Below, one piece after another: positions 1 to 42,981 of a stretch of 42,981 bases of DNA. The stretch is taken from positions 1-42,981 of the forward strand of contig JARLHO010000034.1 in the NCBI GenBank assembly GCA_031292215.1, written 5' to 3'. This stretch comes from Syntrophobacteraceae bacterium. Its GTDB lineage: Bacteria; Desulfobacterota; Syntrophobacteria; Syntrophobacterales; Syntrophobacteraceae. The notes beneath the pieces are model-generated. The model was not told the DNA's origin, ran no database searches, and saw only the letters and a program-made list of their open reading frames with translations. Each line of letters begins with the position of its first letter. Position 1 is the first letter of the stretch. The translations under genes and the position numbers were made by a program.

Positions 1-28
1 AGCTTCGGCGAGAGGTAAAAGCGTGGAA

Positions 29-133
29 GTTGGGGTTCGAGGCTCACCCCAACCTACCGGCGGAGGAGTCCTTTACCATATCCACTGCAGCCACTAACCC
101 GCAGGTTGGGGTGAGCCCAAAGCGAACCCCAAC
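29..133. repeat. Paired palindromic repeat (MITE/REP-like)
   Basis: Two copies of one palindromic sequence face each other, at 29-55 and 103-133. Each copy carries GTTGGGG and CCCCAAC arms around a short TTCG/TGAGC-containing centre. The left copy is the reverse complement of the right one apart from a few bases missing in its centre, so the whole 105-bp stretch can fold as two small hairpins or one long one. Short dispersed palindromes of this kind usually lie between genes. It sits just downstream of the polyferredoxin gene that ends at 251. I see no gene in 1-250, and nothing notable in 134-250. Confidence 0.75.
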
Positions 134-250
134 ATTTCCTCCAGGCGGCCTCCGGATGCGATACCGACGCGCCAATATTGCAGCAGGGACCTATTTTTTT
201 CACGGTCAACCCGGCCGAGCGAGACCAAACGATGCTCTCCGCGCGCCCGC

Positions 251-1426
251 TCATTTCAACTTAGCCGGCCATCCCGGCCTTCCCGCCCTGATCGAATCAA
301 GGGCGATCTTTCCCACCAGCTTGAGTTTCCCAAGCCTGCCTTTTTTCCCGGCCATCATGATGTCGTAGAGCTCCTCTCGGGTTGCGGGCGGCGCCGTCTC
401 GACCCGATTTTTCCTAAGCGACAGGGCTTCTTCGGGGCAGGCGGAAACGCAAAGGCCGCATCCTATGCAACGGTCCCTCTCAACCTTTGCCGGCAGCTTT
501 TTCGCCGCGACTCTTACCGCCGCGACCTGGCAGCGCTTTTCGCATGCCCCGCACCCGTTGCACAGAGTCTCGTCCACCACGGCATGGAAGTTTGTCGCCC
601 AAAATTCCAGGGGTTTTGGAAGCATCTTGTGCACTGCCAGCACTCCGCAGCAGCACCCGCAGCACGAACAAATAAACTCGGGTTGCCGGGTATTTGACGG
701 CTGCAGAACCAACCCCTCTTTTTGGTTTTGCTCAATCAACTCGACGGCCTGCCGCCGGGAAATCTCTTTTCCGGCCCCAACCGCTAGAATGGAGGCGGCC
801 GCGCCCCCCATGCCAAGGCAGGTTTCATTTCTCTCGGTTACCTTGCAGCGCTCCCCTTCCATCTCCTTTTTGCGTCGGCATATGCATTCGACGACGGCAA
901 AGGGGGGCAGCGCCTGCTCCAGCAGATCGGCTACCTGGTCGAAAGTGGCGACATGATTTATGGGACGGATGCTGCGGCCAACGGGAATCGTTCGTAACTG
1001 AGGCAGTTGGGTTGCCAGGTACTCGATTCCAAATTTCACGTTGCGGGTGTATTCATCGAAATCGCGTACGAACTCGGGGGTAAGGCGCCCGGATTGCAAC
1101 TCGTACATCCCGACGACAAGGGGCAGATTGCAGTAATGCTTTTTGCCCTCTTTTACCCGGGCCTCGATTCCGCCCTTTTTCTCGATGTCACCCAGGATTT
1201 GCGCCAGTTCGGCGGGAGAGCCGACAAGATCTGCTGCCCGCTCGAACACCCTCTCCAGCGTCTCGGGCTTATAGGTCAGGCAGGTAGCGATCTCGGCTTC
1301 CAGGGGAGAAAAAATGTGCTTTAGTATCCGTATTTCCGCCCCGGACCGGGTGGCCGGAAACCCCACGGCCTGCCGGTCCAAATGGCGCTGCAACATGACG
1401 TAGGACCGATCTTCGCGTTTCCCCAC
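251..1426 (-). CDS. Cysteine-rich 4Fe-4S polyferredoxin-type protein
   Basis: A 391-residue protein, probably a cytoplasmic electron carrier or the iron-sulfur subunit of a redox enzyme. The C-terminal part has two classic ferredoxin cluster motifs: C289-x2-C-x2-C-x3-C299 and C320-x2-C-x2-C-x3-CP331. Upstream lie a dense run CSCCGCCCG (about 253-261) and a further cysteine set at C181, C183, C194 and C203, which could hold extra clusters or zinc. The N-terminal 100 residues look like a helical, winged-helix-like region. The GTG start is chosen because AGGA lies at proper spacing. It is the last gene of a minus-strand run, 43 bp after the thioredoxin-reductase fusion, suggesting a shared redox role. 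The exact partner is unknown. Two ferredoxin clusters are certain; the wider assignment is inference. Confidence 0.85.
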   Translation of the reverse strand: MGKREDRSYVMLQRHLDRQAVGFPATRSGAEIRILKHIFSPLEAEIATCLTYKPETLERVFERAADLVGSPAELAQILGDIEKKGGIEARVKEGKKHYCNLPLVVGMYELQSGRLTPEFVRDFDEYTRNVKFGIEYLATQLPQLRTIPVGRSIRPINHVATFDQVADLLEQALPPFAVVECICRRKKEMEGERCKVTERNETCLGMGGAAASILAVGAGKEISRRQAVELIEQNQKEGLVLQPSNTRQPEFICSCCGCCCGVLAVHKMLPKPLEFWATNFHAVVDETLCNGCGACEKRCQVAAVRVAAKKLPAKVERDRCIGCGLCVSACPEEALSLRKNRVETAPPATREELYDIMMAGKKGRLGKLKLVGKIALDSIRAGRPGWPAKLK

Positions 1427-1469
1427 AAAGGTATCCTCACAAACAAGTAAATCGCCAAGTCGTTTCGCT

Positions 1470-2711
1470 TTACACCTGCTTCAGGTAGTCCCGAATGGCC
1501 AGGGCCGCAGCCGCGCCTTCTCCCGCAGCGCTAACCGCCTGCTTGGTGCTCGCATCTCGCACATCCCCGGCGGCAAATATGCCGGCAACGCTTGTCTCAA
1601 ACATATACGGATCGCGATTTTCGAAACCCTCCGGCCGGCTCGGCCCCTGGAGGAGATTTTGGCCGGTTACGATAAATCCCCACCGGTCAAGGAGCACTCC
1701 GCTTTGCTCCAAAAACCCGGTATTGGGCGTTAACCCGATGAAGATGAACGCGCCGTCGGCCGCCAACTCCTCCTCAGCGCCCGTAAGGATGTCGGCGAGC
1801 TTTACCCGGGTAAGGTTTCCGCCGGCGCCCACAAATTCTTTTACTTCGGTATTCCAGCGCACATCGATTTTCGGATGGGCGAGCACTTTTTCCTGGATGA
1901 GATGCGTCGCGGTTAGCTCTTCGCCTCGAACAAGAATGGTGACATGTTCGGCAAACTTTACCAGCAGCAGGCTCTCTTCCGCGGCGGAATTGCCCCCGCC
2001 GATCACCACGACCCTTTTGCCTTTATAGAAAGGACCGTCACAGGTTGCGCAAAAGTGAACGCCCGCACCCATAAGGTCCGATTCTCCGGGAATATGTAAC
2101 CGCCTGTAGTGACTCCCGGTAGCGATTAGAAGAGCCCCGGCGCTGTAGGTGTGTCCGTCTTCGGTCGTAATGGAGCGCTGGTTGCCCTGCCGGGATAGCG
2201 ACGCCACCTCCCGGGCTTCCAGCAATTCGACCCCGAAGCGCTCGGCCTGCGCTTTTAAGCGCGTTGAAAACTCGATTCCCTCTATGCCCTCGGGAAAGCC
2301 GGGCATATTTTCGAGCTTCTCGGTTCCCGAAGTTTGGCCGCCGAACGCCGACCGTTCGATAACCAGCGTCTCGATGGCTTCCCTGGCCGTATACAGGGCC
2401 GCCGTAAGACCCGCCGGACCCCCTCCGACCACGATCAAGTCGTAGTGCGTGCGTTTTGCCTGCGTCTTAAGACCCAACTTGGCGGCCAGTTGCGCGTTTG
2501 TCGGTTCAATCAGAAAAGAACCGTCCCGGAAAACGATAGTAGGAATGATTCGCTTGCCCCCGTTTTTTTCCGTTACAAAAAGCCGGGCTTCGCTATCTTT
2601 TTCGATATCCACCCATTTGTAGGAAACCCTGTGCTCGCCCAGAAACATTTTGCTGCGCCGGCAATCGGGGCACCAGTTGGCGCCGTAAACCGTGATATCC
2701 GTCTCAACCAT
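1470..2711 (-). CDS. trxB: Glutaredoxin-like domain fused to thioredoxin reductase
   Basis: A 413-residue flavoprotein with an added N-terminal redox domain. Residues 1-80 are a glutaredoxin/NrdH-like fold with the active site C14-P-D-C17 and a TIVF cis-Pro region. From about residue 90 follows a thioredoxin reductase: FAD-binding GGGPAG (96-101), the redox-active pair C221-A-T-C224 followed by D225, pyridine nucleotide loop GGGNSAAEE and the late FAD motif GIFAAGDVRD. The fused N-terminal domain probably takes electrons directly from the CATC centre, making a self-contained disulfide reductase system. The usual NADPH-recognising HRRxxxR is not present after the second Rossmann strand (the sequence reads LVRGEEL), so cofactor preference may differ. 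It lies upstream of the polyferredoxin gene. Confidence 0.92.
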   Translation of the reverse strand: MVETDITVYGANWCPDCRRSKMFLGEHRVSYKWVDIEKDSEARLFVTEKNGGKRIIPTIVFRDGSFLIEPTNAQLAAKLGLKTQAKRTHYDLIVVGGGPAGLTAALYTAREAIETLVIERSAFGGQTSGTEKLENMPGFPEGIEGIEFSTRLKAQAERFGVELLEAREVASLSRQGNQRSITTEDGHTYSAGALLIATGSHYRRLHIPGESDLMGAGVHFCATCDGPFYKGKRVVVIGGGNSAAEESLLLVKFAEHVTILVRGEELTATHLIQEKVLAHPKIDVRWNTEVKEFVGAGGNLTRVKLADILTGAEEELAADGAFIFIGLTPNTGFLEQSGVLLDRWGFIVTGQNLLQGPSRPEGFENRDPYMFETSVAGIFAAGDVRDASTKQAVSAAGEGAAAALAIRDYLKQV

Positions 2712-2861
2712 GATCCACTCCCGCGTGACAATCCAATCGAGGCCTCATCGACAAACCCGGCCGAGCCTCGAAATGGTCATCATGAAGGAAATCATTGCGA
2801 AAATCAAGAACCGTGGCAACACGGCCAATGTTCATCACGAGCACGATTTCCCCGTCTTATT

Positions 2862-3626
2862 CTACATTTGCTTAAAAAGATGCAGGTAAGGCCGGCTGAC
2901 GACCAGCAATTCCCGGCGCTCTTTTAGCCGGATCGATCCCCTTCCCGTTACCGACCGGTTAACCTTGTCGATTTGGGAAACATTTACTATGGCGCCGCGA
3001 TGGATGCGCCAAAACTTGCTCGGGTCCAATTCTTCGGAAAGCTCCCTGATCGACTTGCTTATCAGCGATTCCTCCCCCCCGGTCACCACAACGGTGTATT
3101 TGTCTTCGGCCCGGAAATAACACACCTCTTCGACGGAGATGAGTTTCACGCCGCCACCGTGCTGCACGCGGATCCACTGGAGGAAATCCTGATGTTTCTG
3201 CTCCATTTTGCCCATAAGCCGTTCTACAATTTCAGAGAAATACCACGGTGGGTTCAGGGAAACAGCCAATTGTTTTTTCGCTCTCTCAACCGCTTTTTCC
3301 AGTCTCTCCCGGCTGACCGGTTTGATAAGGTAATCGAGGGCGCCCGACTCGAAGGCATTTACCGCATAATGATCGTAGGCGGTAGTGAAGACAATCCAGC
3401 AGGATTTGGCGACTCTTCTCGCCACCTCCATTCCACAAACGCCGGGCATCCGGACGTCCAGAAAGGCCAGGTGAGGCCGGCGCCCCTCGATGAGTTCCAG
3501 GGCTTCGTGGCCGTTTTTCGCCCGGCCGCAGATTGCCAATTGGGGCCAGACCTCGCCGAGAAGCGACTCAAGGTAGTCGATCAGATGTTCTTCATCGTCG
3601 GCGAGGATCGCTTTTATCTGCATCAT
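2862..3626 (-). CDS. LytTR-family response regulator
   Basis: A 254-residue two-component regulator. The N-terminal receiver domain has the acidic pocket (D10/D11) and phospho-acceptor D57 in the FLDVRMPG context, with KPVSRERL carrying the conserved lysine. The C-terminal 100 residues are a LytTR DNA-binding domain (VCYFRAEDKYT, FWRIHRGAIVNVSQI), which typically binds paired short direct repeats. The start overlaps the end of the sensor kinase gene by 35 bp, so the two are translationally coupled and form a cognate pair. Either of two adjacent ATG codons could be used. Targets are not visible; the adjacent radical SAM and redox genes are candidates by position. Confidence 0.95.
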   Translation of the reverse strand: MMQIKAILADDEEHLIDYLESLLGEVWPQLAICGRAKNGHEALELIEGRRPHLAFLDVRMPGVCGMEVARRVAKSCWIVFTTAYDHYAVNAFESGALDYLIKPVSRERLEKAVERAKKQLAVSLNPPWYFSEIVERLMGKMEQKHQDFLQWIRVQHGGGVKLISVEEVCYFRAEDKYTVVVTGGEESLISKSIRELSEELDPSKFWRIHRGAIVNVSQIDKVNRSVTGRGSIRLKERRELLVVSRPYLHLFKQM

Positions 3627-4656
3627 GACTCAACTCTATTGTAGCCCTTACGCCGCAGGGCTCATTTTCCATGAAGGTGAGACGCCCGCGGTTGCCATCC
3701 GGACTTTTCGAATTGAGCTTCTCCCTCACATAACCGATTCCAGTCCCGAGCCCCCCGCCGCTATTGCCGAACCCGACTCCGGTATCGCACACATCGATGC
3801 GCAATATTTCCCCCGTTTTTTGAGCCCGGACCGAGATTTCCCCCCCCGTCACCTTTGGCTGAAGCCCGTGAGATATTGCGTTTTCAACCAGAGGTTGAAG
3901 GAGCATCGAAGGAATCGCGATATCTTTTAAATTATCCGGAATTTCGATACTGTAGCGCAGCCTTTCGCCCATTCTCATTTTGAAGATGTTTAGATATGCG
4001 CCCATCATTTCGGCTTCCTGCCCCAGCGTGGTTGAAAGAGAGCGCGAGCCGGCAAGGGTCATTCTCAAATACCCCATAAAATCCACCAACATGGCCCTGC
4101 CGTTATCAGGATCCGTATCGAGAAGTCTCAATATGTTCGAGAGAGTATTGAACAAAAAGTGAGGTTCGATCTGAGCCTGGAGTAATCTCAGGCTCATTTC
4201 AGCCACTTTTCTGTCACCATCGAGTCTTTTATTTCTTTCCTGTTCGGTCAAAGTCGTGGCCGTGGATATCTTGTTGCGGGAGATGATCACGTAGGCCGCT
4301 ACAGATACGAAGATTACGTTAAAAATCGCTATCTGAACGGCAAAAGCATATTCCTTGCGCAAAAACGAAAGGATGTCTTTTCCATAGAGCCGTGAGGCGA
4401 AAAGCGCAATCAACCATATCGAGGCCAGGACGGCGGTCATCACGATAACGGGCTGGCGCTCCAGCCTCTTGAACTTGATAAGGTGCAGGGCCGGAAGGGT
4501 CACAGAAAAAACGATGATCCCGATACATTGCAAAAGGATGAGATTTGCGTACAGGGCGCTCTTATTGACCGCCGCGGTGAGAAGAAGGGCCAGCACGGTA
4601 TTGAAAACCACATTGCAGAGCAAGATTCGAAAGATGGTTTTGCGCTTCCTCTCCAC
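3592..4656 (-). CDS. LytS-type membrane sensor histidine kinase
   Basis: A 354-residue kinase of the His_kinase (PF06580) group that pairs with LytTR regulators. Residues 1-125 form about four hydrophobic segments with short loops and no recognisable extracellular sensor domain, so the signal is probably sensed in or at the membrane. The phospho-acceptor is H166 in QIEPHFLFNTLSN. The ATP-binding domain has the N box QPLVENAISHG (N259) and glycine box DTGVGFGNSGGGLGTGIG. The start is 12 bp after the stop of the radical SAM gene, and the end overlaps the response regulator, so the three genes are probably one transcript. The ligand is unknown. Confidence 0.95.
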   Translation of the reverse strand: MERKRKTIFRILLCNVVFNTVLALLLTAAVNKSALYANLILLQCIGIIVFSVTLPALHLIKFKRLERQPVIVMTAVLASIWLIALFASRLYGKDILSFLRKEYAFAVQIAIFNVIFVSVAAYVIISRNKISTATTLTEQERNKRLDGDRKVAEMSLRLLQAQIEPHFLFNTLSNILRLLDTDPDNGRAMLVDFMGYLRMTLAGSRSLSTTLGQEAEMMGAYLNIFKMRMGERLRYSIEIPDNLKDIAIPSMLLQPLVENAISHGLQPKVTGGEISVRAQKTGEILRIDVCDTGVGFGNSGGGLGTGIGYVREKLNSKSPDGNRGRLTFMENEPCGVRATIELSHDADKSDPRRR

Positions 4657-4668
4657 TGCGGTCCTCCG

Positions 4669-5949
4669 TCAACGCCCTTGCCGGCTAAGCACCATACGAT
4701 TCGCCTCCACGATCTTTTCATTATGGGGAATCTTTTTGATCTTGCAAAGCATCTCTTTGCATTTTTCGAAATTGCCGAGATAAAAATGGGCAGCCGCCAG
4801 GTTGTTTTTTATTTCGAAGAAATCGGGAAACTTTGCCTCAAGAGCGGAAAAAATGTTGACCGCCCGGTAAGTTTGCCGCCCGGCAAGGGCCTCTACTCCC
4901 GCGCGGAATTCTTCATCCATTCCTGCCAGGGAAGGCAATCTGCCAATAGTTTTGGACTTTTCAGCCAAAATCTTCGTTTCGTAGTCGGCCGGCCGAAAGA
5001 AGCCGTCTTCATCCTCCTTAGTATTTACGCCCCGGATTTGCCGACAATGGCTGCATCCTTCTTCAGGCTTTGCGTTCAAGACCCCCAGGGCCAATTTTCG
5101 CCTCGGCATTCCGTTCCATATATCCATAAACGAGTTCTCGACCAGGCTGCCGATGGCAAGCCAGCTACTGCAACAGGCGGCAATCGTTGCGTTGGCCCCG
5201 ACAAATGCCATCGGGCTAAAGGCCCAGCACCCCCGGACATGCTCCCCGAAAACCGCTTCATTGGTTACAGCAATCCCGAACCGGCGCAGTTGCCTGTCCA
5301 CACGGGTCAAAACCTCGCCGACCACGGCTTGGGTTTTGAAAATAGACAAGGCCCCGTGCGTTTGCGGCAGGCTGGTCCACGAAAATTTGACTCCATCGAT
5401 TCCGAGCTCATGGGCAAGAGCCGGAATCTTTTCCAGGCTCATCAGGTTCAATTGATTGAGATTGAAGCTTAAATAAAGCAAAGGATAGGCTGCCCCCCGC
5501 TCCGCCCTGATTGCGGATATCTTCTTTATGGTCGAAACGACCTTGTCCCAATTTCCCCCGCTCCGCACCATTGCGTAGGTTTCACGGTCTCCTGCGTCAA
5601 GGCTTACCGACAACTCGCTTTTCGATGTCGTCATCAAATCGATATGACGCCGTTCAATCGTCGATCCGTTCGTATTGATGTAGTAAGATTTGCCGGTTTG
5701 CCTGAAATAGTGCAGATAATCCGGCAGATGAGGATTTAGAAACGGTTCGCCCAACCCGGTGATATGGATGTGAACGACGGATTCGACAATGGTTTTGAGC
5801 TTCTCGAAAAGAAGGGGACCCAGAACCACCGGCTCTATTCTTTTGCCGCTGCCGTGAATGCAGAAAAAACAGCGGTAGTTGCACCCGAAAACAGGCTCAA
5901 GATAAAGTATCTTCGGTTCGGGCCGCAATATGTCACCGATGATGTTCAT
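4669..5949 (-). CDS. Radical SAM/SPASM protein with C-terminal TPR-like region
   Basis: A 426-residue radical SAM enzyme. The S-adenosylmethionine cluster motif is C23-x3-C27-x2-C30 (FGCNYRCFFC). A SPASM-like region follows, with cysteines in RGCWAF, AACCSSW and EGCSHCRQ that would hold auxiliary clusters. The last ~80 residues look like tetratricopeptide helices (ALAGRQTYRAVNIFSALEAKFPDFFEIKNN region). SPASM enzymes commonly modify peptides or proteins, but no small substrate gene is visible nearby. An upstream in-frame ATG at 6069 would overlap the acyl-CoA dehydrogenase gene. I prefer the ATG at 5949 because AAAGGGGG lies just upstream and the family core begins there. It is followed 12 bp later by the sensor kinase gene, so signalling and this modification may be linked. 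Confidence 0.88.
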   Translation of the reverse strand: MNIIGDILRPEPKILYLEPVFGCNYRCFFCIHGSGKRIEPVVLGPLLFEKLKTIVESVVHIHITGLGEPFLNPHLPDYLHYFRQTGKSYYINTNGSTIERRHIDLMTTSKSELSVSLDAGDRETYAMVRSGGNWDKVVSTIKKISAIRAERGAAYPLLYLSFNLNQLNLMSLEKIPALAHELGIDGVKFSWTSLPQTHGALSIFKTQAVVGEVLTRVDRQLRRFGIAVTNEAVFGEHVRGCWAFSPMAFVGANATIAACCSSWLAIGSLVENSFMDIWNGMPRRKLALGVLNAKPEEGCSHCRQIRGVNTKEDEDGFFRPADYETKILAEKSKTIGRLPSLAGMDEEFRAGVEALAGRQTYRAVNIFSALEAKFPDFFEIKNNLAAAHFYLGNFEKCKEMLCKIKKIPHNEKIVEANRMVLSRQGR

Positions 5950-6052
5950 TTTCGCCAGCCCCCTTTGCCTGCGCCAAAACCGGGGAATCGGGCGTCGGTT
6001 ATAAAAGTCGGGTTTTCCCGGCAACCGAACGCCCGCGTCTGCAGTCCTTGTT

Positions 6053-7912
6053 TCAGAAACCTTCCTCATGAATGGCCATTAGGGAGAGGTCTTCGCTCCT
6101 TATGGCGGCGGCAACAGCATCGGATCCCGGGAGCACGTTTTTTATGAAGTACCTGGCGCTATGTACTTTCCCCTCATGGAAAGCGGCTTCCTTGTTCTGT
6201 CCCAGGAAGAGGTTCCTGGCGCCAAAGTCTGCGGCATCGATGGAATTGGCCCTGAAGATTTCACCGAGTTTGCCGGAAGAGATTGCCGCCTGCCGGAAAA
6301 GCAGCCATCCCACGCAAATTTCTCCTACGAGGTGCATAATCTGCAAGCCATTGGATATTGGCGTCAGCACTTTGCCGTTTTTGGCGCAACCGGCAAGATA
6401 GGCGCCCAACTCCGCCATCAGGTCGACTCTGCGGTGGACATCCTCGGCCAGGTCTTTCACCCCCTCGACTTCTTGGTATTGCCCGATGGAGCGCTTCATT
6501 TCGACGATGAGGTTGGCAAAGTCGCGGCCGTCCCGCTGGCCAAGCGTCTGCGCGACATAGATAAGAGAGTGAACGCCCGCGCCCAACTCCCACCAGGCAA
6601 GCGGGAGGATATCCCTCATGAACTGTTGAACCGGATAGTCGCTGAAATACCCATTCCTGCCGTGAACCTGGATCGCCTTTTCTACGACCTTGAATCCCCT
6701 GTCGGCGGAATAGAGCCTGCATACCGGCAGGAGTATGTCCTTTAGCCCGGACCATTTTTCGCTTTCCGCCGCATCTTTTAGCGATTTGGCTTTATCGAGG
6801 CACAGGCAACTGTAATAGTTGAGCGCCCTCATGCCCTCCACGTGCGACTTCATCCAAAGCAGCAGGTTCCTGACAAAGGGATGATTTATGATAGCCACGG
6901 GTTTGGCATCCGGATTCGTCGCCTCTGAGATATGGGCCCCCTGGATGCGCTTTTTCGCATGATCCAGGGAATGCAGATATGCCGCCGAAGCGATGCCGGT
7001 GGCAATCATTGCATTGGCAAAGTCCCCGTTTTTCAAAAGCTGGAGCGCCATTGGCATTGCATGGCCCCTTTCTCCCAGGAGTTCTGCGTAGCAGTCGCCG
7101 TTTTCACCAAAATTCAGGGAAACAGTCGGAGAAGCTCTAAAACCCAGCTTTCGCTCCACTCCGGTGACCAGGTAATCGTTGCGGGCTCCGAGGGACCCAT
7201 CATCGTTTACAACGTATTTCGGGACAAGGAACAAAGACAGCCCGGTGGCATTGGCGGGATCTTTGTCCACGCGAGCGAGAACGCACAGGACCATATTTTC
7301 GAAAAGATCCGAATCGCCGACCGTCACCGTGGGCTTGACGCCCTTTAGCCGATAGGATCCATCGGCCTGTTTGACGGCCACCGCCGACTGCATCGAAAGG
7401 TCCGAGCCGGCCTGATGTTCGGTGCATGCGAGCGCCGACCCCCACTTGCCCGAGACCAGGTTGGGCAAATACCTTTTCTTCTGTTCCTCGGACCCGAACT
7501 CAACGATGGCGGTTAAGCCGGTAAAAGGCGAAGACCAATTCCATGCGAATCCGAGATTGTGTGTGAAGCATTCGAAAACAGGCGCCCAAAGCGACATCGG
7601 AAATCCCAGCCCGCCGTCCTTTAGGGGGATATGCGCAGACGACCATTTCCCGCTGTCATAATGTTCTTTCAACCTATGGTAGCATTTTGGCGCGCGCACC
7701 TCGCCGTTTTCCACCCGGCACCCCTCCCGGTCGGCTTCCGCCATGATCGGGTAGAACTCTTTTTCGGCCAGCTTCAGGGCCGCGCTGAGGGAAGAATCGA
7801 TGAAATCCTCTGTGAGATGACCGTAGAGCGACGTCTTGAAAAGCTCCTCAATCTCCAACATCTCATGGAGCACAAACCTTTGATCCCTTTGATCGACCAG
7901 CAGATTACTCAT
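6053..7912 (-). CDS. Long-form acyl-CoA dehydrogenase
   Basis: A 619-residue FAD enzyme that would oxidise an acyl-CoA to the enoyl-CoA, passing electrons to an electron-transfer flavoprotein. It has the N-terminal helical domain, the middle beta domain (ALACTEHQAGSDL, residues 161-173) and the C-terminal helical domain, plus about 130 extra C-terminal residues typical of the ~600-residue DmdC-like branch. The usual catalytic glutamate motif YEGTNGIQ is replaced by WWELGAGVHS, with E443 (numbered from the first of two ATGs) at the expected place, so activity is plausible but the pocket differs. The second ATG is chosen because AAAAGGAG gives better spacing to it. It is the first gene of the minus-strand run, with a promoter at 7960-7988. 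The substrate cannot be read from sequence. Confidence 0.93.
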   Translation of the reverse strand: MSNLLVDQRDQRFVLHEMLEIEELFKTSLYGHLTEDFIDSSLSAALKLAEKEFYPIMAEADREGCRVENGEVRAPKCYHRLKEHYDSGKWSSAHIPLKDGGLGFPMSLWAPVFECFTHNLGFAWNWSSPFTGLTAIVEFGSEEQKKRYLPNLVSGKWGSALACTEHQAGSDLSMQSAVAVKQADGSYRLKGVKPTVTVGDSDLFENMVLCVLARVDKDPANATGLSLFLVPKYVVNDDGSLGARNDYLVTGVERKLGFRASPTVSLNFGENGDCYAELLGERGHAMPMALQLLKNGDFANAMIATGIASAAYLHSLDHAKKRIQGAHISEATNPDAKPVAIINHPFVRNLLLWMKSHVEGMRALNYYSCLCLDKAKSLKDAAESEKWSGLKDILLPVCRLYSADRGFKVVEKAIQVHGRNGYFSDYPVQQFMRDILPLAWWELGAGVHSLIYVAQTLGQRDGRDFANLIVEMKRSIGQYQEVEGVKDLAEDVHRRVDLMAELGAYLAGCAKNGKVLTPISNGLQIMHLVGEICVGWLLFRQAAISSGKLGEIFRANSIDAADFGARNLFLGQNKEAAFHEGKVHSARYFIKNVLPGSDAVAAAIRSEDLSLMAIHEEGF

Positions 7913-7959
7913 CATGGCTCCTTTTCGGCTAAAGGTTTCCGGTTATTATCCGCGCGTAA

Positions 7960-7988
7960 AGAATATGCTGGTCTTTTCCCCGCTTCAA
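7960..7988 (-). promoter_or_regulatory. Sigma-70-type promoter for the acyl-CoA dehydrogenase run
   Basis: Read on the minus strand, TTGAAG and TATTCT are separated by exactly 17 bp, about 45 bp upstream of the acyl-CoA dehydrogenase start. No operator is obvious around it. Confidence 0.5.
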
Positions 7989-8302
7989 ACCTGGATAGAC
8001 GGAATGGAAACTCGATGGAGTCAAAGGGAGGGATAGTGGATAAAATGGAATGGGCTCGCCTTTGAAGCTGCCAAAAGGAGAGGGTTTTACAAATAAGCTG
8101 CGCGGCCGCCTCCCGGGTTGCGCTTGGCTCCACCCATCCCGGGGAGCTCGATACAAAAACGGCGCCCCTTTAACAAGGGTTTTTTTTCTGTTAGAATGTC
8201 TTGAATATACATGGCGGACGTTTTTCAACCCTTGATTCATGCCGACCTTCAGGCTAAAGGGTTCACGGATTTTAAAACCTTGTCCAAGGAGGCGCGCGGG
8301 TC
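7989..8302. other. Divergent intergenic region
   Basis: This is the rest of the gap between the divergent acyl-CoA dehydrogenase and OmpR-type regulator genes. Short open frames exist but none has a credible ribosome-binding site or family resemblance. A T-rich stretch near 8178 followed by TATACA near 8208 could be part of a promoter for the regulator, but no convincing -35 goes with it. AAGGAGG at 8286-8292 is the ribosome-binding site of the regulator. Confidence 0.4.
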
Positions 8303-8992
8303 GTGCGAATATTGGTAGTCGAAGACGATTTGAAAATCGCCCAGTTCGTAACCGATGGACTGCAACAGGCGGGCTTTGTGGTCGACCGGGCCGCTGACGG
8401 CGAAATCGGCCTCGACCTTGCGTCCACCGAGTCCTATGACGCCGCGGTGATCGATATTATGCTTCCCAAACTCGATGGCTTAACGCTTATCGAGAAGCTA
8501 AGACATCAAAATATCTACACCCCCGTTATCATTCTTAGCGCCAAGCAGTCCGTCGCCGACCGGGTAAGAGGGCTCCAGACCGGAAGCGATGACTACCTGA
8601 CAAAACCCTTTGCCTTTGCCGAACTGCTGGCGCGGGTGCAGGCGCTGATCAGACGGGGCCCGGCCCCCGTTCAGGCCAGCCGCCTGACGGTGGGGGATCT
8701 CACAATGGATCTTTTGAGCCGCGAGGTCACGCGAAACGGCAGAAAAATCGACCTCAATCCCCGCGAATTCACTTTGCTCGAATACTTGATGCGCAACGCG
8801 GGCCGCGTGATATCCAAGACGATGATCCTCGACCAGGTCTGGGGCTACCACTTCGATCCGCAGACAAATGTGGTCGACGTGCTGGTTTGCCGCTTGCGAA
8901 ACAAAATTGACAAAGGCTTTAGCGACAAGATGACTCACACCATCCGAGGGGTCGGCTACGTCTTAAGACTCCCCGAGCAGTCCCTATCCTGA
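8303..8992 (+). CDS. OmpR/PhoB-family response regulator (no kinase nearby)
   Basis: A 229-residue two-component regulator starting at GTG with AAGGAGG ten bases upstream. The receiver has the acidic pair E7/D8-D9 and phospho-acceptor D51 in VIDIMLPKLDG, and the conserved lysine in LTKPFAF. The C-terminal winged-helix domain is clear (REFTLLEYLMRNAGRVISK, then VDVLVCRLRNKID and TIRGVGYVL). Such proteins bind direct repeats of about 11 bp. No histidine kinase gene follows; instead the gene is followed by an 11-bp-periodic repeat array and a DHA2 exporter, so it probably controls that exporter. Its kinase must be encoded elsewhere or be absent. Confidence 0.95.
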   Translation: MRILVVEDDLKIAQFVTDGLQQAGFVVDRAADGEIGLDLASTESYDAAVIDIMLPKLDGLTLIEKLRHQNIYTPVIILSAKQSVADRVRGLQTGSDDYLTKPFAFAELLARVQALIRRGPAPVQASRLTVGDLTMDLLSREVTRNGRKIDLNPREFTLLEYLMRNAGRVISKTMILDQVWGYHFDPQTNVVDVLVCRLRNKIDKGFSDKMTHTIRGVGYVLRLPEQSLS

Positions 8993-9074
8993 CCTCTTCG
9001 CCTCCAAACATCCTTTGCCGCGGGCGGGCGCCTCTCACACTAATCCCTTGTATTTACACATACATTTCGATCCA

Positions 9075-9183
9075 GTAATGTATGTGTAACCTTCCGGCAA
9101 TCTTTGCGCCATGAACACGTAATGTTTGAGCCATGGACTGGTAATGTTTCGGTCACTTTCGAGCAATGTTGCATCCTTATAAC
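9075..9183 (+). promoter_or_regulatory. Nine-half-site operator array and activator-type promoter
   Basis: Heptamers resembling GTAATGT begin at 9075, 9086, 9097, 9108, 9119, 9130, 9141, 9152 and 9163, a strict 11-bp period. They read GTAATGT, GTAACCT, GCAATCT, GCCATGA, GTAATGT, GCCATGG, GTAATGT, GTCACTT and GCAATGT. Direct repeats at 11 bp are the typical half-site arrangement of PhoB/OmpR-type regulators. The last site ends 8 bp before a good -10 element, TATAAC at 9178-9183, while no consensus -35 is present, as expected of an activator-dependent promoter. It lies between the OmpR-family regulator and the DHA2 exporter, 130 bp before the exporter start. The rest of the 8993-9312 gap shows nothing else. 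Confidence 0.75.
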
Positions 9184-9312
9184 AGTATCGCACCGGTTGT
9201 AATCGGCAGGCGTCAACAATAACCGGACATTTTTCCGCCGGGTCGCACTTTTAGCTTTTTGTCTTGTGTCGGTTTCACCTCCATTTTACCCCAAAACAAG
9301 AAGGGGAACCCT

Positions 9313-10848
9313 ATGAAGAACGAGAACAAAGGTTTGCTGCAGTTTCCTCACCCGTTTTTCTCCGAACGCCCGTCATGGAAATGGTTCATCCTTTTGAACG
9401 TTTTGATCGGCGCGACCATGTCGGCTCTCGATGTCAGCATTGTGAACGTCGCGATGCCGACCCTCAAGACGCAGTTTAACACCAGCATGGCCGTTATCGA
9501 ATGGGTGGCGATGTCCTACATGATCACCCTGACCGTGCTCCTCCCCTTCTTTGGACGGCTAGCCGACATATTCGGACGCTCGAAGCTCTACAACATCGGC
9601 TTTATCATTTTCACGGTCGGCTCCTGGTTCTGCGGCATGGCCAATTCGGCCGGCGTCATTATAGCAGCCAGGGTTCTACAGGCTATCGGCGCGGGTCTGC
9701 TTCAGGCCAACTCGGTCGCCCTCATTACCCAGGCCTTCCCCGGCAATGAACGGGGCAAGGCCATCGGCATCCAGGGGGCGGTCCAGGCGATCGCAATGGC
9801 TGTTGGTCCGTTTGTGGGGGGCGTCCTCATCTCTGCTGTCGGGTGGCGCCTGGTGTTCTACATAAACATTCCCATCGGCATAGTGGGCACGCTGGCCGCC
9901 ATGTTTATTCTTCCGACCCAGGAAAAGAGCACCGTCAAACAGAAGATCGATTACGTCGGCACGTTTTTTTTCGCCACCGGCCTCGCCTTTCTCGTGCTCC
10001 TCTTTAACGAGGGCGTAAAACTGGGGTGGGAATCGCCCACCATTTTGACCTACGGGGTTCTTTCCCTCGTCCTTCTGGCTCTTTTCGTCGTCACCGAACT
10101 CCGGGTCGAAAATCCGCTGCTAGACATCAACATGTTTAAGAACATGACCTTTCTGATCGGCAATATCACCGGCATGATGTCCTACTATGTCCTTTTCACG
10201 GTCCTTTTTCTCATGCCATTCTATTGCGAAAGGGTGCTAAATTACAGCCCGGCTCTTACCGGGAGCCTTCTTACCCCCATCCCGCTCGCCATGGCGATCA
10301 TCGCTCCCTTTTCCGGCTGGGTTTCAGACAAGTACCGGGCCGGAACGAGGCTCATGACCTCCGGGGGAATGATGCTCTGCGGCGTAGCTTGTTTTGCCCT
10401 CCTGTTCGTGGGCGCCCATGCCAGCGTCCTGCTTCTGGTAGCCGAGCTTGTACTTCTGGGCTTTGGAATGGGCATGTTTACGCCGCCCAATAACTCCGCC
10501 ATCATGGGCGCGGCCCCCAGGGATAAGCTCGGGCTGGCCGGCGGCATCCTGAACATGATGCGCTCCCTGGGTCTGATCTTCGGCGTGGATATCTCCGGAG
10601 TTGTGTTTACCACCCTGGAGCATAAGTACCTCTCGACCCACGGGTATAGCCATGTGGCCCATGTTTTCCAAAACGGGCGCATTCCCCTGGCGATGAAAGA
10701 CCATGCATTCATGCGCGGTTTCATAATAGTTATCGGCGTGCTCCTGGTGATGAACATTTCCGCCTCGCTGCTTTCGGTGTTCAAGCAAAGCACAGAACTT
10801 GACGCCGAGACGCTTGCGGCGGCCAAGGAAGCCGAGCTCGCGGCATAG
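9313..10848 (+). CDS. DHA2-family (14-TM) multidrug exporter
   Basis: A 511-residue inner-membrane proton-driven exporter of the major facilitator superfamily, EmrB/QacA type. The family motif LDVSIVNVAMP is in the first helix, with the G-x-L-x-D/R motif (FGRLADIFGRSKLYN) in the loop between helices 2 and 3, and roughly 14 hydrophobic segments follow. The start is the ATG at 9313, with AAGGGG a few bases upstream; an in-frame ATG at 9259 would lie further upstream without a good ribosome-binding site. No EmrA-like adaptor or TolC gene is adjacent. The upstream operator array and the OmpR-type regulator suggest inducible expression. The substrate is unknown. Confidence 0.93.
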   Translation: MKNENKGLLQFPHPFFSERPSWKWFILLNVLIGATMSALDVSIVNVAMPTLKTQFNTSMAVIEWVAMSYMITLTVLLPFFGRLADIFGRSKLYNIGFIIFTVGSWFCGMANSAGVIIAARVLQAIGAGLLQANSVALITQAFPGNERGKAIGIQGAVQAIAMAVGPFVGGVLISAVGWRLVFYINIPIGIVGTLAAMFILPTQEKSTVKQKIDYVGTFFFATGLAFLVLLFNEGVKLGWESPTILTYGVLSLVLLALFVVTELRVENPLLDINMFKNMTFLIGNITGMMSYYVLFTVLFLMPFYCERVLNYSPALTGSLLTPIPLAMAIIAPFSGWVSDKYRAGTRLMTSGGMMLCGVACFALLFVGAHASVLLLVAELVLLGFGMGMFTPPNNSAIMGAAPRDKLGLAGGILNMMRSLGLIFGVDISGVVFTTLEHKYLSTHGYSHVAHVFQNGRIPLAMKDHAFMRGFIIVIGVLLVMNISASLLSVFKQSTELDAETLAAAKEAELAA

Positions 10849-10964
10849 CTTCGATATAAAGGGGGGGGGCTCGTCTCTGCGGGGATTTCCCCAAAGGACC
10901 GGGCCCTCCCTCCCTTATTCCGCTCGAAAATGGATTTGTTGATGCAAGAAAGGAGCTTTGAGCG

Positions 10965-11807
10965 GTGCCTTCCATGGCGCTTTCCACCTTTTGCCTGGTG
11001 GCTCTGGGGATGGCGGTGAGCTCTTACGCCACACTGATCGGCGCAGGCGGTGGTTTTATCCTGATGCCGCTTTTGCTCCTTTTGTTCCCCCACGACAACC
11101 CGCATGAACTTACAGCGATTTCTCTTTCCTGCATGCTCATCTATACCTTTTCGACCACTGCGGCCTACGCGAAGCTAAAAATGGTCGATTTCAAGTCGGG
11201 CCTTTTCTTTGGCGCGGCCGCCCTCCCGGGCGCCGTACTCGGTGTGGTTGCCAGCGGGGCCGTTTCCCGGGAATTTTTCGAACTCCTTTTTGCCGTCTTC
11301 CTGATCGGTTTGGCCCTTTTTGCCGCACATACGAGCAGGCGGGAGTCCGCTCCCCGCAAAATCTCTCTCCCCTCATCGCGCCGCGGTTGGAATGTACGAA
11401 AGACCGCCACCGCATACGGAATCGTTTTCGAGTACGACTGCAACCGCCTTCTGGCCATACCGCTTTTTTTCGCTCTCGGTTTCATGACTTGCTGCATGGG
11501 CATCGGCGGAAGCGCCCTGATGATCCCGGCATTTATCTACATCCTTAACTTCCCGATATTTATTGCAACCGGCACCGCCCGGTTCATAGCGGCAATCCTG
11601 ACCTTTACCGCCACCGCGACCCACCTCGGGATGGGTTCGTTTGGCCATGCCGCTCTACTCCGCGTCGTGGCCATAGGGATTGGAATGATTATCGGCGCCC
11701 GAATGGGCGCCCGGTTTTCCGTCAGGATAAGGCGCGTTTGGACCTTTCGCAGTCTGGCTGTGGTGCTTGCGCTGGTTGGGATAAGGATGGTGTTGGCCGT
11801 TTTGTAG
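10965..11807 (+). CDS. TauE/SafE-family membrane permease
   Basis: A 280-residue polytopic protein of the TauE/SafE (PF01925) family, whose members move sulfite, sulfonates or other organic anions. The family glycine-rich motif LIGAGGGFILMPLLL is in the first half (residues 25-39) and its repeat CMGIGGSALMIPAFI in the second, as expected of the duplicated fold; about eight hydrophobic segments are visible. The GTG start has AAAGGAG ten bases upstream. It follows the DHA2 exporter by 116 bp without a clear terminator between, so the two may be co-transcribed. A poly-T run follows the stop near 11815. Substrate assignment is not possible from sequence. Confidence 0.9.
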   Translation: MPSMALSTFCLVALGMAVSSYATLIGAGGGFILMPLLLLLFPHDNPHELTAISLSCMLIYTFSTTAAYAKLKMVDFKSGLFFGAAALPGAVLGVVASGAVSREFFELLFAVFLIGLALFAAHTSRRESAPRKISLPSSRRGWNVRKTATAYGIVFEYDCNRLLAIPLFFALGFMTCCMGIGGSALMIPAFIYILNFPIFIATGTARFIAAILTFTATATHLGMGSFGHAALLRVVAIGIGMIIGARMGARFSVRIRRVWTFRSLAVVLALVGIRMVLAVL

Positions 11808-11948
11808 AAGCGCCTTTTTTTCCTCTACGACGTCTTGGAGCAAAGGGTGCATGAAGAAAGTGCCGCAGAGCAATTTCGGCCGCCCGGGCCCGCAAGAGCC
11901 TCGAAAAGGAAGATGAGGCCCAAATTCAATGGAGCCGTCACTATCCCC

Positions 11949-12368
11949 CTATATCACGCATTTTATGTCCAGCAGGGGAGTGCCGTCAACGGCGTCCAGG
12001 CCAACCACATCGATAACCGTGCCCTGGACGCGGGTGACCTCGACGATTTGCAAAGAAATGGGGTTTGGCCGCTGCGGGCTGCGCGTTGAGAAAACTCCCC
12101 GCATGGGGCGGGTTCGGTCCCCCTTCGGGTGGACCTGGAGCCTGTCGCGCTCGGCAAGATGCATCCAGTAGAGGATAACTATTTTTTGGCGTTCTTCTAC
12201 GCCAAATAACCCTTCCCGGTACCGCTCATCTACGATCAGCCGCCCGCATACAGACGATTGGCCGCCCTGCCGGGGCGCTTGTCCCCGCTCGGCGATCGGG
12301 CTTCGGATTACGCCTATCGGCCTCAGGATAAATTGCGACGAAAGGATTTCTTCATACTCTTTTTCCAT
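11949..12368 (-). CDS. trmO: TrmO/TsaA-family tRNA m6t6A37 methyltransferase
   Basis: A 139-residue protein of the TrmO family, which methylates N6-threonylcarbamoyladenosine at position 37 of some tRNAs using S-adenosylmethionine. The family hallmark GVFSTRSPQRPNP is clear, preceded by IGVIRSP at the N terminus and DRLQVHPKGD in the middle, and followed by VIDVVGLDAVDGTPLLDIK. The ATG at 12368 is preferred over an upstream in-frame TTG because AAGGAG sits seven bases before it. Members lacking the C-terminal domain of the E. coli enzyme are common. Its 3' end faces the TauE gene, with a 141-bp gap holding no gene. Confidence 0.9.
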   Translation of the reverse strand: MEKEYEEILSSQFILRPIGVIRSPIAERGQAPRQGGQSSVCGRLIVDERYREGLFGVEERQKIVILYWMHLAERDRLQVHPKGDRTRPMRGVFSTRSPQRPNPISLQIVEVTRVQGTVIDVVGLDAVDGTPLLDIKCVI

Positions 12369-12410
12369 CTCAGTCTCCTTAAACGGCAAATAGTGAGCGA
12401 GGCTTTCCCA

Positions 12411-12438
12411 TTCACCGATTCACCGATTCACCGATTCA
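12411..12438. repeat. Octamer tandem repeat across a stop codon
   Basis: TTCACCGA occurs three times in a row (12411-12434) and is followed by TTCA. The array spans the TGA stop codon of the thioesterase gene on the minus strand. Because the unit is 8 bp, copy-number change would shift the reading frame and alter the last residues. Confidence 0.8.
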
Positions 12439-12938
12439 TTATTCTGCATCCCCTCGATCGCCTGCCGGAAATCGTCAGGCAAAAGGGTCGAGCGCCCCGT
12501 AAACTGCACGCAGACCATGTCCAGCCGACATTGGGTGCACAACTCGACTCCCTGGCCCTTGGCTTTCCCGTCTGCTGGTGGCGCCACGGGCCTGTAGATG
12601 AGTTGGGAAAACGATAGACTTCTTCTGCCCATCCTGGTTACTTGCGTGTACAGCTCTATTTGATCGTCGTAGCGCAGGAATTTGCGATATTTGCACTGGG
12701 CCTCGACGATTGTCAGGTGAAGCTCGCGGTTAATAAACTCGCGATAGGGAAAGCCGGCAGTTCTTAGCATGTCCTCGCGGCCAAGTTCAAACAGGTGATA
12801 ATAGTTGCCGTGATAGAGCGCCTGGCCCAAATCGACTTCAAAAAGCGGGATCCGCAACCGGGTTATGTGGTAGAAACTATCCGAGTCCCCTTTACCCTCG
12901 GGGTCGGTGAATATCTTTTTTCGCAAAGGCTCGCTCAT
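12420..12938 (-). CDS. Hotdog-fold acyl-CoA thioesterase (YbgC/4HBT type)
   Basis: A 172-residue protein with the 4-hydroxybenzoyl-CoA thioesterase-like motif VDLGQALYHGNYYHLFELGRED near residues 37-58, which matches the D-x-x-G-x-x-x-H-x-N-Y pattern carrying the catalytic aspartate. It would hydrolyse acyl-CoA esters in the cytoplasm. The ATG at 12938 is preferred since AGGGAG lies seven bases upstream; a longer frame exists but adds a spurious hydrophobic leader. An octamer repeat crosses its stop codon, giving the odd tail NNESVNR. The next gene downstream, trmO, is on the same strand 51 bp away. The residues after about 140 are less conserved than the core. Confidence 0.85.
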   Translation of the reverse strand: MSEPLRKKIFTDPEGKGDSDSFYHITRLRIPLFEVDLGQALYHGNYYHLFELGREDMLRTAGFPYREFINRELHLTIVEAQCKYRKFLRYDDQIELYTQVTRMGRRSLSFSQLIYRPVAPPADGKAKGQGVELCTQCRLDMVCVQFTGRSTLLPDDFRQAIEGMQNNESVNR

Positions 12939-13008
12939 TGGCAGACTCCCTGTTAAAATGAAAAAAATGGACCGAATGCATTTCAATCTTTGACATCAGA
13001 GGTGGTTT

Positions 13009-15723
13009 TTGGCAATCTTTCCACAAATGAACAATCCCAGACACAAGCGAGATCGCTCTAAACATTACGGAAATCGGGAGCCTGTCAAGCCCTCGGGGGG
13101 ACCTTTTTCTTTTAAGATCTACAGCAGCCTTCGCCCCGTGCTCGACCGGATAGGGATTCCGGAGCCGACCCCTTTTGTCCCCGACCCCTTTCAGATCGAA
13201 GCCTTGAGCCTCATCGAGCAATCCGACGTGCTGGTTACCGCTCCGACAGGGGCCGGGAAAACTTATATCGCAGTCGGGGCCATTGACAAGGTTTTTCGAA
13301 GGGGCGGAAAAAGTTGGTACGCTTCACCTCTTAAGGCCTTGTCCAATGCAAAGTATCATGAATTCGGCGAAATCTTCGGACCGGAAAATGTCGGGATACT
13401 TACGGGCGACAGGAAGGAAAATCCCCAAGCGCCCGTAATCGTTGGCACCACGGAGATTCTTCGCAATCAGTTGTATGACACGATGCACCGGGGGGAAGAC
13501 ATCGGAGTCGACCTGGTGGTCTTAGACGAAGCTCATTACCTGGGGGATGCAGACCGGGGAGTGGTGTGGGAGGAGGTGTTGATCTATCTTCCGCCCCGAG
13601 TCCGGCTGCTGCTGCTTTCCGCGACCATTTTGAACGGAAGGGACATCTGCCGGTGGCTCGCCTGGATGCGCGGATCGCAGTGCCGGTGGGTGGAGACCTA
13701 TGAGCGTCCCGTGCCGCTTTACCCCCTGTTTCTTTTTCCCGGCGGGGAGCTTGCGCCTCTTGGAACGCGCCGGGGACTTTTGCCCCGAATCGATAGAATC
13801 GATCGGGCGACGCTTCCAAGAAGCGAGGTCGCCCAGATCCCGCGAATTCTCGATGTGCTTCGGACCGCCAATCTTTTGCCCGCCATATTCTTCCTCAAAT
13901 CCCGGGCCGACTGCGACAGGGCGGTCGAAATCTGCATGACCTATCACAACTCCGATGGCGGCAAGAATGCCGGGTTTGAGTCCCGGTTCGAAGAACTGTT
14001 GGGTCTTTATCCTTTTCTGGCCAACCACCAGCACCTCGAAGTGCTCAAAAGCTGTCGAGTCGGCTCCCATCACGGAGGACAGCTCCCCCACTGGAAGCTC
14101 TTTTTGGAAAAGATGATGCAGGCCGGACAGCTCGACGCCATCTTTTCGACCTCGACGATCGCCGCCGGGGTCAATTTCCCGGCTCGCACCGTGGTGGTTT
14201 TTCAATCCGACCGGTTTAACGGCAAGGACTTCGTCTCGCTTAGGGCAACCGACCTTTTGCAGATGACCGGAAGAGCCGGACGGCGAGGGATGGACGAAAT
14301 CGGGTTTGTGCTGGTGATTCCCGGGCAACACCAGGACCCAAAGCTTATAAACGACCTGCTAAAATCCACCCCCGACCCGATCCGCAGCCAGATCCGGGTA
14401 AATTTCTCGATGGTTTTAAACCTCCTTCTCTCCCACAGCCCCGAGGAAATTCGAGACCTTTTCGTCGCTTCCCTGGCTACTTTTCAAAACCTGGATAGCG
14501 ACACCAAATCCTTGGATGACCTCCAGAAGGTCCGCGAGGAACTCGAGCAGTTCAGGCAGCTCATGGGATGCGGGTCCTTAGACGATTTGTCGGAAATTCG
14601 TCCGGCTTACCTGGGCGCCAACGAACAGTTGCGAAAAATGCGAAAGTCGCTCAGGCGCAGGCCGGGCTTTAAACAGGTTGTCGATCGGCTCGCTCCCGGC
14701 CGCATCTTTATCAGCAGCAGGGGAACGCCCTACCTGTGTGTGGCATGGCCCGATCTCGAGTTTGGAAACGTGGAAGCCGTAAGGCTCGCCCACCCCGCGA
14801 GAATGCGGCGAAAAAGCATCCGGACCTACCGGGTCGCCTTCCAGCGGGTCCGCGCATCGAGCGTTATGCTCGACTCTTTCCCCGGGCCCGGGGAAAGACA
14901 CAAATGGGAGGAGCTGATAGCGCGGGCGCACCGGGGCGAATTCATACCCGACGATCTCCCGGGCCTTGACGGCGGCCGCGAAGACCTCGCGTCGCGAGAA
15001 CTGGCCACAACGGCCCAAAGGCTCAAGACCTATCCGTGCGAAAGGTGCAAGCTGTTCGCCCCTTGCCTTCAGGAAACCTCCCATCCCTTTTCTTCCGCCC
15101 TCGGACAATACTTTCATCTGTTCGCCAAGGTCGATTCGACCCAGGAGCAGCTCTGGCGCTCATTTCTAAAACACTACCGGATGCTTCAAAGCGAGGACTA
15201 CGTCGATGCCGACGGAAGGCTTACCGCAGACGGCCTGTGGGCTTCCAAGCTACGACTCGACCAGCCCCTTCTTATCTCCGAGGGGATCCGCAAAAACCTC
15301 TTCCCCCAGGATGAACCCGAACTGCTCGCAGCCCTCATAGCCCCCTTTGTCACCGACCGCGACAAACAGGGCGACATTCAACTGGCCACCTTCGTCTGGA
15401 AATATCCCGATCTGGCCAGGCCTTATTTCCAGATGCTAAAGGACCTGCAGGAACTAAAGGGGCGGCTGCAGGCCGAAGGCTTTGAAACTCCCCCCCTTCC
15501 CTTCTGGGCGGTCATAACCGTCTACCATTGGGCCAAGGGGCTTTCCTGGGAGCAGGTGCGCGAAATATCGGGAATGGATGAAGGCGACCTGGCGATGATC
15601 ATTTTGCGAACAGCCGACCACCTCAGGCAAATAGAAGCACTCTTCGAAACCCATCCCGGACTTGCCGCAACCGCTGCCGACGCCATCGACCTGCTGCTGC
15701 GCGAACCGATTCTTTCGACATGA
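13009..15723 (+). CDS. Ski2-like DEAD/DEAH-box helicase
   Basis: A 904-residue superfamily 2 nucleic acid helicase. The Q-motif-like FQIEAL precedes Walker A APTGAGKT (78-85); motif II is DEAH (173-176), motif III SAT (204-206), and motif VI QMTGRAGRRGMD is near residue 417, the form found in the Ski2/Mtr4 group. It presumably unwinds RNA or DNA in an ATP-dependent manner. A cysteine set C-x2-C-x5-C (CERCKLFAPC, near 676-685) in the C-terminal half could bind a metal. The start is a TTG at 13009 next to AGAGGTGG; the ATG at 13027 is an alternative but has no ribosome-binding site. It stands alone on the plus strand, divergent from the thioesterase, with a hairpin and T-run after its stop. Confidence 0.9.
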   Translation: MAIFPQMNNPRHKRDRSKHYGNREPVKPSGGPFSFKIYSSLRPVLDRIGIPEPTPFVPDPFQIEALSLIEQSDVLVTAPTGAGKTYIAVGAIDKVFRRGGKSWYASPLKALSNAKYHEFGEIFGPENVGILTGDRKENPQAPVIVGTTEILRNQLYDTMHRGEDIGVDLVVLDEAHYLGDADRGVVWEEVLIYLPPRVRLLLLSATILNGRDICRWLAWMRGSQCRWVETYERPVPLYPLFLFPGGELAPLGTRRGLLPRIDRIDRATLPRSEVAQIPRILDVLRTANLLPAIFFLKSRADCDRAVEICMTYHNSDGGKNAGFESRFEELLGLYPFLANHQHLEVLKSCRVGSHHGGQLPHWKLFLEKMMQAGQLDAIFSTSTIAAGVNFPARTVVVFQSDRFNGKDFVSLRATDLLQMTGRAGRRGMDEIGFVLVIPGQHQDPKLINDLLKSTPDPIRSQIRVNFSMVLNLLLSHSPEEIRDLFVASLATFQNLDSDTKSLDDLQKVREELEQFRQLMGCGSLDDLSEIRPAYLGANEQLRKMRKSLRRRPGFKQVVDRLAPGRIFISSRGTPYLCVAWPDLEFGNVEAVRLAHPARMRRKSIRTYRVAFQRVRASSVMLDSFPGPGERHKWEELIARAHRGEFIPDDLPGLDGGREDLASRELATTAQRLKTYPCERCKLFAPCLQETSHPFSSALGQYFHLFAKVDSTQEQLWRSFLKHYRMLQSEDYVDADGRLTADGLWASKLRLDQPLLISEGIRKNLFPQDEPELLAALIAPFVTDRDKQGDIQLATFVWKYPDLARPYFQMLKDLQELKGRLQAEGFETPPLPFWAVITVYHWAKGLSWEQVREISGMDEGDLAMIILRTADHLRQIEALFETHPGLAATAADAIDLLLREPILST

Positions 15724-15731
15724 GCTCGTGT

Positions 15732-15780
15732 GGAGCGGAGCAGCTTTTTCTGTTCGCTCCTCACTGTTCGCTGTTTTTTT
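15732..15780 (+). terminator. Probable terminator after the helicase
   Basis: GGAGCGGA pairs with TTCGCTCC (one G-U pair) and an inner CAG with CTG, giving a hairpin at 15732-15760. A T7 run follows at 15774-15780. The 13-bp gap between hairpin and T-run makes the assignment tentative. Confidence 0.4.
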
Positions 15781-15781
15781 C

Positions 15782-15811
15782 TTGACACGACCCAACAGAT
15801 TTGGGTATAAG
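15782..15811 (+). promoter_or_regulatory. Sigma-70 promoter for the small four-cysteine protein
   Basis: A perfect TTGACA (15782-15787) and TATAAG (15806-15811) are 18 bp apart, about 40 bp before the small gene. Confidence 0.75.
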
Positions 15812-15849
15812 CAGCAGTTCCAAATATTTTCCTTCAAAGGAGAGTCCAG

Positions 15850-15978
15850 ATGCTTAAGAGCCCGTGCATCAACTGCGATCGAGCCAGTGAAGACAAGAAC
15901 AAATGTTTGGACAAATGCGAAAGGCTCAAGGAATACCAGGAGATGATCCTGAAACAGGGCATTTACGCTACGATGTAG
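15850..15978 (+). CDS. Small four-cysteine protein, possible zinc-binding
   Basis: A 42-residue protein beginning MLKSPCINCDR and ending GIYATM. The cysteines are C6-x2-C9 and C19-x3-C23, a spacing that could form a small zinc knuckle, followed by a charged helix (ERLKEYQEMILKQG). AAAGGAG lies at proper spacing before the ATG, a consensus promoter lies upstream and an intrinsic terminator follows, so this is very likely a real, independently expressed gene despite its length. No function is recognised. It lies between the helicase and rplU. A role in binding nucleic acid or protein would be inference only. Confidence 0.75.
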   Translation: MLKSPCINCDRASEDKNKCLDKCERLKEYQEMILKQGIYATM

Positions 15979-15984
15979 CTGCGG

Positions 15985-16010
15985 GCGGCCGGGCGTTGGC
16001 CGCTTTTTTT
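15985..16010 (+). terminator. Intrinsic terminator
   Basis: GCGGCC and GGCCGC form a six-pair GC stem around a 7-nt loop (15985-16003), followed directly by seven T (16004-16010). It ends the small-gene transcript just before rplU. Confidence 0.8.
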
Positions 16011-16068
16011 ATCGACCGCTATTCTATTGGCGGTGGCACAGGCGGCAAACCAGGAGGGATCAAAACTC

Positions 16069-16377
16069 ATGTACGCCATCTTTAAATCCGGGGGCAGGCA
16101 ATATGAAGCTAAGCCCGGGGCAGTTATAAAATTGGGAAAGATTTCCGGCGAAGTCGGGGAGAACGTGACCCTGAATGAAGTCCTGTTCGTATCCGAAGGG
16201 GACCAATTGCGGGTCGGTCGCCCTGTTGTCGAAGGCGTTGCCGTAAAGGCCACCATAATCGAGCAGGGACGCGGGCCGAAGATAACAATCTTCAAACATA
16301 AACGCCGCAAGGATTACCGGAAAAAACAGGGGCACAGGCAGGATTTTACGGCCGTGCGCGTGCAAGATATCGGATAA
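16069..16377 (+). CDS. rplU: 50S ribosomal protein L21
   Basis: A 102-residue ribosomal protein L21, starting MYAIFKSGGRQY, with the family signature KITIFKHKRRKDYRKKQGHRQ near the C terminus. The ATG has AGGAGGGA about ten bases upstream. Its length is normal. It heads the usual rplU-rpmA-obgE cluster, but here a 229-bp repeat-filled gap separates it from rpmA, where these genes are normally close together. A promoter is likely between the terminator at 15985-16010 and the start (weak TTGGCC/TATTCT pair at 18 bp). Confidence 0.98.
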   Translation: MYAIFKSGGRQYEAKPGAVIKLGKISGEVGENVTLNEVLFVSEGDQLRVGRPVVEGVAVKATIIEQGRGPKITIFKHKRRKDYRKKQGHRQDFTAVRVQDIG

Positions 16378-16385
16378 GTGCTGCA

Positions 16386-16588
16386 GCAGGAAGCAAGGAG
16401 CAGGTAGCAAGAATCTTTTGGCTTCTCGCTCCCGGCTCCACTATTGCTTCTGAAGCAGGCAGCATGGAAGCAAGGAGCAGGAAGTAAGACTTTTTTGGCT
16501 CCCCGCTCCATCTTTTGTCGTACTAAAGCAGGTAGCAGGTAGCAGGAGTAAGACTTTTTTGGCTCCCCGCTTCTCGCTCCCCGCTCCA
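16386..16588. repeat. Triplicated purine/pyrimidine repeat between rplU and rpmA
   Basis: Three imperfect units each begin with a purine-rich arm (AGCAGG/AAGCAAGGAGC type) and end with a T-run plus pyrimidine-rich arm (GGCTCCCCGCTCC type). A 14-bp identical stretch occurs at 16391-16404 and 16468-16481, and a 24-bp identical stretch at 16484-16507 and 16548-16571. The purine and pyrimidine arms are partly complementary (GGAGC with GCTCC), so each unit may fold in RNA. No open frame here looks real. Confidence 0.75.
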
Positions 16589-16606
16589 TTTTTTTGGAGG
16601 TTTATC

Positions 16607-16873
16607 GTGGCTCATAAGAAAGCGGGCGGGAGTTCCCGAAACGGACGCGACAGCGCCGGCCAGCGCAGGGGTGTAAAAAAATTCGGCGGTGAATTCGTGC
16701 GCGCCGGAAACATTATAGTTCGCCAGCTTGGCACCCAATTTCACCCGGGCCTTAACGTCGGGATGGGCAGAGACTATACGCTTTTCGCACTCACCGACGG
16801 GCAGGTAACCTTTGAGAGAAAGGATAGAACGCGCCAGAAAATCAGCGTCTATCCGGTTACTGCCCTCCAGTAG
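16607..16873 (+). CDS. rpmA: 50S ribosomal protein L27
   Basis: An 88-residue ribosomal protein L27. It starts [16 protein letters not shown] from a GTG codon, with TTGGAGG six bases upstream, and contains the typical [15 protein letters not shown] and [11 protein letters not shown] segments. There is no N-terminal extension needing processing. It lies between rplU and obgE; on each side an unusual structured spacer is present. Confidence 0.98.
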
Positions 16874-16903
16874 GGTCCGTGCCCCCGATCCTTTGAGCCC
16901 CGC

Positions 16904-17010
16904 ACCGCGCGCGGTAAAGGGGTCCGGTCTTGTGGGCGAACGGGTTGATAGGAATTCGGGCGCTGTTGCGCCCGCCTGCTCCCCTCCACCTCTAAGAGGT
17001 GAGAGGGGAG
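16904..17010 (+). other. Three consecutive palindromes before obgE
   Basis: ACCGCGCGCGGT at 16904-16915 is a perfect 12-bp palindrome. GGGCGC-tgtt-GCGCCC at 16958-16973 is a perfect hairpin. At 16979-17010, CTCCCCT and CACCTCT pair with AGAGGTG and AGGGGAG to form a long hairpin. No poly-T run follows directly, so they may be mRNA processing or attenuation structures rather than terminators. The last one holds the AGGGGAG nearest to the obgE start. Confidence 0.6.
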
Positions 17011-17043
17011 TTGTGTCTTTACGCTGCGGATCTTTATGAAAAA

Positions 17044-18054
17044 ATGAAATTTATAGACGAAGTTAAAATTACGGTTTCCGCCGGCAAGGGCGGCAGCGGC
17101 TGCGTGAGTTTCAGGCGAGAAAAGTATGTGCCTCGTGGAGGCGCCGACGGCGGAGACGGAGGCGAGGGCGGCTCCGTAATCTTTGTGGCCTCGGAGCGAA
17201 AGCACAGCCTCCTTGATTTTCGTTATCGAAACATCTTCAAGGCGGAGTCGGGAAAAGGCGGTTCGGGCCAAAACAAGGTGGGCAGAGGCGGGCAGGACCT
17301 TGTCGTGGAAATCCCCGTCGGAACGGTTTTAAAAGACCCGGAGAGCGGTGTGATTTTCGCCGATTTGACGGAAGCCGGGCAGAAAAGCATCGCGGCCAAG
17401 GGGGGAAGAGGCGGCAAGGGAAACTCTCACTTTGTCAGCTCGACCCACAGGACCCCCCGTTTTGCCCAGGAAGGACAACCCGGGGAGGAACGCGAGCTGA
17501 AACTGGAACTCAAACTCATTGCCGATGTGGGGCTGGTTGGACTGCCCAACGCCGGAAAATCCACCCTCATTGCAGCGGTCTCGGCCGCGCGTCCCAAGAT
17601 AGCCGACTACCCCTTCACCACCCTTACGCCCAACCTGGGCGTTGTCCAGTACGACGATGCGCCCCCTTTCATAATCGCCGACGTGCCGGGGCTTATCGAG
17701 GGCGCCCACCTTGGCGCCGGCTTGGGCGTGCGGTTTCTAAAGCACATCGAAAGAACCAAGCTTCTCGTTCACGTGATCGACGTCTCCAAGGCGCCTGCCG
17801 ACAATCCGCTCGCCCCCTTTGAACAGATCGAACACGAACTGAAAAGTTATTCCGAGGACATGCTAAACAAGCCTCGTGTCGTGGTGTTGAGCAAGACCGA
17901 CCTGCTGGAAGACCCCGAACTCCTGGGGAAAATCGAGCAAGACTACCTGGAGCTCGGAGCCCCCGTAGTGCTTGTGTCCGCGCCCAAAAGACAGGGCCTG
18001 CGCGAACTGGTCCGGCTTCTTACGCAGAAACTCTCCGAAATGGACGGGCAATAG
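17044..18054 (+). CDS. obgE: Obg GTPase (ribosome assembly)
   Basis: A 336-residue Obg/CgtA GTPase involved in late 50S assembly and stress control. The N-terminal glycine-rich Obg fold (MKFIDEVKITVSAGKGGSG, GGDGGEGGS) covers residues 1-158. The G domain follows with G1 GLPNAGKST, G3 DVPGLIEGAHLG and G4 SKTD. No C-terminal extension is present. The ATG at 17044 is chosen for the family start MKFIDE; in-frame GTG/TTG codons upstream (16999, 17011) lie in a hairpin. The ribosome-binding site is weak, so translation may depend on the upstream structure. Confidence 0.97.
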   Translation: MKFIDEVKITVSAGKGGSGCVSFRREKYVPRGGADGGDGGEGGSVIFVASERKHSLLDFRYRNIFKAESGKGGSGQNKVGRGGQDLVVEIPVGTVLKDPESGVIFADLTEAGQKSIAAKGGRGGKGNSHFVSSTHRTPRFAQEGQPGEERELKLELKLIADVGLVGLPNAGKSTLIAAVSAARPKIADYPFTTLTPNLGVVQYDDAPPFIIADVPGLIEGAHLGAGLGVRFLKHIERTKLLVHVIDVSKAPADNPLAPFEQIEHELKSYSEDMLNKPRVVVLSKTDLLEDPELLGKIEQDYLELGAPVVLVSAPKRQGLRELVRLLTQKLSEMDGQ

Positions 18055-18097
18055 TGAACGCGGCCCGTCCGAATATGTTACACTTGCCTTTTCTTAA

Positions 18098-18126
18098 TTG
18101 ATCAACTCCCAAGGACTCGTTATATT
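18098..18126 (+). promoter_or_regulatory. Sigma-70 promoter for the activase gene
   Basis: TTGATC (18098-18103) and TATATT (18121-18126) are exactly 17 bp apart, 66 bp before the start of the activase gene. Confidence 0.65.
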
Positions 18127-18191
18127 AAGCGCAGATTCGAACACGCATTCGGAATCTCGCGTACAACGGCACTGATCGAGGGGTAAGAGTA

Positions 18192-21100
18192 ATGGATTAT
18201 GATGTTGGAGTTGACATAGGCACTGTCAGCATCAACTGTATCATTTTGGACGAAAATCAAAGAATCGTCCTGGAAACTCCCTATTTGAGACATTTTGGGC
18301 TGGTCTATAAAGAAACGCACAGTCTTTTGGACGAAATCATCCAAAAGTTCGGCGCCAAGACCATCAGATCGGTCAGCTTTACGGGGGTTCACGGGGAACT
18401 TCTGGCTCAAAAGTTGGGCGCGCCCTTCGAAGTGGAGACCATCGCACAGGTGCAGGGCGCTATTCACGTCCAGCCGGGAGTGCGCTCCATCATTTCGATG
18501 GGAGGCCAGGACGCGGCCATTTTCCAGTTGGCCCACAGCGACGGCCAGTGGCGCCTTGAGTCCTTTAACATGAATGGACCCTGCGCGTCGGGAACGGGGT
18601 CTTTCATTGACCAACAGGCCGAAAGGCTTGCTCAGTCCATTTATGGCGCCGATTTTTCCATGAACCGCGAAAAGCTCCAACAGACCCTCGAGGACTTTGT
18701 CCAACTGGGTCTAAAGAGCACCTTCCCGGCCCCTGTGGCATGCCGCTGCACAGTTTTCACTAAATCCGACATGATCCATCTCCAGAATAAGGGCGAGAGT
18801 CTGGCCAACATCATCGCCGGACTCCATTTCGGTAACGCCGCCAATTATGTGAGCTCTCTTATCGGCAACCGCGAACTGCTCGACCCCATCGTTTTTATCG
18901 GCGGCATGGCCTCCAACCGACTCCAGGTAAAAGCCTTCGAACACTATTTTCCCTCCATGACGGTTCCCGCCTGCCATACGTCCGTAGGCGCGCTGGGGAT
19001 GGCGATACTTGCCGGCGAAAAAAAATGGCGAAACGCGGTTGATCTCTCTATCCTTCTTTGCGCCGATTCCCAATCGGCCAAGAGCTTTCCACGGGCAAAG
19101 CGTCTGAAGCTCTCGCTCAGCCGCTTTGACTCAGACACCGGTCCGGCGCCCTGGGCATGGAAGAAGGGAAAAGCCGTCGAGGCCTATCTCGGGATCGACA
19201 TAGGATCCACCAGCACCAAATATGCGCTCATTAGCGATAAGGGCCAAATCCTGCACAAGTGCTACGTACCCACGCGGGGAAAACCCATAGAGGTGACCCA
19301 GAAGCTTCTGCGCACCCTGCAGGAAGAAGCGGGCGGGGGCAAAGTAAAGCTCATGGCCATCGCCACGACGGGGTCCGGCCGCAATGTGGTGGGGGATTTT
19401 CTTAGCTCGGATCTTGTGATCGACGAGATTACCGCGCATGCGCGCGGCGCGGTTCAAATAGATCCGGAAGTGGATACGATATTTGAAATCGGCGGCCAGG
19501 ATTCCAAGTACATCATGATCGACAACACCCACCCGTTTGATTTCGCCATGAACAAGGTGTGCGCTGCCGGAACGGGTAGTTTTCTCCACGAACTCGCCAA
19601 CAAGATGAATATCAATATCGTTGGCGAATTCCAGGACATAGCCCTTGGATCGAAAAGTCCGATCCACTTGGCCGAGCGGTGCACGGTGTTTATGGAATCA
19701 GACCTCGCGAGCTATATGCAAAAGGGGGGCGAGAGGCAGGACTTAATCGCCGGGCTTTGCTATGCGATAGTCTACAACTATCTGAACCGGGTGGTGGAAA
19801 AAAGGCGCATTGGAAAACGGGTGATGTTTCTGGGGGGACCTTCGCTAAACAAAGGAATCGTTGCCGCCTTCGAAAGGGTGCTGGGCCGTGAGGTGCTGGT
19901 CCCCCAAAACCGCGAAGTGATGGGGGCCTTCGGCGCGGCCCTGTCGGTAATGGAGCTTTTCAAAAAAGAAGGGATGCAATACCACCGGCGCGATCTCGAC
20001 CAGCTTGCCTCCATGGATGTGAACTTTACCGAGAGCATCTGCTCGGCGGACAAAAAATGTCACAACGAATGCAAGCTCAAAATTTATAACTTCGGCGAGC
20101 GCAAAAGCGTCTGGGGGGGTGATTGCGGCCGTTATGAAACCCGGGTCGAAGGGGTCCGGGAGGTCGACTATTTTCAGGTGAGGCAGGCGGAGTTCGAAAA
20201 GGCCCTCTCCGAGGCCGGAAATCTTTTGACCGAAGCCGAAGCCAACCGACAGCAAAAACCGGTTATCGGCATTCCTCTTGCCCTGCACTCCCTGGAGTGG
20301 GGCGTTTTATGGGCGCACCTTTTTTCCGAACTTGGCTTTCCTGTGCTCATGAGCCCCAGGACAACCAATAAGCTCGCTTTCCTGGGCGTCGAAAACGTGA
20401 TCTCCGAGGTCTGCTTTCCGGTAAAGGTCTTCCACGGCCATGTCCGCTACCTTATGGACCGGGCCGAGTACCTCTTTTTGCCCAATGTGGTGAATGCGCC
20501 TGTCCCGCACCAGGAGGAAGTCGGCTATTTCTGTCCGCTCGTTCAGAGTTCCCAATTCATGAGCCGGTCGGCGCTAAACATCTCCGATGGCAGGATCATT
20601 CGACCTTCGCTCTATTTGAAGGAAGGCCCCCAAAATCTGGTCTTCGCCCTGGAAAAGGCCTTTCCGCGCGCGTTGCGCCCTAAAAGAGGCGAGCTGGCGA
20701 AGGCCATCTCCATTGCCCTGGCAAGGCAGGAGCAATTTCGAAACCGGCTACTTGAGGCCGGAAAAGAGATTCTTCATGCCATCGACCCTGCCGAACCGGT
20801 TTGGATAGTCACGGGACGTCCCTACAACCTCTATGACGAAAGGCTCAATCTCCAGCTTGGAAAACAGCTTGCAAAGCTTGGAATAAAGGCTGTTCCGATG
20901 GACATGATCGACTCGGATTCCGAGGACATGACCGATTTCAAGCGCATGTTCTGGGGGCTGGGAGCACGGATCATACGGACTGCGAAAATGATCGCCCGCA
21001 CCCCGAACTGGTATGGCGTCCATCTGACCAATTTCAGTTGCGGGGCCGATTCTTTTATCGAACATTTTTATCGCCACCTGCTGGCCGATAAGCCCTCGTT

Positions 21101-21248
21101 GATACTCGAGCTCGACGAGCACAGCGCCGTGGCCGGCCTTTTGACCCGCGTGGAAGCCTACCGCAATGTGGTGAGAAATATCCAGGAAAAGCGGCTGTCC
21201 GCAAAACCTCACCCGATTGAAGGCGACCCGTTCGAGGAGGCAGGGTAA
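18192..21248 (+). CDS. Double BadF/HgdC-type activase with DUF2229 domain
   Basis: A 1018-residue cytoplasmic protein related to the ATP-driven activators of 2-hydroxyacyl-CoA dehydratases and benzoyl-CoA reductases. Two complete activase modules occur: residues 1-280 (GVDIGTVS, GGQDAAI, C131-ASGTGSF, C186-TVF) and 331-590 (GIDIGSTSTK, GGQDSKY, C457-AAGTGSF, C497-TVF). Each has the two cysteines that in HgdC hold a bridging 4Fe-4S cluster. From about 690 a DUF2229-type region follows (IGIPLALHSLEWG, EVCFPVKVFHGHV). In related genomes such modules may be fused to the HgdB-like part that here is a separate gene at 22041, 792 bp downstream and beyond a repeat cassette. It has its own promoter. 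The substrate is unknown. Confidence 0.93.
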   Translation: MDYDVGVDIGTVSINCIILDENQRIVLETPYLRHFGLVYKETHSLLDEIIQKFGAKTIRSVSFTGVHGELLAQKLGAPFEVETIAQVQGAIHVQPGVRSIISMGGQDAAIFQLAHSDGQWRLESFNMNGPCASGTGSFIDQQAERLAQSIYGADFSMNREKLQQTLEDFVQLGLKSTFPAPVACRCTVFTKSDMIHLQNKGESLANIIAGLHFGNAANYVSSLIGNRELLDPIVFIGGMASNRLQVKAFEHYFPSMTVPACHTSVGALGMAILAGEKKWRNAVDLSILLCADSQSAKSFPRAKRLKLSLSRFDSDTGPAPWAWKKGKAVEAYLGIDIGSTSTKYALISDKGQILHKCYVPTRGKPIEVTQKLLRTLQEEAGGGKVKLMAIATTGSGRNVVGDFLSSDLVIDEITAHARGAVQIDPEVDTIFEIGGQDSKYIMIDNTHPFDFAMNKVCAAGTGSFLHELANKMNINIVGEFQDIALGSKSPIHLAERCTVFMESDLASYMQKGGERQDLIAGLCYAIVYNYLNRVVEKRRIGKRVMFLGGPSLNKGIVAAFERVLGREVLVPQNREVMGAFGAALSVMELFKKEGMQYHRRDLDQLASMDVNFTESICSADKKCHNECKLKIYNFGERKSVWGGDCGRYETRVEGVREVDYFQVRQAEFEKALSEAGNLLTEAEANRQQKPVIGIPLALHSLEWGVLWAHLFSELGFPVLMSPRTTNKLAFLGVENVISEVCFPVKVFHGHVRYLMDRAEYLFLPNVVNAPVPHQEEVGYFCPLVQSSQFMSRSALNISDGRIIRPSLYLKEGPQNLVFALEKAFPRALRPKRGELAKAISIALARQEQFRNRLLEAGKEILHAIDPAEPVWIVTGRPYNLYDERLNLQLGKQLAKLGIKAVPMDMIDSDSEDMTDFKRMFWGLGARIIRTAKMIARTPNWYGVHLTNFSCGADSFIEHFYRHLLADKPSLILELDEHSAVAGLLTRVEAYRNVVRNIQEKRLSAKPHPIEGDPFEEAG

Positions 21249-21257
21249 TTATTGTCT

Positions 21258-21290
21258 CACGCGAAGCCGCGAAGGCGCGAAGAAGCGAAG
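21258..21290 (-). repeat. Left octamer array of the cassette
   Basis: Four successive octamers of the type CGCGAAGN (N = C, G, A; the last unit begins AGCGAAG) follow CA at the left end. The first 25 bp are the exact reverse complement of 21985-22009. A GCTAAG-rich stretch continues to about 21310. Confidence 0.8.
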
Positions 21291-21321
21291 AAGGGCTAAG
21301 AGAAGCTAAGGGCAGAAAAAG

Positions 21322-22044
21322 ATGGAAATCGAGGAAATCGCCAGGGTATCGGTCGATTGCGGGTACACGATACATAAGCAACTGGGGCCGGGACTGCTCG
21401 AGTCGGTCTATGAAGTTGTACTGGCTAAGCTGCTTACAGACAATGGTCTTTGTGTGGAACGGCAAAAGCAGGTCCCGATCGTTTTCAACGGGGTTCGGTT
21501 TGCAGAAGGCTTCCGGGCCGATCTGTTGGTCGAAGACAAGTTGGTCGTTGAAATCAAGTCCGTTGACGAGCTTGCCCCGGTCCACTACAAACAGTTACTG
21601 ACGTACCTGAGGCTTCTTAACCTGCCCCTTGGGCTGCTTATGAACTTCGGAGCTTCTTTATTTAAAGACGGCATAAAGCGGGTTGTAAACAACCGCACAG
21701 ACTTCGCGGCTTCGCGTGCACCAATGTTTTTCGGAAACCGCCGAGCCCGACTTCTCACGAGAAGACGAAAAGATAGAACGGATAGACCGCCAGTGAACTT
21801 AGATACCGATCATTTCGAATTTGCGCCTTCGCTTCTTTGCGACTTCTCTTCTTCTTTTCTTCGCTACTTCGCGTCTTCGCGGCTTCGCGTGCATAAAATG
21901 TTACTGCTTCTTCGCTACTTCGCGGCTTCGCGCCTTCGCGGCTTCGCGTGCATAAAATGTTACTGCTTCTTCGCTACTTCGCGTCTTCGCGCCTTCGCGG
22001 CTTCGCGTGCACCAAGTTCTTCTCTAGAGGGTCACGATAGATGA
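21322..22044 (+). CDS. GxxExxY protein, PD-(D/E)XK nuclease-like, with repeat-encoded tail
   Basis: Residues 1-124 match the GxxExxY family (PF13366, a predicted PD-(D/E)XK nuclease fold): G24-LLE27-SVY30, D67 in RADLLV, E77-I-K79 and Q91 in HYKQLLTYL. These form a plausible metal-dependent catalytic set. Family proteins are usually about 120-130 residues. Here no stop follows IKRVVNN, and the frame runs on for 116 residues through the octamer array, giving a low-complexity tail with repeats such as FAASRAP and RYFASSRL. The true product is probably the first half; the rest is read-through or an insertion effect. Its TGA overlaps the next ATG (ATGA, 22041-22044). The ribosome-binding site is weak. 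The biological role of the family is not established. Confidence 0.8.
   Translation: MEIEEIARVSVDCGYTIHKQLGPGLLESVYEVVLAKLLTDNGLCVERQKQVPIVFNGVRFAEGFRADLLVEDKLVVEIKSVDELAPVHYKQLLTYLRLLNLPLGLLMNFGASLFKDGIKRVVNNRTDFAASRAPMFFGNRRARLLTRRRKDRTDRPPVNLDTDHFEFAPSLLCDFSSSFLRYFASSRLRVHKMLLLLRYFAASRLRGFACIKCYCFFATSRLRAFAASRAPSSSLEGHDR
21857..22015 (+). repeat. Right octamer array: three higher-order units
   Basis: Three units start near 21857, 21907 and 21966. Each has a TTCTTCGCTA lead and then three or four octamers NCTTCGCG ending in TG. The first two end with GCATAAAATGTTACTG; the last ends with CACCAAG. Unit length differs by exactly one octamer (unit 1 lacks one), which indicates expansion or contraction by whole octamers. 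The array stops 25 bp before the start of the HgdB-like gene. Confidence 0.85.
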
Positions 22045-23423
22045 CGGTTCCCGCAAATCATTTTGGGCGGTTCTACGATAAGGTCAAGCAGTTCGACGTG
22101 ACGGGCAAGACCCTTCTTATCCCGAACATGGCCCCCTTTGCGACCCGGCTGCTTGCTGCCTCTTTCCACGCCGTTGGCGTAAACGCCCTGGTGATGGATA
22201 CCTATAAGGGCCTTTCCCTCGGAAAGGAATTTACCTCGGGGAAAGAATGTTTTCCCTGCCAGGTGACCCTGGGAGATATTCTCTATTTTCTGCGAAAGGA
22301 AAAAGACAGGCTCGGAACGGCCTTTTCGCCCGAGCGCTACGTATACTTTTTGCCCGAAGCCGACGGCCCCTGCCGCTTTGGCATGTACAACAAGATGCAG
22401 CGCCTCGTGTTGGACAAGTTCGAGGACTTTCGCGATATTCCGATAACGTATGTCTCGACCCGAAACTCCTATTCGGCGGAGGGCATCATGCCCCCCAAGG
22501 CCTCCGCAATATTTAGAAAACTATGCTATGTAACTGTAATTATAGCTGATATACTGGACCGTATCACTTGGCGGGTGCGCCCCTACGAACTTCGTCCCGG
22601 CTTGACCGATTCTTTTATCGGCAAAGCCCTCGAGGCCTTGAGCGAGCAAGTCGAACTCTACGGCGCATCCCTTGGGCTGAAACGACTTTTCGAGATTGTC
22701 GAAGATACGGCTGCAACGGCTAAAACATTTATTGACACCCGGGCGCCCAGGCGGCCTTTGATAGGAATCGTCGGGGAGATTTATGTCCGTACACACCCCG
22801 AGTCTAACCAAAACATCGTGAGAGTGCTTGAGCGGTTCGGAGCCGAAGTAGTGGTGGCTTCTGTCGGCGAGTGGATAAACTACATAACCTATGATATGGC
22901 CAGGGAACAGAAGAGGCATGTGAAGCTGGCCCTGCTCAAACGCGATTTCGTGTCGCTAAGATCGGCCCTAAACGACCTCATTCCCACACAGATCGAAAAA
23001 TACTATCAAATCGTACGCCAGAAACAGATTTACAGTCGTGCGCTCAACCATTTGGACATTCAGAAAGATCACGCCATATCCATACTAGAAAAGCGGCTGG
23101 ACAAGGATCGGCTCTTTAGCTTCGACATCGGGACCGAGTCGGCGCTAAGCATCGGGGCCGCGCTCGAACATTTGCACGAAGGGTACTCGGGCATCGTAAA
23201 TGTCTATCCCTTCACCTGCATGCCCAGCGCGGTCTGCACCGCCGTTCTCAAACCGCTTCTAAACAAAATGCGCATGCCCTACATAGATGCGCCTTATGAT
23301 GGGGCTATTCAGCCCAACCGGGAGATAGCGCTGCGAACGTTTCTCCACCAGGCCAAGCAGCACCTTCAATCCCGGAATTCGGGCAAAAGAAACGGCAAAG
23401 TGAAATGTCATATCAAACCATGA
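22041..23423 (+). CDS. HgdB-like 2-hydroxyacyl-CoA dehydratase/CoA-activase partner
   Basis: A 460-residue protein of the HgdB/BcrB-like (2-hydroxyglutaryl-CoA dehydratase D component) type. Conserved cysteine motifs are visible: GKECFPCQVTLGD near residue 70, DGPCRFGMYNKMQ near 110, and PFTCMPSAVC near 390, as expected of iron-sulfur cluster ligands. A Rossmann-like stretch (PLIGIVGEIYVRTHPESN) lies in the middle. It would act with the activase encoded upstream to reduce or dehydrate a CoA thioester, but the natural substrate is unknown. AGAGGG about ten bases upstream is the ribosome-binding site, right after the octamer array, so the cassette now supplies its leader. Its end overlaps the RNase gene by 19 bp. 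Confidence 0.88.
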   Translation: MTVPANHFGRFYDKVKQFDVTGKTLLIPNMAPFATRLLAASFHAVGVNALVMDTYKGLSLGKEFTSGKECFPCQVTLGDILYFLRKEKDRLGTAFSPERYVYFLPEADGPCRFGMYNKMQRLVLDKFEDFRDIPITYVSTRNSYSAEGIMPPKASAIFRKLCYVTVIIADILDRITWRVRPYELRPGLTDSFIGKALEALSEQVELYGASLGLKRLFEIVEDTAATAKTFIDTRAPRRPLIGIVGEIYVRTHPESNQNIVRVLERFGAEVVVASVGEWINYITYDMAREQKRHVKLALLKRDFVSLRSALNDLIPTQIEKYYQIVRQKQIYSRALNHLDIQKDHAISILEKRLDKDRLFSFDIGTESALSIGAALEHLHEGYSGIVNVYPFTCMPSAVCTAVLKPLLNKMRMPYIDAPYDGAIQPNREIALRTFLHQAKQHLQSRNSGKRNGKVKCHIKP

Positions 23424-24889
23424 TAATAAACGCGGTCCATTCCGAGGAGTTCCGGATCGCGGTAGTTGAGGGCCACAATCTCGAACACTTTTTCATCGAA
23501 ACCGCCACGCGGGGCAAAATCGCCGGCAACATCTACAAGGGGATAATCACCCACATTCAGTCCAGCCTTCAGGCCGCCTTCGTAAACTACGGGGTCGACC
23601 GCAACGGGTTTCTTCCCTCTTCCGAAATCCATCCGGAGTATTATGACTCCGAGGATTCTTCGGACCAGCCCAGGATCCAGGACGTCATTCATCCGGGCCA
23701 GGAAGTGCTGGTGCAGGTTGTAAAAGAGGAAGCGGGCACCAAGGGGGCTTTGCTCACCACCTATGTCTCCCTTGCCGGACGCGACATTGTGCTCATGCCG
23801 GGCCAGGACCAGCGCGGGGTTTCCAGAAAGATCGAGAACAGCGACAAGCGCGACCGGATGAAGGAACTGGCAAGAAGCCTCAAGGTCCCCGAGGAGTTCG
23901 GGGTGATCCTTCGGACCGCGGCCGAAGACCGGACCAAGCGCGAGGTCAATAAGGATCTCGACCACCTGGTGAAAATCTGGGAAGAAATAAAAAAAAGGGT
24001 CCAGGAAACTCCCGCCCCCGCGCTCATCTACAAGGAGCAGGATCTGGCCATCAGGATCATTCGCGACTACTTTCCGGCCGGAATCAAGACCATCCTGGTC
24101 GACGACCGGGAAGTCTACCGAAGGGTAAAGGAATTCCTGGGCATCATCAGCCCGAGAAACCAGAAGACGGTGAGGCTTTGCAAGGATGAGGGGCCGATTT
24201 TTTCCAAGTTCAACCTCGAGGAGCAGATCGCCCAGATTTTTCGAAGAAAAGTGCCCCTCAAGTCGGGAGGCTACCTGCTTTGCGATCCAACCGAGGCCCT
24301 CGTCTCGATTGACGTAAACTCGGGGCGCACCAGCGCCGAGGGGGCTGTCGAAGAAATGGCCCTCAAGGTCAATCTCGAAGCGGCCGTTGAAATACCTCGC
24401 CAACTGAGGCTAAGAGACCTGGGTGGCCTGGTGGTCATCGATTTTATCGACATGCGCGAGCAAAGGCACGCCCGTGACGTCGAACGCCGCTTAAAAGAGG
24501 AGCTCAAAAAGGATAAGGCCAAGATCACTCTGGGACGCATCTCCAAATTCGGCCTCCTCGAGCTCTCACGCCAACATCTTGGACTAAATATTTTGCGCGG
24601 CTCCTACAGGGAATGCCCGGTCTGCCTGGGGTCGGGCCTCATCCGATCGACCGAAACAACGGCTCTCGACTACTTCCGAAAAATCTGGACAACTCTCGTA
24701 AATAAAAGGCCTGCGGTACTAAAGGCAGTATTGCCCGCCGATGCCGCCGACTACCTTTTGAACCGCAAACGGGCCGAAATCGCAACGCTGGAAAATACCT
24801 TCAAAGCGTGCATTATCATTGAGTCTTCCCCAACCGCCCAGTCGCACGAAGGATATATCGAAACGACGCCTCACGAACTGCAAACGTAG
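23405..24889 (+). CDS. rng: Ribonuclease E/G
   Basis: A 494-residue endoribonuclease of the RNase E/G family, acting in mRNA decay and rRNA/tRNA maturation. The S1 RNA-binding domain is at about 35-125 (GNIYKGIITHIQSSLQAAFV). The catalytic aspartates are D303 (SIDVNSGR) and D346 (VVIDFIDM), and the Zn-link is C404-P-V-C407, the same residue numbers as in E. coli RNase E. There is no long C-terminal scaffold, so it is RNase G-like in size. It overlaps the HgdB-like gene and is probably translated from the same message. The next gene converges, with stops 8 bp apart. Confidence 0.96.
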   Translation: MSYQTMIINAVHSEEFRIAVVEGHNLEHFFIETATRGKIAGNIYKGIITHIQSSLQAAFVNYGVDRNGFLPSSEIHPEYYDSEDSSDQPRIQDVIHPGQEVLVQVVKEEAGTKGALLTTYVSLAGRDIVLMPGQDQRGVSRKIENSDKRDRMKELARSLKVPEEFGVILRTAAEDRTKREVNKDLDHLVKIWEEIKKRVQETPAPALIYKEQDLAIRIIRDYFPAGIKTILVDDREVYRRVKEFLGIISPRNQKTVRLCKDEGPIFSKFNLEEQIAQIFRRKVPLKSGGYLLCDPTEALVSIDVNSGRTSAEGAVEEMALKVNLEAAVEIPRQLRLRDLGGLVVIDFIDMREQRHARDVERRLKEELKKDKAKITLGRISKFGLLELSRQHLGLNILRGSYRECPVCLGSGLIRSTETTALDYFRKIWTTLVNKRPAVLKAVLPADAADYLLNRKRAEIATLENTFKACIIIESSPTAQSHEGYIETTPHELQT

Positions 24890-24896
24890 CCACGGG

Positions 24897-25469
24897 TCAC
24901 AGCGTCGCCTTGCGAGCCCACGCTTCCCGGTACTGTACGACCGCCTGCTGGGCAATCGACTGCTCGCCCTTTATCTGGGTCTCCTCGGCCAGCTCGCTCG
25001 CAAGCACAAAGGGAATCACCTCGCTCAGCTCCAAGACGAGCTGAGCGAGTTCGGCCATGTGCCGCCTGGCCATATCGGCCAGCTCCTCTTCGTTGAACGC
25101 CAAAACGGTCGTATGGAGCATTCCGTAGCCTATCACCGCGTGGTTTAGCAAAGTGTAATAGTCTCGAAGGCTTTTGGATACCGGCTCATTGGTCCGAAAC
25201 CGTTCATAGATGTATGCGACCGCCCCCATAAAGGATGTCGCCGTTTTTTTGAGCTTGGTTTCAAATCCCCCGTCGACGCTCGAAAGATGGACTTCGAGTT
25301 CACACGCTTGCAAGGTGAGAAGGCCCCTTATTTTTTCAACCACCTCGGAAGCCCGGGGGTATTTTTTTACCCTCTCATCTTTTAGGTGACGTTCGATGCG
25401 CTGGAGCACGGTTTCTTCAACCCCCAGCACGTCAACAAGGCTATCTCGAATTACAGCCAACTTAACCAT
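24897..25469 (-). CDS. Helical protein of unknown function, possibly ferritin-like
   Basis: A 190-residue, almost entirely alpha-helical soluble protein. Several helices carry Glu/His pairs in the spacing seen in ferritin-like four-helix bundles (LQACELEVHL, NHAVIGYGMLHTT, ARRHMAELAQLV). That suggests, but does not prove, a diiron or structural bundle. The ATG at 25469 is chosen because GGAGG lies six bases upstream; an upstream in-frame start adds a proline-rich piece that is probably not translated. It converges with the RNase gene. No family was firmly recognised. Confidence 0.7.
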   Translation of the reverse strand: MVKLAVIRDSLVDVLGVEETVLQRIERHLKDERVKKYPRASEVVEKIRGLLTLQACELEVHLSSVDGGFETKLKKTATSFMGAVAYIYERFRTNEPVSKSLRDYYTLLNHAVIGYGMLHTTVLAFNEEELADMARRHMAELAQLVLELSEVIPFVLASELAEETQIKGEQSIAQQAVVQYREAWARKATL

Positions 25470-25783
25470 TTCATACCTCCATGGGCCGCTGCCTTGCGGT
25501 TTTGGCGCCGTTTCCAAATTCGGTGTTGCCAGCTCTAAATGTAAACAGCCTTTGACCAAATGGAAACCCTCGCCCCCCCCCCGCGCGGGTCGGGTCGGGA
25601 AATTCTTCGGGCCGTTTTTTGTCCGCTTGGCGATATCTAGCTTTTCGGGCTAAAATAATTATGTTAGCTTCTAATCAAATGTCCGACATATTAAGGGAGG
25701 ATGTGTGTGTTCGAAATTCGGGCTGGCTCATCATATAGTGAGTGCTCAATTTGGCTTTCCAAACGAAAGGAGATATGTCTAAA
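25470..25783. other. Divergent intergenic region before the selenoprotein
   Basis: The gap separates the helical protein (minus) from the selenoprotein (plus). An AT-rich block around 25650-25670 (TAAAATAATTATG) could serve a promoter for the selenoprotein. AAGGGAGG at 25693-25700 is a strong ribosome-binding site for a leader ORF described separately. No other structure stands out. Confidence 0.4.
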
Positions 25784-25787
25784 ATGA
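25707..25787 (+). CDS. Candidate leader ORF coupled to the selenoprotein
   Basis: From the GTG at 25707, six bases after AAGGGAGG, an open frame of 26 codons runs to a TGA at 25785-25787 that overlaps the selenoprotein ATG (ATGA). It begins MFEIRAGSSYSECS and contains two cysteines. An in-frame ATG at 25701 lies too close to the ribosome-binding site. The arrangement would couple translation of the two frames. No homology is recognised, so it may instead be chance. Confidence 0.35.
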   Translation: MFEIRAGSSYSECSIWLSKRKEICLK

Positions 25788-26110
25788 TTAACTTGTCGGA
25801 AAAGGCAGAGGACGTCCTCAAAGACTATTTCAGTGGAAAAGAGGTCACCCCGATCCGGATTTTTCTTCAGACCGGCGGGTGAGCGGGTCCATCCCTGGCA
25901 ATGGTTCTGGACGAACCAAAAGTGACTGATGACGTGTTTAAAATTAACGGCTTTACCATGCTGGTCGATAAAGATCTGCACGGAAAAACAAAAGACATAA
26001 CCGTCGATTATGTATCCTACGGCATGGGTTCGGGCTTCCGGGTGGCATCCGAAATTCCTGTCGGCGGGGGCGGCGGGGGCGGTTGTGGCTCCTCCTCGTG
26101 TAGCTGTTAG
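25784..26110 (+). CDS. HesB/IscA-like selenoprotein (in-frame TGA = Sec33)
   Basis: A 108-residue A-type iron-sulfur carrier-like protein in which the TGA at 25880-25882 is read as selenocysteine. Before it lie MINLSEKAEDVLKDYF and RIFLQTGG; after it the same frame continues with AGPSLAMVLDEP, then GFTMLVDKDL and GSGFRVA, up to a Gly-rich tail ending C101-G-S-S-S-C106-S-C108. Sec33 takes the place of the first of the three cluster-binding cysteines of IscA-type proteins. Selenocysteine HesB-like proteins are known in Deltaproteobacteria. The ATG at 25784 fits the AAAGGAG at 25766-25772 better than one at 25775. A candidate SECIS hairpin follows the TGA. An ordinary gene caller would miss it or start it at 25901. 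Confidence 0.85.
25883..25912 (+). promoter_or_regulatory. Candidate bacterial SECIS element
   Basis: Directly after the TGA, GUCCA (25887-25891) can pair with UGGAC (25908-25912); alternatively CCAU (25889-25892) pairs with AUGG (25901-25904) around the loop CCCUGGCA. Bacterial SECIS hairpins lie within about 40 nt after the UGA, inside the coding region, as here. The two folds exclude each other and the active one is not determined. Confidence 0.5.
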
Positions 26111-26154
26111 CGAGTAAACCAGTTTGTAAACAGTTCCTTTTTTTAGCGTCCCGT

Positions 26155-26189
26155 ATCGGGTCCTCCCGATCGACTCGCGAGGACCCGAT
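26155..26189 (+). other. 11-bp perfect inverted repeat in the lspA leader
   Basis: ATCGGGTCCTC (26155-26165) and GAGGACCCGAT (26179-26189) are perfectly complementary around a 13-nt loop, ending 13 bp before the lspA start. No T-run follows, so it is not a typical terminator. A T8-like stretch near 26138 precedes it instead. It may limit or regulate lspA translation. Confidence 0.6.
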
Positions 26190-26202
26190 CGGCAAAATAT
26201 CG

Positions 26203-26688
26203 ATGACCTATTCAAAGCTCCCCAAAATAGTACAGTTTATCCTGCCGGTTGCCGGCCTGGTCGCTTTGGACCAGGCGAGCAAGTACGCCGTAGCCGGCGC
26301 CATGCCGGTAAACACCGGGGTTACCGTAGTTTCGGGCTTTTTCGACGTTGTCTATGTCCGCAACACGGGAGGGGCTTTTAGCCTTTTTGCGGGCGCCGGA
26401 CACCCGTGGACGGTTTACGGACTTGCGGCGATAAGCATTGCCGTGGTTCTAGCAATTGCCTATGCCTTTACGAAAACCGCCCGGAAAGACAACTGGACAA
26501 GACTCTCGTATATATGCGTTGCGGGCGGTGCGGTGGGCAACCTGATCGACCGCATACGGTTTGGGGAAGTAACCGATTTTTTGGATTTCCACGCGGGAAA
26601 CCTCCACTGGCCGGCTTTCAACGTGGCCGATGTGGCCATCTCAACCGGCGCGGCGATGCTGCTGATCTCCCTTATTCGCAAAAAGTGA
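26203..26688 (+). CDS. lspA: Lipoprotein signal peptidase
   Basis: A 161-residue inner-membrane aspartyl protease that cleaves prolipoprotein signal peptides. Four hydrophobic segments are present. Family motifs are DQASKY (23-28), VRNTGGAFSLF (52-62), GNLIDR with catalytic D125 in GEVTDFLDF, and catalytic D143 in FNVADVAI. Length is typical. The start lacks a good ribosome-binding site at normal distance; GAGGACC lies inside the hairpin arm just upstream, so access to it could depend on that hairpin opening. It converges with pilP, stops 12 bp apart. Confidence 0.97.
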   Translation: MTYSKLPKIVQFILPVAGLVALDQASKYAVAGAMPVNTGVTVVSGFFDVVYVRNTGGAFSLFAGAGHPWTVYGLAAISIAVVLAIAYAFTKTARKDNWTRLSYICVAGGAVGNLIDRIRFGEVTDFLDFHAGNLHWPAFNVADVAISTGAAMLLISLIRKK

Positions 26689-26700
26689 AATCAAACGTCA

Positions 26701-27507
26701 TCAAGGGGTCCCGTCGTTTTTCTTTACCATTTTAACCGTAAAATCCTCCGGAACCCTTTGTCTTGTCTGGCTGTTCCACACTTCCTGCTGGACCACAAGG
26801 CAGGTGTCCTGAATTTGCTTGATTACTCCGCCATTGGGCCCTGCCGGGGTGCCCACGCCGACGATAAACCCCTTGCCGGTGGAATCTTCGATAACCGCCA
26901 TTTTGCCCAGCCCGCCCATTGCAATGGCCCTTAGCCCCGTTTCCATTTCGGCCAAACTCATCTTCTGTAGCGGCGTAAGAAACCCGCCCGCCCCGGGGTC
27001 GCTCTTCTCGTTGGTGGTCTGGAGGGAAATGAAGGGCACAAAAGGATCGAGGGCCTTATCGGGAAGAAAAGTAAACCCGGGGGAGTCCAGCATGGCGCTC
27101 GTTTTCTTTACGATGGCCGAGAGTTGCCCGGGTAAAGGCGGCGAGTCCGCCGCACCGGTTTTCTTCCCCGAAAGAGCCGGAAGCCCTTTTGTGGTAATTA
27201 TCGGCGCCTGCCCTGCGGAGGCCACGGCTGAAAGGGGTCTTGCCGGAAATGGTTTTTGCGGGTTCGGGGCCACCCCCTGCACCGCCGCCCCGAGGGGCTT
27301 GGGATGAAGCTGGGCCGCAGTTAGCCGATTAACCGCCGGCGCCCCGGGCAGCGGCCTCTTAACGACCGTTTGCCCCGCCCTCTCACCGGCCGATTCTCCG
27401 GCGAGGGAAACAGAAACCGCCCAGGCCTGCGCTGCAAGAACCAGCAAGATTATCAGAGTAAGACGGCAACCGCTGCTTGGCTTCCTAAAAGATGACCTCG
27501 ATTTCAT
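26701..27507 (-). CDS. pilP: Type IV pilus assembly protein PilP
   Basis: A 268-residue exported protein. Residues 1-40 are a positively charged, hydrophobic signal sequence (LTLIILLVLAAQAWA) without an obvious lipobox. A proline/alanine-rich linker spans about 40-125. The C-terminal domain matches PilP (PF04351): LDPFVPFISL, LTPLQKMSLAEMETGLRAI, AVIEDSTGKGFIVGVGTPAG and DTCLVVQQEVWN. PilP joins the inner-membrane PilNO proteins to the PilQ secretin in the periplasm. Its usual partners pilMNOQ are not in this window; here it follows the GT-C/TPR gene in the pilin island. AGGGGG lies properly upstream of the ATG. Convergent with lspA. Confidence 0.85.
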   Translation of the reverse strand: MKSRSSFRKPSSGCRLTLIILLVLAAQAWAVSVSLAGESAGERAGQTVVKRPLPGAPAVNRLTAAQLHPKPLGAAVQGVAPNPQKPFPARPLSAVASAGQAPIITTKGLPALSGKKTGAADSPPLPGQLSAIVKKTSAMLDSPGFTFLPDKALDPFVPFISLQTTNEKSDPGAGGFLTPLQKMSLAEMETGLRAIAMGGLGKMAVIEDSTGKGFIVGVGTPAGPNGGVIKQIQDTCLVVQQEVWNSQTRQRVPEDFTVKMVKKNDGTP

Positions 27508-27646
27508 GGTTCCCCCTGCTTTTCCTTGACAACAACCAGGTCAATAACATGACTAAACCAAAACCTGACGCTTCCGCATTCAGTCGGCCCGCCGTTTTGC
27601 CGCGCGTGGCGATTTTTTTTACAAGGCATTGACCGCTCTCCACCCC

Positions 27647-30202
27647 TTACTTCTTCCTTAAGGCCGATTCGATCAGTCTGCCCCCGGTTTTCAACTGAAG
27701 GCACAACCCTTTCACAACAGACATCTGCGGATAACCGGGATAGAGCTTAGCTACCATTTCGAAAGCCGAAACCGCCCCCGTGCTGTTCCCGGCTTTGGCC
27801 AGAAAGAAGCCCAGCGCAAGCCAGCCATTCGAATTTTGCGGCTCTGCCGCCAGGACCTTTCTCACCGACTCAACAGCGAGATCGGCATGGTCGCCGCTAA
27901 AAAGATACCAACCTTTTAGCAACAGCGCACTGCTCGATCCCGGAGAAATCATTAGGGCCGCGTTCAGCCGGTTTTCGCCAAGTACTTGAAAGAACCGGGG
28001 CAAGCTTTTCTGTTGCACTAAATATGCCACCGCCATATCGAAACGGAACCTTGAAAAGGGGCTTCGCACATACTTATCAAAGGCATTCCAGTATTTCTTT
28101 TGAGCAAGATTTTGGGCGTCTTCTTTTCGAAAACTCGCAATTTCCGATTTCAAAAAGCGATCGTCGGGATCTTTTGCGTATTCCCTTTCCAACATTTGGC
28201 GGGCATATTGCGGTTCGCTGTGAGTTTTAAACTCCATCGCCGTCAGAAGCACCGCCCGCCTAAGTTCCACGCCTCCGGTCGAGCACCCGCAAACGCCGCC
28301 CCCCTCCGTCCCCAAACCCGTGGAGTGCCCCACGGGCAGGGAGCCTTGGCCCTTCGACGGACCGGTGGCGGGGCCGCCTTTAAGACCCGCATATTCCGGA
28401 ATGGTTTCAAGGCTCGGATCGATTTGTTTGACATCAAAACGGGAAAAAATTTCCACCAGTACCTTTTCAACCAGTTCCTTTTTGTAAAGAGAGCCCTCAT
28501 CGGTGAGCCGCACGTATTGCAACGCTTTGAGAGCCCAGTTGCATGCCTCTTTGGGTTTGTTTTCCATAAGGCAGGCCTGGACGACATTGAGGCAAACATC
28601 GGGGATGGCGTCTGCGTCGATGGCTCTTATGGCCTTGGCCTCTAAAAATTTTTCACTGCGTTCGATCGCTTCCTCCGGCTTGTTCAGCTTAAGGAGCGCG
28701 ATGGCTATGGCGTTTTGGGCAAGGCCATCGGCTTCGTGGCCTTTTTTGCCGATTTTTAGCGCCCTTTGGGCATACTTTAAAGCCTCCTCGTATTGACCGG
28801 CCTCACAAAGGGTATTGGCGTAGTCGGCCATCGCCCTCGGGTTACCGGGCGCTTTTTTAACCGTATCGTACCGGATGGTGAGAGGATTTTCCCAAACGGC
28901 GTTTCGAAGAAACGTAAACATGGCAAAACCGGCTGCGGCCAGCAGCAGCAGGGAGCACGCGGCCTTTGCGAACTCAACTTCGGGGAGGCGCCTGGCCGCC
29001 TTGCGCAAAAGGATCGCAAAGACTGCAGCAACGGACAAGTAGAAACCCATCGAGGGCAGGTAGAGCCGGTGTTCGAAAACGAGCTCGAGGGGGACAATTG
29101 TCGATTCTATTGCCAGGTTCAAAAAAAACCAGACAATCCCGAATGTGATGACCGGAAATCTCTTTCGAAACCTTATGGCCAGAAAAATCATGGCGGCGAG
29201 AACGAGGATGGCCGGAATAGTCGTAAAGGGACTGAAGAGCGAAGTGGAGATCGGGGGGTCATGCTCCATCGAGAGCCTGGAGGGAAAGGGCCAGAGCAGC
29301 AGGGACATGTACCATGCGACCACCCGGGCCTCCGTCAGCAGCCGCTGTACGGCGGTAAAATCCCTGTGGCCATAGCCGCTCAATATTTTTGGCAGTTCCA
29401 CGAAAAATAAATAATAAGTACATGCAACCAGGAGGGCAGCGGCAAACGAGCGCACTTTCCAGCAGCTTTTGCAGCACATGCCCCAGGCTTTTTTCATCCA
29501 GGCGGAATCGAAAAACCAGATATCGATCGTGGCCAGCACAACCGGCAGCATGGCCGCGTTTTCCTTCGATAGACCAGCGCAGAGGCCGGCGAACGCGCAG
29601 AGAAAATAGAAAATAAGCCCCGTCAGCCTTTTTTTTTCGCAACAAAGGCGCGCCTTTATAAAGCACGCCGCGCTCAGTGTAAAAAATAGCGCCTGCATGG
29701 AAGCCATGCGCTGCACCAGGTATGTCACCGCGCTTGTCTGCACCGGGCTTAACGCCCAGATGGCCGCAACGCACAGAGGGAAAAAACCTGCCAGTTCATA
29801 ATGTATTTCGACGAGCGGGCGCGTCCTCTTTTCTGCCGCAAGGACCAGCCCCACAAACCAGAAAAGAGAAAAAAAAGCGAGCAGGTGAATGAGAATATTG
29901 ACCGCGTGAAAATAAATCAACTCGCTGTGGCCGAGATAGTGATCGAGTGCAAATGTCACAACGGGTAAAAAGCGCGTCCAGCCGAACTGGGTCTTGGAAA
30001 GCGCCAGCAGGGAGGCAAGTGAGAGGGAATGCAAATAGAGGGCTCTAGGATATATGAACGACTTAAAATCATCCAGGTAGGGAGGCGAGGTGAACGTGTT
30101 CGAGTAGGAAGATAAAATCATCAGGACGATGAAAAGCAAAAGAGTTAAATGAAGCGGCCTTTTCCATCGAATGCGTGTTCCGGGTTCCATTGGCTGCGCC
30201 AC
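27647..30202 (-). CDS. Polytopic GT-C-like membrane protein with TPR region
   Basis: An 851-residue protein: about ten hydrophobic segments in residues 1-440, then tetratricopeptide-type helices from about 450 (MADYANTLCEAGQYEEALKYAQRAL) and again at the C terminus (NGWLALGFFLAKAGNSTGAVSAFEMVAKL). After the first membrane helix comes PYLDDF (D44-D45), the acidic pair expected in the first periplasmic loop of GT-C glycosyltransferases; the membrane-plus-TPR layout resembles TMTC/PMT-like enzymes. Directly downstream of two pilin genes and upstream of pilP, it is a good candidate for pilin O-glycosylation, which is inference. A Gly/Pro/Cys-rich insertion at about 605-650 is odd. The start is uncertain: GTG 30202 or ATG 30190, neither with a clear ribosome-binding site. 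Confidence 0.8.
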   Translation of the reverse strand: MAQPMEPGTRIRWKRPLHLTLLLFIVLMILSSYSNTFTSPPYLDDFKSFIYPRALYLHSLSLASLLALSKTQFGWTRFLPVVTFALDHYLGHSELIYFHAVNILIHLLAFFSLFWFVGLVLAAEKRTRPLVEIHYELAGFFPLCVAAIWALSPVQTSAVTYLVQRMASMQALFFTLSAACFIKARLCCEKKRLTGLIFYFLCAFAGLCAGLSKENAAMLPVVLATIDIWFFDSAWMKKAWGMCCKSCWKVRSFAAALLVACTYYLFFVELPKILSGYGHRDFTAVQRLLTEARVVAWYMSLLLWPFPSRLSMEHDPPISTSLFSPFTTIPAILVLAAMIFLAIRFRKRFPVITFGIVWFFLNLAIESTIVPLELVFEHRLYLPSMGFYLSVAAVFAILLRKAARRLPEVEFAKAACSLLLLAAAGFAMFTFLRNAVWENPLTIRYDTVKKAPGNPRAMADYANTLCEAGQYEEALKYAQRALKIGKKGHEADGLAQNAIAIALLKLNKPEEAIERSEKFLEAKAIRAIDADAIPDVCLNVVQACLMENKPKEACNWALKALQYVRLTDEGSLYKKELVEKVLVEIFSRFDVKQIDPSLETIPEYAGLKGGPATGPSKGQGSLPVGHSTGLGTEGGGVCGCSTGGVELRRAVLLTAMEFKTHSEPQYARQMLEREYAKDPDDRFLKSEIASFRKEDAQNLAQKKYWNAFDKYVRSPFSRFRFDMAVAYLVQQKSLPRFFQVLGENRLNAALMISPGSSSALLLKGWYLFSGDHADLAVESVRKVLAAEPQNSNGWLALGFFLAKAGNSTGAVSAFEMVAKLYPGYPQMSVVKGLCLQLKTGGRLIESALRKK
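28317..28336. repeat. Palindrome within the GT-C/TPR gene
   Basis: CCCGTGG (28317-28323) and CCACGGG (28330-28336) form a 7-bp perfect hairpin with a 6-nt loop. It lies in a low-complexity stretch (28250-28385) encoding Gly, Pro, Ser and Cys, between two TPR blocks. It looks like a palindromic repeat captured in frame. Confidence 0.5.
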
Positions 30203-30226
30203 AATTTCGTGTATGTGGTAAACATT

Positions 30227-30257
30227 GGAGAAAGCCGGCCTTGGGCCGGCTTTCTCC
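30227..30257 (-). terminator. 14-bp perfect hairpin after the first pilin gene
   Basis: GGAGAAAGCCGGCC pairs perfectly with GGCCGGCTTTCTCC around a 3-nt loop. An A3 tract precedes and a T3 tract follows the GC core on either strand. It lies between the pilin stop and the GT-C gene on the same strand. It could stop most transcripts after the pilin while letting some continue, or protect the pilin message 3' end. Confidence 0.6.
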
Positions 30258-30283
30258 GCGCGGTTAAGTGGTCGAATTCAATT

Positions 30284-30733
30284 TTACTGGATGCCCGAAA
30301 GCCCCATGGCAGTGGCGACACCACCGGTATACGTCCATCCACTGATGATCCCGTTTGCGGCAGCGGGTGTTGCGATTAAAGTTTGCGTGTCAAGGGAGTG
30401 AAGCGGACTTGTAGCGGCGCTTGACGAGATGGTGATTGTGAACGCGCCGCTGGCGGTCGGGCTGATTGCCGCAGGGAAGTATTTCGTATTTGCGTCCGCC
30501 TCGAAAGCCGCCGCCGTCGTACCGGTTGCGAAGGCGCCATTAAGGCTGTAATAGCTCGCCTGAGCTGTTTCAATAGTGTGTATTCCCGGCCAGACCAGGC
30601 TGGTGAGTCGCGCTTTCTGGATATATCTTTGATAGTACGGGACCGCGACGGCAGCCAGAATTCCGATGATCGCCACGACGATCATCAATTCCACGAGTGT
30701 AAAACCCTTGCTATCCTTCATCTTCGTAAACAT
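30284..30733 (-). CDS. pilA: Type IV pilin (first copy)
   Basis: A 149-residue type IVa prepilin. A short leader [10 protein letters not shown] ends at the prepilin peptidase site G|F, followed by [18 protein letters not shown] with Glu at mature position 5. The mature body is long (about 139 residues), not the short Geobacter-type PilA-N, and ends [18 protein letters not shown]. The only cysteines are absent from the C terminus, so no disulfide loop closes it. The ATG at 30733 has AAGGAG six bases upstream. It is a paralogue of the pilin at 31132: the N-terminal helix and the LHSLD...GII segments match. A sigma-54-type promoter is at 30877-30893. Confidence 0.93.
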
Positions 30734-30876
30734 GTGTTTCTCCTTGTTTGGTTTTGGTGGTTTCATTTGTGCAAGCCTTATTGAACGACAGGGAGTCTGC
30801 ACCTTCACTCAATTCTTATCGTCAATCACTCCCGGTCTCTTAAACTCTTTTTTAACCATCGTCGCAGTATGGGTTG

Positions 30877-30893
30877 AGCAAGATTGATGCCTG
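30877..30893 (-). promoter_or_regulatory. Sigma-54-type (-24/-12) promoter of the first pilin
   Basis: On the minus strand AGGCAT and TTGCT are placed so that the GG and GC pairs are 12 bp apart, as in -24/-12 elements. The start of translation is about 140 bp downstream. A GGACCG-containing extension on the plus-strand side is shared with the promoter of the second pilin. Confidence 0.6.
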
Positions 30894-31131
30894 GACCGCA
30901 TGCACTCCCCGATAATTTCGAGTTAACCGACAAACCGCCAAGGCTAAAGGATTGACAGCGAATGGCGCGATAAAAAGCGCCAACCCGACGACGACGCCCA
31001 CCGTGGAGAGTGACAATTTTTGTCAGTAACGGTGACGAAAAACGGCGCCCGGTTCGGCGGGGGGAAAGGCGGATAGTTAAATCTCGGACCCCTACCTTGT
31101 TTGTCACGACCACTGCCTCCCGTTCACCCGC
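30894..31131 (-). promoter_or_regulatory. Upstream region of the first pilin with activator palindrome (31011-31025)
   Basis: This is the remainder of the gap between the two pilin genes. At 31011-31025 lies TGACAATTTTTGTCA, a palindrome with TGACAA/TTGTCA arms about 133 bp upstream of the -24/-12 element, a typical distance for enhancer-binding activators. TGGCGC (30963-30968) and GCGCCA (30977-30982) form a separate small hairpin. No gene is seen. Confidence 0.55.
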
Positions 31132-31575
31132 TTATTGTTCCCCGTTCAGCCCCAGGCTTGCGGCAAGCGGGCCGCTGATTGCCCAGCTCTTGATTATGCC
31201 CGCCGAGGTAACCGGGCGCGCGTAGAGTACCTGGCCGTCCAGGCTGTGGAGCGGATTTGTCGCCCCCGAGCCCTTGATCGTGAAACTCAAGGTGGAACCG
31301 GAAGGGACGGGAACGCTAAAGTACGACGTATCGGCTCCCAGAAGCATGACATTGAAGGTCGAACCCGAAGGGAAGTAGCTCTGCTGAGCGTAGTAACACG
31401 CAAGATCGGTTTCGATCGCGTGAACGCCCGGAAAAACCAGGCTCACCAGCCGTGATTTCTGAACATATCTTTGATAATAGGGGACCGCCACTGCGGCGAG
31501 TATTCCGACGATCGCCACGACGATCATCAATTCCACGAGTGTAAAGCCCTTTTCTCCCCTTATTTTTAGGCGCAT
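31132..31575 (-). CDS. pilA: Type IV pilin (second copy)
   Basis: A 147-residue type IVa prepilin with leader [10 protein letters not shown], cleavage at G|F and [18 protein letters not shown] (Glu5 present). The body shares the [18 protein letters not shown] and GII segments with the neighbouring pilin but differs in between, so the two are diverged tandem paralogues. Two variable stretches (Tyr/Ser-rich near 60-80 and 95-115) likely form surface loops. GGGGGGAA precedes the ATG. The upstream region has the same promoter-activator layout as the first copy. Whether both are major pilins or one is minor cannot be told. Confidence 0.93.
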
Positions 31576-31704
31576 ACCATTCCCCCCTGGCCGCAGTCGC
31601 CCGCGTCCGTGTTGACGTAAATGTTTTAGAAGAATCGCTATACAAGCAATTAATCGGAAATTAATTTTAAATCTTCAGTCCTTTTCCACCGTAACAATGC
31701 CATG

Positions 31705-31721
31705 AGCAAAAGTGATGCCGG
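31705..31721 (-). promoter_or_regulatory. Sigma-54-type (-24/-12) promoter of the second pilin
   Basis: On the minus strand CGGCAT and TTGCT are correctly spaced (GG to GC 12 bp). It agrees at most positions with the first pilin promoter, including a shared TGATGCC core and GGACCG extension. It is about 130 bp before the pilin start. Confidence 0.6.
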
Positions 31722-31842
31722 GACCGAGACTATACCGCCCGATCGGAATGAAATAGCGCCGCCGAAAGGGTCATGAGCTTCGTCCTTCATTGCGTTTGCA
31801 AGCGGGCTGCTTTTTTTTGAAACGGAAATAAATCCGTGCCGC

Positions 31843-31857
31843 TGACAATTTTTGTCA
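31843..31857 (-). promoter_or_regulatory. Activator palindrome of the second pilin
   Basis: TGACAATTTTTGTCA occurs here exactly as at 31011-31025 and lies about 137 bp upstream of the second -24/-12 element. It is a candidate site for a PilR-type enhancer-binding protein, though no pilR gene is in the window. The whole gap 31576-32025 has no gene; a TTAAT/ATTAA palindrome near 31650 is in the pilin leader. Confidence 0.6.
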
Positions 31858-31863
31858 TATTTT

Positions 31864-31879
31864 GTGCAAAAGATTGCAC
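31864..31879 (+). promoter_or_regulatory. Inverted repeat GTGCAA-N4-TTGCAC
   Basis: Six-base perfect inverted arms flank AAGA, only 6 bp from the pilin activator palindrome and upstream of the divergent polysaccharide operon. It may be a second operator serving either direction; no protein can be named. Confidence 0.4.
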
Positions 31880-32025
31880 TAAGATTTCAAGTCCAGGAAA
31901 TGGAATGGTTGCTTGCGAAATAGAGGAGTTTCATTCACCCTGATGTCGGGAATGCCGATTCCATGGAAACGGCCTGCCAAAGTTCGGGAAATTATCAGGC
32001 AATCCCTTGCACAAGACGGAGAAAG

Positions 32026-32910
32026 ATGAAGTTCTCGGTAATAATACCTGCCTACAACGCCCAATCCACCTTGCCCGCTCTTTTGGATTCCCTCGCGCAT
32101 CAGGGATACCCGGAAGATTTCGAGGTGATCGTCGTAGATGACTGTTCGACCGATGCAACGGCCGATATCTGCCGCCGGTTTGGATGCAAATTCCTCTGCT
32201 GCCCCAAAAATTGCGGCCCCGCAAGTTGCCGAAACCAGGGCTCGGCCGGGGCGAAAGGCGAGTTTTTGGTCTTTACGGACAGCGACTGCATCGTCTCCTC
32301 CGATTGGCTCCAATGCTTTGAGCGGGCGCTTGCTCTAAAAGATTCCGACGCGATCATGGGAAAGCTCGTTCTCCTTCCTTCAACCATCATGGGGGATGCG
32401 ATTTCCGCTCTCGGCTTTCCGGCAGGCGGCTCTATAGGATTTGACAAGGTCTGGAGGGTCTCCGAGGATGGCTACACCAAAAGCCTTAGTTCGTGCAATT
32501 TTGCGATCCGGCGGGATATCTTCCTTGAGCTCGGAGGGTTCGACCAATCATTTCCCCATGCGGGGGGAGAAGACAGTTTTCTGGCCCACTGCCTGGTTGC
32601 GGCAGGCTACAAGATAAGATACCGTCCCGAGGTGATCGCCTACCACCCGGCAAGGGAATCTTTTTTTGAATTCCTCCGGTGGCAATTCAAAAGAGGCATG
32701 AGTAGCCTGATTTTTGCATCGAAAATCCCCCGGAAGACCGAATTCGTGTCTCTGCGGCTTTGGTCCACAAAAAACGTGATAAAATATAGTTTTGGCGACA
32801 GAAAATTCCCGCTCGTTCTTTTGCTGCTCGCCGTGAGCTTTGCCGCGCAAATGAGCGGGGTATTGGTTGCAAAATACAATTCGAGGAAGGCGCGCGCATG
32901 CGAGTTCTGA
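32026..32910 (+). CDS. Family 2 glycosyltransferase
   Basis: A 294-residue GT-A fold inverting glycosyltransferase. MKFSVIIPAYNAQSTLPALL opens the nucleotide-sugar domain; VIVVDDCSTDAT and the metal-binding FTDSDC (DxD-like) follow, with GGEDSFLAHCL as the acceptor-side ED motif. A hydrophobic C-terminal segment (FPLVLLLLAVSFAA) suggests membrane association. GGAG lies before the ATG at 32026; upstream in-frame starts are less likely. First gene of the plus-strand polysaccharide operon, overlapping the next by 13 bp. Sugar specificity unknown. Confidence 0.92.
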   Translation: MKFSVIIPAYNAQSTLPALLDSLAHQGYPEDFEVIVVDDCSTDATADICRRFGCKFLCCPKNCGPASCRNQGSAGAKGEFLVFTDSDCIVSSDWLQCFERALALKDSDAIMGKLVLLPSTIMGDAISALGFPAGGSIGFDKVWRVSEDGYTKSLSSCNFAIRRDIFLELGGFDQSFPHAGGEDSFLAHCLVAAGYKIRYRPEVIAYHPARESFFEFLRWQFKRGMSSLIFASKIPRKTEFVSLRLWSTKNVIKYSFGDRKFPLVLLLLAVSFAAQMSGVLVAKYNSRKARACEF

Positions 32911-34322
32911 TCGTAAATCCGCCATGGCCGGGCAAAGGATTTGGCACAAGGTCTCAAAACCGCATCATAAAGCACAGAAGCGACAAATTTCTCCAGTACC
33001 CCGTCTACCTCGCCTATAGCGCCGCACAGCTCAAAAAAGCCGGCCACGAGGTCTCCTATATCGATTCGGTGATCCAGGACTACGACCTTCCCCGCACCCT
33101 GTCCGAGGCGGTAAAGACCACACCGGATGTGATCTTCATGGAAACCACCACTCCGTCTATTGCCGCCGACTACGAAAACCTGACACGGCTAAAGGAGGCC
33201 ACAAACGCAACGGTTGTGGTGGGTGGGCCGCACGCCACCTACTTTCACCGCGATGTCCTAAAAGAGTGCCAGGCAATAGATGTCGTTATTCGCCATGAGT
33301 TCGACACCAAAATTTCCTCCGTTGTGTCAAATATCTGCAACCTCGACGGCATCCCGGGCATTACCTACCGAAACGGAGCCGACATCGTCGATAACGGGGA
33401 CGGAGAGTACGCAGACGACCTGGACTCCATTCCCTTTCCCGACAGGGAGACCGTGCCGTGGCAGTGGTATCTCGAAGCGTGGTATTCACGCCGTCCGTTC
33501 ATGAACCTGATGACCTCCAGAGGTTGCCCCTACCACTGCAGCTTCTGTCTTTGGCCCCAGAGCATGTACGGACACCGGCAACGATTTCGCGGCGTAGAAA
33601 ACGTCATTTCGGAGATCGGTCTGCTTATCGACCGCTACGGTGTCAAAGAGTTGAATATAGATGATGGCACCTTCACCACCAACCGCAAAAGAGTGATCGA
33701 ATTTTGCCGCAGGCTGCGGGAGGAAAAATTCAAACTCGTCTGGACATGCAACGGGCGGGTGGACACGCTCGACGACGAGATGCTCTCCGAGATGAAAAGG
33801 AGCGGCTGCAAAATGATCCGGCTGGGAGTGGAAAGCGGCTCTCAAGAGGTGCTCGATAAAATTAAAAAAGGGCTAACGCTTGAGCAGATCGAAGCCGGGG
33901 TGCGGATGGTAAAAAGTCACGGCATACAGGCCCTTGGCGGCTTCATGTTCGGATTTCCCTACGACTCGCGAAAAACGGTCGAAGAGACGATAAAATTTGC
34001 CAAAAAGCTATCCCCCGACCAGGTGCAGTTTTCCATTGCGATGTGCTACCCGGGTACATCTCTTTTCGAGTACGCAAAGGAAAACCACCTGCTGCTGGCC
34101 AAAACCTTCGATGAATTCGACATGACTCACGGGCCCGTCGTAAAGACAGTCGATATGGAGCGGGCAGACCTCGAGCACATTCTTGCCCGCGCCTACAGGG
34201 AGTACTACTTCAGGCCATCATTTGTGCTCCAGACGCTTTTCAACATGGCCGGCGCCGATGAAATCCGGCGGGTAATGCGTTCGGTAAAAAGTCTCGTAAA
34301 AACGATAAGGCTGCACCGATGA
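32898..34322 (+). CDS. B12-binding-type radical SAM protein
   Basis: A 474-residue protein with an N-terminal cobalamin-binding-like Rossmann domain (1-150, VLIVNPPWPGKG, VVVGGPHATYF) and a radical SAM core whose cluster motif C-x3-C-x2-C is in SRGCPYHCSFC near residue 210, followed by the GVESGSQEVLDKIKKG segment. Such proteins carry out methyl transfers or rearrangements. It lies between two GT2 genes, overlapping both by 13 and 4 bp, so it is co-translated with polysaccharide enzymes. It may methylate a sugar or lipid carrier, which is inference. No cobalamin His ligand (DxHxxG) is evident. Confidence 0.92.
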   Translation: MRVLIVNPPWPGKGFGTRSQNRIIKHRSDKFLQYPVYLAYSAAQLKKAGHEVSYIDSVIQDYDLPRTLSEAVKTTPDVIFMETTTPSIAADYENLTRLKEATNATVVVGGPHATYFHRDVLKECQAIDVVIRHEFDTKISSVVSNICNLDGIPGITYRNGADIVDNGDGEYADDLDSIPFPDRETVPWQWYLEAWYSRRPFMNLMTSRGCPYHCSFCLWPQSMYGHRQRFRGVENVISEIGLLIDRYGVKELNIDDGTFTTNRKRVIEFCRRLREEKFKLVWTCNGRVDTLDDEMLSEMKRSGCKMIRLGVESGSQEVLDKIKKGLTLEQIEAGVRMVKSHGIQALGGFMFGFPYDSRKTVEETIKFAKKLSPDQVQFSIAMCYPGTSLFEYAKENHLLLAKTFDEFDMTHGPVVKTVDMERADLEHILARAYREYYFRPSFVLQTLFNMAGADEIRRVMRSVKSLVKTIRLHR

Positions 34323-35377
34323 TCGAACAGGCGATAAATCGTCGATCCGCCCCGCCCCCCGAGGCAAGCGCTCCACCTGTGTGCTCGGTCTGCATCGCCA
34401 ACTACAACGGGATAGACCTCATCGGACCCTGCCTGGACTCGGTCCTTGCCCAGGATTTCAGCCTGCCCGTTGAGATCGTCGTCCACGACGACGCCTCGCA
34501 AGACGAGTCGGTTTCCTTCATTCGCACGCGCTATCCCACCGTAGAGCTCATCACAAGCCCCGAAAACGTCGGCTTTTGCGTCAGCAACAACCGGATGGCC
34601 GAGAAGGCATCCGGAGACTACCTGCTTTTATTGAATAACGACGCGACCCTTCGCCCCGATGCGCTAAAGACCCTCTACGAGTTCGCCTCAAAGCAGGAGA
34701 GGCCCGCCATCCTGGGGCTGCCCGAATATGACATGAAAACCGGGCGATTGCTCGACATCGGACACTGGTTGGACCCCTTCCTCAATGGTGTCCCCAATGT
34801 AGCCAGGCGCACTCGGGAGGTCGCCCAGGTAATCGGCGCGTGCCTGTGGATCCCCAAAGGCCTTTGGAATGAACTTGGCGGTTTCCCCGACTGGTTCGGG
34901 AGCCTGGCTGAAGAAACGTACCTTTGCTGCCTGGCAAGACTTAAGGGATATTCGGTTACGGCCCTTTGCACGTCGGGATTCGATCATCTGGCGGGTGGAA
35001 GCTTTGGGGGGGGGAAATTGGACAAAGGCCGCATGCGCACCTCTTACCGCAGGAGAGCGCTTGCGGAGAGAAACAAGTCCTTTGCAATGTTTATCTGCTA
35101 TCCCTCGCCCTACTTTTACATCCTTTTTCCACTCCACCTGGCTCTGCTCGCGCTCGAAGGCTCACTTCTCAGCTGCCTCAAACGCGATCCGGCCCTGTGG
35201 AAGCAGGTTTACCTGAACTGCATGCGGGAACTCTGGTCCGGCAGACAAAGACTTAAACGGTACCGGAAAGAAGCCCAAAGGGGAGTAACGTGCGGCGCCC
35301 GACTCTTTACATGCCATACACTAATCCCGCATAAGCTCAGGATGCTGCTCACCCGAGGCTTGCCGGCCATTGGGTAG
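34319..35377 (+). CDS. Family 2 glycosyltransferase
   Basis: A 352-residue GT2 enzyme. PVCSVCIANYNGIDLIGPCL begins the catalytic domain near residue 20; VVHDDASQDES and LLLNNDATL (DxD-type) follow. The AEETYLCCLARLKGYS segment corresponds to the acceptor loop. The C-terminal part has hydrophobic stretches (YFYILFPLHLALLALEG) suggesting membrane binding. Its ATG overlaps the previous stop (ATGA). A 72-bp gap precedes the next gene. Similar to rhamnosyltransferase-like members, but the sugar cannot be assigned. Confidence 0.93.
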   Translation: MIEQAINRRSAPPPEASAPPVCSVCIANYNGIDLIGPCLDSVLAQDFSLPVEIVVHDDASQDESVSFIRTRYPTVELITSPENVGFCVSNNRMAEKASGDYLLLLNNDATLRPDALKTLYEFASKQERPAILGLPEYDMKTGRLLDIGHWLDPFLNGVPNVARRTREVAQVIGACLWIPKGLWNELGGFPDWFGSLAEETYLCCLARLKGYSVTALCTSGFDHLAGGSFGGGKLDKGRMRTSYRRRALAERNKSFAMFICYPSPYFYILFPLHLALLALEGSLLSCLKRDPALWKQVYLNCMRELWSGRQRLKRYRKEAQRGVTCGARLFTCHTLIPHKLRMLLTRGLPAIG

Positions 35378-35449
35378 GCAGGGCAGCCCCGCCGCCACGT
35401 CCCGGGAGGCGATTTGAGATAAGGATAACAAGAACGATGAGCCCTGAAT

Positions 35450-36622
35450 ATGCATATCCGCAATAAACGTTGGCGAATGGCTGCGAAGTGCTTGAACATT
35501 TTACTGTATCTATTTACCCTGCCTTTCAGGCTGCTTCCCTCTGCTCAGACAAACGATGGCAAATCTCCACGATCGTTTCTTATCGTACGGCTCGACAACC
35601 TCGGCGATGTGATGCTTTCTACCCCCATCTATCACTCTTTAAAGGAAAGGTTCCCCCAATCGCGCATAACAGTTTTGTGCGGGTCTTGGGCGCTCAGCCT
35701 GCTCGAAAATAATCCTTACGTAGATTCGATCATAGCCCTCGACTGCCCCTGGTTTGCCACGATAGGCCCAAACAAGTGCTCCCCCCATACCTTCATACGT
35801 TCGCTTATCAAGACAATCAGAGCCATTCGCAGGGCCAGGTTCGATACCTTCATAGACCTGCGGGGCCACAGTCTCCAAATATTTCTTTTCGGCTGGTTGC
35901 CGGCCATTCCCGTACGCATATCGACCACGCGAAGCGACGGAACATTTCTGATGACCGACCCGGTTGCCCACAGAGACGAAGACCATGAAATAGTCAAAAA
36001 TTATAGGTTGATCCAAAAATATGCGCCCCTGAATTCATTTTACAAGACCGAGGTCTATTCAAATGCCCATGATCTGGCCTCCTTGCTGGCAAAAACAGGC
36101 GTTGAAGTAGATAAGCCGTTCAGCGTGATTTTCAATGGGGGCAGCAGCCCTCTCAGACATCTATCCAACGCCAGGATAGCGGCATTACACGAATCGTTAA
36201 AACGCAATTTTGGTTTGAGCTCATTCTATGTGGGCGGAATGAACGACCACCGGGAGGGCGAAGCGATTAAACGGATGCTCCGGAACGGTTCGAATGATTT
36301 CCACAACATATGCGGCAAAATCAATTTCAACGAATTACGCGAGTTAATCTGCAAGGCACGAATCTTTATCGGTACGGATTCCTCCGTAACCCATTTATCG
36401 GCCTCGACGGACACCCCGTCGGTTTCACTTTTTGGCCCATTGAGTCCCGAGCAGGTCCAGCCGCTCGGAACGAATAAACTTTTCCTACACCACAAATACC
36501 CATGCTGTCCGTGCGCGCAAAGGCAATGCGTCCTCACAGGTTCAAACGACAGGGCTGCGTGTATAGAAGACATTTCAGTCGAGGAGATCACACACATGGT
36601 CAGCCATCTGCTTGCAGGCTAG
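35450..36622 (+). CDS. Family 9 (heptosyltransferase-like) glycosyltransferase
   Basis: A 390-residue GT-B enzyme of family 9, which includes ADP-heptose:LPS heptosyltransferases. IVRLDNLGDVMLSTPI and SRITVLCGSWALSLL are in the N-terminal domain; FNGGSSPLRHLSNARI, FIGTDSSVTHLSAS and SVSLFGPLSPEQVQPLG form the donor-binding half. A cysteine-rich CCPCAQRQC tail segment is typical of the family. The start is uncertain: no good ribosome-binding site precedes 35450, and ATG 35477 is possible. GC content is somewhat lower than upstream genes. It converges with the GT4 gene and shares a CTAG stop overlap. Confidence 0.88.
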   Translation: MHIRNKRWRMAAKCLNILLYLFTLPFRLLPSAQTNDGKSPRSFLIVRLDNLGDVMLSTPIYHSLKERFPQSRITVLCGSWALSLLENNPYVDSIIALDCPWFATIGPNKCSPHTFIRSLIKTIRAIRRARFDTFIDLRGHSLQIFLFGWLPAIPVRISTTRSDGTFLMTDPVAHRDEDHEIVKNYRLIQKYAPLNSFYKTEVYSNAHDLASLLAKTGVEVDKPFSVIFNGGSSPLRHLSNARIAALHESLKRNFGLSSFYVGGMNDHREGEAIKRMLRNGSNDFHNICGKINFNELRELICKARIFIGTDSSVTHLSASTDTPSVSLFGPLSPEQVQPLGTNKLFLHHKYPCCPCAQRQCVLTGSNDRAACIEDISVEEITHMVSHLLAG

Positions 36623-37863
36623 CTCGGCAGAAATCGGGATAACCATCCGGTCAAACTCGCATCGGAGGCCTCAGCTTCAACGGTCTGTCTGGCGGCGGAA
36701 CCGAGGCGACGACATAGCGCCCTGTCGAGAAAAAGCTGCTTCACATATTCGGCGAACTCTTCGGCGGTTTGAGCAATCAGGCCGTTTACGCCATGACGAA
36801 CCAAAGAATCCTTTGCCGCGGCAGGATGGCAGACAACCCCCAGGCCGTGGGCCATGGCCTCGACGATTTTCACTTGCTGCCCGGTGCCGACCACGACTGG
36901 GCAAAGCGCAAAGGCTGCATGGCGATAGACCGAACTCAGACTGGGAACAAAACCGAGAAAGCGGGCCCAGTTCTCTCGCTTGCACTTGTCGTAAATTCGC
37001 CCGGAACCTGTTATGTCAACTGAGAAATGATCGACATCCCGAACAATAATAGGGGCGACCCGCCTGGAAAAATATAGATATCCATGATAGTTGAAGATAT
37101 TCGGTCCCATAGCGAAAACAGGGGAGGCCAGATATGAGTTGTTATTGTATACAGGTTTACAGGTAATCGGAATATAGGCTACATTAGTCTTAGTTGTATT
37201 ATTTCTTATTAAATCATCTTCGGATTTTGATATGGAAATACAGTGTGTGTATAAATCATAGATTGCAAACTCATCCGGATCGGCTTTAAATTGGAGTTTA
37301 TTGAGAAACTCGTCTGACACAATGGATTCATGATACCGCGATTTATCTGAATCCCGCCCAAATATCCCTCGCATAGCACGATAATATTGCCGATTCAGGC
37401 TAAGTATGTCATGAGTGTCAATCACCTTTATCTTTTTATGGAAGTCTAAATAGTTGTGGTCGATCAACGGATCCCAATAAGCGTAGTTCATGAAAACTAC
37501 ACTCGGATCAATATTCTTTATAATCTGCCGAAACCAGCTTTTTAGGAATGGGGGCGCATAAAGCTGCTTGCAAAACACCTTGCCGGTTATTTTCCAATAG
37601 GCCCTGAAGGACTTGACAAATAAATGTTGGAAAATGTTGGCTCTAAACACCAGCACATCCCCGAGCGCATCCCCCAGGTGGTTTTTGAAACTCCCGGTAT
37701 CTTTTGCAGACCAGGAACTTCCCGAATACAATGTCGAACTCACAAAAAAGATCTCATATCCCAGGGACTTGAGGCCGTATAACATGGAAAGACATCGTCT
37801 ATGTGCGCCGCTTCTGGGCACATGGGGGTTGTCAGGAAAAAATAGCAGTACTCTTTTTTTCAC
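36619..37863 (-). CDS. Family 4 glycosyltransferase, AT-rich
   Basis: A 414-residue GT-B enzyme. The N terminus (VLLFFPDNPHVPRSGAHRRC) and C-terminal donor half (FLGFVPSLSSVYRHAAFALCPV, GTGQQVKIVEAMAHGLGVVC) match family 4, with E in KIVEAMAHG as the donor-contacting residue. The stretch 37080-37650 is clearly more AT-rich (roughly 40% GC by eye) than neighbours, a sign of transfer. It overlaps the next GT4 by 4 bp and ends in the CTAG shared with the GT9 gene, so it is the last gene of the minus-strand operon. Specificity unknown. Confidence 0.9.
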   Translation of the reverse strand: MKKRVLLFFPDNPHVPRSGAHRRCLSMLYGLKSLGYEIFFVSSTLYSGSSWSAKDTGSFKNHLGDALGDVLVFRANIFQHLFVKSFRAYWKITGKVFCKQLYAPPFLKSWFRQIIKNIDPSVVFMNYAYWDPLIDHNYLDFHKKIKVIDTHDILSLNRQYYRAMRGIFGRDSDKSRYHESIVSDEFLNKLQFKADPDEFAIYDLYTHCISISKSEDDLIRNNTTKTNVAYIPITCKPVYNNNSYLASPVFAMGPNIFNYHGYLYFSRRVAPIIVRDVDHFSVDITGSGRIYDKCKRENWARFLGFVPSLSSVYRHAAFALCPVVVGTGQQVKIVEAMAHGLGVVCHPAAAKDSLVRHGVNGLIAQTAEEFAEYVKQLFLDRALCRRLGSAARQTVEAEASDASLTGWLSRFLPS

Positions 37864-39029
37864 CGTTCCCTCTTGCCTCTTTTCCTGGCAAGGCTCGACA
37901 GCAGCCCGAGGGTTTCGCTCTCCATCCTTTCCGCACTGAATTTACGGGCCCGCACACGACCATTTTCGGCCATCGACTTCATCTCCTCCGTGTGATGCAA
38001 TGCCCAGCGGATGGAAGTCAGCAGCTCCCGGCAGTCGCCAACGCCATACAAAAGACCGTGTATCCCATTTTCAACGACTTCCGGGATCCCGCTCGCATTT
38101 GACGCGACGATTGGAAGGCCAAGCGTCATAGCTTCCAGAAGGGCAATCGAGCTTCCGCCTTCAAATCGAGTAGGAAATACGAATAAATCAGCAGCGGCAA
38201 TCAGCTTAGGGATATCGCTCCTAAACCCGAGCAGCATTATCTTCTCGCAAAGATTGCGCTCGCGAATTTTTTGCCTGAAATAGTCCATCAACTCGCCGTC
38301 CCCCGCCCATAGTAACCTCGCATCGGGAAATTCTCGAAGTACCTCAGGACCGATTTTTAACAAGTCCTCATAACCTTTCTGAGGTGTCAGACGGCCGATA
38401 GTTAACAGGAGAAGGGCGGAAGGGTGCAGATGCAACTCTTCCCTCAGTTCCCTTCGCAGCCTCGCCGTGTCGCCATGGTCTTTACGGGTCTTTAGCGCGC
38501 CATTGTAAATAAGAGAGATCTCGGCCGGCTGAATCTGGAAGGACTGGGACAGTAGCTTTCGATTATTTTCAGAAATGGCTATCCACTTTTGTCCTCTTGA
38601 ACGCATCCAACCGTAGAACCGCAAGGTCCAGCGATTGTGGTGGATACGGAAAGGCACAAGCTGGAAGGATACAGCCGCGGGGATAGCGAGGATTGCGCAG
38701 GCAAGCAGGGGCCCTACCGAACGAACCGGGGAGGGCAGGACGAAAAGGGCCACATCGGGCTTGATGCTAATTAGAAAGCGAAGGGCGCGCGCAGATCGAA
38801 CCAGGTGCCCGATCTTTCTTTTGAGCCCTGTTTGAGTTTCCTGCAGCCCCGAGCTGTAACAGCGCACTCCACAGGCCCGGAAGTCCTGCGCAAGTGAAGC
38901 CATTTCAGAGGATTCGGGCAAGGCTGCATGCACATCCATACCGCTTCGAACGGCGGACCGGGCGATATCTAGCGCGTATTCCTCCGCACCGCCCCGTAGA
39001 TGTGAAGTGAGAATAACGCAGACTCTCAT
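37860..39029 (-). CDS. Family 4 glycosyltransferase
   Basis: A 389-residue retaining GT-B glycosyltransferase. HLRGGAEEYALDIARS is the N-terminal acceptor domain motif; LLTIGRLTPQKGYEDLL, LLGFRSDIPKLIAAADLFVFPTRFEGGSSIALLEAMTLGLPIVAS form the donor site with the E-x7-E motif. GC content is normal, unlike its partner downstream, which it overlaps by four bases. It overlaps the radical SAM gene at its start by four bases as well. Probably cytoplasmic, building a lipid-linked glycan for the adjacent ABC exporter. Confidence 0.94.
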   Translation of the reverse strand: MRVCVILTSHLRGGAEEYALDIARSAVRSGMDVHAALPESSEMASLAQDFRACGVRCYSSGLQETQTGLKRKIGHLVRSARALRFLISIKPDVALFVLPSPVRSVGPLLACAILAIPAAVSFQLVPFRIHHNRWTLRFYGWMRSRGQKWIAISENNRKLLSQSFQIQPAEISLIYNGALKTRKDHGDTARLRRELREELHLHPSALLLLTIGRLTPQKGYEDLLKIGPEVLREFPDARLLWAGDGELMDYFRQKIRERNLCEKIMLLGFRSDIPKLIAAADLFVFPTRFEGGSSIALLEAMTLGLPIVASNASGIPEVVENGIHGLLYGVGDCRELLTSIRWALHHTEEMKSMAENGRVRARKFSAERMESETLGLLSSLARKRGKRER

Positions 39030-40504
39030 GGGGTCATTATTCCGACTTTCCTTGATTTCCGCGCGTTTAGAAATCTACGGGAAACATTATTCATATCACG
39101 AACCATATTTCGCATAAGGTGCTCTCGATCGTATTGCCAGTAAAGAGCGGCGACCAGGGCGCACTTGCGCGGAAACGAGGCGCCGGGCGGAATAAGCATG
39201 CCTATCTTCCCCAGTTTTGTATAAACCATCCGGTATGCATGGAGGCGCTGAGGGCCGGTAAAGTCCTCAGTCTCCATGGCCGGCGCTATATTGTCGGCGC
39301 AGTTGGAGAAGTGAAAGGCATCTTCGGATTTTCTAAGAATTCTTGCGTTTTTCTCCGCCCATTTCCAAAGCTCGGTGCCCGGGTAGGGCACCAGCATATT
39401 AAAATGGGCGTCCACTCCCAACCGTTGCGCAAATCTCACCGACTCCATCTGTGCCGCGATCGAATCGCCGGGAAGCCCGATTATGAAAAAAGCGCCGACC
39501 TTTATGCCCGCTCCGACAAGTATCCGAATGCCTCTTTCGATATCGGCGATGGTCTCTCCCTTGTTTACGGCGCCGAGTACCGAGGGGTCGGCACTCTCCA
39601 CACCGACCATTGCCTTCCTGCATCCGGATTCAAACATAAGCGCCGCCAATTCCTGGTCGATCCTGTCGGCGCGAATTCCGTTGGGACAGGACCAGCGCAT
39701 ATTGAGCTTCTCTTGTATGAGGCCGCGGCAGATTTTTTTGCAACGCTCCATATCCAGGTTAAAAACATCGTCAATGACCTCGAATCCCTCGACCCGGTAT
39801 TTGTCCCTGGCCCACTTGAGCTCCTCTATGATGTTCCCGGGCGAGCGCTTGCGGAACTTTTTTCCACTGACTTTTGGAACGCTGCAGTACGTGCAACGGT
39901 AGACGCAGCCGCGGCTCGTAACAAGAGGATAGGACGCTCTAAGGTTCTCAATGACATTGGCAGGAAACTGGCCATAGTCAGGAAAGGGCAAGGAATCCAA
40001 CCGGGAAGATTCGATCAGCGGTCCATCCGGTGCGTGCTCCAGATCGGCACATTCAGATACAAGGACTCCGGGGATACCATCGAAGGAACTTCCCCGATCG
40101 ACCCGCCGACAAATCTCGGGAAAGCCCAATTCTCCTTCACCCCGGAAAATCATGTCTACCCAAGGCTCTTTTATGAGATCGAAGCAGCCGAATTTGGTAT
40201 GGGGGCCTCCCACAACCAGAAGCCCCCCCTCCAGCTTCGCTTTAATCAAACCTCCCAGCCGGCGGGCGCTGTTCAAAGTCGCGGTTTTTACCGACAAGCC
40301 CACGATCTTCGGCTTGAAACGCAGGATTTTCTCAAGGACCTGCTCCAGGGTCATTGCCTCATTGTTTAGATCCAGGATGCCGACATCGTGACCATCCTTG
40401 TGAAGAGAGGCGGCCAGATAAGCCAACCCCACATTTGGCGAGGGGAGATTTCCGCCGGCTGCGCCCTGCCATCCCGCAGGATCGATCAACAGGACTTTGC
40501 ACAT
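39026..40504 (-). CDS. B12-binding-type radical SAM protein
   Basis: A 492-residue protein with a cobalamin-binding-like N-terminal domain (VLLIDPAGWQGAAGG, LLVVGGPHTKFG) and a radical SAM core with C-x3-C-x2-C in SRGCVYRCTYC near residue 200, then GVESADPSVLGAVNKG. It has the same architecture as the protein at 32898 in the facing operon, but the sequences differ. It overlaps the GT4 gene by 4 bp and starts 1 bp after the Wzt gene stops. A sugar- or lipid-modifying role is likely from context, but the reaction is unknown. Confidence 0.92.
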   Translation of the reverse strand: MCKVLLIDPAGWQGAAGGNLPSPNVGLAYLAASLHKDGHDVGILDLNNEAMTLEQVLEKILRFKPKIVGLSVKTATLNSARRLGGLIKAKLEGGLLVVGGPHTKFGCFDLIKEPWVDMIFRGEGELGFPEICRRVDRGSSFDGIPGVLVSECADLEHAPDGPLIESSRLDSLPFPDYGQFPANVIENLRASYPLVTSRGCVYRCTYCSVPKVSGKKFRKRSPGNIIEELKWARDKYRVEGFEVIDDVFNLDMERCKKICRGLIQEKLNMRWSCPNGIRADRIDQELAALMFESGCRKAMVGVESADPSVLGAVNKGETIADIERGIRILVGAGIKVGAFFIIGLPGDSIAAQMESVRFAQRLGVDAHFNMLVPYPGTELWKWAEKNARILRKSEDAFHFSNCADNIAPAMETEDFTGPQRLHAYRMVYTKLGKIGMLIPPGASFPRKCALVAALYWQYDREHLMRNMVRDMNNVSRRFLNARKSRKVGIMTP

Positions 40505-40505
40505 T

Positions 40506-41777
40506 TCAGCCCCCTTGTTCCTTGGATATTTTCCACTCCAGGGGCATAGAGAGGATCCCCGAAGGTCTGGCTTGACTGTGGAGCGGAATTTGAGTCAGCT
40601 CTATGGTGAAACCTAGAGCATTTTCCTTGACAAAAATTATCTCGGAACCACGCATGTCGGAGGCTGCGCTCAGGGAATATTCTCCAGAATTGAGCAAGAA
40701 ACCCGGAACCTTACATCTACTCGTATACCTGCCCCGCATACGCAGGCCCGCCGCCCCCTCGACATCCTCTCTGTCGCCGGAAACGAAAACGGTTGTTCCC
40801 TCTGCTGTCAACAACCAGAAGCCGATTTGAAAACCGGAAAGATCGCGCAATAGATCGTATTCGAGTTCGACAAAAAATGGGTGCGTATTGTCCAGCACAT
40901 GGCTTGTTTCTCCGTCCCCATCGACTATTCGCACCGCCCTCAACCTGACGCGATCATCTCCGGGCGCCTCTTCGTAATTCCAACGCGCCTCACCGGTATG
41001 CGACCTTCCGTGCGCCAGGTAGGCCCCCACAACTTCCCCGGCCGTTCCGACCAGATTCAATTGCCCACCGTCGATCCAGAAGGCCTTCCGACAAAGCCGG
41101 CTTACAGCGCTCAAATTATGGCTAACCAGCAGGACCGTGCGACCCTCGGAAGAAATATCGCTCAACTTGCCGAGGCACTTTTTTTGAAAACCAATGTCCC
41201 CGACGGCTAACACCTCATCGACGACAAGGATTTCAGGCTCAAGATGAGCGGCGACCGAAAATGCTAGTCGAACATACATGCCGCTGGAGTAGTGCTTTAC
41301 GGGTGTATCGATGAATTTTTCGATTTCAGCGAAATCGATAATCTCATCGAGCTTCCTCTCAATTTCCCTCTTTCTCATACCGAGAATGGCGCCATTGAGG
41401 AAAATGTTTTCCCGCCCGGTAAGTTCCGGATGAAACCCGGTCCCAACTTCGAGAAGGGACCCAACACGGCCGAAAATCCGGGCTTCGCCCGAACTCGGGG
41501 CCGTGATCCGGGAGAGAAGCTTTAGAAGAGTGCTTTTCCCGGCGCCATTTCTGCCTATGATGCCTACCGTCTCGCCATGGCCAATATCGAAGGAGACATC
41601 CTTTAGCGCCCAAATGGAGCGTTCGGGCTCCTTTGGTTCTTGCGAGCCTCTCCTTAGCCACCGCATGGGCGCGCCGACCGCCCCGGCAACCACGTCCCTT
41701 AGCGCCTTGTACTTTACCCTTTGGCCAATCCTGTATTTTTTGGAGAGCCCTACGGCCCGAATGGCGATATCACTCAT
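40506..41777 (-). CDS. wzt: Polysaccharide ABC exporter ATP-binding protein with Wzt C-domain
   Basis: A 423-residue ABC ATPase. Walker A is GRNGAGKST, the signature YSSGMYVRLAFS and Walker B ILVVDEVLAVGD, with the D-loop and H of SHNLSAV. After about residue 250 a Wzt-type C-terminal domain (PF14524 type) follows, which in O-antigen exporters recognises the glycan end. The ATG at 41777 is chosen since GGAAGAG precedes it and the family start MSDIAIRAVGLSK fits; an upstream frame is an overlap artefact with the permease. Together with the permease it exports lipid-linked polysaccharide across the inner membrane. Confidence 0.95.
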   Translation of the reverse strand: MSDIAIRAVGLSKKYRIGQRVKYKALRDVVAGAVGAPMRWLRRGSQEPKEPERSIWALKDVSFDIGHGETVGIIGRNGAGKSTLLKLLSRITAPSSGEARIFGRVGSLLEVGTGFHPELTGRENIFLNGAILGMRKREIERKLDEIIDFAEIEKFIDTPVKHYSSGMYVRLAFSVAAHLEPEILVVDEVLAVGDIGFQKKCLGKLSDISSEGRTVLLVSHNLSAVSRLCRKAFWIDGGQLNLVGTAGEVVGAYLAHGRSHTGEARWNYEEAPGDDRVRLRAVRIVDGDGETSHVLDNTHPFFVELEYDLLRDLSGFQIGFWLLTAEGTTVFVSGDREDVEGAAGLRMRGRYTSRCKVPGFLLNSGEYSLSAASDMRGSEIIFVKENALGFTIELTQIPLHSQARPSGILSMPLEWKISKEQGG

Positions 41778-41793
41778 CGTCTCGTGCTCTTCC

Positions 41794-42609
41794 CTAACCC
41801 AAAGAATCGACAAAAGTGCGCTCTCTATTGCGAAACCACAGGATCCCGCTCGCAAAGAGCGCTAAAGAGATGGCGGCAGAGAAAAAAAGCATGGGAGAAG
41901 GACCACTGCCCACTCCGAAAAGGCACCACCGGAACCCTTCGACCACACTGACCATTGGATTAAGTCCGTAGACGAGTCTCCAGCGGGCAGGAACCAGGGA
42001 ACTGGGGTAAACGACTGGAGTGATAAACATCCAGACTTGATTGAGAAACGGGACGGTGTACATCACATCCCGATACTCCACATTAAGCGCTGCGAGCCAG
42101 TACCCGACACCGAGCGCGGTAATTACCATAAGCATAACGAACACCGGCAGCCACAGGATGGTAGCCTCGAGCCGGGTGCGCATGAAAAACATGAATAGAA
42201 ATAAAAGAACCATGCTGATCCCGAAATCGATCAACGCCGCCAGACTTGACGCGGTAGGAACGAAGAGCCTCGGGAAATAGACCTTGGTGATCAGTCTTTG
42301 ATCTGTGATGAGGCTGTCTGTAGAATCTGTGATCGTGCGAGAGAAGAGTTGCCAGGGCAAAACTCCCGCCAGGGCGAAAACGGGGTAAGGTATTCCATCG
42401 GATGGGATCTTGGCCAGCCTTCCGAAAAAGAGTGTAAATATCCCCATCAGCGCAAGGGGCTGCAGAAGCACCCAGGCCACGCCGATGGCAGTCTGTTTGT
42501 AGCGGACCTTGACGTCTCTCCAGGTGAGAAAGTAGAGAAGATCGCGGTACTCCCAAAGCTCGCTCAAATTGATGGCCGCCCAGCCTTTCGCCGGTTTGAT
42601 GCGGGTCAT
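41794..42609 (-). CDS. wzm: Polysaccharide ABC exporter permease
   Basis: A 271-residue membrane protein of the ABC-2 type. It starts MTRIKPAKGWAAIN and has the coupling element LLYFLTWRDVKVRYKQT, then about six hydrophobic helices, with LNPMVSVVEGFRWCLFG near the C terminus as in Wzm/TagG proteins. The ATPase gene starts 16 bp after its stop. It is the first complete gene of the minus-strand polysaccharide operon in this window. Confidence 0.95.
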   Translation of the reverse strand: MTRIKPAKGWAAINLSELWEYRDLLYFLTWRDVKVRYKQTAIGVAWVLLQPLALMGIFTLFFGRLAKIPSDGIPYPVFALAGVLPWQLFSRTITDSTDSLITDQRLITKVYFPRLFVPTASSLAALIDFGISMVLLFLFMFFMRTRLEATILWLPVFVMLMVITALGVGYWLAALNVEYRDVMYTVPFLNQVWMFITPVVYPSSLVPARWRLVYGLNPMVSVVEGFRWCLFGVGSGPSPMLFFSAAISLALFASGILWFRNRERTFVDSLG

Positions 42610-42656
42610 GGCGACTGTTCCATGGAAAAGTCCTGCAGATTCAATTTAGGTCTCCG

Positions 42657-42981
42657 TTAACGCCGGCGGATCAAGATCTTAACCCACTCCGCGGCCAATT
42701 GAACAGCTCTTTCTACATATCGGCCCGGCCTCCACAAGGATTGAGACAGCCCGTGGACACCACAGGATAAATATCGGCTAAAAGGGTAACCAACTTTAAT
42801 CCCGTGAGAAGGGGGACCTCGACTGCCGGGAGCTTTCCGTTCTGGATATTCGATATACTGTTTCCTCAAAAGAGGATGAAGCCCGGATGTGCCCTCTAAG
42901 AGCTGAAGAAGGGGTCCTGAAGCTTTCAATGTCGAAGGCTGGGAACACGGGGTTGTGGGTCGGATGGGCAGGGGGCGTGGA
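42657..42981 (-). CDS. Possible C-terminal end of a gene cut by the window edge
   Basis: On the minus strand an open frame runs from the window edge to a stop at 42657, ending RYVERAVQLAAEWVKILIRRR-like residues. The amphipathic end could be the real C terminus of a gene lying beyond the window, upstream of the permease. The Pro/Ser-rich earlier part does not look conserved, so this may equally be non-coding. No family was recognised. Confidence 0.3.
   Translation of the reverse strand, partial: PRPLPIRPTTPCSQPSTLKASGPLLQLLEGTSGLHPLLRKQYIEYPERKAPGSRGPPSHGIKVGYPFSRYLSCGVHGLSQSLWRPGRYVERAVQLAAEWVKILIRRR

Follow-up and report, generated by a model that had tools for sequence, protein, structure and literature searches.

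Organization of the locus

The window analysed here is the whole 42,981-nucleotide stretch of contig C134, from a Syntrophobacteraceae genome of 4.89 Mb in 177 contigs. A small gene enclosed by short inverted arrays lies in it between a 2-hydroxyacyl-CoA dehydratase activase-like gene and an HgdB-like partner, with the following features:

18192..21248, + strand: 2-hydroxyacyl-CoA dehydratase activase-like gene, left neighbour, with BcrAD_BadFG and DUF2229 domains
21258..21293, - strand: left inverted array of CGCGAAGN units, nine bases 3' of the activase stop codon
21322..21690, + strand: conserved GxxExxY / PDDEXK_3 core of the putative nuclease, 123 aa, with G24, E27, Y30, D67, E77, K79, Q91 and Y95
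21691..22044, + strand: C-terminal tail of the open reading frame, translated from repeat-rich DNA beyond the HMM match, its stop overlapping the HgdB-like start
21702..21724, + strand: probable primary right terminus of CTTCGCGN units, directly behind the core and at the right-end position seen in the relatives G005 and G007
21848..22024, + strand: probable later expansion of three 59-bp tandem copies, two of them at 90% and 78% to the first
22041..23423, + strand: HgdB-like partner gene, right neighbour, so labelled in the preliminary description; its only Pfam match is DUF2229, below threshold

The ends of the two neighbours given in the preliminary description, 21248 for the activase and 22041 for the HgdB-like gene, were confirmed, and so was its perfect 25-bp inverted repeat, positions 21258-21282 being the exact reverse complement of 21985-22009 (25/25); at 94% identity the terminal arms reach 36 nt. 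The 23-bp copy of the right end that it reported is also there, 21702-21724 being identical to 21993-22015. The open reading frame of the putative nuclease (21322-22044, 240 aa) shares 4 bp with the start of the HgdB-like gene; its conserved core comprises approximately residues 1-123, and the HMM match covers residues 6-122. The right end first proposed for the unit was revised, as it is part of the expansion, whose internal arrays lie at 21859-21890, 21910-21949 and 21969-22008. At the same site in G005 and G007 the right array lies directly behind the gene; for this reason the basic element is taken as 21258-21724, a minimal element of approximately 467 bp, and positions 21725-22015 are taken as mostly later expansion.

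The octamer is found well beyond this locus: the octamer-pair pattern CTTCGCGNCTTCGCG gave 54 matches in the same genome and its reversed control gave 0, and these matches, grouped by hand, fall in 26 places. At L051:2888-3123 an array has lengthened into an extended series of AGCGAAGN and similar octamers, which suggests strong local growth. A second dispersed repeat of this genome, GGTTGGGCT...AGCCCAACC, has inverted ends and stands beside several octamer arrays (L050:2781-3480, also L039, L041 and L045).

The GxxExxY protein

By HMM the window protein belongs to both the GxxExxY family TIGR04256 (E 9e-38; 129.2 bits against a curated cut-off of 35) and PDDEXK_3, PF13366 (126.2 bits against 22). 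The GxxExxY and PD-(D/E)XK residues pointed out earlier are conserved in both alignments: G22, G24, E27, Y30, D67, E77, K79, Q91 and Y95 are invariant among 12 sequences, the window included, and among 41 sequences G22, E27, Y30, E77 and K79 are invariant, with G24, D67, Q91 and Y95 at 90% or more. The spacing of Q91 and Y95 is presumably of the QxxxY type, as in Cas4. The structure model obtained from the 41-sequence alignment (pLDDT 94.2, pTM 0.88) has Cas4 SSO0001 (4ic1) as its best solved match, with Z 9.3 and rmsd 4.7 over 106 residues; the next matches are other restriction-endonuclease-like enzymes, including Hjc and BamHI, at Z 7.0, where a Z below 8 may reflect a common arrangement only. 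Foldseek gave SSO0001 at E 2.1e-3 and no match below 0.001, and the weak PADLOC matches were a PDDEXK protein associated with RT (E 6e-4) and Cas4 (E 0.03). A sequence search of the PDB with the window protein found no clear relative, its one match, at E 0.18, not being Cas4. The protein thus models as a predicted Cas4-like PD-(D/E)XK fold with putative nuclease activity.

The GxxExxY protein is under purifying selection. Across 18 chosen gene pairs dN/dS was 0.02-0.18, the ratios being rough for the several pairs in which synonymous change is near saturation (pS >0.6); between copies at the same site (L268/L281, L180/L186, L184/L198 and L132/L135) it was 0.02-0.04. Two further pairs with saturated synonymous change gave pN/pS of 0.12 and 0.20.

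Inverted arrays at other GxxExxY loci

The survey used named genomes, in which 557 GxxExxY loci were confirmed; the best 80 of these 557 were taken, a choice that leans towards window-like proteins and Bacteroidota. At each locus 300 bp per side were used, the upstream flank being compared with the reverse complement of the downstream one, and a score of at least 31, a threshold picked after the data had been seen, was counted as an inverted array. Five of the 80 loci were dropped for short flanks; among the 75 usable loci from these best 80 of 557, inverted arrays were present at 53, versus 1 of 389 shifted windows, and 22 loci remained below threshold. Within the same best 80 of 557, a threshold of 27 gave 60/75 loci versus 10/389 windows and a threshold of 40 gave 36 versus 0, one locus per orthologous site left 40/60 with inverted arrays, and direct (same-strand) flank repeats were also in excess (18/75 versus 6/389). 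Arms of different loci match each other because the units are alike, and 181 of 1500 mismatched-locus arm pairs scored 31 or more.

In the genomes of relatives of the window, 24/33 GxxExxY genes lie in inverted arrays, versus 1/62 shifted windows; the counts were 1/27 for genes of Uma2 (PF05685), which we take to be COG4636, and 0/22 for HgdB genes. Four gene families were tested, two with arrays (GxxExxY and PF05635) and two without (Uma2 and HgdB). When the GxxExxY genes of these relatives were located by motif, 2 of 34 were missed; in the comparison of families, rows with short flanks were dropped (1/34 GxxExxY, 3/30 Uma2 and 1/30 PF05635). Two simple explanations were rejected on these grounds: a purely local oddity, since the layout recurs at other GxxExxY loci, and a trait shared by dispersed PD-(D/E)XK genes at large, since arrays at Uma2 genes are so rare. 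Uma2 itself is multiplied in G000, G005 and G007, with 43, 33 and 39 matches versus 0-10 in the other eight genomes of the genus.

A larger set, orthologues included, contained 95 of 134 elements with a score of at least 31, and a few of its alignments (L239, L240, L243 and L253) are AT-rich inverted repeats with no arrays. A clear period was found in 75 arms of the 95 elements, of 8 bp in 46, 9 bp in 23 and 10 bp in 6; typical units are CGCGAAGN, CGCAAAGN, CGCGGAGN, CGCAGAGN, CACGAAGNN, ACAGGATTN and CACGGATTNN. Five GxxExxY genes with differing units occur in the genome of the window alone: CGCGAAGN in the window, a 10-mer at L003, a 9-mer at L004, and ACAGGAT-type repeats, under threshold, at L002; L001 has no clear arrays and also fails the threshold. 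The polarity of the arrays relative to the gene is mostly fixed, the upstream arm of the 95 elements being purine-rich in 65, pyrimidine-rich in 7 and intermediate in 23.

Unit sequence and protein relatedness

Protein identity and array word similarity were compared among 100 of the 134 elements (score of at least 29; 97 with a phylum label), and the two are correlated (r 0.45; 0/2000 permutations). When only pairs from different phyla were used r was 0.244, a value reached in 0/5000 within-phylum permutations; the phylum labels were assigned by hand, with the relatives' G genomes as Desulfobacterota, Alphaproteobacteria as one group and Ignavibacteria with Bacteroidota. Elements with CGCGAAGN units labelled Desulfobacterota and Verrucomicrobiota have proteins 60-65% identical, and the ACAGGATT elements L237 and L084, under the same two labels, have proteins 56% identical. 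Exceptions exist: the proteins of L123, L127 and L128 are 64-67% identical to that of the window, yet their arrays are of other units.

One orthologous site in Sphingopyxis holds elements of two unit types, CGCAAAG in L162, L259 and L282 and CACAAAG in L262, L268 and L281. The array cosine among these six elements is 0.78-0.92 within a unit type and 0.04-0.09 between types, and protein identity is 84-87% within the CGCAAAG group, 81-98% within the CACAAAG group and 76-81% between them. The protein split agrees with the unit types, marginally so for L262, which is only slightly nearer to its unit-mates (81-82%) than to L162 (80%). The covariation of protein and unit supports the recognition of its own arrays by the nuclease. 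The possibility that the gene was inserted into host repeats was rejected, because the unit tracks the protein across phyla and the polarity is mostly fixed.

Arrays without a gene

Away from the gene, octamer copies number 67, 61, 53, 43, 30 and 2 in the six genomes whose GxxExxY gene, or fragment of one, has this octamer in its flanks and counts as cognate, and at most 9 in the other 53 of the 59 genomes; G010, with 30 dispersed copies, has cognate gene fragments only. Within the genus the separation is complete, five genomes with the cognate gene or a fragment having at least 30 copies and six without it at most 6, which would occur once in 462 if the genomes were exchangeable; being related, they are not independent. 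This tie between copy number and cognate gene favours the idea of a repeat/nuclease element. Arrays of the same octamer also stand at 25 other places in the window's genome, which qualifies the refuting condition of the preliminary description, namely that octamer arrays be equally common away from GxxExxY genes. The 9-mer version of the test is weaker, with 353, 33 and 11 copies in three genomes with a strict cognate gene and up to 41 in the 56 without, 25 of these being above zero; the highest count without a strict cognate gene is that of G007, where a looser array of this type is found at L086.

Opposite-strand neighbours less than 700 bp apart form 20 pairs in the polarity of the element, three of them spanning a GxxExxY gene, and one pair in the opposite polarity, as counted in the six genomes with full array listings from coordinates copied by hand. 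Gene-less pairs are absent at the same place in relatives, that of C152 in G001 and G005 and that of C68 in G001. The flank is duplicated at 2 of 5 gene-less pairs of the window's own genome, with no other obvious repeat as cause.

In the C152 pair (L053:2956-3150) the 56 bp between the arrays are approximately a copy of DNA shortly 3' of the second array; this copy, of the start of the next gene, resembles a long target duplication, and a shorter case is L040 (C50). GxxExxY genes are found between direct copies of a long repeat at L225, L074, L078, L248, L080, L091 and L181, and at the first four of these the repeat looks like a complete gene-less pair, in the fashion of a composite element.

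Gain, loss and probable movement

Orthologous activase loci were compared, the partner gene being present in 23 of 25 genomes, and empty sites were found, so the objection that all relatives might share the arrangement falls away. G000 and G005 have an intact gene, G007 has one interrupted by a stop codon, and G003, G010 and, by eye, G001 have remnants; the site has no GxxExxY match in G004, G006, G008 and G012, and at most a possible scar in G009. In distant genomes where the gap is measurable it is 11-137 bp long, with no GxxExxY match.

At the Sphingopyxis site, which we take to be flanked by nadB and ymgE, 30 loci were obtained from 80 genomes searched. The gene is forward in four (including L162's own) and reversed in two; six loci have no insert, four of them with a gap of 0 and two with gaps of 13 and 34 bp that are an alignment-start effect only, and the remaining loci carry other DNA or have no assignment. 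The opposite orientations (L268 and L281 versus L255, L259, L262 and L282) may reflect inversion between arrays or independent insertion.

Homologous blocks of gene and arrays with unlike flanks were found in L126/L134 and L089/L126, 435 bp each; a block of 452 bp in L132/L133 is similar, the contig of L133 ending just past the right array. Such blocks point to the gene plus its arrays as the moving unit. A genome may hold up to seven GxxExxY matches, fragments included. Target-site duplications of at least 5 bp flank 6.3% of 79 gene-bearing elements, with no excess over the null of 6.8%.

Arrays around S23p genes

The PF05635 genes (four-helix S23p/IVP), chosen as a control, have the same architecture. 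Of loci L355-L384, from 59 genomes, 23 of the 29 usable have inverted arrays, versus 0/49 shifted windows, and in arms from 21 loci the period, where clear, is 7 bp (21 arms), 8 bp (4) or 9 bp (3). Two 23S rRNA motifs were sought at 30 PF05635 loci and neither was present in any. As this family is not a nuclease, nuclease activity cannot explain all the array architecture, and the nuclease is perhaps not the driver, or not the sole driver; the nuclease and S23p may be alternative helpers.

Comparison with known systems

No account of such arrays around GxxExxY genes, and no match to the repeat-unit sequences, was found in the literature searched, which covered few subscription papers and is weak evidence of absence; there the TIGR04256 and PF13366 models, to both of which the window protein belongs, describe the protein only and the arrays go unmentioned. 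The REPIN-RAYT system (PMC3116915) consists of short inverted pairs outside genes and a dedicated nuclease-type gene in the genome. The present arrays are likewise dispersed as inverted pairs, in mostly fixed polarity, and tied to one gene; the differences are that the protein is a predicted PD-(D/E)XK nuclease instead of the REP-associated tyrosine transposase RAYT, that units of 8-10 bp, variable in sequence, make up the arrays at the ends, and that the gene itself lies between such arrays.

The intervening sequences (IVS) of 23S rRNA with an S23p ORF share with the present elements a small ORF in a short, here probably selfish, element, inverted repeats and tandem units, and in Coxiella, according to PMC4990558, the IVS has tandem heptamers beside the S23p ORF and is called selfish. 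The GxxExxY fold differs from the four-helix S23p, its units are mostly of 8-10 bp, and the window site, like those of the other GxxExxY elements seen, lies between two protein genes and not in 23S rRNA. The PD-(D/E)XK family COG4636 also multiplies in genomes and was proposed to be selfish (PMC551604); unlike GxxExxY genes, Uma2 genes of the same relatives seldom have inverted arrays. Cas4 is the best structural match to the model of the window protein, but there are no cas genes in the unit.

Unlike a classical insertion sequence or transposon, the unit has no transposase gene, as the preliminary description had stated, PDDEXK_3 being the only gene recognised; unlike a homing endonuclease element, the window and Sphingopyxis copies are intergenic and interrupt no conserved gene. 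Phage or plasmid cargo was rejected because of its near-absence from such records: one query protein gave 0/50,697 phage and 7/72,556 plasmid records, and 54 pattern matches in viral contigs included none that was confirmed.

Interpretation

The unit in the window is, with a probability of about 60%, a copy of a small mobile and probably selfish element, in which inverted arrays of short units enclose a PD-(D/E)XK nuclease gene. The idea of a repeat/nuclease element put forward in the preliminary description is in part supported: it extends far beyond this locus, given the arrays at most GxxExxY genes tested, the unit that tracks the protein, the empty sites and the many gene-less arrays in genomes with the cognate gene, and the boundaries of the unit needed correction. 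By analogy, the best reading is that the element would work like REPIN-RAYT with unrelated parts. The nuclease would bind its own unit and nick or cut DNA at the arrays, perhaps extruded as hairpins; repair or recombination would then set a further copy, be it of an array, of a gene-less pair or of the entire cassette, at a new site between genes. Action of the nuclease on the octamers, like the subsequent copying and insertion, is what we infer from the comparisons, and we propose that the likeness of the two ends is kept up by the need of each to suit a single enzyme.

The inverted arrays could also be the mobile principle themselves, moved in trans by another enzyme (e.g., a reverse transcriptase or transposase) or as an RNA stem-loop like the rRNA IVS, with the ORF in the loop as an accessory or passenger. 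The 23/29 PF05635 loci with arrays of mostly 7-bp units, the numerous gene-less arrays and pairs, the genes lying between direct copies of an apparent gene-less pair (L225, L074, L078 and L248) and the selfish Coxiella IVS, with heptamers beside its S23p ORF (PMC4990558), all fit this alternative; we consider it unlikely, however, because the unit tracks the relatedness of the nuclease across phyla, octamer copy number is tied to the cognate gene and the nuclease is under purifying selection. A host function, such as that of a nuclease in defence or DNA repair that is regulated by its own arrays or spares them, in an element kept vertically, seems quite improbable given the patchy presence, the decay, the stop codon at the window's own site in a relative and the up to seven matches per genome, even though the strong constraint at shared sites (dN/dS 0.02-0.04) would fit a useful role too and the weak PADLOC similarities to RT-associated PDDEXK (E 6e-4) and Cas4 (E 0.03) point the same way.

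Template switching can make inverted arms uniform, and clear local tandem growth is seen in the 59-bp copies of the window and at L051; from this one might suppose that the arrays are a by-product of slippage or template switching at short inverted repeats, collected by any small intergenic gene. Such an origin is very improbable, as any such gene should then have them and the counts were 1/27 for Uma2, 0/22 for HgdB and 1/389 for the shifted windows of the best 80 of 557 loci; moreover, the unit follows the protein.

A wider reading of the nuclease element, which we hold tentatively and at a little under even odds, is that it belongs to an undescribed class of mobile elements in which inverted arrays of 7-10-bp units are common to two unrelated small proteins, a Cas4-like nuclease (mostly 8-10-mers) and the four-helix S23p (mostly 7-mers), with the nuclease dictating the unit and the gene-less pairs as non-autonomous offspring; inverted repeats and heptamers are already known from IVS elements. 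If this is true, a ready-made catalogue of DNA recognition codes, each array matched to its protein, exists in nature across many phyla; since unit and protein vary together, many nuclease-target pairs are open to direct testing. A protein family that is widespread and of unknown function would gain a role and a target from the nuclease element, at approximately 470 bp a very small candidate for self-spreading DNA. The element would also account for a set of short repeats between genes that might else pass for noise and that are translated into protein tails, as in the open reading frame of the window.
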